In this document: one piece after another, positions 1 through 64,000 of the stretch | Position numbering within the stretch: the first letter of the stretch is position 1 | Layout: every line of letters begins with the position of its first letter | Source of the DNA: Bacillota bacterium | GTDB taxonomy: Bacteria; Bacillota; Clostridia; Christensenellales; Pumilibacteraceae | NCBI GenBank assembly: GCA_009780135.1 | Contig: WRAP01000001.1 | Location: forward strand, 62,001 to 126,000 | Length of the DNA: 64,000 nt | Direction: 5' to 3' | Translations under genes and position numbers: made by a program | The notes under the pieces: model-generated | The model's database searches: none | Told to the model about the DNA's origin: nothing | The model's input: only the letters and a program-made list of their open reading frames with translations

Positions 1-2
1 TC

Positions 3-935
3 GAAGATATGAATTATCCGTTTGATATTGTTGTAACCGAACTTACGAGTGTTAATAACACTTTAGTAAATCAGCTTTTAGAACTTGATGGCATAGATAA
101 CATTTTAAGGGCTAGTGTGCTATTAAATACTCCTATAAGTGTTTCTAATGCGATTTTTAATACAACAGTTATAGGCTTAGAAGATGACGGACTTAGGTTT
201 TTTGGAAGTAGCGTTTTAGAAGATAACGGTATAATAATCGGGAATAGGTTAGCACGAAATAGATATTTATCACTTGGACAAAGTTTGAGTTTTACTCATG
301 GCACAATTGAGCATCAAAAAGAAATAATTGGCATAGTAGATAGTGATTACTTTGGTGGGAGTTTTATTTTAGTAAATTTGTGCTTATTAGCAAACGATGT
401 TAGACCGTTTAACGAGCTACTTATTATAGGAAAAAGTGAGGTAGAGGTTGATAATTTACTTTTTGAAGTTAGCAACATAGTAGGTACAGGTGGTGCTACG
501 GTTAGAGCAGAAAACATTGACGGGCTAGCGGTAGGGGATTTTGTTGGTATAGTGGAGATTGTTCAAGCGTTTTGTATCGTTATTATTGTGCTAGTTGCAC
601 TGGTAGCCATGCTACTTATGCTACTGCAAGCTAAGCTACTTACTCAAAAAGCTGAAAAGCTAGAGCCTTTAGGTTTACGGTTTAGTGTTGATATAAAACA
701 TCTAGTTATTTGTATATCTATAATAGTATTATCATTATTTTTAATTTTGCCTTTTATAATGTTACTATTCAGCTTATCCAGCCGAGCCATTTTTATATCT
801 GTAGGTATAAGAGCTCAAATAATATTTTTTACTTCTACAATATGGCTGTCTGCATTTTTTAGCGTAGTATTTATAGTGCTGGCCTTTGTTGTGATTTATA
901 TAATAATAAAGAAGCTGCCAAAAAATAATGGTTGA
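3..935 (+). CDS. FtsX-type ABC transporter permease, C-terminal part (5' partial)
   Basis: The reading frame is open to the window edge (gaa gat precede the first ATG), so this is the 3' part of a longer gene. About 180 residues of beta-rich extracytoplasmic sequence are followed by three hydrophobic segments near residues 185-215, 230-260 and 270-302, ending in a short basic tail. An exported domain followed by three C-terminal helices is the layout of MacB/FtsX-like permeases, which work with a cytoplasmic ATPase. Neither the ATPase nor a first transmembrane segment is visible, so substrate and exact family cannot be given. The stop codon overlaps the -35 of the next promoter. Confidence 0.6.
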   Translation, partial: EDMNYPFDIVVTELTSVNNTLVNQLLELDGIDNILRASVLLNTPISVSNAIFNTTVIGLEDDGLRFFGSSVLEDNGIIIGNRLARNRYLSLGQSLSFTHGTIEHQKEIIGIVDSDYFGGSFILVNLCLLANDVRPFNELLIIGKSEVEVDNLLFEVSNIVGTGGATVRAENIDGLAVGDFVGIVEIVQAFCIVIIVLVALVAMLLMLLQAKLLTQKAEKLEPLGLRFSVDIKHLVICISIIVLSLFLILPFIMLLFSLSSRAIFISVGIRAQIIFFTSTIWLSAFFSVVFIVLAFVVIYIIIKKLPKNNG

Positions 936-960
936 CAAAATTTGTATAATGAGGTATAAT
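932..960 (+). promoter_or_regulatory. Consensus sigma-A promoter for the CotH lipoprotein gene
   Basis: TTGACA at 932-937, a 17-bp spacer and TATAAT at 955-960 match the housekeeping consensus at all twelve positions. The predicted start lies about 62 nt before the ATG at 1029. The -35 overlaps the stop codon of the preceding gene. Confidence 0.85.
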
Positions 961-1028
961 TATTTTGTAATCACATTTATTCTACATAATAATACAATTA
1001 TAATGCGATTGCTGCTAGAGGTGTTTTA

Positions 1029-3194
1029 ATGAAAAAATTAACAAAAATTATCATAATATTAGTATGTCTTTTGCTGGTAATGATTCCTATTATAGGTTGT
1101 TTGGAGACTTCTTCTGACAATAGCGAGCTTTTGGACAAAATTGCTGATCTTGAAAATAGGCTACGAGACCTAGAAAACGAGCGAGATGAAGGTAATCAAG
1201 AAATAGCAAGATTACTTGCATTGTTGCAGAATAATAGTACAGATATTGATTTATTACAAGCAACAGTTGATGCACTACAAGCTCATCTAAATAATGCTTT
1301 AGCTAATTTGGGTGCGGCTAATCAAAATATAACAGCTTTACAAGCAGCATTAGATGCGGCAAATGCCAGAATTAGAGAGCTTCAAGATGAATTATACGAA
1401 CTTACAGGGATACCGACGGGGCACCGCATAGGTGACTTTGCGCTATCGCACGCCCCTGGTGTTTTTAGTGAGGGTTTTGATTTGGAAATTAGACACATAA
1501 ACCCTGCGGCTGTTATTTATTATACAATAGACGGCACCGACCCGACTCCCGGGGCAAATAGATTTATATCCCGCAACACGCCAAGCACAACATCTATAGT
1601 GCCCTGGTGGACAAATAGAGAAAATGGAAATATTCAAGTAAGCGGTCGTGTGCCCGAGAGTGGTCTTATGCCTGTTAGAGATAACACAGTTTCTCATTGG
1701 CATTGGTATTCTATTTTAAGTCGTCATACAGCAAATACTACTGGTTATGGTACTGGTGGAGGAACACCGGCTCCGTCGACTTATCTTAGACAAGGTACAG
1801 CTTTTCGCTTTAGAGCATTTTTAGGTAATACTCCTGCTAGCGAGATTATTACAACCACTTTTTTAGTATGGGAAGATTTTAGTGATATATTTGGAGATAT
1901 GCCTATTATAGCTGTTACAGCAGCTTATAGTGAGTTTTTGGATGTATATCGTGATACTTCGCCACAAAGTAATATTCAGTTTCCGGCTCAAAGACGGATA
2001 TTTAATTATGAGTTTTTTGAGATAGAAAACGGTAGATACAATAGGAAATTTTCTATGCCTGCCTCTAGCCAATTAGGCGGTAGAGGAAGCAGAGGCAACC
2101 CACAACGCACTATAAATGTGCATGTAGCAAGAAACGAACTAGAAGGTGAGATTACGCATGAGGTGTTTGATGGATTAGAAAGTCTTACTCGCTTTAGATT
2201 ATGGAATGGTGGTAATAGCTTTTGGTGGTGCCATCTTAGAGACCCGTTTATGCAACAAGCGGCTTTTAATGCCGGAGGTAACATATTTCGTGGTGATTAC
2301 CGTCTAGCTGTAAAAATTATCAATGGTGAGTTTTGGGGTTTTACTACTATGAGAGAGCATACAAGTAATTCTTTCTTTACATTAGCTAGAGCGGGCTTAG
2401 CTAGAGATAATGTTTCTATGGTAGACGGTACTTGGATTGCTGTCCCCGGTATGCCACCACATATGAGATACACCGAAATTCAAGAAGAAGCCGGCGGTCT
2501 TACAATGACTCAGTATACTGAAATGTGGGAATTTATAAGAGATAATGACCCTAGATACGATTGCGTAAGGGAGCAACTTTTTGAGCAGTTTGTATGTATA
2601 TATAATGTAATGGATTATATTATATTTAATACTTTTTTTGGCAATAACGACTGGATACAAAATAATGTTAGGGCTTTTAGAGCGGCAAGACCGGATAGAA
2701 ACAGCCCTAATCCTTATATGGATGGCAGATGGAGATTTATACTGCACGATATGGATAGGGCTATTCCTGTAAATGGCACACCGAGCGGCAGTGGAGTTTG
2801 GGGAAGAGCTAATAGTTTTTGTACGATAACTTATAGAATATCTGATAGAAGTTTAAATCACGAACGGGGAACTTGGTTAAGGGTTTTAAGAGTTGTAAAT
2901 AATCGCTATTTTGCTGAACGAATGCGTGCTAGAGCTATACATTTAATGGAAAATGGTTTAAGTCAGCAAAGCTTAGAAGCTTTATTTGAAGAATTTGTAG
3001 AAGCTCGCCGTCCTGTTTTAGCAACACATTACAATCGTTTCTCTATGACAGGTGCCAGAACTGTAGAATCATCTCTAAGTAATTGGAACGCTCATATAAA
3101 CGCAATGAGACCGTTTTTTGTAGAAAGGCATGGACATTACAGAAACCACTTAGATGCAATGGTAAATAGAGCTTATGTGGGCCGTAGATTATAG
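1029..3194 (+). CDS. CotH-kinase-domain lipoprotein with coiled coil
   Basis: The N-terminus is a lipoprotein signal peptide with Cys in the lipobox (IIGC, about residue 24). Residues about 30-125 form a heptad-rich coiled coil (DLENRLRDLENE and similar). A short beta domain containing YYTIDGTDPT resembles chitobiase/hexosaminidase C-terminal domains. The remainder (about residues 290-720) has CotH-family landmarks: FGNNDWIQNN, then LHDMDRAI, where the Asp would bind metal in the atypical kinase fold. CotH proteins phosphorylate spore-coat proteins in Bacillus; lipid-anchored versions are common in gut Clostridia and their targets are unknown. An SD-like AGAGGTG precedes the ATG. It has its own consensus promoter and a terminator behind it, so it is probably monocistronic. 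Confidence 0.8.
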   Translation: MKKLTKIIIILVCLLLVMIPIIGCLETSSDNSELLDKIADLENRLRDLENERDEGNQEIARLLALLQNNSTDIDLLQATVDALQAHLNNALANLGAANQNITALQAALDAANARIRELQDELYELTGIPTGHRIGDFALSHAPGVFSEGFDLEIRHINPAAVIYYTIDGTDPTPGANRFISRNTPSTTSIVPWWTNRENGNIQVSGRVPESGLMPVRDNTVSHWHWYSILSRHTANTTGYGTGGGTPAPSTYLRQGTAFRFRAFLGNTPASEIITTTFLVWEDFSDIFGDMPIIAVTAAYSEFLDVYRDTSPQSNIQFPAQRRIFNYEFFEIENGRYNRKFSMPASSQLGGRGSRGNPQRTINVHVARNELEGEITHEVFDGLESLTRFRLWNGGNSFWWCHLRDPFMQQAAFNAGGNIFRGDYRLAVKIINGEFWGFTTMREHTSNSFFTLARAGLARDNVSMVDGTWIAVPGMPPHMRYTEIQEEAGGLTMTQYTEMWEFIRDNDPRYDCVREQLFEQFVCIYNVMDYIIFNTFFGNNDWIQNNVRAFRAARPDRNSPNPYMDGRWRFILHDMDRAIPVNGTPSGSGVWGRANSFCTITYRISDRSLNHERGTWLRVLRVVNNRYFAERMRARAIHLMENGLSQQSLEALFEEFVEARRPVLATHYNRFSMTGARTVESSLSNWNAHINAMRPFFVERHGHYRNHLDAMVNRAYVGRRL

Positions 3195-3197
3195 TAA

Positions 3198-3239
3198 ATA
3201 AAAAATGTCGTATTTACAAGTAAATACGACATTTTTTAT
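3198..3239. terminator. Bidirectional intrinsic terminator
   Basis: A near-perfect inverted repeat (AATGTCGTATTTAC / GTAAATACGACATT) is flanked by A and T tracts. It lies between the converging CotH and sigF genes and can end transcription from both sides. Confidence 0.85.
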
Positions 3240-3250
3240 TGTTAAATAGA

Positions 3251-4033
3251 TTATCCTAGTGCATTTTTTAGTTTGCTCAAAATTTTACTTTCTAATCTAG
3301 AAACTTGCACTTGCGAAACACCTAAGACTTTTGCTACTTCGGATTGAGTTTTATCTCTAAAATAACGAAGTAGTATTATCTTTTTTTCTCTATCGGGAAG
3401 AGAGGATATTATATCCTTTAGAATAATGCGATCGATTTTATCGTCCGTATTTTCTTTACTAGCAATTTTATCAAGAAGTTCTTGTCCGGTTTCTTCATCT
3501 GTTTTTTCGTAAAGTGATAAAGGAAAGCGTCCGCTATCCATAACAAAAACCGCCTCTTGCGGTTCTATATTAAATTCTTTAGCAATTGTTTCGATATCAG
3601 GACTTTTTTGAAATTCCGCTTTATATTTTTCTATAAAAAAATTGATTTTATGATTTAAGGCTTTAACGCTACGAGAGATTTTTATATAACCGTCATCTCG
3701 CAAAAATCGTTTTACTTCACCCGCTATCATAGGTACAGCATAGGTAGAAAATCGTACTCCAAAGCTAGGAGCAAAGTTCTTAATTGCTTTTAAAAAACCT
3801 AAGCAACCTAACTGATATAAATCGTCGTATTCAACTCCACGATTTTTGAATCGTCTAATAACGCTTTTAACAAGCGGAGAATTATCCTCAATTAGTTTAG
3901 ATTTAGAACTCTCGCACCCACTTTGTGCTTTTTTTATAAGTTCAAAAGTCTCGCTTTTGCTATCATCAATCGGCGAAAGGGAAGATGCTGCTAGTTTTTC
4001 ACTATTTTCAGTTGTTGTCATTACTTCGGTCAT
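3251..4033 (-). CDS. sigF: Forespore RNA polymerase sigma factor SigF
   Basis: A sigma-70 factor of SigF/SigG type. Region 2 contains DDLYQLGCLGFLKAI and RFSTYAVPMIAGEVKRFLRDDG; region 4 ends with TQSEVAKVLGVSQVQVSRLE. The RDDG and SQVQVSRLE signatures and the nearby spoIIAA/spoIIAB genes favour SigF (SpoIIAC) over SigG, whose typical N-terminal motif is absent. SigF is the first forespore sigma factor, held inactive by SpoIIAB. No clear SD lies before either ATG (4033 or 4021), so the exact start is open. Unlike the usual spoIIA operon, this gene is separated from spoIIAB by an opposite-strand gene. Confidence 0.9.
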   Translation of the reverse strand: MTEVMTTTENSEKLAASSLSPIDDSKSETFELIKKAQSGCESSKSKLIEDNSPLVKSVIRRFKNRGVEYDDLYQLGCLGFLKAIKNFAPSFGVRFSTYAVPMIAGEVKRFLRDDGYIKISRSVKALNHKINFFIEKYKAEFQKSPDIETIAKEFNIEPQEAVFVMDSGRFPLSLYEKTDEETGQELLDKIASKENTDDKIDRIILKDIISSLPDREKKIILLRYFRDKTQSEVAKVLGVSQVQVSRLESKILSKLKNALG

Positions 4034-4051
4034 TTATAAAAATTTAAGGAG

Positions 4052-4080
4052 TTGATTAATTTGAAAAAATAAAATATAAT
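4052..4080 (+). promoter_or_regulatory. Probable sigma-A promoter for the zinc-ribbon gene
   Basis: TTGATT (4052-4057), 17 bp, TATAAT (4075-4080). It sits between the divergent sigF and zinc-ribbon genes, about 50 nt before the ATG at 4130. Confidence 0.6.
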
Positions 4081-4129
4081 GTTGTTAAAACCTTTGCAAG
4101 ATTGTTAAAAAGGAGGTAGATGAAATATT

Positions 4130-4336
4130 ATGAAAAATGGAAACTGTCCTAAATGCGAGAGTGCCGATATAGCGATTTTCAAAAAATCGCCAGGCATTAG
4201 TGCAAGGCATGGAAATATGTTATTTGAACATATTCCGCTTGGTCTTATGAAATCAGCGAAAATCCAACATTATGTTTGTCGAAAATGTGGCTTTTTGGAG
4301 CATTACATCAAAGATGAAGATATTAAAAAATTATAG
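4130..4336 (+). CDS. Small zinc-ribbon protein inserted in the spoIIA locus
   Basis: A 68-residue protein with two CxxC pairs (CPKC near the N-terminus and CRKC about residues 50-53), the spacing of a zinc ribbon. It has one of the best ribosome sites in the window (AAGGAGGT) and its own promoter, so it is a real gene despite its size. Similar small ribbon proteins occur in many Clostridia without known function. It lies on the opposite strand between spoIIAB and sigF, breaking what is normally a three-gene operon. Confidence 0.75.
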   Translation: MKNGNCPKCESADIAIFKKSPGISARHGNMLFEHIPLGLMKSAKIQHYVCRKCGFLEHYIKDEDIKKL

Positions 4337-4351
4337 AGAGTTTATAAATAT

Positions 4352-4843
4352 TTAAGCACTCACATCAAAATGCTTAACCATTTTTACTATAAGCCCGCCG
4401 CCTTCTCTAGCTTCTACCGCTAGTTCGTCCATAAAGGATTCCATAACAGTAAAGCCCATACCGCTTCGTTCTTCACTGGCACGGGTGGTGTAAAATGGTT
4501 GTCTAGCGGTGGCAATATCAATAATGCCCATGCCGCTATCAAGAATTTCGATATGTACACTTCTAGCGTAAAGACTGGCGTTTATTTCTATAATTCCGCC
4601 TTTAGAGTTGTAGGCGTGAACAACACTATTAGTAACAGCTTCGCTAACAGCGGTTTTTATATCTGTTAGTTGCTCTACAGTTGGATTAACGCTAGCACAA
4701 AACGCCGCCACAACGCTTCTAGCGAAGGCTTCATTTTTATTTATGGCTTCAATGCGAAGGCTCATAAAGTTGTCGGGAGTAGTTCCCGATTTGTAGCAAA
4801 AGCTACTGGTTTTAGTGTTTCTTTTTAATGTTTTTGTGTTCAT
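4352..4843 (-). CDS. spoIIAB: Anti-sigma F factor / serine kinase SpoIIAB
   Basis: A GHKL-fold kinase with an N box (EAVTNSVVHAY), G1 box (DSGMGI) and G2 box (RSGMGFTVMESFMD). SpoIIAB binds SigF in the predivisional cell and phosphorylates SpoIIAA on a serine. The protein is 163 residues with an N-terminal extension of about 25 residues compared with the Bacillus protein. The upstream start is supported by AAGGAG placed correctly before it. It is 12 bp downstream of spoIIAA on the same strand, so the pair is co-transcribed. Confidence 0.92.
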   Translation of the reverse strand: MNTKTLKRNTKTSSFCYKSGTTPDNFMSLRIEAINKNEAFARSVVAAFCASVNPTVEQLTDIKTAVSEAVTNSVVHAYNSKGGIIEINASLYARSVHIEILDSGMGIIDIATARQPFYTTRASEERSGMGFTVMESFMDELAVEAREGGGLIVKMVKHFDVSA

Positions 4844-4855
4844 AAAAATTTCTCC

Positions 4856-5167
4856 TTAAAAACTAACCTTGGGCATATATTGATATATGCCACAAAGGGT
4901 TAGTAGTTTATCTACCGCTTTTGTTGGGTTTGCTATATGTAGAGGCACTCCTCTAGCTTTTAATTTTTTAAATCTACCAAGTAGCACGCCTATGCCGGTG
5001 CTATCCATAAAAACAAGCTCGCTCATATCAAGCATAACTTTTTTTATATGTGGTTCTTCTATAAGACTATCCAGTGTATCTCTGGCATTTTGAGCAACTG
5101 CTTCATCTAGTTCGCCTGCAATGCCGATATATAATATGTTATTTAGTTTTTTATAAATGATTTTCAT
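4856..5167 (-). CDS. spoIIAA: Anti-anti-sigma factor SpoIIAA
   Basis: A STAS-domain protein. The motif FMDSTGIGVLLGR contains the serine that SpoIIAB phosphorylates and SpoIIE dephosphorylates. I chose the ATG at 5167 (MKIIYKKL) over the ORF-track TTG start at 5185, because the extra residues (MLLLLS) do not fit the family N-terminus; neither start has a good SD. Unphosphorylated SpoIIAA releases SigF from SpoIIAB in the forespore. First gene of the spoIIAA-spoIIAB pair. Confidence 0.9.
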   Translation of the reverse strand: MKIIYKKLNNILYIGIAGELDEAVAQNARDTLDSLIEEPHIKKVMLDMSELVFMDSTGIGVLLGRFKKLKARGVPLHIANPTKAVDKLLTLCGIYQYMPKVSF

Positions 5168-5203
5168 AGAAAGTAGTAGTAGCAATAGCTTTGATAATCA
5201 TAA

Positions 5204-5238
5204 CAAAAAAAAACTAGCAAATTTTGTCTAAAGCTAGT
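5204..5238 (-). terminator. Terminator-like hairpin in the spoIIA leader
   Basis: Read on the minus strand, ACTAGC-N14-GCTAGT is followed directly by nine U residues. It lies about 40 nt upstream of spoIIAA in a gap between divergent genes, so no upstream gene needs it. It could attenuate spoIIAA-spoIIAB or stop antisense transcription. The stem is only 6 bp. Confidence 0.5.
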
Positions 5239-5334
5239 GATAAAAAACGATTTATGTCGACCAAAAAAATCTAAAGAATAAATGTCAATATAAAAAACAA
5301 AAATGAAAAATTGTTTTTTTATTAAAAAATTTAT

Positions 5335-5363
5335 TTGTACTTTTATTTTATTTGTTATATACT
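5335..5363 (+). promoter_or_regulatory. Probable sigma-A promoter for the M28-like membrane protein
   Basis: TTGTAC (5335-5340), 17 bp, TATACT (5358-5363), about 90 nt before the ATG at 5459. Confidence 0.6.
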
Positions 5364-5458
5364 AAGAGGGTGTGGGTATTTTTTTGGCATAAATTAAACT
5401 TAAGCTAATTAAAAATTATAAATAATGCCACGAGATGACGGTTTTTTTGGAGGAACCA

Positions 5459-8179
5459 ATGAAGATTTTTAAGAAAATTTACTATCCAATTATGACGATT
5501 GTAGCGATTATAGCTATAGTCTTTGGATTTTTAGGTGCTTACGGCATAGGCTCTAATAATAGAGTAGGTGAACAGTTTGTCGACAGAGCTTTAACTCATG
5601 CAGAGGCGATTGTAGAAATTAGTGCAGTACGAAATGCTGATGGAACTATGAACTTCGGTCGCAACAGCATGAATACTACGGCTACATTAAATACTAGAGC
5701 ATACATTGAAAGCCAAATAATTTCTAGTGCTACTACTAATGCTAGAACTACTTTTAATGTTGTTGAGGATGATGAATATTTTGTTGCTACTGGTATCTTA
5801 AATGCTAGTGAAAATGGTAGAGCTACTGCTACAGTAGCTACATTTAGCGTTATGGCAAATAGCGAAACTCTTTCTAGTGCTACAGAAAGAGATGAAAGAA
5901 TTGTTTATTTAAGAAATCACAATGTTCAAGAAAATTTACTACAAAACACAATTGTTTTTATACCTGGCTCTCAAACTGTAGCAGGTGCAGATAGACCCGA
6001 TGTAGCATTAATTACTGTTAATATTGATTCTATTGGTCCTGAAGCAACCGGTAGTGCCTTAATTGGTGCTATGATAGAGCATATAAGGGAATTGCTAAGT
6101 GCTTCTAACCCTAGTCATTCTAACGATTTATTATTCGTATTTGCTGACGGTGGTTTAGAGCAAGATATGGGGTTAAGGACTATTCTTAATCAAATGCGAT
6201 TACTTCGTCCCGGTAGCGGACATAACATTGTAGATAATATTAACTTTATTGCTCAATTTACTACGCACGGCAATAGAGGTCCTGTTATGGTAACACATGC
6301 AGGTGTATCACCTAATGAAACACTTGCTATGCTAGGCAACTCAGATGCTGCTAATAGTTCGATTATAGAATTATTTGAGATGTCACCTTATGCTGAGGAA
6401 CATCATTTTGCGGGTAATATTCCTAGTTTGACTTTTAGTAATGTTGGCGATAGTAGGCATATGCGTACAGTAGAGGACAATATGGAAAATATTTCTAGAG
6501 ATATTGTTACTCGCCATGCTGGCATTATGGGACAAGTTATCGAGGCATTTGGTAATGGCGATTTATCTGCTTTAATGGAAGGCGGTAGTACAAGTGCTGT
6601 CTATCATAACTTTTTTGGTTTTAATGTTAGAACAGCTAGTTTTATGCAGTATATTTTAGCGGCAATTATTTTATTACTTGTATTATTGATACTTGTACTA
6701 AATATCAAATTTAAATCATTTAGTATGCTAAAGGTATCGCTTGGTGCGGTTACTCAACTAATAGCGGTAACTGTAGGCGGATTGGTTGTGTTTGCTTTTT
6801 ATTCGATAATGGCATTATATTTAGCAGCTTTTGGAGTAATTAGTATAAATGCGTTTATAACCTTTAGTTTGTTTAATCCAGGAATTCTTTTGTCTGCTAT
6901 AGCTATATTTATAATAGCATCAATTGCTGTTTATATTCCGCTTAAAAAAGCATTCTTTATAAAATCGCCTTCAGTTGTGCGTGGCGGTGTGTTTATAACA
7001 GCACTTTTAGCTGTATTAACAGCATTTATTATGCCACAATTAGCATATGTATTTACAATATTGTCGCTAATTCAGCTTGTTATTATGCTTATAACAATGC
7101 TGCTAAAAAACAAATTCAAAGAAAAATTTGGCACAGAAATAGAAAGTTTATTCCCATATGTTTGGGCAAGTATTATAACTCTGCCACTTGCTATATTTGC
7201 TATTGTGCTAATCGGTAACCTTACTCCGCTGATTATGTTGCCTGTATTAGTGCTATTTATGGCTCCGTTATTAGCTGTTATTCTTCCATTTGCTGAAATG
7301 CTTAAGCCTATATTTACTAAAATGTTTTCACGCATTCCGCAAATTATCCGTACCGAAGAAGTAGTTACCGAGATGGTAGAAGACCCTGCTAAAAAAGGTA
7401 AATTTACAGAAAAAACCTACAAAAAAGTTACTAAAGAAAAAGGTAAGTTAAGGTATCATCATGCTTATGGTATTACTATAATGGCTATGTTTGCGTTTGT
7501 TGCTTTAACGCTTTTCTCAGCTTTTGGTGGTGGTTTTAATAGCAAAATAAACTCAAGTACACCTGATATCGAAAATTACTTTAGAGTCGGGGCATTTAAT
7601 TATATAAGAGATGGTGCTGAAAGAAGATTAGAAGTTGGTGAACTTAGCAATATTCGTGAAATTTCAGATTATGTACCGGGTCTTAGCTTTAATAGTGCTC
7701 GAAACACATATGCAATGACGCCACCGGCAGATTTTACTATTGATGCTACAGTTACTCCTAGATTTTTAACAGGCGAAGGTGTTGTTCCTTCTAGAGCTTT
7801 TATTTACCGTACATTCTCTCATGAGAGCCGTGTAACTGTTACGCTTTCTAATACTAGACTAATCGATAGAATTTATATAACTACAGCTGATACTCAAGTG
7901 GCAATAGACGAAGAGGCTAATGCGTTTATTCTTCACAACACAGATAATAGCGATACTATTACAATTGTAATGCCTTATGATATAGCTAGATATATTCAAA
8001 TGCGTTTCGAGGGCGGTGTTGCTAGCGTTAGAGTTAGTGTTTTAGAAGAAAACAACAGAACAGCAGGTTTGCCGATTCATAATTTGCAAGATGTAGTGCG
8101 TCTAAGAGGTAATGAATCTACTATAAGAGATTACATTCGTATCAATACAATCTTTACAACTGCAACTTCTGTAGCGTAA
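5459..8179 (+). CDS. M28-peptidase-like polytopic membrane protein, probably non-catalytic
   Basis: The ORF track starts at 5435, but GGAGGAACC sits directly before the ATG at 5459, where the signal anchor (MKIFKKIYYPIMT) begins; I use that start (906 aa). Order of parts: N-terminal helix, extracytoplasmic domain (about 30-380), roughly eight transmembrane helices (about 390-640), a cytoplasmic loop, one more helix near 680, and an exported beta-rich C-terminal domain. The exported domain resembles M28 aminopeptidases (NIDSIGPEATG, then RHMRTVEDNMENIS, like the family's final His/Asp region), and the layout matches vacuolar membrane protease/ERMP1 proteins. The HxD zinc motif reads NIDS and no EE pair is evident, so peptidase activity is doubtful. 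Confidence 0.6.
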   Translation: MKIFKKIYYPIMTIVAIIAIVFGFLGAYGIGSNNRVGEQFVDRALTHAEAIVEISAVRNADGTMNFGRNSMNTTATLNTRAYIESQIISSATTNARTTFNVVEDDEYFVATGILNASENGRATATVATFSVMANSETLSSATERDERIVYLRNHNVQENLLQNTIVFIPGSQTVAGADRPDVALITVNIDSIGPEATGSALIGAMIEHIRELLSASNPSHSNDLLFVFADGGLEQDMGLRTILNQMRLLRPGSGHNIVDNINFIAQFTTHGNRGPVMVTHAGVSPNETLAMLGNSDAANSSIIELFEMSPYAEEHHFAGNIPSLTFSNVGDSRHMRTVEDNMENISRDIVTRHAGIMGQVIEAFGNGDLSALMEGGSTSAVYHNFFGFNVRTASFMQYILAAIILLLVLLILVLNIKFKSFSMLKVSLGAVTQLIAVTVGGLVVFAFYSIMALYLAAFGVISINAFITFSLFNPGILLSAIAIFIIASIAVYIPLKKAFFIKSPSVVRGGVFITALLAVLTAFIMPQLAYVFTILSLIQLVIMLITMLLKNKFKEKFGTEIESLFPYVWASIITLPLAIFAIVLIGNLTPLIMLPVLVLFMAPLLAVILPFAEMLKPIFTKMFSRIPQIIRTEEVVTEMVEDPAKKGKFTEKTYKKVTKEKGKLRYHHAYGITIMAMFAFVALTLFSAFGGGFNSKINSSTPDIENYFRVGAFNYIRDGAERRLEVGELSNIREISDYVPGLSFNSARNTYAMTPPADFTIDATVTPRFLTGEGVVPSRAFIYRTFSHESRVTVTLSNTRLIDRIYITTADTQVAIDEEANAFILHNTDNSDTITIVMPYDIARYIQMRFEGGVASVRVSVLEENNRTAGLPIHNLQDVVRLRGNESTIRDYIRINTIFTTATSVA

Positions 8180-8239
8180 TGGCAGACAAATACTACTAAT
8201 AATATTTTATTTAAAAGATATTTTAATACTTTTCAAAAT

Positions 8240-8278
8240 TTGCCGTGTGATATATAATAATCACATGGCAAGTTTTTT
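8240..8278 (+). terminator. Terminator with the next gene's -10 and start codon inside it
   Basis: TTGCCGTGTGAT (8240-8251) pairs with ATCACATGGCAA (8260-8271) over 12 bp with one G-U, followed by six T (8273-8278). This ends the M28-like gene. The loop and right arm contain TATAAT (8253-8258) and the ATG at 8265 of the next gene, only 6 nt past the -10. Confidence 0.75.
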
Positions 8279-8888
8279 ATCTAAGAAGCAAATTTATGTA
8301 GCTACAGGCAATCCTAATAAGGCTAAAAATTCGTTAGCTGTACTAAGCAAGATTTTTGATAATGTTAGTCATTATAGCTTGGAGCTGCCTGAAATTCAGA
8401 GTTTAGATTTAGAGGAAGTTGTAAGACATAAATTGCAATTTGCGTTAGGGGATTTTAAGATAGATAAGAACGGGAACGATAGGGATGAATCAGAAAACTC
8501 ATATTTAATAGTAGAGGATATTTCATTGGAATTTGAAGCGTTAGGGCGGTTGCCTGGCACATTTATAAAGTTTTTTTGTAGTGAGTTAGGATTAGATAAA
8601 ATGTGTAGGTTGTTAGATGGGCTTGAAGGATTAGGTAGAAAAGCTAAAGTTAAATGTGTGATTGGATTAGCTAAAATTGGTGAGAAGAATATGGAGAACG
8701 CTAAGTTTTTTAGTAGCGAATTAAATGGAGAGATTTCAAATGAGCCCAAGGGCAATGGTGGTTTTGGTTTTGATAAAATTTTTATTCCCGAGGGTTATAA
8801 CAACAAAACCGCAGGCGAATTAAATGGCATCGAATACAGCCGATATTTTGCGGAAATTAGAAAATATGAGAATTTAATGAAAAATTAG
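8265..8888 (+). CDS. Ham1/RdgB-family nucleoside-triphosphate pyrophosphatase
   Basis: Family signatures: VATGNPNKAKNS at the N-terminus (phosphate-binding), YLIVEDISLEFEALGRLPGTFIK in the middle (here quoted in part: IVEDISLEF), and GNGGFGFDKIFIPEG near the C-terminus. These enzymes hydrolyse ITP, XTP and dITP to monophosphates and keep deaminated purines out of nucleic acids. VEDISLEF and LPGTFIK look closer to the eukaryote/archaeal ITPA branch than to typical RdgB. I start at ATG 8265 rather than 8247. There is no SD, and the ATG is 6 nt after a TATAAT, so the mRNA may be leaderless. Confidence 0.8.
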   Translation: MASFLSKKQIYVATGNPNKAKNSLAVLSKIFDNVSHYSLELPEIQSLDLEEVVRHKLQFALGDFKIDKNGNDRDESENSYLIVEDISLEFEALGRLPGTFIKFFCSELGLDKMCRLLDGLEGLGRKAKVKCVIGLAKIGEKNMENAKFFSSELNGEISNEPKGNGGFGFDKIFIPEGYNNKTAGELNGIEYSRYFAEIRKYENLMKN

Positions 8889-8981
8889 AAATGATACAAA
8901 AGAAAAGTTGTTGTGCTTATTGCCTCCATAATAATTCAATTATTTAACTTGCATAGGTCATTAGTTTCTCATTCCTTATTG

Positions 8982-9012
8982 AAATAGATTTTTTGTATCA
9001 AAAAATCTATTT
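8982..9012. repeat. AT-rich perfect inverted repeat upstream of alr
   Basis: AAATAGATTTTTT, 5-nt loop, AAAAAATCTATTT: a 13-bp perfect stem 18 bp before the alr start codon. There is no T-tract after it, so it may be an operator or upstream promoter element rather than a terminator. Confidence 0.5.
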
Positions 9013-9030
9013 GTCGCATATATAGTCTAG

Positions 9031-10101
9031 ATGTCCTTAATTGCTAAAATTGATTGTGATAGATTTATTAGTAATATTAAAGCAATCAAGAGTAAGGTTA
9101 GGACAAACATTATTGCAGTAGTTAAAGCTGACGCTTACGGACACGGGGCAAGTGTGTTAGCTCCTGTAGCTGAGCCGTTTATAGATGGTTTTGCTGTTAT
9201 AGATAGGCGAGAAGCGACGGCTTTAGTAAAGGAAGGAATAACAAAACCAATTCATATACTATCTCCGTGCGAAAGAGTTGAGGGCAATTTTTGGACAGAA
9301 AATATGATTCCGACAATTTGTTGCCTTAGAGATATAGAGCAGTTGCGAAAATTAAAGCCATTATCAAGACTAGTAAATTTAGAAATAAACACAGGAATGA
9401 ATCGCCTTGGAGTAGCACCTAGCGAAGTACAACAAGCATACGAGAGGATTTTATTAGCGGATTTTAAGTTACACTCGGTGTTTTCTCATTTATATAACGC
9501 AGTAGATGTTAAGAGTAGCTTTGAGCAATTAGCGATTTTTCACTCATCAACGGCAAATTTACCTAAGAATATTCAAAAACATATATCTGCAACAGCTAGC
9601 GTAAATTTGCCAGAACAGTTTTACTTAAATGCAATTCGTCCAGGTCTTGGGCTTTACGGCTATGGAGCAAGTGATATTGTAAAGCCGATTATGACGGTTA
9701 CTGCTCCTATTATTAAGATTTTTTCAGTTAAAAAAGGTGAGCATATTTCGTACGGCAATTTTACAGCGGATAAAGATGTGCTGATTGCATCCATTAGAGC
9801 AGGTTATGCTGACGGTATTAGACGAAAAGAAAATCCATTATCTACTAATCGAAAAGTAAAAGTAAACGGGGTACTTTGTCCTATAGTTGGTCAAGTTTGT
9901 ATGGATATTACTATGGTGGATATAACAGGGGTAAAGGCTAGTTACAGTACACCTGTTGTTATTATGGGCGAGGGTTTAAGTGCTGAGGATGTGGCTAGAC
10001 AAGTGGGTACAAATAGTTATGAGGTTTTAACGAGCTTTAAGGGACGAGTGGTTAGAGAGTATGTATACAATGCACACTGCACAAAAATCAATGTACAATG
10101 A
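9031..10101 (+). CDS. alr: Alanine racemase
   Basis: A PLP-dependent enzyme converting L- to D-alanine for peptidoglycan. VVKADAYGHG carries the PLP lysine, and IRAGYADGI the catalytic tyrosine of the second half. At 356 residues it is slightly shorter than most family members but complete in both domains. The N-terminus (AKIDCDRFISNIKAIK) matches the family start, confirming ATG 9031. No SD precedes it; CATATATAG lies just upstream, so the transcript may start at or near the ATG. It overlaps the next gene by 4 nt (ATGA). Confidence 0.93.
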   Translation: MSLIAKIDCDRFISNIKAIKSKVRTNIIAVVKADAYGHGASVLAPVAEPFIDGFAVIDRREATALVKEGITKPIHILSPCERVEGNFWTENMIPTICCLRDIEQLRKLKPLSRLVNLEINTGMNRLGVAPSEVQQAYERILLADFKLHSVFSHLYNAVDVKSSFEQLAIFHSSTANLPKNIQKHISATASVNLPEQFYLNAIRPGLGLYGYGASDIVKPIMTVTAPIIKIFSVKKGEHISYGNFTADKDVLIASIRAGYADGIRRKENPLSTNRKVKVNGVLCPIVGQVCMDITMVDITGVKASYSTPVVIMGEGLSAEDVARQVGTNSYEVLTSFKGRVVREYVYNAHCTKINVQ

Positions 10102-10613
10102 AAGACTTATTAAGGCAAAAACTAAAAGCAATACGGCAAGATATAATGGACAGGCAGTCTAAAGAGGATGCGATTTTTAGACGATTGTTTTTATTATTGA
10201 AAGAATTTGATGTAGATAAAACAATTTTTATTTATCAATCTTTTGATAGTGAAGTGGAAACAAGGCGAATTATCAACGAACTGAAAAAACTTAACTATAA
10301 AATCCTTATCCCCAAAGTCGATAATAATTTTATTATGAGTGCTGTTGATTTGGTAACGGGTGAGATTTTTATCAAAACACCTTCAATCACAATAACTCCG
10401 CTACTTGGCTTTAACAAAGATTTACATAGAATTGGTTTTGGTAAAGGTTGTTACGACAATTATTTCAAAAATCATTCGCATACAATAAAAATAGGAATAG
10501 CATTCGATGAACAACTTTGCAATTTTTCGCCTCAATCTCATGATGTTGTACTTGACTATATTTTAACTCCTATGCTAGAATATTGTGGTGCGGATAATTG
10601 CAGGCAAATTTAA
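10098..10613 (+). CDS. 5-formyltetrahydrofolate cyclo-ligase (MTHFS family)
   Basis: Recognised by RIGFGKGCYDNYF (family pattern RxGxGxGYYDR) and an N-terminal RQKLKAIRQ segment. The enzyme converts 5-formyl-THF to 5,10-methenyl-THF with ATP. At 171 residues it is at the short end of the family. Translation is probably coupled to alr through the ATGA overlap, as there is no SD of its own. Confidence 0.85.
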   Translation: MKDLLRQKLKAIRQDIMDRQSKEDAIFRRLFLLLKEFDVDKTIFIYQSFDSEVETRRIINELKKLNYKILIPKVDNNFIMSAVDLVTGEIFIKTPSITITPLLGFNKDLHRIGFGKGCYDNYFKNHSHTIKIGIAFDEQLCNFSPQSHDVVLDYILTPMLEYCGADNCRQI

Positions 10614-11193
10614 GGGACGGAGTTTATTTAGCCCTAAAGGCACAAAAATTACTAGACCAACCACAGACAGAGTAAAAGAAACGCTGTTTAGTATTTTGTT
10701 TTCTAAGGATTTTTTTACTGGCAATTGTCAAAATCCTGTAGCATTAGACTTATTTTGTGGTAGCGGAGCATTAGGGATTGAAGCGTTAAGCAGGGGAGCA
10801 TCGGAAGCAGTTTTTGTAGATAGTAGTAGGAGCTCGGTAGCATTATGCAAAAAAAATTTAGGTGTTATTGATACAAAAGCAAAGGTTTTTTGCAGTGACT
10901 TTTCTAAAGCGTTAAAAGCGATAGCAACTAGCGAAAACAGCAAAAAATTCGATATTATATTTTTAGATCCTCCGTATAAAGAGGGCTTAGAGAGTAAGGC
11001 CATTGCTAAAATAATTGAACTAGAACTGCTTAACGAGGGCGGTATTATCGTAGTAGAACACGATGTTAAAAATGCTCTCGAGACAATTGTAGCTAATATA
11101 AACAACTTTAACGAGTATTTTGATGTAGATAGTAGGATAATAGGGGAAACTGTGTTGAGTTTTTTAACAATTTTTAATAAGGAGCAAAACTAA
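10585..11193 (+). CDS. rsmD: 16S rRNA (guanine966-N2)-methyltransferase RsmD
   Basis: N-terminus MVRIIAGKFKGR, the AdoMet motif ALDLFCGSGALGIEALSRGA and the N-methyltransferase motif LDPPY are diagnostic. The start is GTG (two adjacent GTG codons, 10585 and 10588) and lies 29 nt inside the preceding ORF, so translation is coupled. It is followed by coaD after one base, the rsmD-coaD order conserved across Bacillota. Confidence 0.93.
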   Translation: MVRIIAGKFKGRSLFSPKGTKITRPTTDRVKETLFSILFSKDFFTGNCQNPVALDLFCGSGALGIEALSRGASEAVFVDSSRSSVALCKKNLGVIDTKAKVFCSDFSKALKAIATSENSKKFDIIFLDPPYKEGLESKAIAKIIELELLNEGGIIVVEHDVKNALETIVANINNFNEYFDVDSRIIGETVLSFLTIFNKEQN

Positions 11194-11194
11194 T

Positions 11195-11674
11195 ATGAAA
11201 GCAATATATCCTGGAACTTTCGACCCATTTACTATAGGGCATTTGGAAGTGGTTAAAAAATCACTGAAACTGTTCGACAGTGTTGTTATCGGTGTAGCCC
11301 TAGACACAGGCAGACAAAATCAAGCACCGATAGAAAAAAGAATAGAAATAGTTAAAAGAAGCGTTGAGGGCTTGAAAAATGTTAACGTTGTTGCTTTTGA
11401 AGGACTACTAACCGATTTTCTAAAGAATCAAGGCACTTCGTATTTAGTTAGAGGTCTTAGAAATGAAAAGGATTTTTTAGCCGAACAACCGTTATCACAA
11501 ATTTATCACTCTCAAAATCAAAACATTAAACCCGTATACTTTATAACAAGCCCCCAATTTTCGCATATATCATCTAGCATGGTTAGAGAACTCCTAAGGC
11601 TAAACGGCGATATAAGTGAGTTTGTTGCGAATGAAGCGAAACCTTTAATACTAGCAACTTATTTTTCATTTTAA
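11195..11674 (+). CDS. coaD: Phosphopantetheine adenylyltransferase
   Basis: A nucleotidyltransferase with YPGTFDPFTIGHLEVV (the TxGH motif) and SSSMVRELLRLNGDISEFV at the C-terminus. It makes dephospho-CoA from 4'-phosphopantetheine and ATP. AAGGAG precedes the ATG. In Bacillus subtilis the same pair (ylbH-ylbI) is followed by ylbJ and the patatin-like ylbK; here a patatin remnant follows directly. Confidence 0.92.
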   Translation: MKAIYPGTFDPFTIGHLEVVKKSLKLFDSVVIGVALDTGRQNQAPIEKRIEIVKRSVEGLKNVNVVAFEGLLTDFLKNQGTSYLVRGLRNEKDFLAEQPLSQIYHSQNQNIKPVYFITSPQFSHISSSMVRELLRLNGDISEFVANEAKPLILATYFSF

Positions 11675-11686
11675 GAATATAATTTA

Positions 11687-12106
11687 TGAAAATGCAGAAG
11701 CAATTAGAGCAAGTATGAAGCAATACCTATTTTGATTAGACCTTTTGAAATACAAGAAGGTCAACGCTTTCTATACGGAGATTGCTAGAAAGGATTCCCG
11801 CTAATGCGTGTAGGGCATTAGGTGCCGATTTTGTAAATAAGCGTAGATGCTATGCCTAATCCAAAAGAAAATGTAAAGGTTTAAAATGTACTAAGTATGG
11901 TAAAACGCATACTCACAATATCAGAATGGATAGCTAATAGAGATAAAGTAAAAACTGAATGCGATTTTTTAATTACACCAAATCAAGGCAAGCACAATCT
12001 ACTAATCTATCGCAAAAACCACGAATCAATATAAGCAGGTTACATTGCAGGCAAAGAAGCTATTTCGAAAATTTTGGAGGTATTAGAAAAGATAACGCTT
12101 AAATAG
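11687..12106 (+). pseudogene. Decayed patatin-like phospholipase (YlbK/RssA type), C-terminal half
   Basis: No intact ORF exists, but conceptual translation across three frames gives consecutive pieces of one family: ENAEAIRASM, IPILIRPFEIQEGQRFLYGD, IPANACRALGADFV, VDAMPNPKENVK, then RDKVKTECDFLITPNQG, a stop, and AGYIAGKEAISKILE. These correspond in order to the patatin segments around the catalytic Asp-Gly and the C-terminal helices. Several frameshifts and in-frame stops separate them. The N-terminal half with the GxSxG nucleophile is gone. The position after rsmD-coaD agrees with ylbK synteny. This fills most of the 540-nt gap. Confidence 0.8.
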
Positions 12107-12213
12107 AGCATCTAATATAATTTTAATCTAATTCTAATTTGACTAAAAAGTGATTTTTGGTTAAAATTTATAGTATGAATTGAGTACACTTTCGCTTAAT
12201 TCTTTTGTAATGT

Positions 12214-12732
12214 TTACACAGCAATTAAATCTAATTCTTTTATTGCTTGTGCGATTGCTTCGGCAGTAGTATTTGCAAGTGAGTTTACCAGACCTAGTTT
12301 AACGCCGTATAGTAGCGAACTATCTCCCATAGGTGCAACTGTGGCAGTAATAGAAAAATCACCCACTTTAGGTAGATTTTTACCGGTTGCGGCTCCTGGG
12401 TAAATGCCATCAGCTATAATTCTGATTTTTCCAATATCTGTGACTTTTCCAAGTGAAGAATCAACGGCTAAAATGGTATGATGAGGGTGCTTTAGCTTTA
12501 TAAAAGCGACAGTTTCTAATATATTTAAGGCAGTAACAGGTCTAGATAGACTGCCGTATACAAAAGTGTTGATATTAAACCTTTCTAGCAATTTAGTGCC
12601 TACAAGCGGACCAAAGCAGTCACCAGTAACTCTGTCGGTTCCTATGCATAGCAAAATGGGGAGCTTATTTGCTCCCAATCCTAAAACCTCTTGTAACCGC
12701 ATTTTAATAGACACGGCAAGAAGTATGCTCAT
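12214..12732 (-). CDS. yyaC: YyaC-family spore protease-like protein (DUF1256)
   Basis: Matches the YyaC pattern: CIGTDRVTGDCFGPLVG, VYGSLSRPV, ILAVDSSLG and PKVGDFSITATV. YyaC is a GPR-like protein made during sporulation; its substrate is not well defined. The length (172) is normal once an N-terminal extension of about 10 residues is allowed for. It is divergent from cvpA, and no clear SD is seen. Confidence 0.88.
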   Translation of the reverse strand: MSILLAVSIKMRLQEVLGLGANKLPILLCIGTDRVTGDCFGPLVGTKLLERFNINTFVYGSLSRPVTALNILETVAFIKLKHPHHTILAVDSSLGKVTDIGKIRIIADGIYPGAATGKNLPKVGDFSITATVAPMGDSSLLYGVKLGLVNSLANTTAEAIAQAIKELDLIAV

Positions 12733-12866
12733 TTTTACAAAGGATTAAACCTCAAAAAACACTAAAATTTTTTTAAAATTGGTTTAATAAAATGTTTTTT
12801 GGTAAGGATATTTTTCATGACTTTTATTTATTCAAAAGAAAATAAAATAATACACAATAAAAAAAT

Positions 12867-13694
12867 ATGATAGTAGATATAATAATAATTGTAATAATCG
12901 TAGGAGGAATATTATTAGGCCTGTGGCAAGGTTGGATAAAATCTTTTATGGGATTATTAGGCTGGACGGCATCGTTTTTAATAACCTTCTTTTTAGCAGG
13001 AGTTGTAGCAGGTGCGTTAGTTCAAGTGGAAGGCATAGCCAATTTTTTATATAGCGAAGCAATTTTTGGAAATCTTGTAGAAGTTATTCCGCAATTTTTA
13101 ACTGAAACCGAAGGAATTGCAGGCTTATTACTCTTTCCATTTATGCAGTATCTTGAGTCTAGTTATGCTGTAACTAGCGGTGCGGTTAGTATGCACAACG
13201 CAACTATAGCGGTTTTAGTATTTGCGATTTTTACTTCGGTTATAGCTTTTATTATGTTTGCAATTGTAAGGACAATCTTAGCAATTGTTTCACATATTAT
13301 CAGAAAAGTTAGCAAAGCGTTATCAAGTAGAGAAACACCATCTATTGTTTCTAGACTAATTGGCGGAGCTGTAGGTGGAGTCAGGGGATTGATTTTTGTA
13401 CTCTCAGCATTTATTTTCTTTGGTTTTTTCTTTCCTATATTAGAGCCGCTTATTGATAATGTAGATAGCTCTATGATGGCTCGTCCGATGTTAGTTATCA
13501 GTTCTAATCGCATAACAAGTCGCATAGTAGGTAGTGGTGGTTTTGTAGGTGCAGACTTAGAAATTGTAATAGATTCTATTTTAAGTCACGATATAGTGCA
13601 AGATGGTTACAAAGATGGAACTCTAGAAGGGAGTGATAGCGAAACAAGTAATCGATCTATTGAAAATGATAGTTTTGAGAACGAAATCGAATAA
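12867..13694 (+). CDS. CvpA-family membrane protein
   Basis: Four predicted transmembrane segments (about 2-25, 28-55, 110-140 and 170-195) and the N-terminal pattern DIIIIVIIVGGILLGLWQGW plus a loop of small residues (GGAVGGVRGL) identify CvpA. The family is linked to colicin V export and envelope integrity in proteobacteria; its role in spore formers is unknown. A charged C-terminal tail of about 70 residues follows. No SD is present before the ATG. Confidence 0.75.
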   Translation: MIVDIIIIVIIVGGILLGLWQGWIKSFMGLLGWTASFLITFFLAGVVAGALVQVEGIANFLYSEAIFGNLVEVIPQFLTETEGIAGLLLFPFMQYLESSYAVTSGAVSMHNATIAVLVFAIFTSVIAFIMFAIVRTILAIVSHIIRKVSKALSSRETPSIVSRLIGGAVGGVRGLIFVLSAFIFFGFFFPILEPLIDNVDSSMMARPMLVISSNRITSRIVGSGGFVGADLEIVIDSILSHDIVQDGYKDGTLEGSDSETSNRSIENDSFENEIE

Positions 13695-13726
13695 TTAAAG
13701 TGATTTGTTTGCCTAAGCAAAATATA

Positions 13727-13761
13727 AAAGCGTAGCTATATTTATATATAGCTACGCTTTT
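13727..13761. terminator. Bidirectional intrinsic terminator
   Basis: AAAAGCGTAGCTATA and TATAGCTACGCTTTT form a 15-bp stem with A and T tracts on both sides, between the converging cvpA and zinc-ribbon membrane protein genes. Confidence 0.85.
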
Positions 13762-13789
13762 AATGTGTTTTGTAGAGTTATTAATTATA

Positions 13790-14425
13790 TTAAAAGAAAT
13801 AGGACATATGATTCCAGTTTGGGTTAGAGTTTGATTCTAAGATAACAACAATTAAGATAATAGCAACTATTGCTAAAATAATTAATCCGATTATAGAAAG
13901 TCCTATAATATTTAATATACGAGCTGTTTTTATTTTATTCTCTCCATCGGGACTAGAGTTAGCACCAGATGCCATAACAATGGCAATGATGCCTAAAATA
14001 AAACTAATCCAAATTCCTAAACCAAAGATAATGTTTATAACACCCAAAACAATTTGCATTGTTGTTTTTATAGGTTCTTTAGTTTGGTTGTTGTATGCAT
14101 TGCTATGGCTATAGTATTGTGGATTGTGATGATTATACAGATACGGCGGGGGAGTATTTGCTTGAGGTGTGTAATATGGTTGAAAATAGTTTGGAGGAGG
14201 TGGGAAAGTTGTAGACAGCTGATGTTGCGAATCTGATTGCTGAGGCGGTATTTTTGGTCTACTCGTTACGTTATTATTTGTAGGATTATCTAAATTACCA
14301 TTATCACTAGATGTTGGTGGTGGGGGAAAATAGTTGGATTGCAACGAAAGATTTGATCCGCATTGCCAGCAATAAGCATTATTTCCCATTTTTATAGCTC
14401 CACAATGAGAACAAGTATTTTGCAT
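13790..14425 (-). CDS. Zinc-ribbon, proline-rich, dispanin/DUF4190-like membrane protein
   Basis: Residues 1-25 form a zinc ribbon (CSHCG and CWQCG). About 85 residues of Pro/Asn/Gln-rich linker follow, then two hydrophobic helices (about 125-150 and 170-198) separated by a short loop containing ENKIKTARILNIIG. The helix pair with a conserved basic/Ala loop resembles CD225/dispanin and DUF4190 proteins. AGGAGG lies before the ATG. It is 65 bp downstream of the PadR-like gene on the same strand and could be its co-transcribed partner. A second protein of the same type is encoded at 35950-36348. Confidence 0.65.
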   Translation of the reverse strand: MQNTCSHCGAIKMGNNAYCWQCGSNLSLQSNYFPPPPTSSDNGNLDNPTNNNVTSRPKIPPQQSDSQHQLSTTFPPPPNYFQPYYTPQANTPPPYLYNHHNPQYYSHSNAYNNQTKEPIKTTMQIVLGVINIIFGLGIWISFILGIIAIVMASGANSSPDGENKIKTARILNIIGLSIIGLIILAIVAIILIVVILESNSNPNWNHMSYFF

Positions 14426-14490
14426 AAGTTTCCTCCTCTTACATGTATTTTTTGCAAATTATTATTCAATAATAATGACTAAGTGCTAAA

Positions 14491-16485
14491 CTAAACCGCA
14501 TACCTACCACTTTTAAATAAGGCATAAAAGACTATTGAGCTTATCGGGAATGTTAGCGACATAAGTGCTGGCAGTAATAAAGTTACAAAGTGGTCTAGGG
14601 CATTATTCATAGTTGGCATCATGCCAAAGTAAACATTTATAAGATATGTTATTATTAAAAATAGTACAACTAAAGCAAAACGGAATAACAGTGCATTTCT
14701 AAAACTGTATTGTATTCGTTTTTGTTTATCAATTTCTATAAACGCATTTACAAAAGCAACTATAGGAAGTATTGCCGTTAGTACAATAAATATAACATAA
14801 ACAAAAGCATTAAGCCCCTCCCAATTGCTAGGACGACCTGCCTCTATAGCAAAGTTCTCTAACAAAAACACAATGCCAATAACAGCAAACATTATGCCAA
14901 ACATTATCATAAAATGCACAAGTTTTAGGCGGTTAGAATAATAATAGAAGTTTTCATCTTTTTCTGTCCTTACATTATGCGAATAAGTACGGATAATAAT
15001 ATCGTCATCCAACTCTCTAGAAACTACAACGCTGGCATTATCAACTGTGGCCAAACTAGTGGAGTTGGTTATAGTAGGCAGTGTATCTTGTTGAGTTGCA
15101 ATAAGTTTTTCAGGATAGCTTACTCCGTAAAACTCGTATTCTAGTTGGCGTTTTGTATCTAAAATATCTTGGCTGGGCGGAATAACAGCGGGTTCTGCAA
15201 GCTCTCCGTGCGGTACTTCTTCTAATGTTGTCGTTTGGTTAGCTACAAGCCTAGATAAAATTGCTTGATAATTACGCTCTAAATCGGTTTCGCCTTCGCT
15301 TGAATTATATACACGGGTAGAATAGCTTAAAAAATTGTCGTCTTTTTGTTCTGCTCTATTGTCATCGTTAGAAGTGTTTTTAAGCTCTTCCACTTGTGTT
15401 TCTTCTACTTTTTCTAAGCCTAATGGGTCGGGACGGTAATCCATAAAACCAGTAAATTTAGGTTCTTCATCCTCGCCGAATAATGCTTTTTTTGCTAGTT
15501 CTTTAGCTTTAATATCTTCTTCTGATTCTACAATTTCAAATAAATGGTCGTTATTTTGTTCGCTATCTATTAAATTATCGAACGGATGTTGTGGAGGTTG
15601 AGTTGCTTCTTGAGATGACAGCGAAAAATCGTTGCTAAAAAAACTATTGTAGTAGTCACTGTTTACTGCTTGATTAACTCCTTGAAGAGCTTTAGGTTCT
15701 ACAATAGGTTTAGCCTCGTAATTGTTCTCTGTAGCGTTTTCGCTAAAACTAGCATCAATGCCTATAGCTAAGCGAATATCGTCTAATAAAGCTCCAGCAT
15801 CTAAATATTCGTCTGCAATTGCTTCAAATTCATTCGCTGTTGTTGATTCTGTTGTTTCGATAGTAGCTTGTTCGTTAGGAAAATCTTCTTCAAAATTGTC
15901 TTTTTGAATTTCGTAAAGTAAATTTTCTTCTTCTACGAAAAAATCCTCATCGTTTTCTTCATAAGCATCCGATTTTAATTTATTTATTTGCTCTTCTTCA
16001 AAAATTTCTTCAATTATTTCCTCTGCCTCTATATTCTCAACTTCAATATCAATATCGTTTTTAGATATAGCTGTTTCGACCTCTCCCACAACAGTAGTGG
16101 TTTTATATACTTCGTCCTCACTTAATCTCGAAAAATCAAATTCTTTATCAGAAATCAGCTTATCTATAACAGTTCTAGAATACTCCCATTCACTTTGATG
16201 ATTAGCAAAAACCTCTCTGCCTATATCGGTTAGAGTATAATATTTGCGTCTACCACCAATACCGCCCATTGCTTTAGCACCCATATAGGAGCGAATTTGA
16301 CCTTGTTCTTCTAGGCGTTTTAGGCAACTATAAAGCGTGGCCTGCTTTAGCACATACTGACCGCTAGACTTTTGTTCTACTTCCGCTATGATGTCTTTAC
16401 CATATCTATCGCCCTCGTATAGAGCTTTTAGAATAATAGTATCAATATTACCACGAACTAAATCGCTTTTTATAGTTTTTTTCAT
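14491..16485 (-). CDS. Membrane-anchored PadR-family transcriptional regulator
   Basis: Residues 1-110 are a PadR winged helix (LVRGNIDTIILKALYEGDRYG, then LKQATLYSCLKRLEEQG and GGRRKYYTLTDIG). About 400 residues of acidic, low-complexity sequence follow (runs such as EAEEIIEEIFEEEQ). The last 140 residues contain four transmembrane helices (about 529-552, 566-588, 606-626, 638-658). Ordinary PadR proteins are 100-200 residues and soluble; this one is 664. The membrane part could sense envelope or lipid state (inference). The gene has a perfect consensus promoter and a PadR-type operator at the predicted start of transcription, implying autoregulation. No SD is visible before the ATG. Confidence 0.75.
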   Translation of the reverse strand: MKKTIKSDLVRGNIDTIILKALYEGDRYGKDIIAEVEQKSSGQYVLKQATLYSCLKRLEEQGQIRSYMGAKAMGGIGGRRKYYTLTDIGREVFANHQSEWEYSRTVIDKLISDKEFDFSRLSEDEVYKTTTVVGEVETAISKNDIDIEVENIEAEEIIEEIFEEEQINKLKSDAYEENDEDFFVEEENLLYEIQKDNFEEDFPNEQATIETTESTTANEFEAIADEYLDAGALLDDIRLAIGIDASFSENATENNYEAKPIVEPKALQGVNQAVNSDYYNSFFSNDFSLSSQEATQPPQHPFDNLIDSEQNNDHLFEIVESEEDIKAKELAKKALFGEDEEPKFTGFMDYRPDPLGLEKVEETQVEELKNTSNDDNRAEQKDDNFLSYSTRVYNSSEGETDLERNYQAILSRLVANQTTTLEEVPHGELAEPAVIPPSQDILDTKRQLEYEFYGVSYPEKLIATQQDTLPTITNSTSLATVDNASVVVSRELDDDIIIRTYSHNVRTEKDENFYYYSNRLKLVHFMIMFGIMFAVIGIVFLLENFAIEAGRPSNWEGLNAFVYVIFIVLTAILPIVAFVNAFIEIDKQKRIQYSFRNALLFRFALVVLFLIITYLINVYFGMMPTMNNALDHFVTLLLPALMSLTFPISSIVFYALFKSGRYAV

Positions 16486-16608
16486 AGAATTTTTTATGCC
16501 ATATAAAATTGATATTTACTATGGTTACAATAAATTCACTAAAGCGAATTTATTGTCGAAATACAGCAAATTTCCTGTCGAAAGAAGTGGAAAAAGCTCT
16601 TAAAATAA

Positions 16609-16624
16609 ATGTATGCCTACACAT
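16609..16624. promoter_or_regulatory. PadR-type operator ATGT-N8-ACAT
   Basis: ATGT (16609-16612), 8 bp, ACAT (16621-16624) is the known PadR half-site arrangement. It also holds the dyad GTATG-N6-CATAC. It lies just downstream of the predicted start of the PadR gene (about 16626), where a bound dimer would block initiation. Confidence 0.7.
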
Positions 16625-16632
16625 ACCCCTAC

Positions 16633-16661
16633 ATTATACAGTTTAAACTTATATTTGTCAA
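16633..16661 (-). promoter_or_regulatory. Consensus sigma-A promoter of the PadR-like gene
   Basis: On the minus strand, TTGACA (16661-16656), 17 bp, TATAAT (16638-16633): a perfect consensus. The predicted leader is about 140 nt. Confidence 0.85.
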
Positions 16662-16707
16662 ACTCTTATAATTAAGATTTTTAATAACTTTTTAGTACTA
16701 ATTTTGC

Positions 16708-16736
16708 TTGACCAATTTTCTTAAATATTATACACT
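16708..16736 (+). promoter_or_regulatory. Probable promoter of tRNA-Arg
   Basis: TTGACC (16708-16713), 17 bp, TACACT (16731-16736), placing the start about 6 nt before the mature tRNA end. Confidence 0.55.
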
Positions 16737-16748
16737 ATAAAAGACTAC

Positions 16749-16823
16749 GCCTTCGTAGTTAAATGGATATAACAGCCCCCTCCTAAGGGGCCGTTACAGG
16801 TTCGATTCCTGTCGAGGGTACCA
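16749..16823 (+). tRNA. tRNA-Arg (anticodon CCT)
   Basis: A complete cloverleaf: acceptor GCCTTCG/CGAGGGT, D stem GTTA/TAAC, anticodon stem GCCCC/GGGGC with loop CTCCTAA (anticodon CCT, reading AGG), T stem ACAGG/CCTGT with loop TTCGATT. The CCA end is encoded. Confidence 0.95.
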
Positions 16824-16922
16824 CTAGGGAAAGTGGTTGCTTTAGTTAAAAAGATTCTTTTTATTTTAAAGTTATTGTTCAAAAAAATCGTAGTAAAAAT
16901 TCTAGGAGATATAGGTTAAAAT

Positions 16923-18830
16923 ATGGCTAAAGACGAACTTCAATACGGCGCAGATGATATTCAGGTGCTAGAGGGCTTAGACCCCGTTAGAAAAAGGCCC
17001 GGTATGTATATTGGCTCTACTGACGAGAGAGGACTTCACCACCTTGTTGTAGAAATTGTTGATAACTCTGTTGACGAAGCGTTAGCAGGATTTTGTGATG
17101 AGATTACTATCGAAATTCAGCCTGACGGCTCTTGCTCTGTTACCGATAACGGTAGGGGTATTCCTGTTGATATTCACCCTAAAGAAAAGGTTTCGGCGGT
17201 GGAGCTTGTGTTGACTAAACTACACGCAGGCGGAAAATTCGGCGGTGGTGGATATAAAGTATCTGGCGGATTGCATGGTGTGGGTTTATCTGTTGTTAAT
17301 GCCTTGTCGGAATGGTTAGAGGTAGAGGTTTATAAAAACGGCAAAGTATATCGTCAAAAATATAACCGTGGTGTGCCTATGAGACCTCTTGCGGAAGTTG
17401 GTAAAACTAAGTCATCTGGCACAAAAGTTACATTCTACCCCGATAGAGAAATTTTTGAAACGATTGATTTTACTTACGACTTTTTGCGTACTAGGCTTAG
17501 AGAGGTAGCTTATCTTAATAAGGGCCTAAAAATTAATCTTTTTGATAGGCGAGCGGGCAGAGAAAAGGAAGAAAAATTTCAATTTAACGGTGGAATTCTA
17601 GACTTTGTGGATTATCTTAACCGTAGCCGTGAAACGCTTTTTCCTAATGCTTTATACTTTCATCATAAATTCAAGAATGCCGAGGTGGAAATTGCAATGC
17701 AGTATAATGACAGCTATAACGAAATCATTTATACTTATGCTAACAATATCAACACCGAGGAAGGCGGTACGCATTTGGTAGGTTTTAGAAACGGGCTTAC
17801 TAAAATCATTAACGATGCGGCACATGCTCAGCATGTAATAAAAGATAACGAAAAGCTATCGGGCGAAGATGTGCGTGAGGGTCTTACTGCAATTATAAGT
17901 GTTAAGCTAACCGACCCGCAATTTGAAGGACAAACTAAAACTAAGCTAGGTAATAGCGAAATGCGTCAGTTTGTAGAAAAAGCGTTAGCCGAAGGTTTAG
18001 GCAGTTTTTTAGAAGAAAATCCCGCTCAAACTAAAGAGCTTGCCTTAAAGGCTATTATGGCTCAAAGGGCTAGAGATGCGGCTCGAAATGCTAGAGATTT
18101 AACTAGAAGGAAAGGGCTTTTTGAATCAAGCTCTATGCCTGGCAAACTACAAGACTGTACGGATAGAAACCCTAGTAGATGCGAAATATATTTGGTAGAG
18201 GGTGACTCGGCTGGCGGTACGGCAAAAAGCGGTAGAGATAGACGATTCCAAGCAATACTCCCTTTGCGTGGTAAAATACTTAATGTAGAAAGAGCAAGAC
18301 TAGATCGTGCGTTAGAAAATCAAGAAATTAAAGCTATGATTACAGCATTTGGTTGCGGAATCGGTGAAGATTTTGATGAAAGCAAATTACGCTATCATAA
18401 AATAATCTGTATGACCGACGCCGATGTCGACGGTAGTCATATCCGTATCTTACTACTTACATTCTTCTTTAGATATATGAAGCCTCTTGTAGAAAAAGGC
18501 TTTGTATATATTGCCCAACCACCACTTTATAAAGTAACAAAATCTAGGCAAGAACACTATTGCTATAATGATAAAGAGCTTAATGATAAGTTAAACAGTT
18601 TGGGCAGAAAAGGTTGCGATGTTCAGCGTTATAAAGGTCTAGGGGAGATGAATGCCGAACAATTATGGGATACAACAATGAGTCCTGAAAGTCGTACATT
18701 ACTGCAAGTTACTATGGATGATGCTTTTGAAGCCGATGAAATTTTTACTGTTTTAATGGGTGACCAACCGGAATTGCGCCGTAAATTTATCGAAGAAAAT
18801 GCCAAAATGGTAGAAGATTTAGATATATAG
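16923..18830 (+). CDS. gyrB: DNA gyrase subunit B
   Basis: A GHKL ATPase ([37 protein letters not shown]), the transducer with QTKTKLGN, then TOPRIM ([25 protein letters not shown]) and the C-terminal QRYKGLGEM. The 635-residue length and QTKTKLGN favour GyrB over ParE. With GyrA it introduces negative supercoils. AGGAG precedes the ATG. It is not next to recF or gyrA here; tRNA-Arg is upstream and engB downstream. Confidence 0.95.
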
Positions 18831-18909
18831 TCTAATGCTCAATACAACAATGTTTCAATGCCAATTGATTAGTTAAAAATCAAAACCTCTAATGTAACTG
18901 TCTCTAATT

Positions 18910-19545
18910 ATGTCAATTACTCTAAAAACAACAGAATTTCGATTGTCTATAGCTGATATAGCTACATATAAAGCACTGGCAGAAGAGGATACGCTAGCGG
19001 AGATTTGTGTTGTAGGGCGTAGTAATGTGGGTAAAAGCTCGGTTATAAACTTAATAGCTTCCCGTAAAAATTTAGCAAAGACATCCTCAACTCCCGGTAG
19101 AACTCGGCTTATAAATGTGTTTGATTTTTGTTTAAAAGTCAGCGAAGAAGGCAAGGAAGCAACGCTAATCCCGTTTGCTCTAATCGACCTACCTGGTTAT
19201 GGTTATGCTAAAGCATCTAAAACTCTAAAGGAAAAATGGGCATCTCTTATAGACGAATATTTTAGAGAAAGTAAAAAAATAAAGCATGTGTTTAGCTTAG
19301 TTGATATTCGCCATCCTCCAAGCGAGTTAGATAAACAAATGATGAAGTATTTAGTTACTAATGGCATTGGCTTTACGATAATTGCTACCAAAGGTGATAA
19401 AATAGCAAACTCCCAACGACATAAACATATTCAAATGCTAGCTATCAATTTAGGAGTGGGGGCAGGTAACATCATTCCAACCTCTACCTTAAGCGGTATA
19501 GGCAAGCAAGCTGTAATTGATAGGTTAGAGCAAGTTTTATCTTAA
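18910..19545 (+). CDS. engB: Ribosome-assembly GTPase EngB/YsxC
   Basis: G1 VGRSNVGKSSVINL, the switch segment SSTPGRTRLINVFDF, G3 DLPGYGYAKAS, then SLVDIRHPPSELDKQM and ATKGDKI (G4). This GTPase is needed for late 50S assembly. At 211 residues it is slightly longer than usual because of an insert before G3. There is no SD; TTGATT-N19-TAATGT just upstream would give a very short leader. Confidence 0.93.
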   Translation: MSITLKTTEFRLSIADIATYKALAEEDTLAEICVVGRSNVGKSSVINLIASRKNLAKTSSTPGRTRLINVFDFCLKVSEEGKEATLIPFALIDLPGYGYAKASKTLKEKWASLIDEYFRESKKIKHVFSLVDIRHPPSELDKQMMKYLVTNGIGFTIIATKGDKIANSQRHKHIQMLAINLGVGAGNIIPTSTLSGIGKQAVIDRLEQVLS

Positions 19546-19549
19546 TAAA

Positions 19550-19613
19550 TTACAAATAATGGTTTATTAGTGACTTATATTAAAAAAATGGTAAGTCTAA
19601 ATTCGTAATTTGT
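19550..19613 (-). repeat. Short palindromic interspersed repeat, copy 1 (minus orientation)
   Basis: Its reverse complement begins ACAAATT and ends CACTAATAAACCATTATTTGTAA, matching the copies at 20300, 24583 and 27294. The ends are inverted repeats of TTACAAAT. It lies directly after engB. Confidence 0.6.
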
Positions 19614-19639
19614 GATTTTTGTTTCTTAAAGTTAAACAG

Positions 19640-19668
19640 TAATAATTTGCAAATTATTTTCATACACA
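19640..19668 (+). promoter_or_regulatory. Sigma-E-type (mother-cell) promoter
   Basis: TAATAAT (19640-19646), 14 bp, CATACACA (19661-19668), against the Bacillus sigma-E consensus KMATATT-N14-CATACAAT (6/7 and 6/8). The start would fall at or next to the ATG at 19675. Confidence 0.5.
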
Positions 19669-19674
19669 TAATGT

Positions 19675-20286
19675 ATGTCAGAAAATAACCATATAAAAGC
19701 GGGGCGAATTTGCGGAAATCCTTTAACTGGACTTTGCGAGCGGATAGTTATAGAAGTGCAGAGAGTATTCGACGGAGCCACAACCCGTTACCGCTCTAAA
19801 ACTTTTATAGTAAATCTGGATATTGCCGATACGCTACCCGAGCCATTTACTTTTATTTCAAGCGAGTCGACAGGTGCTCCAAAATTTGAAAATGTTATTA
19901 CAACCCGCCTAGATAATTGTCGCACCCGCATTCAGGGTGAATTAATTATACCAATCATAATAAGATTTAGAGACGGTGAAGGTATTTTGCATTCATCTAA
20001 CTCCGAGGCGATTATACCTAGAGATATTATTCTAAATACTCCCGCTAGTGCACTTGTGCCGTATTGCATTACAAACGCTGTAAAGCTAGCTTGCGAATTA
20101 GGCACTTTTATTAGTCGCACTCAAGTTAATATGGTGGCATGTGTGATTATTTTAACAAAAATTATTTGCCCAACAGACATAGTTGTGCCTACTTACGGTC
20201 GCTCGGTTTATCCCGAGACGCATGAAGGAGCTGACACAATTTGTGATAGAATATTAGGTATAGATATATTTCCACCGATAGAATAA
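19675..20286 (+). CDS. Putative spore-surface protein of unknown function
   Basis: A 203-residue protein without signal peptide or membrane segment. The N-terminus (GRICGNPLTGLCERIVIEVQRVFDG) and the alternating beta pattern, with LPEPFTFISSES and GELIIPIIIRFRDGEG, resemble a Clostridia protein family often seen near sporulation genes, with two long beta domains; I cannot name it. A sigma-E-like promoter directly upstream supports expression in the mother cell. No SD is present. Inverted copies of the same short repeat flank it on both sides (19550 and 20300). An intrinsic terminator follows at 20385. Confidence 0.5.
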   Translation: MSENNHIKAGRICGNPLTGLCERIVIEVQRVFDGATTRYRSKTFIVNLDIADTLPEPFTFISSESTGAPKFENVITTRLDNCRTRIQGELIIPIIIRFRDGEGILHSSNSEAIIPRDIILNTPASALVPYCITNAVKLACELGTFISRTQVNMVACVIILTKIICPTDIVVPTYGRSVYPETHEGADTICDRILGIDIFPPIE

Positions 20287-20299
20287 AACAAATTAAAAG

Positions 20300-20363
20300 T
20301 TACAAATTCGGACTTATATGATTGTTAATAGGTAGATTAAATAAATCATTATTTGCAATGTAA
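20300..20363 (+). repeat. Short palindromic interspersed repeat, copy 2
   Basis: Starts TTACAAATTCGGACTTAT and ends TAAATAAATCATTATTTGCAA. Same family as copies at 19550 (inverted), 24583 and 27294. Confidence 0.65.
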
Positions 20364-20377
20364 GTTAAAAATTTCAC

Positions 20378-20425
20378 TTGACCAAAAAACTTCCATACTG
20401 CTATAATTGGGGCATGGAAGTTTTT
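20378..20425 (+). promoter_or_regulatory. Combined terminator, promoter and start codon
   Basis: AAAAACTTCCAT (20385-20396) pairs perfectly with ATGGAAGTTTTT (20414-20425), making a terminator for the upstream gene. TTGACC (20378-20383) and TATAAT (20402-20407), 18 bp apart, form a promoter whose -10 is in the loop. The right arm begins with the ATG of the next gene, 6 nt after the -10. Confidence 0.75.
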
Positions 20426-21103
20426 GCTATTTCTGACTGGCATTTGTCGATAAATTGTCCAAAGCCTATGGATATTTTTGGTGGTGCTTGGGAGAATTAT
20501 ATAGAGGAGCTAACTAAAAATCTTAATGCTACTTTACATGATGACAGCATTTTACTTATTGCCGGCGATATTAGTTGGGCTATGCAACTTAATGAGGCAT
20601 TGCCTGATTTGGATTTTATAGCAAATTTTAAGGGCAAAAAAATTATTCTTAGAGGCAATCACGATTATTGGTGGAAGAGCATATCGGGAGTTAGAAACAG
20701 CCTAAAAGTCGGAGTTTATGCTCTACAAAATGACAGCATTAAGATAGGTAATGTCGTGATAGCGGGCAGTCGTGGTTGGGTATTTCCAGAAAACGAAAAC
20801 GATAAAGAGAATCAAACTATTTTTGATAGGGAAGTTATAAGGCTTAAGTTATCGTTAGAGGATGCTAATAAAAAACGGGGCATTGGCGATAAGTTAATTG
20901 TGATGACTCATTATCCGCCGTTCGCAAGTGGTAAAACCACCGCTATGACAGATGTTATAGCTAACGCTAAAGCCGATGTGGTGGTGTATGGGCATATTCA
21001 TGGCAAACATCATAAAACATCCGCTGTAATTAAAATAAACGACATTCCGTACTATTTAACTTCGTGCGATTTTTTAAAAAATATGCCGTTAAAAATTATA
21101 TAA
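20414..21103 (+). CDS. Metallophosphoesterase
   Basis: A calcineurin-like phosphoesterase with all dimetal motifs: ISDWHLS (DxH), AGDISWAM (GDxxW), RGNHDYWW (GNHD), THYPP and GHIHGKHH. Start at ATG 20414, where the family N-terminus (MEVFAISDWHLS) begins, not the ORF-track start at 20378. The substrate is unknown; close relatives are uncharacterised cytosolic phosphohydrolases. The ATG is 6 nt after TATAAT with no SD, so a leaderless mRNA is likely. Confidence 0.85.
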   Translation: MEVFAISDWHLSINCPKPMDIFGGAWENYIEELTKNLNATLHDDSILLIAGDISWAMQLNEALPDLDFIANFKGKKIILRGNHDYWWKSISGVRNSLKVGVYALQNDSIKIGNVVIAGSRGWVFPENENDKENQTIFDREVIRLKLSLEDANKKRGIGDKLIVMTHYPPFASGKTTAMTDVIANAKADVVVYGHIHGKHHKTSAVIKINDIPYYLTSCDFLKNMPLKII

Positions 21104-21148
21104 ATAAAACTTAATTGTTACTTAGTTATAAATAAAATTTTAAACAAG

Positions 21149-21178
21149 TAGTGTAAAGCATAAAGATGTTTTATACTA
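21149..21178. terminator. Terminator hairpin between converging genes
   Basis: TAGTGTAAAGCAT and ATGTTTTATACTA form a 13-bp stem with two G-U pairs and loop AAAG. It overlaps the yebC stop codon and serves the phosphoesterase gene (a T4 follows) and possibly yebC. Confidence 0.6.
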
Positions 21179-21889
21179 TTTTGCATTATGGTAAACATTC
21201 TGCACATCGTCGTTGTCTTCAAAAAAATCTAACATTTTTGTAAATTTATCGGTATCTGTTACTTCTACCGTTGTTGAAGGCACTCGCTCTACTCCGCTAG
21301 AAAAGAACTGATAACCTCTATTCTCTAACGCTTCTCTAACGGACGAAAAGTCTTGACTGCTTGTAAAAATATCAAAGCTATCTTCGCCTATGGCAACATC
21401 GTCCGCACCTGCTTCAATAGCGTCTATTATAACGGTATCTTCGTTAAATTTACTGCCTATCTCTCCTCTAAGCACACCTTTAGCTTCAAATAAAAAACCA
21501 ACGCAACCGCTAACTCCTAAACCTGCTCCATACTTATCAAAAATATGCCTAACATCTCCTGCCGTACGGTTTTTATTATCAGTAAGAGTCTCAACTATAA
21601 CCGCAACACCATCTACACCATATCCCTCGTATATAATCGTATCGTAATTGATAGCTCCCAATTCACCGGACGCTTTTTTAATACTTCTAGTGATATTATC
21701 GGTTGGCATATTAGCCGATTTTGCTTTTGCTATACAATCTCGTAGCCTAGAATTACTACTAGGGTCGCTACCACCTAGCTTTACAGCAACAGCAATCTCC
21801 CTACCAAGCTTTGTAAAAGCTTTAGCTCTTTGAGCATCTGTTTTGCCTTTAGCTCTTTTAATCTGACTCCATTTACTATGTCCCGCCAT
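21176..21889 (-). CDS. YebC/PmpR-family protein
   Basis: The start MAGHSKWSQIKRAKGKTDAQRAK is the family hallmark, with MPTDNITRSIKKASGE and YEGYGVDGVAVIVETLTDNKNRT following. The family has been described as transcriptional regulators and as ribosome factors that relieve stalling at polyproline. 237 residues, full length. Last gene of a three-gene minus-strand operon; its start overlaps the methyltransferase gene by 14 nt. Confidence 0.93.
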   Translation of the reverse strand: MAGHSKWSQIKRAKGKTDAQRAKAFTKLGREIAVAVKLGGSDPSSNSRLRDCIAKAKSANMPTDNITRSIKKASGELGAINYDTIIYEGYGVDGVAVIVETLTDNKNRTAGDVRHIFDKYGAGLGVSGCVGFLFEAKGVLRGEIGSKFNEDTVIIDAIEAGADDVAIGEDSFDIFTSSQDFSSVREALENRGYQFFSSGVERVPSTTVEVTDTDKFTKMLDFFEDNDDVQNVYHNAK

Positions 21890-22661
21890 TTACTTTATCT
21901 CCTAATTGATACATCATTATCCCTGCGCTAACGCTAGCATTTAGCGATTCCACTTTTTTATCCATCGGAATTTTTATTAAATGAGTAGCTATATTTTTAA
22001 CCTCGCTGCTAAGTCCGTGTGCCTCACTACCTATTACTAGAGCTGCTTTTTGAAATAAGTTTTTGCTCTCAAAAACATTCTCTCCTTTAATATCGGCCGC
22101 TACTATTGAATAGCCATTACTTTTTAGTTCCGTTAATATATTGGCATTATCTATTTCTAAAATATTAGCGTGCAAAAGCGTTCCCATTGTGCTTCTAACA
22201 ACCTTTGGATTATAAATATCAACACAATTCTTTAATATTATATTACTAAAACCGCTTGCAACACCTGTTCTTATTATTGTGCCTACATTACCGGGGTCTG
22301 ATATTTCATCTAAAAATAAAATCCTATTTTTAAACTCAAATTCTTTTTGTTTCATCTTTACAATCGCAACTGCTGGTTGAGGTGTTTCTGTTGTTGCGAT
22401 TTTTTTTAATAAACTCTGCGATAGAAAATATATTTTATCGCTAATTTCGCACTTGCAATTATCTGTAAATTCTACATCCACAACGCTTTCTTCTAAAATG
22501 AATATCGATTCTATTTTATCTCTTGCCCATTTTATAGTTTCGTTTACCCATCTAATACCTTCAACTAAAAATTCGCCTTTCTCACTGCGATATTTTTTAT
22601 CTCGTCCTAGTTTTTTTGCGTGAATAATTTTTTGATTTGTAGTGGAAGTTATGTAATTCAT
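21876..22661 (-). CDS. TrmH/SpoU-family RNA 2'-O-methyltransferase
   Basis: An N-terminal substrate-binding domain (TSTTNQKIIHAKKLGRDKKYR, FLVEGIRWV) precedes the SPOUT domain with LDEISDPGNVGTIIRTG, VIGSEAHGLSSEV and IPMDKKVESLNASVSAGIMMY, the three SpoU motifs. It methylates a ribose in rRNA or tRNA; the target cannot be assigned. Overlaps its neighbours by 4 nt and 14 nt, so translation is coupled. Confidence 0.9.
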   Translation of the reverse strand: MNYITSTTNQKIIHAKKLGRDKKYRSEKGEFLVEGIRWVNETIKWARDKIESIFILEESVVDVEFTDNCKCEISDKIYFLSQSLLKKIATTETPQPAVAIVKMKQKEFEFKNRILFLDEISDPGNVGTIIRTGVASGFSNIILKNCVDIYNPKVVRSTMGTLLHANILEIDNANILTELKSNGYSIVAADIKGENVFESKNLFQKAALVIGSEAHGLSSEVKNIATHLIKIPMDKKVESLNASVSAGIMMYQLGDKVNGGT

Positions 22662-23191
22662 TGGTTTTTATAGTTGTGGTTTGCAAAAAATGTTTTGCCT
22701 TTTTCATGGGCTTTTAACATTATTAGCCTTGCTGTAACATTTGTTAAAAACTCGCCTGCACTTATTGGATTTTCAAAATTTAATACATTACTATCTAAAA
22801 TAGTATTTATTTTATGTAGTTGTTTTAAGCTAGCATTTTCTATAACACGGCTGATTGCAATCTCTATATACTTGCTTGGTACATCAAAAAACCTAGATGC
22901 AAGTATGTAGTAGTCACTACTTTTAAGCGGAAAAGAAAATTCGTTTGTGGCTGTAATTAAAATCCAAAACAAATACTTTGTGCCTTTATGTTGCAAACTA
23001 AATCCGCAAGTGTTAAGTAAATTAAAAACTGTCTCCTCTACTCCGCAACTATTAGAAAGATCTAAGGAAAATTCGCTAACAAAAACCTCAAAACTAATAA
23101 GGCTATCAGTAAATACCCCCTCTATTGATAAAGGCTTTACTTTAGATTCTAACACAGAACCGCTAAAAATTTCACTTCTCAAGTATTTCAT
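22658..23191 (-). CDS. Stand-alone Spo0A C-terminal-domain-like protein
   Basis: Residues about 55-165 align by eye with the DNA-binding effector domain of Spo0A: LLNTCGFSLQHKGTKYLFWIL (GxxxHxKGxxYL), ASRFFDVPSKYIEIAISRVIENA (the recognition-helix region SRVERAIRHAIEVA in Spo0A), and NPISAGEFLTNVTARL (KPTNSEFIAMVADKL). No receiver domain is present; the first 50 residues are unrelated. So it would not be controlled by phosphorylation in the usual way. First gene of the operon with the SpoU methyltransferase and yebC. A strong promoter is upstream, but no SD. Confidence 0.6.
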   Translation of the reverse strand: MKYLRSEIFSGSVLESKVKPLSIEGVFTDSLISFEVFVSEFSLDLSNSCGVEETVFNLLNTCGFSLQHKGTKYLFWILITATNEFSFPLKSSDYYILASRFFDVPSKYIEIAISRVIENASLKQLHKINTILDSNVLNFENPISAGEFLTNVTARLIMLKAHEKGKTFFANHNYKNQ

Positions 23192-23240
23192 TTGTTATTT
23201 TCACTTTGAAGCAATAATAGAAGAGTAATCGCTTAATTTT

Positions 23241-23269
23241 ACTATATCATATTTCATTCAAAGTGTCAA
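23241..23269 (-). promoter_or_regulatory. Sigma-A promoter of the Spo0A_C-like operon
   Basis: On the minus strand, TTGACA (23269-23264), 17 bp, TATAGT (23246-23241). The leader is about 43 nt. Confidence 0.75.
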
Positions 23270-23333
23270 AATATTTCTTTATTTTTTTGAAAAATTTGAA
23301 TTAAAATATTTTTTAGAAAGTGCAAAAAAGTAG

Positions 23334-23362
23334 TTGACGATATTTTTTTTATTTGGTAAACT
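23334..23362 (+). promoter_or_regulatory. Promoter of the hrcA-dnaK operon
   Basis: TTGACG (23334-23339), 17 bp, TAAACT (23357-23362). The predicted start (about 23369) falls inside the CIRCE element. Confidence 0.65.
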
Positions 23363-23365
23363 AAA

Positions 23366-23415
23366 TTAGCACTCTTGCCACGAGACTGCTAGCGTAATGT
23401 ATATTTGAGTGCTAA
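23366..23415. promoter_or_regulatory. CIRCE operator with an extra half-site
   Basis: TTAGCACTC (23366-23374), 9 bp, GACTGCTAG (23384-23392) is a CIRCE with a perfect left and 7/9 right half. A further perfect right half-site GAGTGCTAA lies at 23407-23415, 14 bp beyond. HrcA, encoded next, is the expected repressor. Confidence 0.85.
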
Positions 23416-23458
23416 AATACATAGAATAAGGAGGCGTACTGAAAGCAATAATCAAATA

Positions 23459-23508
23459 GTTGAAACTGAATTGAAGTTGTTTTGGTGATCAACACGACAG
23501 TAAAAAAG
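23459..23508 (+). promoter_or_regulatory. Structured leader element upstream of hrcA (twin of the dnaK leader)
   Basis: Box 1 GTTGAAACTGAA (23459-23470), 23 nt, box 2 ACGACAGTAAAAA (23494-23506), 2 nt, ATG. GTTGA can pair with TCAAC before box 2. The same layout with the same distances precedes dnaK. The only strong SD (AAGGAGG, 23428-23434) is about 75 nt before the ATG. Confidence 0.55.
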
Positions 23509-24582
23509 ATGAAATTATCAGAGAGAAAAGAAAAAATAATTGAAGCAGTTGTAGATACTTATATAAAAGAATGTACGCCTATCTCTAGTGGTGATATTCA
23601 AAAGAGTTATTTGCAAGATGTGTCTAGTGCCACTATTCGTAATGAATTGGCGGTGCTTGAGGACATGGGCTACCTTGTGCAACCTCATACTTCAAGTGGT
23701 AGAATTCCTACGGCGGAAGCTTATCGTCATTATGTCGAAAAGTTAATGCCTAAAAGAAAACTCACTAAGGACGAATTAAAAATTGTAAATAAGTATTTTA
23801 ATCGTAAAATCACAGAGCTTGATGAAATTCTTAAAGCAACGGCTAAGGTTATAACTCAAATTACAAATTTAACTTCGGTGGCTTACATTAAAAATGCAAA
23901 AGAGGCGTTTATCGAAAGTGTTAAAATAGTTAAGCTATCGGCAAATCAAGCGTTATTTGTTGTTGTAACTAATATCGGTGTTATAAAGGATGCTGTAGCA
24001 CATATAGAAAGCGGTGATATTGGCGAGGAATATTTTGTTAGAGCAAGCGAATTTATAACGAGTGTTTTGCGGGGCAAAAGTGTATTTGAAGCGGCGACTA
24101 ATATGGCACTTTACGAGGCGGTTCTAGCTGAATATCAATTTATTTTCGATGCTACAATGCACATTCTAAAATCTCATGCTAATGAGGCAGTGCTACCTGA
24201 TATTGTATTAGAAGGTAGTGCAAGAATATTAGAACAACCTGAATATGCTAATCTTAATAAAGCAAAAGCAATGTTGGAGTTGCTTGATGCTAAAGAGGAA
24301 TTAGTTCCCGTGCTGGCAGGTAGCGATATGAGTTTGAACATTTTAATTAGTAAAGATGATGAGCTAAAAGAAGGTTTGCCTGAGTGTGCTATAGTTACAG
24401 CAAATTATAGTGTTGGCGGTAAGTCGATAGGTAAGGCTGGCGTTATAGGTCCGATTAGAATGGATTATAGTAAAGTTATATCGGTGCTAGATTATATCAG
24501 TAAAGCAATCAATTTGATGCCGAATAGTGAGAGGACGAATGAGAGTGATAGTGAGGATATAATAGGTGAGGTAATAGACTAA
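23509..24582 (+). CDS. hrcA: Heat-inducible transcription repressor HrcA
   Basis: A winged helix (MKLSERKEKIIEAVVDTYIKECTPISSGDI, SSATIRNELAVLEDMGYLVQPHTSSGRIPT) followed by the IDD and GAF-like dimerisation domains, ending with GKAGVIGPIRMDYSKVI. HrcA binds CIRCE and is kept active by GroEL. I start at ATG 23509, where family homology begins; the ORF track extends to a TTG at 23482. There is no SD close to the ATG. First gene of hrcA-grpE-dnaK-dnaJ-prmA-rsmE-mtaB. Confidence 0.93.
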   Translation: MKLSERKEKIIEAVVDTYIKECTPISSGDIQKSYLQDVSSATIRNELAVLEDMGYLVQPHTSSGRIPTAEAYRHYVEKLMPKRKLTKDELKIVNKYFNRKITELDEILKATAKVITQITNLTSVAYIKNAKEAFIESVKIVKLSANQALFVVVTNIGVIKDAVAHIESGDIGEEYFVRASEFITSVLRGKSVFEAATNMALYEAVLAEYQFIFDATMHILKSHANEAVLPDIVLEGSARILEQPEYANLNKAKAMLELLDAKEELVPVLAGSDMSLNILISKDDELKEGLPECAIVTANYSVGGKSIGKAGVIGPIRMDYSKVISVLDYISKAINLMPNSERTNESDSEDIIGEVID

Positions 24583-24644
24583 ATTACAAATTCAGATTTA
24601 TTGTTTTATAATATATAGACGCTAAATAAATCAATATTTGTAAT
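24583..24644 (+). repeat. Short palindromic interspersed repeat, copy 3
   Basis: Starts ATTACAAATTCAGATTTATT and ends CGCTAAATAAATCAATATTTGTAAT (shown in parts). It fills the hrcA-grpE gap, directly after the hrcA stop codon. Confidence 0.7.
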
Positions 24645-24663
24645 TTTATAAAAAGGAGGTAAA

Positions 24664-25146
24664 ATGGACGAAGAAAATGAAGAAGAGTTCGACGAGAGCG
24701 AACAATATAACGAAGAAGAAAATGAAAACGATAGGGTTGTCGAGTTAAGTCAGCAATTATTAAGAATGGCGGCGGACTTTGATAACTACAAAAAGCGAGA
24801 GCGAGAAAATCTAAAACGGCATATATTAGATGCCAAAATTGAGGTAATAGAAAAAATATTGCCCCTAGTGGATATTCTTAATAAGGCTGTCGCTATGACA
24901 CAAGACAAAAACACAAAATCTGGTTTAGAGATGATAAGCAAACAATTTAGTTTGAATTTAGAATCACTAGGTGTAGTGTCTATAAAAGCATTAGGTGAGG
25001 AATTTAATCCTAATTACCATAATGCCGTTATGGATGAAGAGGTAGCCAACGAAAAGAAAGTAGGCACAATATTAGAAGTTTTTACTGAGGGCTATATGAT
25101 AGGCGACAGAGTGCTTAGATATGCGGATGTAAAAATAGGGAAGTAA
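24664..25146 (+). CDS. grpE: Nucleotide exchange factor GrpE
   Basis: A highly acidic N-terminus, a coiled coil with RMAADFDNYKKRERENLK (the GrpE signature) and a C-terminal beta domain with EEFNPNYHNAV and GYMIGDRVLRYADVKI. It releases ADP from DnaK. 160 residues, on the short side. AAAGGAGG lies before the ATG, directly after repeat copy 3. Confidence 0.93.
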   Translation: MDEENEEEFDESEQYNEEENENDRVVELSQQLLRMAADFDNYKKRERENLKRHILDAKIEVIEKILPLVDILNKAVAMTQDKNTKSGLEMISKQFSLNLESLGVVSIKALGEEFNPNYHNAVMDEEVANEKKVGTILEVFTEGYMIGDRVLRYADVKIGK

Positions 25147-25191
25147 AAAGTTAGGACTCATTTAATTAGAAAATTAAAACACAATAACAAC

Positions 25192-25276
25192 TGTAGGGGC
25201 GACATTCTGTCGCCAGAGCCTTAGAAAAAATGTACTTATTTTTATAAAGTGCAGGCGACAGAATGTCGCCCCTACA
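25192..25276. mobile_element. 85-bp MITE-like palindromic element
   Basis: TGTAGGGGCGACATTCTGTC.. (25192-25214) is matched by a perfect 23-bp inverted copy (25254-25276) around a 39-nt centre. Terminal GTAGGGGCG palindromes of this kind are dispersed non-coding elements in many bacteria. It is much richer in GC than its surroundings and sits in the grpE-dnaK gap. Confidence 0.7.
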
Positions 25277-25323
25277 TTAAGCGGTTAAAAATTACCGCAA
25301 ATAAAAAACAATAATATCAAATA

Positions 25324-25425
25324 AAAGGAGACAAGTTGGAGCGGTAAAGTAAATTAACCGTAAACTTCAACGACAGTTGGAACTGAAATAGTGATATTTC
25401 AACCAACAATACGACAGTAAAAATC
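25324..25425 (+). promoter_or_regulatory. Structured leader element upstream of dnaK
   Basis: Box 1 GTTGGAACTGAA (25376-25387), 23 nt, box 2 ACGACAGTAAAAA (25411-25423), 2 nt, ATG. Within it GTTGG pairs with CCAAC and GAAAT with ATTTC. A second hairpin (GTTGGAG / CTTCAAC enclosing CGGT / ACCG) lies upstream. The only good SD (AAAGGAG, 25324-25330) is about 95 nt from the ATG and faces a tiny frame TTG GAG CGG TAA. Confidence 0.55.
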
Positions 25426-27246
25426 ATGGCAAAAAAAAGTAAAGTAATAGGTATAGACCTAGGCACGACAAATTCGTGCGTATCAGTATTAGAGGGTGGA
25501 GAGCCAGTAATTATCCCAAACGCAGAGGGTGCAAGAACTACCCCTAGCGTTGTGGCATTCGCTAAAGACGGCGAAAGACTTGTAGGGCAAGTAGCTAAGC
25601 GTCAAGCTGTAGCAAATCCTGATAGAACTATAATCTCTATAAAAAGAGATATGGGTACAAATAAAAAAATTAAAATTGACGACAAAGATTATTCGCCTCA
25701 AGAAATTTCGGCGATGATACTTGGCAAACTAAAAGCCGATGCAGAAAGTTATTTAGGCGAAAAAGTTTCTCAAGCGGTTATAACAGTTCCCGCTTACTTT
25801 AGCGATAGCGAAAGACAAGCAACTAAAGATGCGGGCAGAATTGCAGGCTTAGAGGTGCTAAGAATTATTAACGAGCCAACGGCAGCAGCACTAGCGTATG
25901 GATTAGATAAAGAAGAAAAAAACAAAAGCAGTAAGATTTTTATATACGACCTAGGCGGTGGCACATTTGATATTTCTATATTGGAAATTGGTGATGGCGT
26001 ATTTGAGGTTATAGCGACAGCAGGCGATAATAAGCTGGGTGGCGATGATTTTGACCAAGTGATAATTGACCATCTTGTAGCAGAATTCAAAAAAGAAAAC
26101 GGTATAGATTTATCGAAAGACAAAATGGCACTTCAGCGTTTAAAAGAAGCGGCAGAAAAAGCTAAAATTGAACTATCGAGTGTTCTTAAAACCTCTATAA
26201 GTCTACCGTTTATTACGGCAGGGGCGGCGGGTCCTCTTCATATGGATTTAGAACTAACTCAAGCTAAGTTCAATCAGTTAACTGCCCATTTGATAGAAAA
26301 AACGATGACTCTAACTAAACGAGCTATGAAGGATGCTAATTTTAGTAATTCCGACATAGATAAGGTTATTTTAGTTGGCGGTTCTACTCGTATTCCTGCG
26401 GTAGTTGATGCTATTAAAAATCTAACAGGTAAAGAGCCGTTTAAGGGCATAAACCCAGATGAATGCGTTTCATTTGGTGCGGCTATTCAAGGCGGTGTAT
26501 TAGCGGGCGAGGTTAAGGATGTTTTACTACTGGATGTAACTCCGTTATCGCTTGGTATCGAAACTATGGGTGGTGTTTTTACAAGGCTTATCGAGCGTAA
26601 CACTACAATACCGACTAAAAAAAGCCAAATTTTCTCTACTGCGGCAGACAGTCAACCTAGTGTTGATATTCATGTACTTCAAGGCGAGAGAGATATTGCT
26701 ATGCATAATAAGCGATTAGCTAGGTTTGAATTAAGTGGTATTGCCCCTGCTCCTCGAGGTGTTCCTCAAATCGAAGTTACATTTGATATAGATGCTAACG
26801 GCATTGTTAATGTTTCGGCAAAAGATTTAGGTACTCAAAAGGAGCAAAAAATTACAATTACGGCAAGTAGCAATTTATCTGAAAAAGAGATAGAGGATGC
26901 TATCAAGAATGCTGAGGAATTTGCCGAAGAGGATGCTAAGAAAAAAGAAATAATTGATACTAAAAACAAAGCCGATACGCTTATATTTAGTATAGAAAAG
27001 TTTTTACAAGAAAACGGCGACAAGGTAGATGCTAGTGATAAAGAAGAATTAGAGAACGAAATGAAAACCACTCGTGAAGCATTAGCTACCGACGATATGG
27101 AAAAAATTATGACTGCAATGGATGTTTTACAAAAAACATCTAACAGAGTTTTCACTAAGCTATACGAAAATGCAGGTGCAGAAGGAACTGCTGAGGGCGA
27201 GACTACAGTCGAAGGCGAAACAGTAGTAGAGCCCGAGGTTGAATAA
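25426..27246 (+). CDS. dnaK: Chaperone DnaK (Hsp70)
   Basis: A complete Hsp70: [32 protein letters not shown] and [13 protein letters not shown] in the ATPase domain, a substrate-binding domain from about residue 370, and a helical lid. It ends in a low-complexity acidic tail ([18 protein letters not shown]) in place of the usual short Glu/Asp tail. 606 residues. Works with GrpE and DnaJ of the same operon. Confidence 0.97.
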
Positions 27247-27270
27247 TCTAAAAACAGAAAGGACGAAAAT

Positions 27271-27379
27271 AAATTACAAATTACAATGTGCAAATTACAA
27301 ATTAAGACTTATTTTATCTATAGCATAAACGCTAAATAAATCAATATTTGTAATTTGTGCATTGTAATTTGTAATTTGC
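27271..27379 (+). repeat. Short palindromic interspersed repeat, copy 4, within a larger hairpin
   Basis: The core (27294-27354) matches copy 3 closely (shared CGCTAAATAAATCAATATTT). It is embedded in an outer inverted repeat (ATTACAAATTACAATGTG / CATTGTAATTTGTAAT), making a hairpin of over 30 bp between dnaK and dnaJ. Confidence 0.7.
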
Positions 27380-27387
27380 ATAAGTTT

Positions 27388-28536
27388 ATGTCAAAATCAT
27401 ATTACGATATTCTCGGAGTAGCTAAGTCTGCTTCTGAGGATGAAATTAAAAAAGCATATCGGGGCTTAGCAAAAAAATATCATCCCGATTTAAATCCAAA
27501 TAACGAGGATGCTTCCAAAAAATTCAAAGAAGCTACTGAAGCATACGAAATTTTAAGCGATAAAACTAAGCGGGGCGCATATGATAGAGGCGAGCCAATC
27601 GGCGGACAAGGCGGAGCAGGATATAATCCTTTTGGCGGAGGAAATCCTTTCGGTGGTGGTGGATTCGGCGGATTTAGCGGCTTTAACTTTGGCGGTGGAG
27701 GCAGTGGTTCAATTTTTGATGACATAGCCAGTATGTTTGGAGGTGGTTCTTCTCGCCAACAAAATCTAAAAGGTAGTGACATAACACTTAATATGTCGCT
27801 ATCTTTTGAGGATGCCTGCTTTGGAGTATCTAAGGATATAACTATAAACCGCTTAGAGTCATGCGAGCCTTGTAATGGTACGGGTGCTAAAAACGGTACA
27901 GAATATACTAAATGTAGCGACTGTGGTGGTAAGGGACGAGTGAGATATGCCCAAGATACGCCTTTTGGCAGAGTTGTCAGCGAGGGTGCGTGTAGGACTT
28001 GTTCTGGTAGCGGTAAAAACATAAAAGAAAGGTGTGATGCGTGTAAAGGTAAAGCTATTTTAAGAAAAAATGCAATTGTTACTGTTACAATTCCGGCAGG
28101 TATAGAAAACGGTCAAATTGTGCGGGTTAGAGGCGTTGGAGATAGACCGCTAAAAGATGTTACTGCAGGCGATTTACTGCTTGTTATTTCGGTTGCTAAG
28201 CATAAGTTGTTTGTGCGTAAAGGCTTAGATTTATATGCTACAATCCCCGTTTCGTTTACTCAGGCACTTCTTGGTGATAAAATTGAACTTAAAATGCTAA
28301 AAGACAAGAAAATCACTTTTCCGCTTCCTGCTAACACTCAAACAGCGACTCCTTTTAAGCTAAAAGGGCACGGAATAGAAGGCTCTAAAAAGGGATATGC
28401 GGGCGATTTGTTTTTGACGGTAGAGGTAGAAATGCCAAAATCGTTATCTAAGGAGCAAAAATCAGCAATAGAAGCAATTTCAAAAATAATTAAACCCGAC
28501 CAATACGAAAAGGTATCAAAATTTAATAAAATTTAG
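27388..28536 (+). CDS. dnaJ: Chaperone DnaJ (Hsp40)
   Basis: A J domain ([23 protein letters not shown]), a Gly/Phe-rich region, four CxxCxGxG-type zinc repeats ([32 protein letters not shown]) and the C-terminal substrate domains. It stimulates DnaK ATPase. Start at ATG 27388 ([11 protein letters not shown]); the ORF-track start at 27355 lies in a hairpin arm. No SD is present; the upstream hairpin may influence translation. Confidence 0.96.
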
Positions 28537-28541
28537 CTTTA

Positions 28542-29486
28542 ATGAAATATAAAAAATTAAGTATAAAAACAACTAGCGAAGCTAGCGAAATAGTAGCAAA
28601 TAGGCTTTTTGAGTGTGGGGCATTGGGGGTTGAAATAAAAGACAGTGCCGATGTATTGGAGCTAATAAAGTCTGGTAAGCATTGGGACTACATAGACGAA
28701 AGCCTTATAACAAATATGCAAGATGTATTTGTTATAGGCTTTTTCGATTATTCAGCAGATTTAGATGCGGTTATAGCGAATATTTTAGAGTTAAAAAGTA
28801 ATAATTTTTACGAATTTGGAGTCTTGGAAATCAACCAATTTGAAGGCGATAGTAGCGAATATGAAAACGAATGGAAAAAATATTATAATCCTATAACTAT
28901 AGATAATGTGTGTATTGTGCCGGAGTGGTTAAAAGATAAATGTATGGATGACAAGCTGTCGCTGGCACCCCCAACAAATATCTATTTAGACCCTGGTTGT
29001 GCATTTGGTACAGGTAGCCACGAAACAACGGCAATGTGTATAGAGCTAATGCAAAAGTTAGACTTTAAGGATAAAGTTGTTTTAGATTTAGGTTGTGGTA
29101 GTGGTATACTGGGTATAACTGCTCTAAAGCTAGGTGCTAAAAAATGCTACTTTGTAGATATAGACCCAATAGCGACAAAATCTTCGCTTGAAAACGCTAA
29201 ATTAAACTCAGTCGAAGATAAAGCAGAGTTTATAACAGCAGGCTTTGATGTAGCTTTGTCCGAAAAGGCTGATATACTTCTAGCCAACCTAACCGCCGAT
29301 TTATTACTAACTTGTTACCCAAGATTAGAAAACCTTTTAACAACAAACTCTCAAATAATTATAAGTGGAATGCTAAAAGAGCTAGAGCAAAATGTGCTAA
29401 ACGAATATAGCAAATTATTTGCTATTGTCAACAGGCAACAAAGAAATGACTGGATAGCAATGAGATTAAAGGTAAAAGAAAATTGA
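28542..29486 (+). CDS. prmA: Ribosomal protein L11 methyltransferase
   Basis: An N-terminal substrate domain, then FGTGSHETTAMCIELM and VLDLGCGSGILGITALKLGA (AdoMet site) and LLANLTADLL (NPPY-like position). It methylates L11. The dnaJ-prmA-rsmE-mtaB order is classic for Bacillota. It starts five bases after the dnaJ stop without an SD. Confidence 0.93.
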   Translation: MKYKKLSIKTTSEASEIVANRLFECGALGVEIKDSADVLELIKSGKHWDYIDESLITNMQDVFVIGFFDYSADLDAVIANILELKSNNFYEFGVLEINQFEGDSSEYENEWKKYYNPITIDNVCIVPEWLKDKCMDDKLSLAPPTNIYLDPGCAFGTGSHETTAMCIELMQKLDFKDKVVLDLGCGSGILGITALKLGAKKCYFVDIDPIATKSSLENAKLNSVEDKAEFITAGFDVALSEKADILLANLTADLLLTCYPRLENLLTTNSQIIISGMLKELEQNVLNEYSKLFAIVNRQQRNDWIAMRLKVKEN

Positions 29487-29490
29487 TAGA

Positions 29491-30222
29491 ATGCGTAAAT
29501 TATTTGTAACTAAAATCCAAAATCCGCTCGTAATTGAGGGCGATGACCATAAACACTTATCGCTAGTGTTGCGAAATAAAATTGGCGATAATATTGTTGT
29601 ATGCTGTGGCGATGGATATGACTACATATATGAAATAACTGCTATCACAAAAAATAATACAATCCTTAATCAAGTATCTAAAACTCAAAATCAATCTGAG
29701 CCATCAATTAGTATAACGCTATTTTGTTCAGTTGCTAAAGGCGATAAAAATGAAATAATTGTTCGTACGATTACCGAATTAGGTGTATCAAAAATTCAAC
29801 CTTTCATATCCGCATTTACAGCCGTAAAGTCTGAAACTTATAAGCTCGACAGAATGCGACGGGTTGCTCTTGAGGCCTCAAAGCAAAGCGGTAGGGGGAA
29901 GTTGCTTGAGGTTTTAGAACCCGTATCATTTGATAATATTTTAGATAAACTATCAGAATTTGATTTAGTGGTTTTTCCATACGAGGGTAATTGTAATATA
30001 GACATACAGTCATTCTTACATGAAAAACTTAGTAATAAAAAGCCAATAAAAAACATTGCAATCATAGTAGGTGGCGAGGGTGGATTTTCTGAAGCGGAGG
30101 TTTTAAGTCTTTCTGGTAGGGGCATAATTCCTGTAACGCTAGGCAAGCGGATACTGCGTGCCGATACGGCTTGTGCTACAGTGTGTGCTCTTGTGTTTTA
30201 CGAAGGGGGACAAATGCGATGA
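29491..30222 (+). CDS. rsmE: 16S rRNA (uracil1498-N3)-methyltransferase
   Basis: A SPOUT-class enzyme: an N-terminal PUA-like domain (GDDHKHLSLVLRNKIGD), then EQ/ELGVSKIQPFIS and IIVGGEGGFSEAE with LGKRILRADTA (the knot). 243 residues. Four bases after prmA; its stop overlaps the mtaB start. Confidence 0.93.
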   Translation: MRKLFVTKIQNPLVIEGDDHKHLSLVLRNKIGDNIVVCCGDGYDYIYEITAITKNNTILNQVSKTQNQSEPSISITLFCSVAKGDKNEIIVRTITELGVSKIQPFISAFTAVKSETYKLDRMRRVALEASKQSGRGKLLEVLEPVSFDNILDKLSEFDLVVFPYEGNCNIDIQSFLHEKLSNKKPIKNIAIIVGGEGGFSEAEVLSLSGRGIIPVTLGKRILRADTACATVCALVFYEGGQMR

Positions 30223-31283
30223 AAAATCTATTTGATATCTGCATTTTCACACTGGGTTGCAAAGTAAATCAAACTGAAGGATTTGAATTAGGGGAAAGGT
30301 TTTTAGAAAAGGGCTTTACAGTTATTCATGAATTACAATCGGCTAATAATTATATTATAAACACTTGTTCTGTTACGCAGGAAGCTGATAGTAAAAGTCG
30401 CCAGTGCATATCTAGAGCATTAAAGCAAAACAAAGACGCTAAAATTTTTGTAATAGGTTGTGCTAGCGAGTTTGATAAATCCGCATTTGAAGGTAGAGAT
30501 AATGTTGAATTAGTGGTTGGAGCAAAAGATAAATCAACTGCTTTTGAGCAAATTTTACCTTTTGTAAGGACGAATGTCATTGGTTACACGAATTTCATAA
30601 AGAAAGAAATTAAAACCTCTCGTCGTCGTGCCTATATTAAAATTCAAGATGGTTGCGATAACTACTGTAGCTATTGTATAGTACCGTATCTTAGGGGAGC
30701 AAGCACATCAAAGCCGTTAGAAGAAATAATTCTTGAAGCCAAAAATCTTGAGGGCAAAGTAGACGAAATTGCTTTTACGGGAATATGTATATCCGATTAT
30801 AAAATTGATGGAGAGTTGTCGCTCAAAAAACTTATTGCTGAATTTCAGCAAATAAAAATTCCAAAAAAGTTTATAGGTTCATTAACACCAACAATAGTAG
30901 ACGAAGAATTATTACGAACATTAAGTCAGAGTGGTTTTTGCCCACCATTTCATTTATCAGTCCAAAGCGGAAGCGACACAGTGCTAAGGCGAATGAATCG
31001 CAATTATGCTGCAAAAGAAATGTTAGAAAAAATCGACTTAATAAGAAGGGTGTTTCCAAAAGCAGAAATAACTGCCGACATTATAGCAGGCTTTCCAAAA
31101 GAGTCTGAAATGGAATTTAATGAAACTCTAGAATTTATAAAACAAGCCAATTTTACAGATATTCATGCGTTTCCATATAGTGCAAAAAAGGGGACAGTTG
31201 CCGAAAAATTACCACAATTACCTATGAGTCTACGAAAAGAAAGAGTGAAAATAATAAAAAACATCCATATCAAAAAAACATAA
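30219..31283 (+). CDS. mtaB: tRNA t6A37 methylthiotransferase MtaB lacking the TRAM domain
   Basis: A radical SAM methylthiotransferase: three N-terminal cysteines (TLGCKVNQTE, NTCSVTQEADSKSRQ, IGCASEFD) and CDNYCSYCIVPYLRG for the radical cluster. MtaB makes ms2t6A in tRNA. About 354 residues against roughly 440-450 for the family: it stops after SLRKERVKIIKNIHIKKT, so the C-terminal TRAM RNA-binding domain is missing. The next ORF starts on the last base of the stop codon. GAAGGGGG precedes the ATG at 30219. Confidence 0.88.
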   Translation: MKNLFDICIFTLGCKVNQTEGFELGERFLEKGFTVIHELQSANNYIINTCSVTQEADSKSRQCISRALKQNKDAKIFVIGCASEFDKSAFEGRDNVELVVGAKDKSTAFEQILPFVRTNVIGYTNFIKKEIKTSRRRAYIKIQDGCDNYCSYCIVPYLRGASTSKPLEEIILEAKNLEGKVDEIAFTGICISDYKIDGELSLKKLIAEFQQIKIPKKFIGSLTPTIVDEELLRTLSQSGFCPPFHLSVQSGSDTVLRRMNRNYAAKEMLEKIDLIRRVFPKAEITADIIAGFPKESEMEFNETLEFIKQANFTDIHAFPYSAKKGTVAEKLPQLPMSLRKERVKIIKNIHIKKT

Positions 31284-31726
31284 TGAAGTACAAAAACGAA
31301 ATAATATTTATATATCATCTGCTAGCAATTTTTGTGTTACTTGCCTTGCTGTTTATAGATTTTACGGGCGTTTTGACACATGAGATTTTAGGTATAATTT
31401 TTATTGTTATGCTTGTTTTTCATATTGTTTTTTGCTCTAAGGCCTATAAAAATACTTTTAGCGGTGCTTTTAAGTATAAAAAGCCAAAGGCAATTGCTAA
31501 AATATGTGTAATGATAGCAATTTTAATTGCTTTAGTTTTACAAATCATAAGTGCTATAACTTTAAGTCATCATATATTTTCGTATGCTTCAACAGCAAAT
31601 TATTCTATTTGGCTAGTAATGCATAGATGGATTAGTAGAATAATGCTTACTTTATTTATTGCTTTAATTGCTTTATTTTTAAAAGATATTGCTATGTTAA
31701 TTAAGATAGAAGATTCAAGCGATTAA
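31283..31726 (+). CDS. Four-helix membrane protein, DUF4405/cytochrome b-like
   Basis: Four predicted helices (about 5-27, 35-52, 72-95, 112-137). Histidines sit in the membrane at GVLTHEILG, VFHIVFC, TLSHHIFS and VMHRW, the arrangement seen in DUF4405 and small b-type cytochromes, so haem binding is possible. The electron partner is unknown. It overlaps the mtaB stop by one base with no SD, suggesting coupled translation at the end of the heat-shock operon. Confidence 0.5.
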   Translation: MKYKNEIIFIYHLLAIFVLLALLFIDFTGVLTHEILGIIFIVMLVFHIVFCSKAYKNTFSGAFKYKKPKAIAKICVMIAILIALVLQIISAITLSHHIFSYASTANYSIWLVMHRWISRIMLTLFIALIALFLKDIAMLIKIEDSSD

Positions 31727-31747
31727 CAAAGCTATTTGATTAAAAAT

Positions 31748-31776
31748 TCATATTTCGACAATTTTCAACATATACT
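31748..31776 (+). promoter_or_regulatory. Sigma-E-type promoter for sigK
   Basis: TCATATT (31748-31754), 14 bp, CATATACT (31769-31776): 7/7 to the sigma-E -35 (KMATATT) and 5/8 to the -10 (CATACAAT) with correct spacing. Mother-cell sigma-E is the known activator of sigK. Confidence 0.65.
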
Positions 31777-31842
31777 GTACGACTGTTAATTTTAAGGGAG
31801 TGCAGTATTTTTTTATGTCAAAAAACTCCCTAAGAGGATTTT

Positions 31843-32565
31843 ATGATTTTTGAAAGTTTAATTACATTTTTAAGTAAACTGTTTTTCTTTACGGGTTATG
31901 TAAATAATAAAGGCTCATTTCCTGAACCACTCGAATCCGAAGAGGAAAAAAAACAACTGTTACTCACAAAAGAAGGTGATATGCAGGCTAGAGAAATATT
32001 AATAAAACACAATTTGCGTTTAGTTGCTTTTATTGTAAAAAAATATCATAACGCAGGTGAAGCAGACGATTTGCTGTCGGTGGGTAGCATTGGTCTTATA
32101 AAGGGTATTGAAACCTTTGAGATGGGTAAGGGTACTCAACTGGCCACATATTGTGCTAAATGTATCGAAAATGAAATCCGTATGCATATTAGGGCAAATA
32201 AACGCCATCGTAATGTTAGGGGGTTGCTTGACTGTGTTGGTACAGATAAAAAGGGCAATCCGAAAATTTTGATGGATACACTTTCAACAGGCGAAGAAAG
32301 CATTTTTCAACAAGTAGAAAATACTATGGTATTAGAAAAAGTAGGTGAGTTATTATATACCCACCTAACGGCAAGAGAACGAGAAATTGTTATTAAGCGT
32401 TATGGCTTTGACGGTAGAGATAAGGGCTTAACTCAGTTAGAGGTTGCTGCAAATATGAATATTTCTAGAAGTTATGTTTCTCGTATAGAAAAAAAAGCGA
32501 TAGAAAAACTCTCAAAAGTAATAGTTGATGGCGACGAAGAAAAAGGCAGTAGAGGTAAAAAATAA
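31843..32565 (+). CDS. sigK: Late mother-cell sigma factor SigK (pro-sigma K)
   Basis: A hydrophobic pro-sequence (LITFLSKLFFFTGYV) is followed by FPEPLESEEEKKQLL, HNLRLVAFIVKKYHNAGEADDLLSVGSIGLIKGIETF, KGTQLATYCAKCIENEI and the region 4 motif ISRSYVSRIEKKA, all characteristic of SigK. The gene is intact, not split by a skin element. Pro-SigK is processed by the SpoIVFB membrane protease. AAGAGG precedes the ATG; a hairpin (AGGGAGT / ACTCCCT, 31795-31831) lies just before that SD and could limit its access. A sigma-E-like promoter lies upstream. Confidence 0.92.
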   Translation: MIFESLITFLSKLFFFTGYVNNKGSFPEPLESEEEKKQLLLTKEGDMQAREILIKHNLRLVAFIVKKYHNAGEADDLLSVGSIGLIKGIETFEMGKGTQLATYCAKCIENEIRMHIRANKRHRNVRGLLDCVGTDKKGNPKILMDTLSTGEESIFQQVENTMVLEKVGELLYTHLTAREREIVIKRYGFDGRDKGLTQLEVAANMNISRSYVSRIEKKAIEKLSKVIVDGDEEKGSRGKK

Positions 32566-32768
32566 AATAGTTAGAAAGATCTTTCTAGTTATAAATAACT
32601 CTAAACTTGATAGTGAATTGCAAACATCTATTTGTAGTTAAGGTGTTGTTAAGGCAGTCAAACAAGAAAAAATAATCTTTAAAGAGATAACAAAAAATGA
32701 AAAGCAAGACATTCAAAAAAACAGCAGAAAATTTTAACACAAAATTCAAAATCAAAACTGTACGAAAT

Positions 32769-32837
32769 TTAGTGTGTAAATATATAGAAACATCCTGTGT
32801 CATTTAAATGCAGGGTGTTTTTATATATTTACACTAA
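32769..32837. repeat. Long imperfect inverted repeat after sigK
   Basis: TTAGTGTGTAAATATATAG.. (32769-32797) and its complement (32811-32837) pair over 27 bp with a 2-nt bulge and two G-U pairs, loop TGTCATTTAAATG. The inner part (ACATCCTG / CAGGGTG then TTTTT) is terminator-like. The rest of the 668-nt sigK-pyk gap holds a 16-bp palindrome at 32572-32587 and a tRNA remnant, but no convincing ORF. Confidence 0.55.
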
Positions 32838-32942
32838 GTCGACAGTGTTTTCGTGAGGGGGTGTTTGGGGCTTAATTTCTATCATTTTTGCATTGCCGAG
32901 CTGGGCGGAGTAGATGGAAATCAAGAATTCCCTTCTGTAAGA

Positions 32943-33026
32943 TGGTGCAAAAAACGGTATTTGAACTCGCATTGTTTCCAGCAGACCTCTCTAATGCGTG
33001 CGAGTCTGCTATTCCACCACTTTCGC
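32943..33026 (-). pseudogene. Degenerate tRNA-Leu (anticodon TAG)
   Basis: An 84-nt class II tRNA-like sequence with encoded CCA. The acceptor stem still pairs (GCGAAAG / TTTTTGC with G-U), and the D region GTGGAATAGCAGAC and T loop TTCAAAT are Leu-like, with anticodon loop ATTAGAG. But only about 2 of 5 anticodon-stem pairs and 3 of 5 T-stem pairs form, including loss of the pair closing the T loop. It is probably a decaying tRNA. Confidence 0.6.
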
Positions 33027-33233
33027 AAGAGTTTTAGTACAGTATAATAGAGTAATCTAGTCAAGCATAAAAATATCGTTGCCAATATTTTTAATTTATG
33101 ATACGCTAAAAACAACTTAGAAAACCTATCGAATAAGTAGATAAATATAATCTTGAGAAACTTCTGTGCAAGTATAAGAAAGTTGATTATTTTCAGAAAT
33201 TTTTGTGTGGAGTAACTTCGGAGGATAAAAAAT

Positions 33234-34649
33234 ATGAGAAAAACAAAAATTGTTTGTACATTAGGTCCTGCTACGGATAACAAAGCTAGCTTAAAAAAAC
33301 TTATCAAAGCGGGTATGAGTGTAGCACGCATCAATATGAGTCACGGTACTCACGACGAGCATCGTCAACGCATTTCCGACATTAAAGAGCTAAGGGAAGA
33401 GTTGCAAATCCCTGTTGCTATTTTAGCGGACTCTAAAGGTCCTGAGGTTAGAGTTAAAAAATTTATAGGTGGCAAAGCTGAATTAGTAAAAGGCGACAAA
33501 TTTTCGCTTTTATCAGAGGACATTTTGGGTGATAACACTAGGGCTAGTATTACTTATCCTAATCTTTATAAATGTGTAAAGCCCGGTAATTTTATTCTTA
33601 TAAACGACGGCTTTATCGAGGTTCTTGTAGATAGCGTTTCTCCTAAAGAAATCGTTACCACGGTCATTCACGGTGGCGAAATATCTAATAATAAAAGTAT
33701 AAATTTACCAGATGCTGATATAGATATGGACTACATATCCGATGTTGATAGGCGGGATTTTTTATTTGCTATAGAACAGAATGTTGACTTTATAGCTCTT
33801 AGCTTCGTTAGAACCGCAGACGATGTGCAAGCAGTTAAGGATATTTTAATTGAGAAAAACGCAGATGATATACAGCTTATTGCTAAAATAGAAAATCAGC
33901 AGGGAGTTAATAATTTGTCATCTATTTTAGATATTGCAGATGGTGCTATGGTGGCTCGTGGTGATATGGGTGTGGAGATTGCTTTTGATAAATTGCCGGG
34001 CATTCAAAAGGATATGATTAAAACTTGCTACGAGCGTGGCAAAATCGTTATAACGGCTACTCAAATGTTAGAAAGTATGATTTCTAGTCCTCGTCCCACT
34101 CGTGCTGAAACTAGTGATGTAGCAAACGCTATACATGACGGAACTTCAGCTACAATGCTAAGTGGCGAAACAGCAGTAGGGAAATTTGCTATTGAAACCG
34201 TTAAAACAATGGCGAAAATTGCTCTTAGTGCCGAAAGTAACACTGAATACGAAAGGCGGTTTAGAGAAAGAAAGCAAAGCGTTACCAGCATCACTGATGC
34301 TGTTAGTCGTGCTACTGTTACAGCGAGTTTTGACCTTAAAGCAAAAGCAATAGTGGTTGTTAGTAAAAGCGGCTATACGGCAAGACAAATTTCTAAATTT
34401 AGACCGACTTGTCCAATAATTTCAGTAACCGTATCCGAAAAATCGTATCAACAACTTGCTTTAAGTTGGGGAGTAGTGCCAATTTTAGCCGAAATGAAAG
34501 ATTCTTCAGATGAATTATTCTCTCAGGCGGTAGAAAAAGCAAAAGAAACTGGCTATATTAAAGCTGGAGACTTAATAGTAATATCCGCAGGTATTCCTGT
34601 AGGCGTTACAGGTACGACAAATACACTTAGGATAGAATATGTTAAGTAA
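33234..34649 (+). CDS. pyk: Pyruvate kinase
   Basis: KIVCTLGPATDN, the nucleotide/PEP site ILADSKGPEVRV, IAKIENQQGV (catalytic Lys), MVARGDMGVEI and ATQMLESMISSPRPTRAE (signature). The C-terminal allosteric domain is present and no extra PEP-utiliser domain follows (471 aa). It makes pyruvate and ATP from PEP and ADP in glycolysis. GGAGG precedes the ATG; monocistronic, with a terminator after it. Confidence 0.96.
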   Translation: MRKTKIVCTLGPATDNKASLKKLIKAGMSVARINMSHGTHDEHRQRISDIKELREELQIPVAILADSKGPEVRVKKFIGGKAELVKGDKFSLLSEDILGDNTRASITYPNLYKCVKPGNFILINDGFIEVLVDSVSPKEIVTTVIHGGEISNNKSINLPDADIDMDYISDVDRRDFLFAIEQNVDFIALSFVRTADDVQAVKDILIEKNADDIQLIAKIENQQGVNNLSSILDIADGAMVARGDMGVEIAFDKLPGIQKDMIKTCYERGKIVITATQMLESMISSPRPTRAETSDVANAIHDGTSATMLSGETAVGKFAIETVKTMAKIALSAESNTEYERRFRERKQSVTSITDAVSRATVTASFDLKAKAIVVVSKSGYTARQISKFRPTCPIISVTVSEKSYQQLALSWGVVPILAEMKDSSDELFSQAVEKAKETGYIKAGDLIVISAGIPVGVTGTTNTLRIEYVK

Positions 34650-34736
34650 ACTATGGATACAGGGTAATACGCAAAATACATTAAAATGTTAATTATTATA
34701 AGATATTCACATTTTCATTGCTTTAACCATATATTT

Positions 34737-34771
34737 AAAAGGTATAGTAATACACAATACTATACCTTTTT
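34737..34771 (+). terminator. Intrinsic terminator after pyk
   Basis: AAAAGGTATAGTA / TACTATACCTTTT, 13-bp stem, 8-nt loop, T-tract. Confidence 0.85.
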
Positions 34772-34806
34772 ACATATCGACTTACATATTTTGGAGAGAA
34801 ATTTTT

Positions 34807-35814
34807 ATGGCTACAGTAGTTTTAGATGCTGGTCACGGCGGAGCAGATTTTGGTGCGGTTAATGGCACGAGACTAGAAAAAAATGATAATTTGCGATTTG
34901 CTTTAGCACTTGGGCAAGTACTGACAAATTGCGGAGTTCGTGTTAGATATACTCGCACAACAGATGTTTTTGTCCCGCTAGAGGAGCGAGCAAGATTTTC
35001 TAATAATAACAACGCTGATTTGTTTGTATCGGTGCATCGAAATGCTTCTACAATCCCAACGGCTAACGGATTTGAAAATTGGGTATATACAAATGCGGGC
35101 GAACGAACTATTGCAGCTGCATACTTAGCACACAATAGAATAGTTGAGGCAGGAGTGTCTAGTGATAGGGGAATTCGCTATGGTAATTTTGTAGTACTTC
35201 GATTGACTAGAGCGCCAGCGATGCTATTAGAACTTGGCTTTATCAGCAATGCTAATGATAATTGGCTTTTTGATAATAGATTTAATCAGTATGTGCTAGC
35301 TGTAGCTAGCGGAATTCTAAATTTCTTTGGAATCGCTTGTCCAGGGGTAACTAGTCCGGGTACTCCGCCTGTGGTTCCACCACCGCCACCAATTACTCCA
35401 CCACCTCCAACACTTGCACCAGATAGAATGTTTGGCATGGTTCGCACAACAGGCGGAAATCTCAACTTTAGAAATGCACCTAATGCTAATGCTTCAATCA
35501 TTGGACTTATCCCAAATGGTTCACAGGTTCAAATAGTAGGGGAGAGTAACGGATTTTATAATGTTGTGTTTAATAATCAAACGGGTTGGGTGTCTAGTAG
35601 CTTTGTAGAAGCAACAAGTCGTCCCGGTACAGTAGCAACGACAGGTGGTAATCTTAATGTGCGGAGTGGTCCTAGTACAGCAAATAGCATAATAGCATCT
35701 TTGCCTAATGGTACAAGATTAACAGCATTAGATATGGTAGGTAATTTTTATAGAGTAAGGCTAGCAAATGGACAAACGGGATACGCTAGTAGGGATTTTA
35801 TAAGGTTAGGATAG
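34807..35814 (+). CDS. N-acetylmuramoyl-L-alanine amidase with two SH3 domains
   Basis: Residues 1-180 are an Amidase_3 domain: LDAGHGGADFGA (zinc His), the second zinc ligand in the LEKND region (Glu), FVSVHRNAS (His) and LLELGFISN (catalytic Glu). A proline linker (PPVVPPPPPITPPPP) leads to two bacterial SH3 repeats (GGNLNFRNAPNANASIIG and GGNLNVRSGPSTANSIIA). It cleaves the MurNAc-L-Ala bond. No signal peptide is present, unlike most cell-wall amidases of this layout, so it may act after lysis, in the mother cell, or leave by another route. GGAGAG precedes the ATG. Confidence 0.88.
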   Translation: MATVVLDAGHGGADFGAVNGTRLEKNDNLRFALALGQVLTNCGVRVRYTRTTDVFVPLEERARFSNNNNADLFVSVHRNASTIPTANGFENWVYTNAGERTIAAAYLAHNRIVEAGVSSDRGIRYGNFVVLRLTRAPAMLLELGFISNANDNWLFDNRFNQYVLAVASGILNFFGIACPGVTSPGTPPVVPPPPPITPPPPTLAPDRMFGMVRTTGGNLNFRNAPNANASIIGLIPNGSQVQIVGESNGFYNVVFNNQTGWVSSSFVEATSRPGTVATTGGNLNVRSGPSTANSIIASLPNGTRLTALDMVGNFYRVRLANGQTGYASRDFIRLG

Positions 35815-35885
35815 GGGATAGTTAATGAAGTGAGAAATTAAGAATTTGTTTCTATAAATGCTTTTTGTCGCTAAATAGTATTTTT

Positions 35886-35920
35886 AAAAAGCAACGATTA
35901 TTTACTATCGTTGCTTTTTT
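35886..35920. terminator. Intrinsic terminator between converging genes
   Basis: AAAAAGCAACGAT / ATCGTTGCTTTTT stem with T-tracts on both strands, between the amidase and dispanin-like genes. Confidence 0.85.
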
Positions 35921-35949
35921 AATGTAATTGCTATGTACGAACCTTTGTA

Positions 35950-36348
35950 TTATATCATCATAACAGCCATACAAAAGATGAAAAATATAGCAAATACTAA
36001 AACGGCTCCTATTGAAACACCTACTATATTCAGAATTTTAGCTACTCTTAGTTTTGCTAAGCCCTGTTCGTAAGTAGGTTCATTTTTAGCGTTAAGTGCA
36101 AATATAAGTGCTATTAAGCCAAAAATAAATCCAAATAGTACCATATTTATAACAGAAAATATTACTTGCCCACTATTGTCAATATTTTGTGCCGACATCG
36201 GTTGTTGTCCGTAAGGATTATGCTGATGCGGTGGTGGATAACCGTGCGGATTGAATCCATTTGGTGGCTGTTGATGACTATAAGGATTATTAAAATTATC
36301 ATCTTGTGATGATGTAAACCCTTGTTTGTCAAAGTTATCGTTGTTCAT
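35950..36348 (-). CDS. CD225/dispanin-like small membrane protein
   Basis: The N-terminal half is rich in Pro, Gln, Asn and His (HGYPPPHQHNPYGQQ); the second half has two helices (about 60-85 and 105-128) separated by ALNAKNEPTYEQGLAKLRVAKILNIVG, the dispanin pattern. The family includes interferon-induced membrane proteins; bacterial members are uncharacterised. GGAG lies about 15 nt before the ATG. The gene has a good promoter at 36597-36569, and its leader contains a 15-unit pentanucleotide repeat. It resembles the C-terminal part of the protein at 13790-14425. Confidence 0.65.
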   Translation of the reverse strand: MNNDNFDKQGFTSSQDDNFNNPYSHQQPPNGFNPHGYPPPHQHNPYGQQPMSAQNIDNSGQVIFSVINMVLFGFIFGLIALIFALNAKNEPTYEQGLAKLRVAKILNIVGVSIGAVLVFAIFFIFCMAVMMI

Positions 36349-36474
36349 ATATGATTGTTATTTCTCCTTTTTTTGTACAAAAAAAGCTGAACCCGCTTTA
36401 TACGGATACAGCTATATTTGTTTCATTAATTTTTTGGCAAGCAAAAAGCAAGCTCGCTTTGGCTACAGCTACAC

Positions 36475-36549
36475 TTGGCTTGGCTTGGCTTGGCTTGGCT
36501 TGGCTTGGCTTGGCTTGGCTTGGCTTGGCTTGGCTTGGCTTGGCTTGGC
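36475..36549. repeat. (TTGGC)15 tandem repeat in the 5' leader of the dispanin gene
   Basis: Fifteen perfect TTGGC units (75 bp) with no variants. On the minus strand the transcript would carry (GCCAA)15 starting about 13 nt after the predicted start point and ending about 125 nt before the ATG. Perfect short repeats of this type change length by slippage. Confidence 0.95.
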
Positions 36550-36568
36550 TTTTAACTACCATGCTATC

Positions 36569-36597
36569 ATTTTAATCTATATAGAAATTTTTGTCAA
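36569..36597 (-). promoter_or_regulatory. Sigma-A promoter of the dispanin-like gene
   Basis: On the minus strand, TTGACA (36597-36592), 17 bp, TAAAAT (36574-36569). The predicted start is near 36562, just upstream of the pentanucleotide repeat. Confidence 0.75.
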
Positions 36598-36632
36598 CTA
36601 GTATTTTTATTTCTACTAGTGCTAATAGATGT

Positions 36633-36663
36633 GTTTTATAAAGATACTCTGTTTATAAAACAT
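36633..36663. terminator. Hairpin downstream of the HtrA-like gene
   Basis: TGTTTTATAAA, 9-nt loop, TTTATAAAACA: an 11-bp perfect stem 35 bp past the HtrA-like stop. There is no clear T-tract. Confidence 0.4.
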
Positions 36664-36697
36664 ATAATAGGTCTTAAATTCTCATTAGGCCTGTATT

Positions 36698-38134
36698 CTA
36701 TATTGCCCTATTGCTATTTGCTCTAATTATAATAGGGGGTAGTGTTATTGTATTACCCGCTCTTCTAACTTGTAAAACCAAATGCATATCGGGACTTGCC
36801 CAATATAATTCGTCCGACAGCACAAAATTGCGGTTTAACCTAACAGTTTCTCTATTGCCTAGTGTAGCACTTAAAAGAATATCGCCAACCTGTACATAAT
36901 TATGCGATGGAGTACCATTTGTAACTTGCCTAACTATAATTTCTTCTTCTATTCTAACTCTATTTCTATCGTCTAAAACTGCCCTCGCAGAGTTAATCTC
37001 AGTAGCAATACCAATAGTGTATTTTACAAAAACATTATTTTGTCGCTCTCTTCGAATAATAGAATTTGCAACCCCAATAGCAACATTGCTAGGCACAGCA
37101 TAACCCATGTTATCAATAGCTTCGTCTACCGCTTTAGCCGTAACAATTCCAATAAGTTCTCCGTATCTGTTAAACAAGCCGCCACCGCTATTGCCGCTAT
37201 TTATAGCAGCATCAATACGCATAACTCTATGAGTAGTATGGCCGGACGAAGCGTCAATTCTTTCTAAATTAATATACTCAGAATCCACATTTAATATGCC
37301 TCTTGTAGCACTAATGCCCACTCCGATAGGGTTGCCTATAGCAAATATAGTTTCACCAACCGAAACATCATTAGAATTAGCTATATCTGCTTCTCTATAA
37401 AATACACGACGCAACTCTTCATTTTGTTGTGTGCGAATCACTGCAATATCTCTAGACGGAGAGCCACCTATAAATTCTGCTCTAATAGATAGGTCTAGTC
37501 GATTGGGGTCGGAAGTAGTGCCAAAAAACTCTCTGCCAAATGGAGCTATGCGGATATTGCTACTATGGCGGGGAGAAGCAGTAAACTCATATATAACATG
37601 ATAGTTGGTTACTATATAAGCTACACCTGTGTTGCGGTCTATTTGTAGTATAACACCTGCACCTGCTCCTGTACGATTGCCTCTACCGATACTAAACTCC
37701 GCTCTAATGCTAACGGCACTTCGGAGCGTGCCTTGAATGGCATCTTGCACAGAATCGACATTAGGGTCGGGCATAAAGGCTGCTAAAAAGTCATATATAG
37801 TGGCATCTGGGCGAAGACCCTGATAAAAGCTAAATAATTCCGCTAGCGATAATTCGCCACCACTTATGCTAACAAGCCACTCTTCTATAGTGCCGTCAAA
37901 GCCGTTTTCTCTAGCTAGCTCAAAAGCGCTTTTGCCTCTTAACCCATCTAGCCATTCCTGCTCCGAGCCCTCAAAGCCATTTAATCTAGCAATATCAAAA
38001 GCTGATAGCGGAGGTTCGGCACAGCCTATCATAGTAAATGCCCCAAAACTTATGGCAATCATTAAAGCAACTGCCACAATAAAACGAGTTATCATTTTTA
38101 TTTTTACATCTTTAGCTTTTTTACTGTTATTCAT
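36698..38134 (-). CDS. HtrA/trypsin-like serine protease lipoprotein
   Basis: A lipoprotein signal (FGAFTMIGC), then two short repeats (AFDIARLNGFEGSEQEWLDGL and AFELARENGFDGTIEEWL) of a kind common in Clostridia surface proteins. The chymotrypsin-fold domain has the full triad: TNYHVI (His), SRDIAVIRT (Asp) and NSGNSGGGLFN (Ser). A PDZ-like C-terminal segment with VQVGDILLSATLGN follows. Anchored outside the membrane, it likely degrades misfolded exported proteins. AGGGAG precedes the ATG. Divergent from the lipocalin-like gene. Confidence 0.88.
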   Translation of the reverse strand: MNNSKKAKDVKIKMITRFIVAVALMIAISFGAFTMIGCAEPPLSAFDIARLNGFEGSEQEWLDGLRGKSAFELARENGFDGTIEEWLVSISGGELSLAELFSFYQGLRPDATIYDFLAAFMPDPNVDSVQDAIQGTLRSAVSIRAEFSIGRGNRTGAGAGVILQIDRNTGVAYIVTNYHVIYEFTASPRHSSNIRIAPFGREFFGTTSDPNRLDLSIRAEFIGGSPSRDIAVIRTQQNEELRRVFYREADIANSNDVSVGETIFAIGNPIGVGISATRGILNVDSEYINLERIDASSGHTTHRVMRIDAAINSGNSGGGLFNRYGELIGIVTAKAVDEAIDNMGYAVPSNVAIGVANSIIRRERQNNVFVKYTIGIATEINSARAVLDDRNRVRIEEEIIVRQVTNGTPSHNYVQVGDILLSATLGNRETVRLNRNFVLSDELYWASPDMHLVLQVRRAGNTITLPPIIIRANSNRAI

Positions 38135-38192
38135 AAAATTCTCCCTATTAAAAATAATCCAAATTAGAAATTCTCGACCAATATACTACTAT

Positions 38193-38221
38193 ATTATACA
38201 CCAATAAAATTAAATTGTCAT
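38193..38221 (-). promoter_or_regulatory. Sigma-A promoter of the HtrA-like gene
   Basis: On the minus strand, ATGACA (38221-38216), 17 bp, TATAAT (38198-38193). Confidence 0.75.
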
Positions 38222-38267
38222 TAAGATTTTATTAAAAACAAAAGTAAACATCTATAATGTTTTTTTA

Positions 38268-38296
38268 TTGACTGCTTGTTTTTCATGTGGTATAGT
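38268..38296 (+). promoter_or_regulatory. Sigma-A promoter of the lipocalin-like gene
   Basis: TTGACT (38268-38273), 17 bp, TATAGT (38291-38296), about 30 nt before the ATG at 38334. Confidence 0.75.
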
Positions 38297-38333
38297 AAAA
38301 ATAGTCTTTTCGGCTTATGAGGAGATGTTGTTT

Positions 38334-38876
38334 ATGAAAAGCGAAATTAGGAATAATTGCAATAGTTTTATTCTAAAAGTACTGTTACTTATGCTAACAG
38401 TGGTTTGTGTATTGATTTTTATTATATTTGCAGGTTGTTTTTATGTTGGGTATGAATCTTCGCTTGGTGAAGTGCCGACTATAACTCAGTTGCAGGGCAG
38501 GTGGAATTTAATTGAAACTCAGCATGGAAGTTCCGTTTATACTGAAGATTCACGAGAGTGGATAATTGGCTGTTTTATAGAGTTTGACGGTTTTAATTTC
38601 ATTGAAGCTGATTTTTGGAATTACACCAGTGGAAATGATGCAACAAGTTTTGGCTCATTCACACTAAATGGTAATGATTTAATTTTAACTCGTAATGGTG
38701 GGATAGATTTAAGATGGAGTTTTGTGCCAGATAGAAGAATTTATATTAGCGGAGATGGAAGTACACTTTTTATAAGATACACTAGACAGCAAGGTTTTAC
38801 TTATCGATACATCCATACTTTCACTAGAGAAGGTGCTTTTACAGATCAACCGCCAAGTAACGGAGATATTATATAA
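38334..38876 (+). CDS. Lipocalin-like membrane-anchored or lipoprotein
   Basis: Start at ATG 38334 behind GAGGAG, not the ORF-track start at 38268, which lies in the promoter. The N-terminal hydrophobic segment ends in IIFAGC, a possible lipobox. About 130 residues of beta-strand sequence follow (LQGRWNLIETQHGS, FTLNGNDLILTRNGG, TLFIRYTRQ), the pattern of small lipocalin-like domains. Function unknown. Divergent from the HtrA-like protease, with back-to-back promoters. Confidence 0.55.
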   Translation: MKSEIRNNCNSFILKVLLLMLTVVCVLIFIIFAGCFYVGYESSLGEVPTITQLQGRWNLIETQHGSSVYTEDSREWIIGCFIEFDGFNFIEADFWNYTSGNDATSFGSFTLNGNDLILTRNGGIDLRWSFVPDRRIYISGDGSTLFIRYTRQQGFTYRYIHTFTREGAFTDQPPSNGDII

Positions 38877-38956
38877 TCTTGAAAAGCTTTGATAGAATAA
38901 TGATAATTGATTGTGTTTAATGATTTTTGAGCAAAGAATTTCAGATACTAAAAACT

Positions 38957-39241
38957 ATGACTAAACAAAAACTAGCAAAAATATTAGCTTTTACAGCACT
39001 TGGCTTTATTGGTGTTTTTACTGTAACATTAGTAATGAGTTTTGTAAATTTTGGCGGAACGACTGTATTTATTATAATGCTAGTAAGTGGTTTAGTGGGT
39101 ATAGTGCTTTTTGCTACTACAAAATTTTTAACAAAAGAAAAGGTTGAAAGAGGTAATAGAAATGATGGTGAAAAAGTAGACGATGTGTTTGCTCCGCTTA
39201 AAAAGCCACCCAAAGATGGTGAGGCGGAATTACTGGATTAA
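38957..39241 (+). CDS. Small two-helix membrane protein of unknown function
   Basis: Two transmembrane helices (KILAFTALGFIGVFTVTLVM and TTVFIIMLVSGLVGIVLFA) followed by a charged cytoplasmic tail ending APLKKPPKDGEAELLD. The ORF track begins at a TTG (38927); I prefer the ATG at 38957, but neither has an SD. Its stop codon overlaps that of the converging gene (shared TTAA). Confidence 0.45.
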   Translation: MTKQKLAKILAFTALGFIGVFTVTLVMSFVNFGGTTVFIIMLVSGLVGIVLFATTKFLTKEKVERGNRNDGEKVDDVFAPLKKPPKDGEAELLD

Positions 39242-40014
39242 TTTTTTTGCTTAATTCTTTCTATGATATTTAACTTGCTTAATACAGCAAGTAATAAACA
39301 CAAGCCGCCTACAATCATAAAGTAAATGCTGATAGGCATAAAAAATGATGACCCTATTAGCAATAATGCTGTAAAAAGATAGCGTCTAGCAGCTTTAGGC
39401 GATAGTGCAGCAACTAAAAATTCCCTTGCTGTGCGTCTATTAGGCTTTAGATTATGTTCGTTTTTAGGAAGACCATCCAGTTGCTTTAGTAAATTATAAG
39501 TTTTTTCACTCGATAAAACCTTAACATCTATGCTTAAATCTAATAAAGCCATTTCTTTAGAAAAGCTACTGCCTTTGCCTTTTGTTGTAACAATTACAAG
39601 TCTTTTATAATCATTAGGTAAATTACCAAGAATTTCACAAAACTTTTCAAAACTAAGTGTTTTTGGCACTAAATAAGGATAAACTGCAATAGTTTCATTC
39701 ACAATAATAAATTCAACATCATTTCTACATTTATAACGAGTACTTAAAGCATTAAAAATAGTATCATAAGCAAACTGCTTATCCTTAAAATAAAATTGCA
39801 TAAGTGCTAAATCTACCTTTTTATTTTTTATCTTGGTGTTTTTTTTTTCTTTATAAAAACTAACTAAGGCAGTAATGCTAAAAGCAGAAGTTATACTAAC
39901 CAATGCGATAAGCCAAGTATCTCTACTAAAATATCCTGCTATAGCTATAGCCAAAACGCCGCTTACACAAAAAAGTAAAAATTTATCTATTGTGGTTGAA
40001 GTTCTTGTATTCAT
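39238..40014 (-). CDS. Membrane protein with a soluble central domain, unknown family
   Basis: Two helices at the N-terminus (about 12-55) and two at the C-terminus (about 215-250) enclose about 150 cytoplasmic residues. The centre (FYFKDKQFAYDTIFNALSTRY, EFIIVNETIAVYPYLVP, RLVIVTTKGKGSSFSKEM) alternates beta and alpha and faintly recalls restriction-endonuclease-like folds, but no clear active site is seen. I start at ATG 40014; the ORF track uses a TTG at 40023. Only 21 bp separate it from the divergent sua5 start; TATAAT on its strand (40028-40023) is 8 nt before the ATG, suggesting a leaderless mRNA. Confidence 0.5.
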   Translation of the reverse strand: MNTRTSTTIDKFLLFCVSGVLAIAIAGYFSRDTWLIALVSITSAFSITALVSFYKEKKNTKIKNKKVDLALMQFYFKDKQFAYDTIFNALSTRYKCRNDVEFIIVNETIAVYPYLVPKTLSFEKFCEILGNLPNDYKRLVIVTTKGKGSSFSKEMALLDLSIDVKVLSSEKTYNLLKQLDGLPKNEHNLKPNRRTAREFLVAALSPKAARRYLFTALLLIGSSFFMPISIYFMIVGGLCLLLAVLSKLNIIERIKQKN

Positions 40015-40035
40015 TATGTACAATTATAGACAAAA

Positions 40036-41160
40036 ATGAAAAAAATAAAAGAATCTAAAAAAAATAACCTTGAAAAAACTTCGGCAAAAAGAATGAACTT
40101 TGATTATTTTCAGAAAATTGTGAACGAAGAAGCTTTGGAGGGTAATAAGAAAAATACTAAAATTTTATTACCGAACAGAAATAACATTAAGCTGGTTGCT
40201 AATGAGATTTTTAATGATGGAGTTGTTGCTTTTGGCACAGAAACAGTATATGGATTGGGTGCTAATTGTTTTAGTAGTAAGGCGGTAGAAAAGATTTTTA
40301 GCCTAAAGGGAAGACCTAACGACAATCCGCTTATTTGCCACATTTATAATTTTTTACAACTTAAGGATTTAGCTAGTGTTGTACCTGATGTTGCTGTGGA
40401 GCTAGCTAAAAGATTTTGCCCAGGTCCTCTTACATTTATTTTTAATAAAAAATCCAAAGTTCCTATAATTACAACAGCGGGCTTAAATACAGTTGCTGTG
40501 CGTATGCCATCTAATAAAGATGCATTAAAGTTTATAACTGCTTGTAGTGTGCCTTTAGCTGCTCCTAGTGCTAACATTTCCGGCACTGTTAGCCCGACTA
40601 CCGCCACTCATGTTTTTAACGACTTTAATGGTAAAATAGATTACATTTTAGATACGGGAGCTTGTGATATTGGTTTAGAATCTACAGTATTGGATGTTAC
40701 TAGCGATGTGCCAAAAATTCTTAGAACAGGTGCAATTTCACTTAAGGACATAGAGGAGATTGTGGGGAAGGGCAAGGTAATATTAGCTACAAATCCTGTT
40801 GATAAACCAGCATCTCCGGGAATGAAATATCGCCATTATGCACCAAAGGCTAAGGTTTTATTTGCTAGTTACAAAAGTGATATGCACGATAATATAAATG
40901 TGATATATGACGAGGCGATTAAAGATGGCAAAAGCCCTGTTATTCTATGCTTAGAAGTTAATAGTAAAAAGTACAAAGAGCGACAGCATATTATAATGGG
41001 CAATAATCTTAACTCATATGCTAACAAGCTTTATTCTAGCTTGCGACAAGCAGACGAAATAGGTTATAATGTAGTTATAGCCGAAGGGGTGCCAAACATA
41101 GGTATCGGTTCAGCTATAATAAATCGTTTGTTAAAAGCAAGCGAAGATACTGTTATATAG
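40036..41160 (+). CDS. ywlC: L-threonylcarbamoyladenylate synthase (Sua5/YwlC)
   Basis: The YrdC domain (VVAFGTETVYGLGANC, LKGRPNDNPLICHI, VAVRMPSN, SANISGTVSPT) is followed by the Sua5-type C-terminal domain (SPGMKYRHYAPKAKV). It makes threonylcarbamoyl-AMP for tRNA t6A37. An N-terminal extension of about 45 basic residues precedes the domain. There is no SD, and TATAGA is 5 nt before the ATG. Next to ywlE and rpiB, as in Bacillus. Confidence 0.92.
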   Translation: MKKIKESKKNNLEKTSAKRMNFDYFQKIVNEEALEGNKKNTKILLPNRNNIKLVANEIFNDGVVAFGTETVYGLGANCFSSKAVEKIFSLKGRPNDNPLICHIYNFLQLKDLASVVPDVAVELAKRFCPGPLTFIFNKKSKVPIITTAGLNTVAVRMPSNKDALKFITACSVPLAAPSANISGTVSPTTATHVFNDFNGKIDYILDTGACDIGLESTVLDVTSDVPKILRTGAISLKDIEEIVGKGKVILATNPVDKPASPGMKYRHYAPKAKVLFASYKSDMHDNINVIYDEAIKDGKSPVILCLEVNSKKYKERQHIIMGNNLNSYANKLYSSLRQADEIGYNVVIAEGVPNIGIGSAIINRLLKASEDTVI

Positions 41161-41161
41161 A

Positions 41162-41680
41162 ATGAGAAATCAAACCAAAAACTCAAAAACAAAAAAAACT
41201 ACAACAGCTTTAAAAGTTAAAAAAATTACTGTTGTTTTTGTATGTACCGGCAATACTTGTCGCTCACCTGTGGCGGAAAGGCTTTTTAAGCATCATTTAA
41301 AAATGCAAAAAAAATCACAACTCTTTAAGGTTTCTAGCTTAGGATTGTCTGCTTATGCTGATTCGCCAATGTCTATAAATTCTCAGCAGATTCTTAAAAA
41401 CAATAAGATCACGCATATCAATCATAGAGCAAAGGTGCTTACCATAAAAGCTTTACAAACAACCGATTATTTTATTTGTATGACAGCAGGGCACAAAGTT
41501 GCGATGCCAAATCATCCTCAAGTACATACAATAGCTTCAATCACAAATGGTGGCGATGTAGCCGATCCATATAGAGGTACGGTAGAAATGTATCAAAAAA
41601 TGTTTGAGCATCTAGAATATGCAATTCCCGAAGTATTAGACTTCATAGAAAAACAGGAAAAGGAAAAAGAAAAATTATGA
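41162..41680 (+). CDS. ywlE: Low-molecular-weight phosphatase, YwlE-type protein-arginine phosphatase
   Basis: The P-loop VFVCTGNTCRSPVAE carries the Thr after Asn that selects phosphoarginine in YwlE (CxGNTCRS), and the general acid lies in VADPYRGT. A Lys-rich extension of about 20 residues precedes the domain. YwlE opposes McsB arginine kinase in stress control. No McsB is in the window. Between ywlC and rpiB, matching the Bacillus ywl order. No SD. Confidence 0.85.
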   Translation: MRNQTKNSKTKKTTTALKVKKITVVFVCTGNTCRSPVAERLFKHHLKMQKKSQLFKVSSLGLSAYADSPMSINSQQILKNNKITHINHRAKVLTIKALQTTDYFICMTAGHKVAMPNHPQVHTIASITNGGDVADPYRGTVEMYQKMFEHLEYAIPEVLDFIEKQEKEKEKL

Positions 41681-42120
41681 CAATAGCAATAGCATCAGAT
41701 CATGCTGCATTAAAACTAAAATCAGCAATAGTGGAATATTTAACAAAAAAAGGCTTAGAAGTGGTTGACTTAGGGCCACAAACAGAAATCCCTTGCGATT
41801 ATCCTGACTATGCTGAAAAAGTAGCTAAGAAAGTGCAAAAGAGTAGCGGTGCATTAGTAGGTATATTAATCTGTGGTACAGGAATCGGTATGAGCATTAC
41901 TGCGAATAAGTTTAAAGGTATAAGAGCTGCAGTTTGCAGCGATACTTTTTCCGCTAGAATGACTAGGCTGCATAACGATGCCAATATACTTTCCATAGGT
42001 GAAAGAGTGGTGGGTTTAGGATTGGCATTAGATATTGTAGATGCTTTTATTACTACAGAATTTTCTAGTGAGGAACGCCACCAAAAGCGAGTAGATAAAA
42101 TTACTAAATTAGAAAAGTAA
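41677..42120 (+). CDS. rpiB: Ribose-5-phosphate isomerase B
   Basis: RpiB/LacA fold: IASDHAALKLK, DYPDYAEKVAKKV, GILICGTGIGMSITANKFKGIRAAVC and NDANILSIGERV. The active-site Cys (ICGTG) is present. It interconverts ribose-5-P and ribulose-5-P. 147 residues, standard. Overlaps ywlE by 4 nt. Confidence 0.93.
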   Translation: MTIAIASDHAALKLKSAIVEYLTKKGLEVVDLGPQTEIPCDYPDYAEKVAKKVQKSSGALVGILICGTGIGMSITANKFKGIRAAVCSDTFSARMTRLHNDANILSIGERVVGLGLALDIVDAFITTEFSSEERHQKRVDKITKLEK

Positions 42121-42146
42121 GGTATTTTTATATTTAATTACGAAGT

Positions 42147-43100
42147 ATGTCAGGCATAATGTTAGGAAAAGTTATAAAATCAGGGAGCAATTTGTTTATT
42201 GTCGATACTGAGTTCGGCATAATTTCTTGTTCTGCTCACCGAAATGTGTTTGATGATTTTATCGATGAGAGAAAAGAAAAGCCTCAAAAAATGGAGGATT
42301 TTAGAAAGGGTGCTAGAAAAAACCGTATCCGTGATATAAAATTAGCAGAAAATGTTCAGAGAAAATCAATAATAGCAGGCGATATTTGCAAGCTCATTAA
42401 AGAAAAAGGCGACGAAAGCTGGACAATATCCAAAATCCTACCACGCATAAATACTTTAATTCGTCCTAAAGTTGCTAATATCGACCAAATTATAGTGGTG
42501 CTAGCGCCAAAGCCCGAACCTGACTTATTACTTATAGATAAGCTAATTATAAATGCAAAACATCAAGGGATAGCGGTTGTTTTGTGCGTAAACAAAAGCG
42601 ATTTAGAAAGCGATTTGTACACTGAAATTTGTTTGCAATATAACTCTATAGCGGATAAAATAATTTCTGTGAGTGCTAAATTTGGAGATATAACTTCGCT
42701 AAAAAATATACTAATAGGAAAACTTTCGGCATTTGCGGGTCAATCTGCGGTAGGTAAGTCTTCGCTAGTAAACGCTTTAACAAAAACCGAAATTCAAAAA
42801 ACAGATACGCTATCCAACAAAATTGATAGAGGTAAAAATACAACAACTCGTGCAGAGATTATCAAACTTAGCTCCAAAACCTACATTATAGACACCCCCG
42901 GCTTTAGTGCACTAGACATTCATGGTATTGATTACTCCGAGCTGGATTTATACTATCCTGAGTATGTGGCGATAGCAAGTGACTGCAAATATCCTCGTTG
43001 TACGCACACCGTAGAGCCAAATTGCAAAGTAAAAGAACGTGTTATGTCTGGCATGCTAAGTAAAAAACGTTACGATAGGTATTGTATTTTACGAAAATGA
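42147..43100 (+). CDS. rsgA: Ribosome small-subunit biogenesis GTPase RsgA
   Basis: An OB fold, then a circularly permuted GTPase (G4 VNKSD, G1 GQSAVGKSSLVNAL, G3 DTPGFSAL) and a C-terminal zinc site (CKYPRCTHTVEPNCKV). It matures the 30S subunit. Followed by rpe, as in Bacillus (prkC-rsgA-rpe). The ATG at 42147 or 42159 could be used; no SD. Confidence 0.93.
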   Translation: MSGIMLGKVIKSGSNLFIVDTEFGIISCSAHRNVFDDFIDERKEKPQKMEDFRKGARKNRIRDIKLAENVQRKSIIAGDICKLIKEKGDESWTISKILPRINTLIRPKVANIDQIIVVLAPKPEPDLLLIDKLIINAKHQGIAVVLCVNKSDLESDLYTEICLQYNSIADKIISVSAKFGDITSLKNILIGKLSAFAGQSAVGKSSLVNALTKTEIQKTDTLSNKIDRGKNTTTRAEIIKLSSKTYIIDTPGFSALDIHGIDYSELDLYYPEYVAIASDCKYPRCTHTVEPNCKVKERVMSGMLSKKRYDRYCILRK

Positions 43101-43110
43101 TAAAATTATT

Positions 43111-43791
43111 ATGGAAAACTTAAACACAAACAAAAGGCATGAAATCCCGCTAATTGCACCATCTATTTTGAGTGCAGATTTTTCTAATATCGCTTTAGAT
43201 ATTCGTCGTATGGAAGAGGCAGGGGCGGACATTCTCCACTGCGATGTTATGGATGGGATTTTTGTGCCAAATATTACTTTTGGTCCTAAATTCATAAAAG
43301 ATATTCGCAAAGTTACAAAGCTACCGCTTGATGTTCATTTAATGATAACTAAGCCAGAGCGATATATTGATAGCTTTATTGATGCCGGTGCTGATTATTT
43401 AACGATTCACTATGAGGCAACGGATATATTGCTTCCGACACTAGAAAAAATTAAAAACCGTGGAATTAAAGCAGGAACAGTAATTAGTCCTGATACGCCT
43501 GTCGATGTCCTTAAAGAAGCCCTTGTTCTGTCTGACATAGTATTGCTTATGAGTGTTTACCCAGGGTTTGGCGGTCAAAAATTTATTGAAAAATCACTAA
43601 GTCGATTAGAAGAATTGGTTGCACTGGCAAAGGAAATTAGTCCGAACTGTTTAATCGAGATAGACGGAGGAGTAACATTAGAAAATGCTTCTGCTATCAA
43701 AAAGGCTGGTGCTGATATATTAGTGGCGGGCAATACCGTATTTACTTCGCCTAATCCTAAACAAACTATTGCCGAGTTAAAAAGTATATAA
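43111..43791 (+). CDS. rpe: Ribulose-phosphate 3-epimerase
   Basis: A TIM barrel with PSILSADFSNIALDI, HCDVMDGIFVPNITFGP, LDVHLMI, MSVYPGFGGQKFI and EIDGGVTLENA. It interconverts ribulose-5-P and xylulose-5-P, working with rpiB just upstream. 226 residues; starts 10 bases after rsgA, no SD. Confidence 0.95.
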   Translation: MENLNTNKRHEIPLIAPSILSADFSNIALDIRRMEEAGADILHCDVMDGIFVPNITFGPKFIKDIRKVTKLPLDVHLMITKPERYIDSFIDAGADYLTIHYEATDILLPTLEKIKNRGIKAGTVISPDTPVDVLKEALVLSDIVLLMSVYPGFGGQKFIEKSLSRLEELVALAKEISPNCLIEIDGGVTLENASAIKKAGADILVAGNTVFTSPNPKQTIAELKSI

Positions 43792-43795
43792 GAGA

Positions 43796-44722
43796 ATGAC
43801 AAAGAAAACAAAACTACTAATTTTAACGGGAGCAACTGCAACAGGAAAATCCGCTCTTGCAGTATCTATCGCAAAACAAACAAACGCTTCTATAATAGGA
43901 TGCGATTCTATGCAAATTTATCGTGGCTTAAATATAGGTACGGGCAAAATTAGCGAGAGCGAAAAGCAAGGCGTTCCTCATTATATGATAGATATTGTAG
44001 ACCCAAGCGATAATTACAGTGTTAGCCAATATGTCGAGGATACGCAAAAAAATATTGAGGATATTTCGGCTAAAGGACAAAGGATTATAATTGCTGGCGG
44101 TACAGGACTTTATATTAGTGCTTTAACGCAAGGTTATAATTTAGCGAGTGTGCCTGCTAATCCGAAATTAAGAGAGCAATATCAAGCCATAGTAGACGAA
44201 AAAGGAAGTGAATTTTTACACAAGATGCTACTAAAAAAAGATATATCATTTGTTACGAAGATATTTCCTAACGATACAAAGCGAATAATAAGAGCGTTAG
44301 AAATTTTAGAATCTGCGGAGAGGACTAAACCACATCAGATAACCGAAAATCCTAATGCGGTTTTAGATAAATATGATATTTTGCAAATTGTATTAGATTG
44401 CGATAGGGCTGTTCTGTATGATAGGATTAACAAAAGGGTGGATAGTATGATCGCAAACGGACTAGAAGAAGAAGTTAGAGGCTTAGAAGAATATCGAGAT
44501 TGCCAAAGCATGAAAGCAATAGGATATCGCCAATTTATAGAGTATTTCGATGGGCTGATTTCTAAAGATGATTGTATAGCAAAAATAAAGCAACATTCTC
44601 GCAACTATGCTAAACGCCAAATAACATACTTCAAGCACATGCAGTCACTTAATAAGCAATTTGTAGATGTTGATTATGGCGAAAAAATATTGGAATTAGC
44701 ACAAAAGCATTTGCTTTATTAG
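43796..44722 (+). CDS. miaA: tRNA dimethylallyltransferase
   Basis: P-loop TGATATGKSALAVSIA, CDSMQIYRGLNIGTGK, GGTGLYISAL and the C-terminal IGYRQFIEYFDG with RNYAKRQITYFK. It adds the dimethylallyl group to A37 of tRNAs reading UNN codons. 308 residues. Starts 4 bases after rpe, so it is in the same operon. Confidence 0.95.
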   Translation: MTKKTKLLILTGATATGKSALAVSIAKQTNASIIGCDSMQIYRGLNIGTGKISESEKQGVPHYMIDIVDPSDNYSVSQYVEDTQKNIEDISAKGQRIIIAGGTGLYISALTQGYNLASVPANPKLREQYQAIVDEKGSEFLHKMLLKKDISFVTKIFPNDTKRIIRALEILESAERTKPHQITENPNAVLDKYDILQIVLDCDRAVLYDRINKRVDSMIANGLEEEVRGLEEYRDCQSMKAIGYRQFIEYFDGLISKDDCIAKIKQHSRNYAKRQITYFKHMQSLNKQFVDVDYGEKILELAQKHLLY

Positions 44723-44760
44723 GCATGATAGAAAAATATTTGAGATAGAGGTAATAACTT

Positions 44761-45435
44761 ATGAAAAATCAACAGATAACAATTGCAATAGACGGTCCGA
44801 GTGGGGCAGGAAAGAGTACAATCGCTAAAAGGTTAGCGGTGGAGTTGGGCATAGCGTATCTTGATACGGGTGCTATGTATCGTGCTGTGGGCTTAAAGGC
44901 ACATGAACTAAGTATAGATTTTAGCGATATTTCAGCTATTGAAATGATGCTGGAAGCAACTGAAGTTGATGTTGTTTATAAGGATGGTATTCAGCAAATT
45001 TTGCTGGATGGCAAAGATGTTAGTGTTAGAATCCGTGAGCATTTTGTTTCTAAGCTAGCGTCCGACATTTCAGCAATTCCGTGTGTTAGGATTTGGTTGG
45101 TAGAAAGACAACGCAAAGTCGCAAGTGTTGACGGTTGCGTTTTAGATGGTAGAGATATAGGTACATATGTTTTACCCAATGCTAGTTTTAAATTTTTTCT
45201 TACGGCAAGTCTAAAAGTTAGGGCAAAACGGCGTTTTGATGAGTTGATTGCTAAAGGTATGTCTGCCGATATTAGTAAAATTGAGTCAGATATAGCACAA
45301 AGAGACCATAACGATAGCACTCGGGATTTTGCACCCTTAAAAAAAGCCGACGATGCTATAGAGGTAGATAGCAGTAATTTAGGCATAGATGAGGTTGTGG
45401 AAGTGATGCTTAAGAAAGTAAAAAGTAAAAGATAA
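44761..45435 (+). CDS. cmk: Cytidylate kinase
   Basis: IAIDGPSGAGKSTIAKRLA, YLDTGAMYRAVGLKA, VLDGRDIGTYVLPNA and QRDHNDSTRDFAPL. It phosphorylates CMP and dCMP. 224 residues. AGAGG precedes the ATG. The cmk ... ispH-rpsA order is common in Clostridia; here two membrane-protein genes lie between. Confidence 0.94.
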   Translation: MKNQQITIAIDGPSGAGKSTIAKRLAVELGIAYLDTGAMYRAVGLKAHELSIDFSDISAIEMMLEATEVDVVYKDGIQQILLDGKDVSVRIREHFVSKLASDISAIPCVRIWLVERQRKVASVDGCVLDGRDIGTYVLPNASFKFFLTASLKVRAKRRFDELIAKGMSADISKIESDIAQRDHNDSTRDFAPLKKADDAIEVDSSNLGIDEVVEVMLKKVKSKR

Positions 45436-45451
45436 AAAACATAGTTTTATT

Positions 45452-45982
45452 ATGCAAAATGATATAAAAACACAGTTTAAAAGTATAGATGTTTCGTTAA
45501 GTAGTGGCAAATTTCTTACAGGAAAATCACTAGGTTTTTTATATTTTGCATTGATTTGTTGTTTGCCATTTCCGTTATTGACAATTGTTATGCTTGTTAT
45601 TAAGCTTGAGTGGGATGCTTCAATGATTACTACTATAATTTCAGGTAATCTTTTTACACTTTTTCTTTTTATAATTTTACTTTTTATCGTGCTGAAAAAC
45701 TGTAAGCTAAAAAAGAAAATACTTTTATGGTTAGAAGATAGTGTTGCATTAAGTGCTTATTCTAAGGAAATAGCCACATATAAAATAACTATTATGCAAA
45801 AATCCACTAGCATTCAAGTGCAATTTACTATTTCAGGCAAAAATTATAAACGGAACAGTGGATATAATGCTTTTGGCGAATACAAGGGGTGCAGTAGTGT
45901 ATTTAATAAATACAGCAATCGAAGGATTAAAAATTTATATTCCTATAAATATGATGAGGTTTTAATTCTTAAAGACTTTTAA
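45452..45982 (+). CDS. Two-helix membrane protein of unknown function
   Basis: Two hydrophobic helices (about 25-50 and 58-85) and a C-terminal soluble domain of about 85 residues rich in Lys, Tyr and Ser (NRRIKNLYSYKYDEVLILKDF). No family recognised. It follows cmk after 16 bases without an SD, inside the housekeeping run, at the place where many Clostridia carry plsC. Confidence 0.45.
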   Translation: MQNDIKTQFKSIDVSLSSGKFLTGKSLGFLYFALICCLPFPLLTIVMLVIKLEWDASMITTIISGNLFTLFLFIILLFIVLKNCKLKKKILLWLEDSVALSAYSKEIATYKITIMQKSTSIQVQFTISGKNYKRNSGYNAFGEYKGCSSVFNKYSNRRIKNLYSYKYDEVLILKDF

Positions 45983-46007
45983 TTACAAACTAATATAAGA
46001 AACTTAA

Positions 46008-47078
46008 ATGGAGAATGAAAATAAATTGAAGAAAGGCTTAACTGCTGTAATAAATAAAGGTGTGAAAATCTTGAAAGTAGAGGAGCTTGCTACGGAGTTT
46101 AAGGAGCTAAATGCTACTTTGCTAGATGCAACACTAAAAAGAAAAAGAGAGATAAAAATATTTCTGTTTTGTTTTTTTGCTATAGCAATAGCTTTGATTG
46201 TAGTTGCTAGCTTTTTTGATTACGAGATAGCGACTAGGCTTTATAACCCTCAAGCAGTTATCGCAACATCAAGGACTTGGTTGCAGTTTCCTACCTTTAG
46301 TGCAGTAACCGTATTATTTGTGGCATTATTTACTTGGGCTAGCAGAAAACGAAAAAGTAAAGATAAAAAAGAAGGAAAGAGAGGTTATAGTCTTTTTGTT
46401 ATGTTAGCTTCTTTAATGTTTGGAATGGCTTTTTCTACTGTTAAAATTTGGAATTTTTCACAAATAAATTTTGAGAATATTACAGAAACTCTTTTTTTAA
46501 ACGGTTGGTGGCTTTTTGCTTTGATTGGCATTGCATTATTTTGGCTTATTATACTAGGCTTTCGTTTTATTAACGATAATATTTTAAAAAAGATAATCTA
46601 TTTCTTATTGATATTAGTTTTGATTTGGGGATTATCTTATGCCGTAGCATTTGTATTTAAGATAGTGTGGGCAAGAGCGAGATATGTAGATATATTTTAC
46701 TCTGAAGTTACTACCGGCTTCACTCATTGGTTTAATCCTAACTTTTCATATTTTGAGTTTAACCTAAGGAACAGTGCTTTTTTTTCAGGTCATACTATCG
46801 TAGTGGCAGTTTGGATGTTGCTTTTATTGCTTCCTACAATTTTCAATATTAAAAACAAAGTGGTTGTGACTATTTTATTTATAATTCCTTTTTTAATGCT
46901 AGCTCTAATAACATATCTTAGTATGGTTGCAGGCAGACACTATTTTTCGGATATGGTTTTTGCAATAGTTACAGTAGCTGTGGTTAGTTTGTTATTTATT
47001 AGATTTATAATTTTTAGAGGGAAGATAGGAAAAAATCATAAAAAAGAAGTCGCAAGCTCAAAAAATGATAACGATTAG
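46008..47078 (+). CDS. PAP2-family membrane phosphatase
   Basis: Six predicted helices. The acid-phosphatase motifs are in order: VWARARYVD (KxxxxxxRP-like), FFSGHTIVV (SGH) and AGRHYFSDMV (SRxxxxxHxxxD-like). A long N-terminal cytoplasmic segment and a loop insert (SRKRKSKDKKEGKR) are unusual. Substrates of this family include undecaprenyl pyrophosphate and lipid phosphates; which one here is unknown. Between cmk and ispH, it fits a role in isoprenoid lipid recycling. Confidence 0.75.
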   Translation: MENENKLKKGLTAVINKGVKILKVEELATEFKELNATLLDATLKRKREIKIFLFCFFAIAIALIVVASFFDYEIATRLYNPQAVIATSRTWLQFPTFSAVTVLFVALFTWASRKRKSKDKKEGKRGYSLFVMLASLMFGMAFSTVKIWNFSQINFENITETLFLNGWWLFALIGIALFWLIILGFRFINDNILKKIIYFLLILVLIWGLSYAVAFVFKIVWARARYVDIFYSEVTTGFTHWFNPNFSYFEFNLRNSAFFSGHTIVVAVWMLLLLLPTIFNIKNKVVVTILFIIPFLMLALITYLSMVAGRHYFSDMVFAIVTVAVVSLLFIRFIIFRGKIGKNHKKEVASSKNDND

Positions 47079-47086
47079 AGATTACA

Positions 47087-48037
47087 ATGCAATTTAAAAT
47101 TACAACAGCCGAGCATGCCGGGTTTTGCTTTGGTGTAAAGAATGCGATTAAACTAGCCGAACAAGCGTTAGAGAGTTTGGCTCAAGGAAAGTATGAGATA
47201 GTATTTTGCTTGGGTAAGTTAATTCATAACGAAACAGTTACGGATAGGTTAGAAAAGCGGGGGATAGTTGTAGTTAATACGGTAGAGGAAATTTTGAATA
47301 AAGTGCAGGCGACAGGTTATTGCTTTCACAATAATATAGCAGTTGTCATTCGTTCTCATGGAGTAACAAAACATATTCACGATACGCTTATTAAGCACAA
47401 CTTTACAATAATTGATGCGACTTGTCCGTTTGTTAAAAAGATTCATAATATTGTGCACTCTCATTATATTAAGCATATAAATAATTATAATCAATCAAAT
47501 TCAAATAATAAAGTCAATTCTAATGTAATAATATTAGGTAATAAAAACCATCCGGAAGTAATCGGAATAAACGGTTGGTGTGATAATAGAGCGATTATAA
47601 TAGAAAGCGAAGAAGACATTAAACAAATCCTTGTAGACTCGTTATCTATCCAACACTATATATGCGTTGTGCAAACCACATTTAACTCAGAAGCATACAA
47701 AAAACTATCAAAAATTATTTCAAAAAAATCAAATAAAACAGTTGAGTTTTTTGATACCATTTGCTATACTACTCTTGGCCGACAAAAAGAAGTGCAAAAT
47801 TTAGCGAAAAAATGCGACTGCGTTTTGGTTATTGGGAGTAAAAATAGCTCCAATACAATAAAACTATTCGATATTTCACAAGCTATAAATAAATGCACTT
47901 ATTTAGTTAGTCATCTTGATTGCTTAAATGCAATACAATTAAATAAAGAAGACCACATTGCAATTGTGGCAGGGGCATCGACTCCTATAGAGTTGTGCTC
48001 GGAGGTAAAACAAAAAATTAATGGCTCACCAATTTGA
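47087..48037 (+). CDS. ispH: 4-hydroxy-3-methylbut-2-enyl diphosphate reductase
   Basis: Three cluster cysteines at AGFCFGVKNA, DATCPFV and DTICYTTLGRQKE, with GKLIHNETV, GNKNHPEVIGI, QTTFN and AGASTPIEL. The last enzyme of the MEP isoprenoid pathway. 316 residues. Its last 17 nt overlap the S1 gene, whose SD (GGAGG) lies inside it; in some Clostridia the two are fused. Confidence 0.95.
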   Translation: MQFKITTAEHAGFCFGVKNAIKLAEQALESLAQGKYEIVFCLGKLIHNETVTDRLEKRGIVVVNTVEEILNKVQATGYCFHNNIAVVIRSHGVTKHIHDTLIKHNFTIIDATCPFVKKIHNIVHSHYIKHINNYNQSNSNNKVNSNVIILGNKNHPEVIGINGWCDNRAIIIESEEDIKQILVDSLSIQHYICVVQTTFNSEAYKKLSKIISKKSNKTVEFFDTICYTTLGRQKEVQNLAKKCDCVLVIGSKNSSNTIKLFDISQAINKCTYLVSHLDCLNAIQLNKEDHIAIVAGASTPIELCSEVKQKINGSPI

Positions 48038-49574
48038 CCAAGAGATTCATGATAAGGATTTTATAGAAGCTTTATCGGAAGAATCTACAGTGAATTTACG
48101 CGAAGGGATGCGTGTAAAGGGTATCGTCATAAATGCAGACGAAAAAGGAATCTCCCTAAACATCGGACAGAAAAAAGACGGCTTTATTTATGCCGACGAA
48201 ACCGGACTTGACGAGTATAGCCCAAGTAGCTATCATAAAGGTCAAGAACTAGAAGCAGTTGTTATTCCTGCTATACAGGGCGAGAAAGACTATATAAATC
48301 TTTCTAAACGCAAAATAGATGTAGTAGCAGAAGGTGATAAGCAAGTTGATTTAATTAGAAACGGCGAAATTTTTGAATTAAAAATCACTTCTAGTGCAGA
48401 CGGTGACAAAGGCTTATTGGGTAAATTAGGCAACTATACTATATTTATTCCGGCTTCGCAGATTAAAATAGAGCGCGTTAAAGAAACTAAGAAATATGTT
48501 GGTAAACACTTAAGAGTTATTGCTACTGAAATTGACGACGATAAAAAGAAGATTATCGCTAGCGCTAGAAAACTGCTAGAAGAAGAAAAGAAAGCTAGAG
48601 AAGAACTTTTTTGGGCTAATGTTACTCCGGATGTTATTGTTACGGGTAAAGTTAAGCGTTTAGCAGATTTTGGTGCATTTGTATCGGTTGACGGTATTGA
48701 TTGTTTGGCACATGTATCTGATTTAGCATACGGTAAAGTAAAATCTCCCGATGAAGTTGTAAAGGTAGGTGAAAGCTACGACTTTTTGGTGCTTACTGTA
48801 GACCCTAGTAAAAAGCGTGTTAGTCTAAGTCTTAAAGCGTTAGCTAAGCATCCGTTTGAAGTGTTTACTGAGGCTAATCCGATTGGCTCTACTGTTAAAG
48901 GCAAAGTTATGTCTATTGTGCCATTTGGAGTGTTTTTATCACTTACTAAAGGTGTAGAAGGCTTAGTTCATGTATCTGAAGTTTCACATACTTTTATTAA
49001 AACACCCGCTGATGTTGTAAAAGTTGGTCAAGAGGTAGATGCCTTGATTAAAGAAATTCATCCTGATAGACGCAAAATTAGTTTATCTATTAAAGCGTTG
49101 ATTCCGGAGCCTACTGAAGAAGAAATTGAAGCTGAGAGGTTAGCTAAAGAGGCAGAGAAAATGGCTAAGAGAGGAGGGATACCTAGCGAAGCTATTGATG
49201 GTGAAGCATTAACTCCTAAAAAATCTCAAATAGATAAATTTGAAAGTCGTATGGCAGAAGCTGAAAAATCTAACGAGGAAGCTGTTACTGTTGAGGGTGA
49301 AATGCCAATAGAGGCTGTAGAAGGTGAAACTACTTCAACAGTAGAGGGCGAAACACCAAAAGCAAAGAAAAAAGTTGTTCGTTCTACTTTGGATACTGAG
49401 CCAAAGCCTGATCCTAAAACCCGTACTAGAGGTGGTGCATCAAGACCCCCTAGAGAGCCAAGACCCCCTAGAGATTTTTCTCAAGGTGAAGGCACCGGTC
49501 AAGGATGGCAAGACGAAAGTTCAGCTAATAACTTATTTGCTTCATTATTAAAGGGAATCGAAGTAGATAAGTAA
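48021..49574 (+). CDS. rpsA: S1-domain ribosomal protein (RpsA-like)
   Basis: Four S1 repeats: GMRVKGIVINADEKGISLNIG, a divergent second, VTGKVKRLADFGAFVSVDG and VKGKVMSIVPFGVFLSLTKG. The third and fourth have the VSDLAYGK / VSEVSHTF signature. The last 130 residues are charged low complexity with VEGE repeats and an RPPREPRPPRDF segment. Clostridia-type S1 has four repeats, against six in E. coli. Translation is coupled to ispH. Confidence 0.9.
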   Translation: MAHQFDQEIHDKDFIEALSEESTVNLREGMRVKGIVINADEKGISLNIGQKKDGFIYADETGLDEYSPSSYHKGQELEAVVIPAIQGEKDYINLSKRKIDVVAEGDKQVDLIRNGEIFELKITSSADGDKGLLGKLGNYTIFIPASQIKIERVKETKKYVGKHLRVIATEIDDDKKKIIASARKLLEEEKKAREELFWANVTPDVIVTGKVKRLADFGAFVSVDGIDCLAHVSDLAYGKVKSPDEVVKVGESYDFLVLTVDPSKKRVSLSLKALAKHPFEVFTEANPIGSTVKGKVMSIVPFGVFLSLTKGVEGLVHVSEVSHTFIKTPADVVKVGQEVDALIKEIHPDRRKISLSIKALIPEPTEEEIEAERLAKEAEKMAKRGGIPSEAIDGEALTPKKSQIDKFESRMAEAEKSNEEAVTVEGEMPIEAVEGETTSTVEGETPKAKKKVVRSTLDTEPKPDPKTRTRGGASRPPREPRPPRDFSQGEGTGQGWQDESSANNLFASLLKGIEVDK

Positions 49575-49689
49575 GATTTTAATGGGAAATTATTTGTTTA
49601 TTCTTATTTTCTAATTACTATAAATCCTAAACTTCTCATTTCTCATTGTAGTAAAAGACTGCTCCTCGAGCAAAGGTGGTGTTAAAAAT

Positions 49690-49869
49690 ATGTCAGTTAT
49701 AAAAGTTGGCGATAATGAGTCAATAGATAGTGCACTTAAAAGGTTTAAGCGTAAATGTCTAAGAGACAATATTATGGGCGATATGCGTCGTAAAGAACAG
49801 TACGAAAAACCGTCTGTACGCAGAAAGAAAAAAGCCGAAGCCGCTCGCAAAAGAGGTGCAAGAGGCTAA
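49690..49869 (+). CDS. rpsU: Ribosomal protein S21
   Basis: A 59-residue ORF too short for the supplied track: [19 protein letters not shown] then [20 protein letters not shown] and RKRGARG. This is a complete S21 with the usual basic tail. AAAGGTGG precedes the ATG. S21 helps initiation on the 30S subunit. Confidence 0.95.
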
Positions 49870-49881
49870 ATAAAAATCACT

Positions 49882-49917
49882 ATAACAGTTCTTATTGCAT
49901 ATAATAGGAACTGTTAT
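49882..49917 (+). terminator. Hairpin between rpsU and tRNA-Cys
   Basis: ATAACAGTTCTTATT and AATAGGAACTGTTAT form a 15-bp stem with one G-U and a 6-nt loop. There is no T-tract, so it may be a processing site or a weak terminator. Confidence 0.5.
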
Positions 49918-49922
49918 AATGT

Positions 49923-49996
49923 GGCGCCATGGCCAAGTGGTAAGGCAGGGGCCTGCAAAGCCCTTACCCCCAGTTCAAATCTGGGTGGCGCCTCCA
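49923..49996 (+). tRNA. tRNA-Cys (anticodon GCA)
   Basis: Acceptor GGCGCCA / TGGCGCC, anticodon loop CTGCAAA (GCA), T loop TTCAAAT with stem CCCAG / CTGGG. The discriminator is T, as usual for tRNA-Cys. CCA is encoded. Confidence 0.96.
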
Positions 49997-50003
49997 TATT
50001 ATA

Positions 50004-50033
50004 AAAAAACAGCTTTTAACGGGCTGTTTTTTT
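50004..50033 (+). terminator. Intrinsic terminator after tRNA-Cys
   Basis: AAAAAACAGC, 9-nt loop, GCTGTTTTTTT. Confidence 0.85.
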
Positions 50034-50103
50034 ATGCTATAGGAATTATTGTATTAGAATAAGTTAATTACCTGCACAAAAAAGCCGAACCTGTAGTGAG
50101 GGA

Positions 50104-50124
50104 AGTGGCGAAGCCACCTTTTTT
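50104..50124 (+). terminator. Terminator-like hairpin
   Basis: GTGGC GAA GCCAC followed by CTTTTTT. It stands upstream of the mntP remnant and may be a leftover control element. Confidence 0.55.
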
Positions 50125-50194
50125 ATTTTTGACAGTAACTTTACGCATCTTAATAAATAATGTTGTACTGTCATGATTGAGACCTAAGAAAATT

Positions 50195-50450
50195 ATGCTT
50201 TATGCAACAGCAATAAGCATATACGCACTAGCGGTAAGGGATATTGTTTGCAATTCTTTCTGTTGATATTTTTCTGCAATTACAATAATTGGTGCTATAA
50301 CTTTCTGATTGTGTTTATTTACCGTAAAGCTATGCGGTGTTATTGTGCGAAAAAGTAAAATCTAAGGCTGAAATTATAGGCGGGTTTTTATTGATATTGT
50401 TAGTAGCAAATGTCATATTAGGGCATTATGGATTATTATCTTTTTTGAAT
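50195..50450 (+). pseudogene. Decayed MntP-type manganese exporter, C-terminal half
   Basis: Successive frames give YATAISIYALAV (family ATSIDALAVG), FAILSVDIF, AITIIGAITF (stop) LCLFTVKLCGVI, then VKSKAEIIGGFLLILLVANVILGHYGL (shown in part: KSKAEIIGGFLLILL). These align in order with the second half of MntP. At least two frameshifts and one stop break it, and the first half is absent. ORF 50337-50552 is only its open 3' end. Confidence 0.8.
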
Positions 50451-50495
50451 TCCACAATTAATACCATATTTATATGTAACTTTACTTACTTATCC

Positions 50496-51008
50496 TTAAA
50501 GAATCACAAATCTAGAATTTACAAAGCCGTATTGCCCGTTGAAATGCACTAGACACCATCCATTGTTTTCGCCGAATGCCCAAACGAATGTATGGTGGGG
50601 TATAGTGCCAACTGCTTGAGACATCCTAGTTGGCCATCTACGCATAGTAACATTTCCTTGGTGGGTAGCTACAACAAGACCAATTCTGCCAGTCAAGTGT
50701 AGTGGGAAGCCTCTTGGCATAAATGGCGCATGTGGCGGTCTTGGCATAATAGGCATATTAGGTCTTAAACCTTGCGGCCATCTTGGGTTATGCGGGTGTG
50801 GCCTTGATGGTGGCGGAGGTTGCGGTCTAGAAGGATGCACTGGTGGTCGTGGATTTGGTGCCGGTTGAGGTGGTCTAGGTGGTTGAGGTTGTGGTGTAGA
50901 CTGAGGTGGTCTTGTAGGCTGTGGGCGTTGTGGTTGTGATTGCGATGGTCTTTGTGGTGCTCTTGGTGTTGGTAGCGGTTGATTGCCTTGATTAGAATTT
51001 CTTGACAT
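50496..51008 (-). CDS. Proline-rich protein with C-terminal SH3 domain
   Basis: Residues 1-100 are almost wholly Pro, Gln, Arg and Ser (RPQPTRPPQSTPQPQPPRPP). The last 65 residues form a bacterial SH3-like domain (VVATHQGNVTMRRWPT, GENNGWCLVHFNGQYGFVNSRF). No signal peptide or anchor is present. AAGGAG precedes the ATG, so it is translated. Function unknown; an SH3 domain without export signal may act on the spore wall from the mother cell (inference). Confidence 0.65.
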   Translation of the reverse strand: MSRNSNQGNQPLPTPRAPQRPSQSQPQRPQPTRPPQSTPQPQPPRPPQPAPNPRPPVHPSRPQPPPPSRPHPHNPRWPQGLRPNMPIMPRPPHAPFMPRGFPLHLTGRIGLVVATHQGNVTMRRWPTRMSQAVGTIPHHTFVWAFGENNGWCLVHFNGQYGFVNSRFVIL

Positions 51009-51134
51009 ATATGTATTTCTCCTTAACTTTTGTATTAGTCTTTATCATTTTATGAAAGGAAAAATAATATTGTGAAAGAGCATTTTGTTTGTTGAAAGCA
51101 AGTTTATGTAGTATAATAATTTTTGTGGAGTTAA

Positions 51135-51315
51135 TATAAACACAATGGTTACGAGGACAATGCCGATGCTCACTTAAAATGCCAAATTATGGGCAGGTAA
51201 GTTGTTTGCACTATAATCGGTAAGCTAGACTTTGACACTTTTGAGCGAATATTCTATGGCGAATACGACAATAAGCGAGCAAAACGAGTGCTTGTGAAAA
51301 TTATTGGGGAGTAAC
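51135..51315 (+). pseudogene. Fragment of a YjbQ/UPF0047-family gene
   Basis: One frame reads YKHNGYEDNADAHLKCQIMG, R, stop, [37 protein letters not shown]. This matches the C-terminal half of YjbQ (NADAHLKxxxxG, GKLxxGTWQxIxxxEFDGPRxRxVxVK). The N-terminal half is missing and a stop interrupts the rest. YjbQ has been linked to a secondary thiamine-phosphate synthase activity. It occupies part of the 415-nt gap; nothing else is recognised there. Confidence 0.75.
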
Positions 51316-51423
51316 GGGAGTTAACTAGAAAAGACTTCGGCATTCTAAACGAAAATGGATTTTTTCTGCTATTAAGCACACCGAAGGTATAATAATATGC
51401 GAAGAAAATTCTAACAGTAAAAA

Positions 51424-52968
51424 ATGAGTATATTGCAAATTAAAAATCTATCACACTTATTTGATCAAAAGCCACTTTTCGAAAACGCATCTTTGGCCGT
51501 AAATAACGGTGAGCATATTGGGGTAGTGGGCTTAAACGGTGCGGGCAAGTCTACCTTTGTTAATATTTTGGCTGGAAAATTGAGTCAAGACAGCGGAGAA
51601 GTAAAATGGAATAGCTCTATTAGAAAAGGGTATTTAGACCAGCATGCTCAAATTGAAAGAGAGCAGACGATTTTAAGCTACTTGCAAACTTCTTTTGAGC
51701 ATTTGTATCAAAAAAATGCCAAAATGGAAGAAATGTATATTGCTATGGAATCAGCAAACGGAGAAGAATTAGAAAGATTAATTCAAAAATCTAGCAACAT
51801 TTTAGATTATTTAACTAACGAGGGTTTTTACGATTTAGAATCTACTATCAAAAAAGTTGCAAACGGTTTAGGGATAGGTGCATTGGGTTATGAAAAATCA
51901 GTTTCTACTCTAAGCGGCGGACAACGAGCTAAACTAATGCTAGCTAAATTACTTTTAGAAAAACCCGAGATGATGTTATTAGACGAGCCCACCAATTTTT
52001 TAGACATAGAGCATATAGAGTGGCTTGTGAATTTTTTGGTTGAGTACGAAGGCACATTTTTAGTAATTTCTCATGATGTTGATTTTTTGGACAAGGTATG
52101 CAAAGCAATTATAAGCATAGAAAATGGGCAAATCAAAAAGTATTTTGGCAATTATTCAGAGTATCTTGGGCAAGCGGAGCAAAATGCAAAGCAATACGAG
52201 GATAGCTATTTTAAGCAACAAGAAGAGATAGGAAAATTAAAGGATTACATCGCAAGAAATTCGGCAAGGGCATCAACGGCTAAAATGGCGAATTCTCGAA
52301 AAAAAGTGTTAGAAAAAATAGATGTAATAAGAAAGCCTAGCGTTATTTATGATGCTAAGTTTAGCTTTCCTTATTTGCCCCTGCATACAAAAGAGCTATT
52401 AAAAATTACAAATTTAGAGATTGGATATGATGGAGTATCATTACTACCGCCTATCAATTTGCTATTAAAATCCGATTCAAAAATTTGGATTAGGGGAACA
52501 AATGGAATAGGAAAGACTACTTTAATTAAGACTTTAATCGGCAATTTGGCTTCCGTTAATGGAGAAGCAACATGGCATATAGCGGCGGTGCTGGCGTATT
52601 TAGAGCAAGATATTGATTTTGGCAGTATGGTTGATTTGCACGCTGCGGCGTACATATCGGACAGGTTTCCTAGGCTTAACTCTAAAGAGATTAGACAGCT
52701 TTTAGCCACCGTCGGTATAAAAAATGATTTAGCAACAAAGTCTGTATCGGATTTATCGGGTGGCGAGCAAGTAAAGGTGCGTCTTTGTACGCTTATGCAA
52801 AAAAAGTCAAATGTTTTATTACTAGACGAGCCCACCAATCATTTGGATGTTAGGGCAAAAGAGGCATTAAAAAACGCTTTGCTAGAATATCCGGGTGCTA
52901 TTATATTAGTAAGCCACGAAAGAGAGTTTGCAGAGAGTATCTGTAACGAGGTTTTTGATGCAAAATAG
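51424..52968 (+). CDS. ABC-F family ATPase
   Basis: Two ATPase domains without membrane segments: Walker A GLNGAGKST and GTNGIGKTT, signature LSGGQRAK and LSGGEQVK, and LLDEPTNFLD / LLDEPTNHLD. The inter-domain linker (KQYEDSYFKQQEEIGKLKDY) is the ABC-F feature. These proteins act on the ribosome in translation control or antibiotic protection; the subtype cannot be assigned by eye. 514 residues. The last 9 nt overlap the radical SAM start. No SD before its ATG. Confidence 0.9.
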   Translation: MSILQIKNLSHLFDQKPLFENASLAVNNGEHIGVVGLNGAGKSTFVNILAGKLSQDSGEVKWNSSIRKGYLDQHAQIEREQTILSYLQTSFEHLYQKNAKMEEMYIAMESANGEELERLIQKSSNILDYLTNEGFYDLESTIKKVANGLGIGALGYEKSVSTLSGGQRAKLMLAKLLLEKPEMMLLDEPTNFLDIEHIEWLVNFLVEYEGTFLVISHDVDFLDKVCKAIISIENGQIKKYFGNYSEYLGQAEQNAKQYEDSYFKQQEEIGKLKDYIARNSARASTAKMANSRKKVLEKIDVIRKPSVIYDAKFSFPYLPLHTKELLKITNLEIGYDGVSLLPPINLLLKSDSKIWIRGTNGIGKTTLIKTLIGNLASVNGEATWHIAAVLAYLEQDIDFGSMVDLHAAAYISDRFPRLNSKEIRQLLATVGIKNDLATKSVSDLSGGEQVKVRLCTLMQKKSNVLLLDEPTNHLDVRAKEALKNALLEYPGAIILVSHEREFAESICNEVFDAK

Positions 52969-53821
52969 TAATAGTAGTAACAGTAATAATATCGATAGAT
53001 GTCGTGAATGTGCAAGGTATCTAAGAAAAGCTAAGGACGGCTGTGAAAACATAGATGACCTTACAGAAATGGTTTGGCGTAGGCAAAATATAGAGGGGAA
53101 GTTTGAGCTTCCGTATTTAGAGATGTTTATAACCACAAAATGCAATCTTAATTGCGAGGGGTGCTCTAATTTAATTCCGGATTGCAAAGAACAAGAACAT
53201 ATCGATAAACAAGTTGTTTTTTATACCATAGATAATTTGCTCAAAAAAATCGACAGATTATACCGCTTAAAATTGCATGGAGGCGAGGTTTTATTGCATC
53301 CGGAACTAACAGAAATAATTGATTTTGTAGGCAAAAAAAGAAAGATTATATCTCTTAGACTCACAACAAACGGCACAATTATTCCAAACGAAGAAGTGCT
53401 AGCGATAATCAAAAAGCGAAATCTAGTAATTCAGATAAGCGACTATAAAATATCCAACAGCAAAATACAACAGCTTATAGAGCTTCTTGAGGCGAGAGGA
53501 ATTAGATATACTTTACCTTATGATGAAGCATGGAGAGATATGGGTGGGTTTGATAGGCGCAATAGCTGCCGTCGGCAAGATTGTACTATTGGGAGATGCA
53601 ACTCAATGCTTGACGGCAAAATCTTTATATGCTCTAGAGCAGCAATGATGGACAAGCTAGATATTGTTAAAAGTGAAAGAATAAGCGTGTATGAGAATAC
53701 GGATTTCAGACAACGGCTAGTCAGCCTACTAAATACTAAAGATTATGAGTCATGTTGGCATTGCGATGGCAATACCAAATATGCTAAACAAATTCCAATC
53801 GCAAAGCAAATGGAGTTTTAA
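52960..53821 (+). CDS. Radical SAM protein with SPASM-like cysteines
   Basis: I start at ATG 52960 inside the ABC-F stop region rather than at 52928. TTKCNLNCEGCSN is the radical SAM CxxxCxxC motif; LKLHGGEVLLHP and LRLTTNGTI are typical core strands. Extra cysteines before (CRECARYL) and after (CRRQDCTIGRCNS, CSRAAM, CWHCDG) could hold auxiliary iron-sulfur clusters. Similar proteins modify peptides or sugars; no precursor peptide or sugar cluster is adjacent. Overlap with the ABC-F gene implies coupled translation. Confidence 0.8.
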
Positions 53822-53986
53822 TAATGATAGTTTGCTTTTTTATGCAGTTTCATCTAGATTACTCTAAAAAAATGCTAATAAATCATAGCATTTATAGTAT
53901 TTCAAGTTACTCCCCATAAGTTTTTCAATTGAAATGGCAAAACCTTGATAGATTTCCCAATTTATTTATCTTATAAATATAAAACC

Positions 53987-54019
53987 CCATCTCACTTTAA
54001 TATTGAGGTGGAATTTTTT
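53987..54019. terminator. Bidirectional terminator
   Basis: CCATCTCA / TGAGGTGG (8 bp with one G-U) with T-rich tracts on both strands, between the converging radical SAM and LysM-CAP genes. Confidence 0.65.
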
Positions 54020-54062
54020 GGCAAAAATGATGAACTTCCAATAGGCTTATTAGTATACTTAT

Positions 54063-54644
54063 CTAACCTACTGTGTTAAAAGAAGTAGTAGCAACAGTAG
54101 GATTAGTAATAAACATTTGCGTCCAAAACAGATTGCCTCTATTATCTCTTGCTATTCCTACGCCCATTTGATTAAAGTTGGGATTTAGAATATTGGCTCT
54201 ATGACCCGGCGAGTTCATCCAAGCATTCATAACAGCGGCAGGTGTTCTTTGCCCGTGCGCAATATTCTCGGCGGCAGCGGTAAAGTTTATGCCAAACGAG
54301 CGAAGCATTTGAAAAGGTGTGCCGTATATGGGTGAGTTGTGTGCAAAATAATTATTATCTATAAAATCTTGCGACTTGAAGCGAGCAACTCGACTAACCT
54401 CCCAGTTTTCGGTTAGCGGCGGTCTTATTCCCGCTCTTGCTCTTTCGGCGTTTACAAGCCGTACAACCTCTTGCTCGAATGCTCTAAATTCGGCGGTTTT
54501 CGGAATAAAAATTCTTTGACCCGGAAAAATTAGTGAGGGATTTGTTATTTGCGGATTTGCCACTATTAGTTCGTCTAATCCTACTTGGTGCTTAGCGGCG
54601 ATTCGCCATAGACTATCGCCGGGAATTACTATGTATGTGTCCAT
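54063..54644 (-). CDS. LysM-CAP domain protein (SafA/YkwD-like)
   Basis: Residues 1-50 are a LysM repeat (YIVIPGDSLWRIAAKHQVGLDELIVANPQI). Residues 60-180 are a CAP/SCP domain (EQEVVRLVNAERARAG, YFAHNSPIYGTPFQML, AENIAHG, WMNSPGHRANILNPNFNQMGVGI), with the usual His/Glu cavity residues. No signal peptide is present, which fits proteins that load onto the forespore from the mother cell, such as SafA and related LysM coat proteins. Divergent from the cupin gene. No SD. Confidence 0.85.
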   Translation of the reverse strand: MDTYIVIPGDSLWRIAAKHQVGLDELIVANPQITNPSLIFPGQRIFIPKTAEFRAFEQEVVRLVNAERARAGIRPPLTENWEVSRVARFKSQDFIDNNYFAHNSPIYGTPFQMLRSFGINFTAAAENIAHGQRTPAAVMNAWMNSPGHRANILNPNFNQMGVGIARDNRGNLFWTQMFITNPTVATTSFNTVG

Positions 54645-54710
54645 TTTTTCAATATATGATGTGTATTGAAAATAGGGAACAAGTTAAGTCTAATGGCATA
54701 TAATTTTATT

Positions 54711-55142
54711 ATGAGAAGAAACGACATTAACCATTATCGTACAGATTATGGCCCTATGCCATTTGTGATAGACATTAACAAAGCAACGCTAGCTAACGAT
54801 ACATATAGAACTGCTCTTTGGACGGGTAGCAAATTACAATTAACTTTAATGAGTATAAACCCCGGCGAAAGTATCGGACTAGAAGTTCATCCCGATACCG
54901 ACCAGTTTTTACGAATTGAAGAAGGTATGGGTATTACTGTAATGGGCGATGCTAAAGACAATTTGTATTATCAGCAAAATGTTTATAACGATAGCGCCGT
55001 GTTTGTACCCGCCGGCACTTGGCACAATATTATAAACACAGGAAAAACTCCGATGAAAATTTATTCTATTTATGCACCGCCACATCATCCATGGGGAACA
55101 GTTCACCCAACTAAAGCTATAGCCGAAGCGATGGGGGATTAG
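54711..55142 (+). CDS. Cupin-domain protein
   Basis: A single cupin: LTLMSINPGESIGLEVHPDTDQFLRIEEG (motif 1) and FVPAGTWHNIINTGKTPMKIYSIYAPPHHPWGTVH (motif 2), with metal-binding His/Glu. The family start MRRNDINHYRTDYGPMPFV begins at ATG 54711, so I reject the earlier TTG (54666) and ATG (54693). TATAAT ends 6 nt before this ATG and there is no SD, so a leaderless mRNA is likely. Relatives are annotated as mannose-6-phosphate isomerase-like cupins; the substrate is unknown. Confidence 0.8.
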   Translation: MRRNDINHYRTDYGPMPFVIDINKATLANDTYRTALWTGSKLQLTLMSINPGESIGLEVHPDTDQFLRIEEGMGITVMGDAKDNLYYQQNVYNDSAVFVPAGTWHNIINTGKTPMKIYSIYAPPHHPWGTVHPTKAIAEAMGD

Positions 55143-55254
55143 ATATCTTTAGTATGTTTTTGATTATTTTTAGTTTGATCTAAGTCTTGTTTTTTGATAA
55201 AATACTCTTGTAACTTTTGTTGCGAGAAGTATCAAAAATAAAAGGATGTAATTT

Positions 55255-57111
55255 ATGAAAAAATTTAAAACTGAAAGTAAAAGAATGTTGGAGCTTATGA
55301 TAAACTCTATCTATTCTAATAAAGAGATTTTTCTTAGAGAGTTAATTAGCAATTCAAGCGATGCTTTAGATAAATTGCGGTTTATATCGCTTACAAAATC
55401 TGGATTGCCTAAAGAATTTGCTATTGAAATTTTTATAGATAAAACAGCTCGTACCTTAACAATAAGCGATAATGGCATTGGTATGGACAAGAATGAATTA
55501 GAAAATAACTTAGGGACTATTGCTCAAAGTGGAACTCATGCACTTAAAAATCAAGAGACGGTAGAAACTACTGCAAAAGTTAAAGACAAGCCAAAATCAA
55601 CTAATAGCCCTACTCCTAGCGAACTTATAGGACAGTTTGGTGTAGGTTTTTATTCGACTTTTATGGTAGCAAATAAGGTAGAGGTAGTTAGTCGTCGTTA
55701 CGATGCTGATAAAGCATATAAATGGCTAAGCGAAGGTATAGAAGGCTATACAATAGAAGAAACTGATAAAAATTCTTTTGGCACAACAATTATGCTCACT
55801 CTTAAAGAAAAGGACGAAGATTTTGATTATAATGATTTGTTGGAAGAGCATTATATTACTTCTCTAATTCGCAAGCACTCTGACTATATTAGATATCCCA
55901 TAAAGTTAGGCGATAAAACGCTTAATAGTATGGTTCCTATTTGGAAAAAACCTAAAGTAAAAGTAAATGAAAACGATTACGAGGAGTTTTATAAAAACAA
56001 CTATCACGATATTAACTCTCCCCTTAAAACAATTTCCGCTAATATTGAAGGCTTAGTTAATTATAACTTATTAGCCTTTGTTCCACAAAAAGCACCCTAT
56101 GATCTTTACGCTAAAGAATTTGAGAAAGGTTTAACCCTGTATTCTAATTCGGTGCTTATAATGCAAAAGTGTAGCGAATTATTGCCCGATTATTTTGCTT
56201 TTATTAAAGGATTAGTAGACAGTAGCGATTTATCGCTTAATATTTCTCGTGAGATGTTGCAGCAAGATAGACAGCTTAAAGCGATAGCCACATCATTAGA
56301 GAAGAGATTGCTAACAGAATTTAAGAAAATGCTAGAGAAAGAACGAGAAACCTATGAGAAGTTTTTTGATGAGTTTGGTGTTAGTTTTAAGTATGGTGCT
56401 TATGATGTTTTTGGCATAAATAAAGAAAAGCTGCAAGATTTAATTTTGTTTAAGTCTAGTGAGGATGATAAGTATACAACATTTAGCGAATATCTATCTC
56501 GAATGAAAGAAGGGCAAGACTTTATTTATTATGTTGTAAGTACAAGCATTGATGCTGCTAAACGCATTCCGCAAACAATAAGTGCATTAAATAAAGAATT
56601 TGAAGTGTTATATCTAACAAATCCTGTGGATGAGTTTTTAATAAAGTCTATGATGGAATACGGCGGCAAAAACTTTGCTTCTGTTATGGCTAAAGATGTA
56701 TTACCCGGTTCTGATGAAGAAAAAGACCAAATTGAGGTAGCTACTAAAAAACACGAAAATTTACTAATTGACATTAAAGAGCTGTTCAAAGACAAAGTTA
56801 AGGATGTTGTGTTTGGTTCTTCTTTAGGCAATTTTGCTTCTATCTTGCGTACAGACTCTTCTATTAGTATAGAAATGGAAAAAATATTGGCTTCCATGCC
56901 TGGAGCATTGCCTGTTAATGTACCTAAAATCTTAGAACTTAATCCCACTCATTCACTTATCGAAAAACTAAAAGCATATCACAAAAGCGACAAAGAATTA
57001 TTTGAATTATTATCACAGCTTCTTTTACAACAAGCTTTAATTCTTAGCGGTATCGCACTTGAAGATAATATAGTTTTTGTAGAAATTATAAATAAATTGC
57101 TGGTAAAATAA
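55255..57111 (+). CDS. htpG: Chaperone HtpG (Hsp90)
   Basis: FKTESKRMLELMINSIYSNK, ELISNSSDALDKLRF, DNGIGMDKNEL, GTIAQSGTHAL and GQFGVGFYSTFMVA in the ATPase domain, followed by middle and C-terminal dimerisation domains. 618 residues. The linker in the lid region (TTAKVKDKPKSTNSPTPSE) is longer than usual. AAAGGATG precedes the ATG. Not linked to the CIRCE operon. Confidence 0.95.
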   Translation: MKKFKTESKRMLELMINSIYSNKEIFLRELISNSSDALDKLRFISLTKSGLPKEFAIEIFIDKTARTLTISDNGIGMDKNELENNLGTIAQSGTHALKNQETVETTAKVKDKPKSTNSPTPSELIGQFGVGFYSTFMVANKVEVVSRRYDADKAYKWLSEGIEGYTIEETDKNSFGTTIMLTLKEKDEDFDYNDLLEEHYITSLIRKHSDYIRYPIKLGDKTLNSMVPIWKKPKVKVNENDYEEFYKNNYHDINSPLKTISANIEGLVNYNLLAFVPQKAPYDLYAKEFEKGLTLYSNSVLIMQKCSELLPDYFAFIKGLVDSSDLSLNISREMLQQDRQLKAIATSLEKRLLTEFKKMLEKERETYEKFFDEFGVSFKYGAYDVFGINKEKLQDLILFKSSEDDKYTTFSEYLSRMKEGQDFIYYVVSTSIDAAKRIPQTISALNKEFEVLYLTNPVDEFLIKSMMEYGGKNFASVMAKDVLPGSDEEKDQIEVATKKHENLLIDIKELFKDKVKDVVFGSSLGNFASILRTDSSISIEMEKILASMPGALPVNVPKILELNPTHSLIEKLKAYHKSDKELFELLSQLLLQQALILSGIALEDNIVFVEIINKLLVK

Positions 57112-57284
57112 TTCATATAATAAATGAAAGAGTGTGGGTAAGCATGAAAAGCTTTATAATTATAGAAAAATTCTTTTGTAGTATTAAATTAATAAAACTA
57201 TAAATTGATATATGTTTAGACAATATGATGTTATCCTATTTTATTAAAGATGTAAATAGGAAGCTATTATTTTTTAAAAACTTA

Positions 57285-57313
57285 TTGACATTTGTTTTAA
57301 TATGCTTTATAAT
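57285..57313 (+). promoter_or_regulatory. Consensus sigma-A promoter of the InlB/BspA lipoprotein gene
   Basis: TTGACA (57285-57290), 17 bp, TATAAT (57308-57313), a perfect match. The leader is about 95 nt. The 170 nt before it (from the htpG stop) show nothing recognisable. Confidence 0.85.
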
Positions 57314-57323
57314 AAAATCAACG

Positions 57324-57358
57324 CTGTGGTTAAGTCTATTCTTTGCTGCAGTTTTTTT
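57324..57358 (+). terminator. Possible attenuator in the lipoprotein leader
   Basis: CTGTGG (57324-57329) can pair with CTGCAG (57346-57351) with two G-U pairs, followed directly by seven T. It lies between the promoter and the gene. The stem is weak. Confidence 0.35.
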
Positions 57359-57374
57359 ATAATAAAGGAGAAGT

Positions 57375-57404
57375 ATGGTCGATCTTTTGCATAAGAACGA
57401 TTAA
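57375..57404 (+). CDS. Nine-codon leader ORF
   Basis: ATG GTC GAT CTT TTG CAT AAG AAC GAT TAA, encoding MVDLLHKND. AAAGGAG at optimal spacing before it is the only good SD in this leader; the lipoprotein ATG follows 12 nt after its stop and lacks an SD. It may couple translation into the main gene. Confidence 0.45.
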   Translation: MVDLLHKND

Positions 57405-57416
57405 AAACAAAGAATA

Positions 57417-60227
57417 ATGAAACGAAAAATTATTTTAATAATTATGATATTAACAATTTTTGTTGTTAGTATTGTTTTAGTAGCGTGTAGCGAGGATAGT
57501 TGCCCGAATTTGCCGTTATGTCCCACACCGCCAACACAAGAGTGTGAGGTATGCAACGAAAGAGAGGATGATATTGTATTACATACGATTACATTTAAAT
57601 CTGGTATAGAAGATTATGAGTCGTTTAGCGTGAGTATAATGAATGGACAAGCTGCAGCTATGCCATTTGCTCCCGCAGCTCCGAACGGTTACAGCTTTTA
57701 TGGTTGGTTTTTAGGAGATAGTCGATTTGTTTTTACAACAGTGATAACTCAAGATATTACGCTTATTGCTAGATGGCAACCTATAGAAGTATCGATAGTA
57801 GAGTACACTGTTAGTTTTATAATACATAACGATTATGAACCACTAGAAATAGCGGTGCGTGATTTTGCTAGAGTAGAAGAACCGACTACTCCGTCAAGAG
57901 AAGGTTTTTCTTTTATGGGGTGGTTTTTAGATGCAACCGGAGTTGTAGAATTTAATTTTAATACTGCTATTGTACAAGATATAAATGTTTATGCTGTATG
58001 GCAAGCCGATATATTTACCATAACTTATATTGGTGATTTAAATGTTATTAAAAACGGCGAAATAGTTACATATTTAGAGGTGGCATTTGGCGATAATTTT
58101 ATATTAGGTATTCCAGATCTTCCAGAGGCACTATATTATGGACTAGAATTTCATGGCTGGTTTGTAGGGGAAGGTGAGCAAAGAGTTCGTCTTACGGACG
58201 AAAATGGAGTTGGTTTATATGGCTGGAATATAGCAAGAGATGTAGAGGCTGTTGCTGTATTTAATGAGAATTATCGCATTGCTTTACTTGTTTTTACTAG
58301 AATGGCAGACGATAGTGGGTATTCTGTTATCGCAGGTAGTAACGCTTCTAACTTAGAAAACATTATAATTCCCCGTATGTTTAATGGCTTACCTGTTGTT
58401 GCTATAGGAGATGATGCTTTTAGAGGATTGGCAAACCTTACACAAATATTATTGCCAGCTACTTTGATAACTGTTGGTAATAACGCATTTGAAGGTACGG
58501 GCATTACTGTTATAATGATAGGGCAGAATGTAATAAGCATAGGTGACGAAGCGTTTAAGAACTCAGCTATAGAGCAAGTTACACTTACGCATATGGGGCT
58601 AGACGGCGTTAATATAAGGCGTACTACTACTATTGGTGAAAACACTTTTTACGGTGCTGATAATTTTAGCCGTATTGTTTTTCCTACAAGTCATATTGTA
58701 GATTGGGCAAGAACTAGCGATAATAATTGGAGGCATCACGCTAATATTATGGATTTTAGTATGTGGACAGATATGCAAGGTAACAATCCGCAATCTATAG
58801 TGGCAAGCTATGATGCTTTAATATTTACTCCAATAAATAACGGCAATGCTTATTCTGTAGTTTTATCGGAGAGTGCTAGGCATTTACAACACATAATAGT
58901 ACCAAGATTTTTTAATAATAGACCTGTAACTACAATTGCGGATAATGGATTTAGACATGCAACTTTTAGCCATATTCGTAGAAATACCGGTAGAATTGAC
59001 TTAATGCAGGCGGGTTTACATTTATTTGATACGATAACAACGATAGGTAATCATGCCTTTAGCGATAATTTTGTATTGAATATGGTGCATTTACATAATG
59101 TTGTGGCTTTTATGGGTACAGATGTATTTGCAAATAATAGAAATCTTCAAACATTTGAGTTTATGCCTTTTGGAGCTGTTTCTAATTTGACAGCGATTCC
59201 GGATAGAACTTTTATAAATAATCGTAGTTTAGGCACCGTTGCTATTCCTGCGTCGGTTACTTCTATAGGTGTGAGTGCGTTTGAACATAACTTAAGTCTG
59301 ACAGGTGTAACTTTTGGTGCGGGTAGTACTCTTACCTCCATAGGCAATAGAGCTTTTTATAACACTAGAACTTTTAATATTTTAGCTACTGCTTTGCCTG
59401 CAAGCTTAGTATCTATTGGCAATAACGCCTTTACAAATACTTTAGCATGGGCACCTACGACAGCATTGGTGCTACCGGCATCTCTAACTACAATAGGTAC
59501 AAGCGCTTTCCAAAACTCTGCTATAACAGGTGTTGTTGTTCCCAACGGTGTAACGAGCATTCCTAACTTTGCTTTTGATGGGGCTAGACGATTATCTAGC
59601 GTTACGCTACCTACAACTCTTACATCTATTGGCAATAACGCTTTCCAAAACACAACTATGCTAACAAGCATAGATTTGCCTTCTAGTATAACAACTATTG
59701 GTGCTAGTGCGTTTATGGGCTCTGGCTTAACAAGTATAAATATTCCTAACGGAGTAACAACGATACAAGCAAACACATTTAATAATGCAAGAAATTTAGT
59801 AACGGTAAATTTACCTAACGGCTTAATGACTATACAAAATTCGGCATTTCAAGATACGGTTTCATTAAGACAAATAACACTACCTAACTCGTTAACTACT
59901 TTAGCTACTATGGCATTTCAGCGTTCGGGTATAGAAAGCATAGTTATCCCTGCTAGTGTACTTCGTATAGAGGCAAATACATTTAATGGGGCAACTCATC
60001 TTCAGTTTGTTCAACTATTAAGATGGCAACCACTGCTAGATGCACCTAATGCTAGAATTACAACGCTGGCAAATATAAACGCATTTAGCGGCACTACTGC
60101 TAGAATTTACATACCTACAGGTAGCTATAATAGCTACAGAGTAGACGCAATAGCAACAGGAGCTGGAAACTCTGTTTGGAACAATGCTATATTTAACGGC
60201 AGAATGGTAGAGGGAGCACCAAGTTAA
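57417..60227 (+). CDS. Lipoprotein with InlB repeats and BspA-type leucine-rich repeats
   Basis: Lipobox at VLVAC (about residue 23), then a Cys/Pro-rich patch (CPNLPLCPTPPTQECEVC). Three InlB/Listeria-Bacteroides repeats follow (GYSFYGWFLGDSRF, GFSFMGWFLDATGV, GLEFHGWFVGEGEQ). From about residue 290 a BspA-type LRR array runs to near the end (units like LTSIGNNAFQNTTMLTSIDL and VTSIGVSAFEHNLSL). Such surface proteins bind host or neighbour ligands in gut bacteria; the ligand here is unknown. It precedes another InlB-repeat lipoprotein by 47 bp, so they are probably an operon. Confidence 0.85.
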   Translation: MKRKIILIIMILTIFVVSIVLVACSEDSCPNLPLCPTPPTQECEVCNEREDDIVLHTITFKSGIEDYESFSVSIMNGQAAAMPFAPAAPNGYSFYGWFLGDSRFVFTTVITQDITLIARWQPIEVSIVEYTVSFIIHNDYEPLEIAVRDFARVEEPTTPSREGFSFMGWFLDATGVVEFNFNTAIVQDINVYAVWQADIFTITYIGDLNVIKNGEIVTYLEVAFGDNFILGIPDLPEALYYGLEFHGWFVGEGEQRVRLTDENGVGLYGWNIARDVEAVAVFNENYRIALLVFTRMADDSGYSVIAGSNASNLENIIIPRMFNGLPVVAIGDDAFRGLANLTQILLPATLITVGNNAFEGTGITVIMIGQNVISIGDEAFKNSAIEQVTLTHMGLDGVNIRRTTTIGENTFYGADNFSRIVFPTSHIVDWARTSDNNWRHHANIMDFSMWTDMQGNNPQSIVASYDALIFTPINNGNAYSVVLSESARHLQHIIVPRFFNNRPVTTIADNGFRHATFSHIRRNTGRIDLMQAGLHLFDTITTIGNHAFSDNFVLNMVHLHNVVAFMGTDVFANNRNLQTFEFMPFGAVSNLTAIPDRTFINNRSLGTVAIPASVTSIGVSAFEHNLSLTGVTFGAGSTLTSIGNRAFYNTRTFNILATALPASLVSIGNNAFTNTLAWAPTTALVLPASLTTIGTSAFQNSAITGVVVPNGVTSIPNFAFDGARRLSSVTLPTTLTSIGNNAFQNTTMLTSIDLPSSITTIGASAFMGSGLTSINIPNGVTTIQANTFNNARNLVTVNLPNGLMTIQNSAFQDTVSLRQITLPNSLTTLATMAFQRSGIESIVIPASVLRIEANTFNGATHLQFVQLLRWQPLLDAPNARITTLANINAFSGTTARIYIPTGSYNSYRVDAIATGAGNSVWNNAIFNGRMVEGAPS

Positions 60228-60274
60228 ATAAACAAATCTAGCAAAAAATAAATACCCTAAGGAAATAGTAATAA

Positions 60275-63200
60275 ATGAAAAAAAATAAACTTTTATTTAG
60301 TATATTAATACTTATTATAGTGGCGGTGGCTTTTATAGCTTGCACAAATACGACCACACATACTGTTGTGTTCGAGTTAAACGGCGGGCAGGCGAACTTT
60401 GAGCTAGTTAATACTGTAGAGCACAATGCTACAATTGTGCGTCCTAGTCCTAATCCTATTAAAGACGGATATAGGTTTATCGAATGGAGAGAAGGTGGCA
60501 TAGCCTTTGATTTTACAACTCCTATAACACGCAATATTGTACTAGTGGCACATTTTGAGCCTTTAGTAGAACAAAATCAAACAGTTACTGTATTTTTTAA
60601 TTTAGATGGCGGTACGGCAGATTTTAACTTGCAGCAGCAAATTGCAGTAGGTAGTACGATAACAAGGCCTATAGAAGATCCTATACGATACGGATATATT
60701 TTTATGGGTTGGTATGTGGATGGTAATCAATTTGAATTTACAACCACTATAACAACTAACATTACTATAACTGCAGTTTGGGTACAGCGTACTGCGACAA
60801 GTTTAATGGTTGTAGCTAGACCTAATCTAACTAGATACTACTTTAGAGATACTCAAGTAGATTTAAGCGGTGGTGTTATAAGAGTTGCATTTAACAACGA
60901 CACTTCCATTGATGTGTCGATGACAGCACAAGGTGTTAATGTGGATTTTGATTTTGAAAATGTTACATTTAGCTCAACTCCAGGTTTTAACGATGTTGTT
61001 GTTAGCGGAATAACCGATATAACTATAGAATACTTAGGTGTTAGTACCAGTTTTGATGTTACTGTTATATTAAATTATCATGCCAATAACGGTCTTATTG
61101 GATTTTTATTTGACCATGCTTTTGGTGCTTTAAATCGCTTTGACGATCTTCTAATATTATATACTCATCATTTATTGTCACAAGAATTATTTTATATAAG
61201 ATTAAGTAACTCTGAAACTTGGAACACCGGCTGGGATAATGTTTTTGCTCCACATTTTGCAATTATAGACGATATTGTTACAGAGTTCTTTTTTGAATAT
61301 TATCCATTTTTACTAGAAGACCCGCAAATTTGGAATTTTATTGTAACGCTGGGTTCTGCTAGGTTTAAGAATCTTGCAATAGGGTTTGAACCGGGTGAGG
61401 TTGAGTATTATTCGCATAAGATAAGAGAGATGTATTTTGCTTTCAACTACGCTCAAAGAGTTAATGTGCTTACTGCAATAAATACATCAGGCATGCATTT
61501 TATTAATCAACTTGTAACTTATTATCGCAGTCATTTTGGTTTAGGGGTAGCACATATAGATGCGTTTCGCCAAATGCTAACAGCACAGTTTTATCACGAC
61601 TTTTATGTTGCAACAGAAAATTATAATATGCTTGCACTTTTTATGCATTCATTCGAAGATTTTTTAGATATATTTGGCAGTTTGAATGCCGAGCATACAA
61701 ATATATTTAATACTCATTGGGGTGTAGAGCGTCAAGTATTAAATGCGTTTCATAATGCACGCTATATTCATCCACCAGAGGGTTTTGATTGGGCAAACTT
61801 TAGAATATTATCAAGAGAATTAGTTAATAGAAATGCTAGCGAAGATCATATTTTATATCTATATTTTCTTTTTGAGTTTTTAGATCTGGTAGATTATATC
61901 AATCAGAGTGGCAATCAAGAATGGATACAGCATCTCGAAGAAGTTTATGCTAGCGATATAAATCATGCTAGAAGCTTTTTAACTACTCAAATTATGGCGG
62001 ATATTCCGCTTGTGTTTAACGATGAAAATGCTTTTGCTTTTGTTCGTATGCTATCTCGTGCGGCTATTATTCATACAACGCAAGGAATTAATAATTTTGG
62101 TATATCAAACTTTACTCCTATAATAAATGCTATGTGGGATTATTATAGCCTTATAGAATCGGCTACTAAAGCACAATTGTTAAGGCTTAATAGTTTTAGT
62201 TTTTATTTTATAGATATTACGGTTAGCTTTTCGGTACTATCTTCTCGTGTACCGATGGCAATTTCTACTTTAGTTAGAGCTACTTTAGAAGCAGATATTT
62301 TTCTAAATTCATATAGAGTAAACGGTATTGTCAGGGACTTTAACGATTTTGTGGCATCTATTAGAGTAGCTATGAGAGTATATAGACATCATAGGGGATT
62401 GGGTCAGTTTGACTACTATTTTGGTGATATGTTTGATTATCTAAAGGATTATTATTTTGATAGGCACCAACCTCGTATATCGGACGATATTTTAAGAATA
62501 GTAGATTTTATGTTTGATGCTAGATTACATTTGTTAAACGGTAGAGATGTTCATTTTTTCTATCTATACTTTACAGTTAGAGATCTTGTAGAGGATATTT
62601 TATCAAGCGAAGATAATAATTTAATATATGAGTTTACAGAGCTGTTGTTATTTGGCACACAGACAAATCCTGTATCAGCACACCAAATGTTTATAAACTG
62701 GCAGAACGAATACTTTGGTTTTTTTGTGAGTGAGTTTGAAGAATTTAGCCAAGAAAACTTTCTAGAATTTATCTTTGCTTACTCTAGAGTTGTATTTAAT
62801 CGTATGACCTTTTCTAATGTTTATTGGCTTACTCCACAAGCAGAAGTAGATGTGGAACTTATGATTAAATTATTTAATCAACTAACCACAGAGCAAAGAG
62901 TAGTATTTTTATGGGGCGGGATTTTTGCGGTATTACCTCCGTATGCGTTATATATGGAATTAACAGCAGAGCATTTTGCTAAAACAATTTCTCAAGCAGC
63001 GGCACAAGTATATGTGTTTTTATGGGAGGCATTTGTTTGGTATGATAGATGGAATGTAGAGCAAAATCTAGCACACTTTAATAATGTTATGACTATTTTT
63101 AGACTACATCTTATCCCAAGTTATAACGCTTTATCAAATGATGATAGGATAGCTTTTAATGCGTTGTTTTACGATTGGTATCAAGAGGCTTTGGAGCTTT

Positions 63201-63940
63201 ATGCTTCGCTTATAGTTAGTGCGGTAAATTGGGAATCTATAGAGCAAATGATGCTAGGTGCTTTACGCAATATCGGCGATAATGGTAGCGATTTATTATT
63301 CTTACATTTTTGGTTTACAATTTATTTTGAATACACTATGATTAGATACAATCCTGAAATATATTTAGAATTTAACGAAAGATTTGCTACTCAATTTGCT
63401 ACAATATCAGCACATAGAGACACCTTTAATGACTTAATTTTTAGCAGTACTAATTTAATAGCTTTTGCTAGGCGTTTATCTACCATAGCTTTTAGACTAG
63501 CATACGATCCTGGTTATATTATTGCAATTGGCACGCCAGGCAATGCGTTTAGATCAGATGCTATGGTGGCAAGGCAACTCTTTTTAGCACTTAATTACAA
63601 CCTTGTAGCGGCATTCTTTAATAGCGTAGATAGTGCTTTAGAGTATTTTATTTATTGGACTTTGGCAGAAGTAAGGCAAACATGGCCCACTACCGGTATG
63701 GCACCGGCACCTGCTGCATTTTCGCTTGCATACGAGTCGTTAGTTAGAGCTTTTATTCAATATAGTTTTTATCAAGCAGGCGAGCAAGCTGCTCATGCTA
63801 GATTTATTTATTATATGAATATAACTTTGCAACGCTTCTATAGCTTGCCTACAACAGGAATAGGCAGCCAAGCAACTTTTAACTCTAATGTAACATTTGG
63901 TCCGTTATTTACATACTTAAGAGTGGCAATGCTGCCTTGA
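60275..63940 (+). CDS. Large lipoprotein with two InlB repeats and a novel helical region
   Basis: Lipobox at AFIAC (about residue 23). Two InlB repeats follow: GYRFIEWREGGIAFDF and GYIFMGWYVDGNQFEF. A bacterial Ig-like segment (about 175-265, DLSGGVIRVAFNNDTS) comes next. The remaining 950 residues are predicted mostly helical and very rich in Phe, Tyr, Leu and Asn (FFEYYPFLLEDPQIWNF, LRLNSFSFYFIDITVSF), with no family I recognise. AAGGAAA precedes the ATG. The gene is complete, ending 60 bp before the window edge. Confidence 0.7.
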   Translation: MKKNKLLFSILILIIVAVAFIACTNTTTHTVVFELNGGQANFELVNTVEHNATIVRPSPNPIKDGYRFIEWREGGIAFDFTTPITRNIVLVAHFEPLVEQNQTVTVFFNLDGGTADFNLQQQIAVGSTITRPIEDPIRYGYIFMGWYVDGNQFEFTTTITTNITITAVWVQRTATSLMVVARPNLTRYYFRDTQVDLSGGVIRVAFNNDTSIDVSMTAQGVNVDFDFENVTFSSTPGFNDVVVSGITDITIEYLGVSTSFDVTVILNYHANNGLIGFLFDHAFGALNRFDDLLILYTHHLLSQELFYIRLSNSETWNTGWDNVFAPHFAIIDDIVTEFFFEYYPFLLEDPQIWNFIVTLGSARFKNLAIGFEPGEVEYYSHKIREMYFAFNYAQRVNVLTAINTSGMHFINQLVTYYRSHFGLGVAHIDAFRQMLTAQFYHDFYVATENYNMLALFMHSFEDFLDIFGSLNAEHTNIFNTHWGVERQVLNAFHNARYIHPPEGFDWANFRILSRELVNRNASEDHILYLYFLFEFLDLVDYINQSGNQEWIQHLEEVYASDINHARSFLTTQIMADIPLVFNDENAFAFVRMLSRAAIIHTTQGINNFGISNFTPIINAMWDYYSLIESATKAQLLRLNSFSFYFIDITVSFSVLSSRVPMAISTLVRATLEADIFLNSYRVNGIVRDFNDFVASIRVAMRVYRHHRGLGQFDYYFGDMFDYLKDYYFDRHQPRISDDILRIVDFMFDARLHLLNGRDVHFFYLYFTVRDLVEDILSSEDNNLIYEFTELLLFGTQTNPVSAHQMFINWQNEYFGFFVSEFEEFSQENFLEFIFAYSRVVFNRMTFSNVYWLTPQAEVDVELMIKLFNQLTTEQRVVFLWGGIFAVLPPYALYMELTAEHFAKTISQAAAQVYVFLWEAFVWYDRWNVEQNLAHFNNVMTIFRLHLIPSYNALSNDDRIAFNALFYDWYQEALELYASLIVSAVNWESIEQMMLGALRNIGDNGSDLLFLHFWFTIYFEYTMIRYNPEIYLEFNERFATQFATISAHRDTFNDLIFSSTNLIAFARRLSTIAFRLAYDPGYIIAIGTPGNAFRSDAMVARQLFLALNYNLVAAFFNSVDSALEYFIYWTLAEVRQTWPTTGMAPAPAAFSLAYESLVRAFIQYSFYQAGEQAAHARFIYYMNITLQRFYSLPTTGIGSQATFNSNVTFGPLFTYLRVAMLP

Positions 63941-64000
63941 TATAGAAGAAAGTTCAGCAAAAAACGGATTGTTGCAATTAGGGAAGTAATATTTAATTAG

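Follow-up and report, generated by a model that had tools for sequence, protein, structure and literature searches.

A membrane-anchored PadR protein conserved in Clostridia is a candidate tether for palindromic sites around the replication terminus

A 64,000-nucleotide stretch of the genome of a member of the Pumilibacteraceae (contig WRAP01000001.1, positions 62,001 to 126,000; here referred to as the window) codes for a 664-residue PadR protein (positions 14491 to 16485, minus strand) that combines a winged-helix DNA-binding domain, a long acidic linker, and four predicted transmembrane helices in a single open reading frame. We propose, with a probability of about 0.55, that this membrane PadR is a membrane-anchored, site-specific chromosome tether that organizes the terminus region. 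The proposal draws on sequence comparison, specifically the architecture and conservation of the protein, a palindrome that recurs upstream of padR in its relatives, the concentration of this palindrome around the terminus in three genomes, and the covariation between palindrome and recognition helix.

Architecture and conservation of the membrane PadR protein

The N-terminal 111 residues (16153 to 16485, minus strand) constitute a PadR winged-helix domain with a dimerization-type helix. Residues 18 to 94 match Pfam PF03551 (E 1.6e-15; 57.3 bits against a curated cutoff of 27), a profile of the domain matches solved PadR structures, including 9qbd and 1xma, with E values down to 3e-33, and the AlphaFold2 model (pLDDT 85) shows a winged helix with a long helix after it. 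Alignment of orthologues places the recognition helix, KQATLYSCLKRLEE, at residues 47 to 60 (16306 to 16347, minus strand). The MatP and ParB families were not found in the protein, and its DNA-binding domain is of the PadR and not the MerR type.

The domain is followed by an acidic, variable, and probably disordered linker that extends from about residue 112 to residue 505 (14971 to 16152, minus strand); the 378 residues sampled include 93 Asp or Glu versus 27 Lys or Arg (a net charge of -66), and neither Trp nor Cys. The linker is not conserved in the orthologue alignment apart from short islands. One of these, ERNYQAILSRLV (15244 to 15279, minus strand), has the consensus ERxYxxxLxxL, a pattern present in 19 of 28 orthologues and with a nearly invariant tyrosine (Y406), and is a possible docking motif or helix. 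The linker has a second conserved element with the motif F-x-S/D-Y.

Four hydrophobic segments (residues 519 to 550, 555 to 586, 593 to 626, and 633 to 657) form the transmembrane region at residues 519 to 657 (14515 to 14931, minus strand), and AlphaFold2 predicts four long helices and a small beta bridge for the C-terminal 190 residues (mean pLDDT 85). The loop between helices 2 and 3 is rich in Lys and Arg, which fits an N-in/C-in topology with both termini in the cytoplasm. A PDB structure search with the transmembrane domain gave no match at E <= 0.001, and in both the alignment and the AlphaFold2 model an extracytoplasmic sensor domain is absent, with only short loops connecting the four helices. 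The membrane PadR is predicted to dimerize and to insert into the membrane, and its linker is predicted to be disordered.

A profile search shows that the PadR domain, linker, and transmembrane helices are encoded in one open reading frame in 61 of the 74 genomes of the window's family, as a rule as a single copy, and tblastn traces the same single-frame domain order through the family and the wider order. Among the named carriers are the strain record Pumilibacter muris CLA-AA-M08 and numerous Clostridia of gut, termite, and rumen origin, most of them uncultured. A preliminary description of this locus had proposed a PadR winged helix held at the membrane by a long, flexible acidic tether, and had considered that the homologues might normally be split genes; the domain order recurs in other genomes, the homologues are single open reading frames, and the conserved architecture is consistent with a PadR domain held at the membrane. 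There is no conserved operon partner, and the orthologues share only loose housekeeping neighbors.

The padR promoter and the family palindrome

The padR gene is preceded by a sigma-70 promoter, TTGACA-17-TATAAT (16633 to 16661, minus strand), that matches the consensus at 12 of 12 positions, as reported previously; it is the sole 12/12 match between 9 and 24 kb of the window, and most padR orthologues have promoters matching at 11 or 12 positions. The palindrome ATGT-N8-ACAT located at +2 (16609 to 16624, minus strand) had been put forward as the operator. The element is indeed present, but it is the only match in the window where 1.29 are expected from shuffles, it is missing upstream of every other padR orthologue examined, including those of two congeners, and its region scores poorly (3.5) on the family's own motif. 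We therefore rejected it as an operator, as it is without conservation and occurs at chance level, and it is probably not the operator of the family; its position at +2 of the padR promoter is nonetheless a noteworthy coincidence.

Comparison of the upstream regions of padR orthologues yields a palindrome of the form TTATGTCWGACATAA or TASTATG-N5-CATASTA. Dyad discovery in these regions recovers TTATGT-N3-ACATAA (a 6+6 dyad) in six of them, with shuffled maxima of 1 to 3, and matrix scores of 14 or more are reached in 10 of 37 padR upstream regions versus approximately 1.2% of random segments. Among 71 named loci with the usual recognition helix (a set that overlaps the 37 upstream regions), 15 have the 13-mer upstream of padR when up to two mismatches are allowed, compared with 0 of 71 for the reversed control. 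The upstream region of padR also has the site in G050 and G054, which belong to other families. These palindromes, exemplified by the candidate sites TACTATGTCTATCATAGTA and TTATGTCTGACATAA, are near-perfectly symmetric around the core TATGTCWGACATA and contain ATGT-N3-ACAT, the spacing being N3 and not N8.

It is probable from this distribution that padR is autoregulated in many relatives. The operator named earlier is probably not the site of the family, and a good family-type palindrome is missing at the window's own padR promoter. Close downstream of padR, and on the same strand, is a gene (13790 to 14425) whose product is rich in proline and has a zinc ribbon and two likely membrane helices. 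It had been suggested as a target or partner, but no homologue is found beside any of 39 padR orthologues (best E 0.07); the gene is private to the window's genome among those examined, and we discarded it as a conserved partner.

Palindromes are concentrated around the replication terminus in three genomes

The palindromes are not confined to padR. Exact TTATGT-N3-ACATAA sites number up to 15 per genome and sites matching TTATGTCWGACATAA with at most one mismatch up to 40, with controls mostly at 0 to 2 for each; the form that prevails in g2, g4, g7, and g16 has extended flanks, TASTATG-N5-CATASTA. De novo counting finds TTATG-N5-CATAA 15 times in 400 kb of G015 (1.4 expected) and TATG-N5-CATA 27 times in P. 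muris (G003; 7.3 expected). The window itself has two weak candidate terminus-type sites, GTATGTCAGGCATAA (42145 to 42159) and TTCTGTCTGACATAG (43526 to 43540), each with two mismatches and of low confidence.

A change in GC skew from plus to minus together with converging genes is the mark of a replication terminus, and we mapped skew in three chromosomes, all of them draft assemblies. In G015, the skew sign change and gene convergence coincide at 171 kb of contig C1; in the window's genome (G000), the same two changes occur at 325 kb of C1; and in P. muris, the skew switches at 327 kb of C1. In all three genomes dnaA is on a contig other than the terminus contig that carries the sites, and the sites cluster in the quarter of the chromosome that surrounds the terminus. 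All 15 of the G015 sites with at most one mismatch are on the 476-kb terminus contig, and 32 of 41 sites with at most two mismatches are within the 400 kb sampled (8.6 expected; P 1e-14 under a uniform model). In the window's genome, 12 of 16 sites with at most two mismatches are on C1 (3.9 expected; P 3e-5 under a uniform model), and in P. muris all 8 sites are at 200 to 475 kb of C1. The reversed control gives 3, 3, and 1 in the same stretches of the three genomes, respectively, and local base composition is thus not the explanation for the clustering.

In g17, 16 of 22 site loci show synteny with the G015 terminus contig; for windows of a comparison contig the figure is 13 of 66. Some of the g17 sites, in G030 (C23) and G079 (C20), are close to dnaA. 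Clustering close to the origin was considered and rejected, because dnaA is elsewhere and the skew marks the terminus. The padR gene itself is 12 kb from the skew switch in G015, 16 kb in P. muris, and 249 kb in the window's genome. A search for dif with the Bacillus subtilis consensus gave no convincing match.

Most sites of the first form (30 of 48) are inside genes and 18 are between genes; the latter number exceeds the prediction from coding density, and some sites may therefore be regulatory. The in-gene sites are mostly in one frame, encoding (I/V)MSDI(I/N/T), and mostly in housekeeping genes, including uvrA-like, helicase, PBP, ackA-like, and mtaB-like genes, names that reflect our own reading of the sequences. 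The PBP gene carries its site at amino acid 530 in the window's genome and at about 575 in g17, which suggests selection on the DNA and not on the protein. Because the sites are mainly intragenic, we rejected a regulon read from promoters.

These distributions bear on the earlier interpretation of the protein as a one-component sensor of membrane state acting at its promoter. In its broader form, the membrane PadR would be a conventional transmembrane transcription regulator, similar to CadC or ToxR, that senses membrane state and controls a regulon as well as itself, with the in-gene sites being incidental or minor. The presence of a helix-turn-helix and transmembrane helices in one chain, the sites upstream of padR, and the over-representation of intergenic sites are all compatible with this, but we consider it unlikely, given that the first-form sites are mainly intragenic and concentrated around the terminus, that a conserved operon partner is absent, and that there are short loops in place of an extracytoplasmic sensor domain. 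Intragenic, terminus-centered sites are better accommodated by a tether between chromosome and membrane.

Which protein binds the palindromes

The TLYSCLKRLE form of the recognition helix co-occurs with the palindrome. In 23 genomes with this helix the two palindrome patterns total 333 versus 12 for the reversed control, and in six genomes with an altered helix they total 10 versus 12, although these pooled counts and their P values are inflated because closely related genomes are not independent. Membrane PadR proteins with an altered helix but without such sites occur in g18, g5, g6, and one g13 genome (G014). Among these variants, orthologues L058, L061, and L064 (g18) and L067 and L068 (g5) have changed helices and no matching palindrome; the g18 and g5 proteins may recognize a different site or no longer serve this function, and a de novo search for a g18 palindrome in 400 kb of G019 yielded nothing convincing. 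An order-wide comparison of the motif in genomes with and without a membrane padR gene gives a weak result outside the family.

Small soluble PadR proteins provide a second line of evidence. Away from the terminus, a TACTATG-N5-CATAGTA-like palindrome precedes a gene for a small soluble PadR by 30 to 145 bp in six genomes (G015 C2:217364, G027 C20:79661, G023 C1:96651, G032 C14:87315, G095 C20:6798, and G021 C74:13427). This suggests that PadR domains in these bacteria read such geometry and that the soluble paralogue is autoregulated through it; binding to ATGT/ACAT half-sites has been described for PadR proteins (PMC3506622, PMC5428041). Taken with the sites upstream of padR and the helix covariation, these palindromes point to the membrane PadR as the binder, and we infer that it remains uncleaved in the membrane and organizes the terminus.

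It is also conceivable, but distinctly improbable, that another DNA-binding protein owns the palindromes and organizes the terminus, with the membrane padR gene merely a target or neighbor. Sites near padR would be expected anyway in G015 and P. muris, where the gene is near the terminus, and two g9 genomes (G010 and G024) keep about seven to eight sites each while a profile search detects no membrane PadR gene, for which gene loss, an assembly gap, or another binder are possibilities. A separate binder, however, would not readily account for the covariation with the recognition helix, the same half-site geometry adjoining small PadR genes, or the persistence of the site upstream of padR in other families.

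A replication fork trap, comparable to the winged-helix RTP of B. subtilis, would similarly employ a winged-helix dimer and sites in the terminus region, but is very unlikely. RTP has polar, asymmetric termination sites, whereas the near symmetry of these palindromes leaves no visible polarity; a block to forks from either direction, placed within housekeeping genes on both arms, would be deleterious, and the membrane anchor would be left unexplained. The idea that misassembly or a frameshift joined a soluble PadR gene to one for a membrane protein, for which we found no support, can be dismissed, as the identical single-frame order is present in dozens of independent assemblies, one isolate included.

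Proposed role and relationship to known systems

In the tether model, a membrane PadR dimer would bind palindromes scattered, mainly within genes, across a few hundred kilobases around the terminus, with the acidic tether of 300 to 400 residues spanning the reach from the four membrane helices to the DNA. It would probably serve to keep the terminus region in place at the membrane or septum, or to organize it there, and a site near its own promoter may set the level of padR, by either self-repression or activation.

A close parallel in site organization is matS, a 13-bp site that occurs 23 times over 800 kb of the Escherichia coli terminus region, which MatP links to the divisome via ZapB (PMC3330122). 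The two systems are alike in having short, specific, dispersed sites in the terminus region, a DNA-binding protein devoted to them, and an envelope link, the latter two being proposed here. They are not homologous, and MatP, which reduces the mobility and delays the segregation of the terminus, has neither a PadR domain nor membrane helices, whereas the membrane PadR has its anchor in the same chain. MatP and ZapB are reported in enteric bacteria only, and for this reason it is described as unclear how most bacteria coordinate the terminus with the envelope and with division (PMC7188993). We give roughly even odds that the membrane PadR is an integral-membrane terminus organizer in the Bacillota, in which one polypeptide is both the binder of dispersed palindromes and the membrane anchor, and in which terminus anchoring has been reinvented from a transcription-regulator fold in a lineage without a reported MatP.

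ZapT of Caulobacter crescentus is likewise annotated as a transcription regulator with potential sites preferentially inside open reading frames near the terminus, but it is a nonhomologous MerR-family protein of the Proteobacteria that acts via ZapA/ZauP and has low sequence specificity in vitro (PMC7188993). CadC, ToxR, ChiS, and TfoS also have a DNA-binding domain held at the membrane in one chain (PMC11856585, PMC6320335); these act at promoters, in contrast to the mainly intragenic first-form sites near the terminus, and the membrane PadR has four helices in place of their sensor domain. With the soluble PadR-s2 proteins LmrR and bcPadR1 it shares the winged-helix fold and, in its candidate sites, half-sites of the ATGT/ACAT type, together with autoregulation, which is probable here (PMC3506622, PMC5428041). 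Those proteins, however, are soluble, have about 110 residues, and use operator spacings of approximately N8 to N10, compared with N3 (TATGT-N3-ACATA) here.

RocS of Streptococcus pneumoniae and Noc of Bacillus also link the chromosome to the membrane and to cell division. Both are without a PadR domain and bind the membrane peripherally instead of through four helices (for RocS partners, see PMC12203958). Noc sites avoid the terminus, where the membrane PadR sites concentrate, and the membrane PadR has no ParB domain of the Noc/ParB type.

If the tether model is correct, a single membrane protein and a coded set of chromosomal sites serve a widespread gut clade as a simple, self-contained tether, and annotation as a PadR transcription regulator may conceal a structural role. 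P. muris, a cultured member, makes this reading testable.

We note that a gene for a XerC-like tyrosine recombinase of about 355 residues often immediately precedes padR in the same orientation (L035, L045, L049, L052, L054, L055, L062, and L063). In the window, a tRNA-Arg (CCT) gene (16749 to 16823) is between padR and gyrB, and gyrB is separate from dnaA in this genome, the latter being on another contig.
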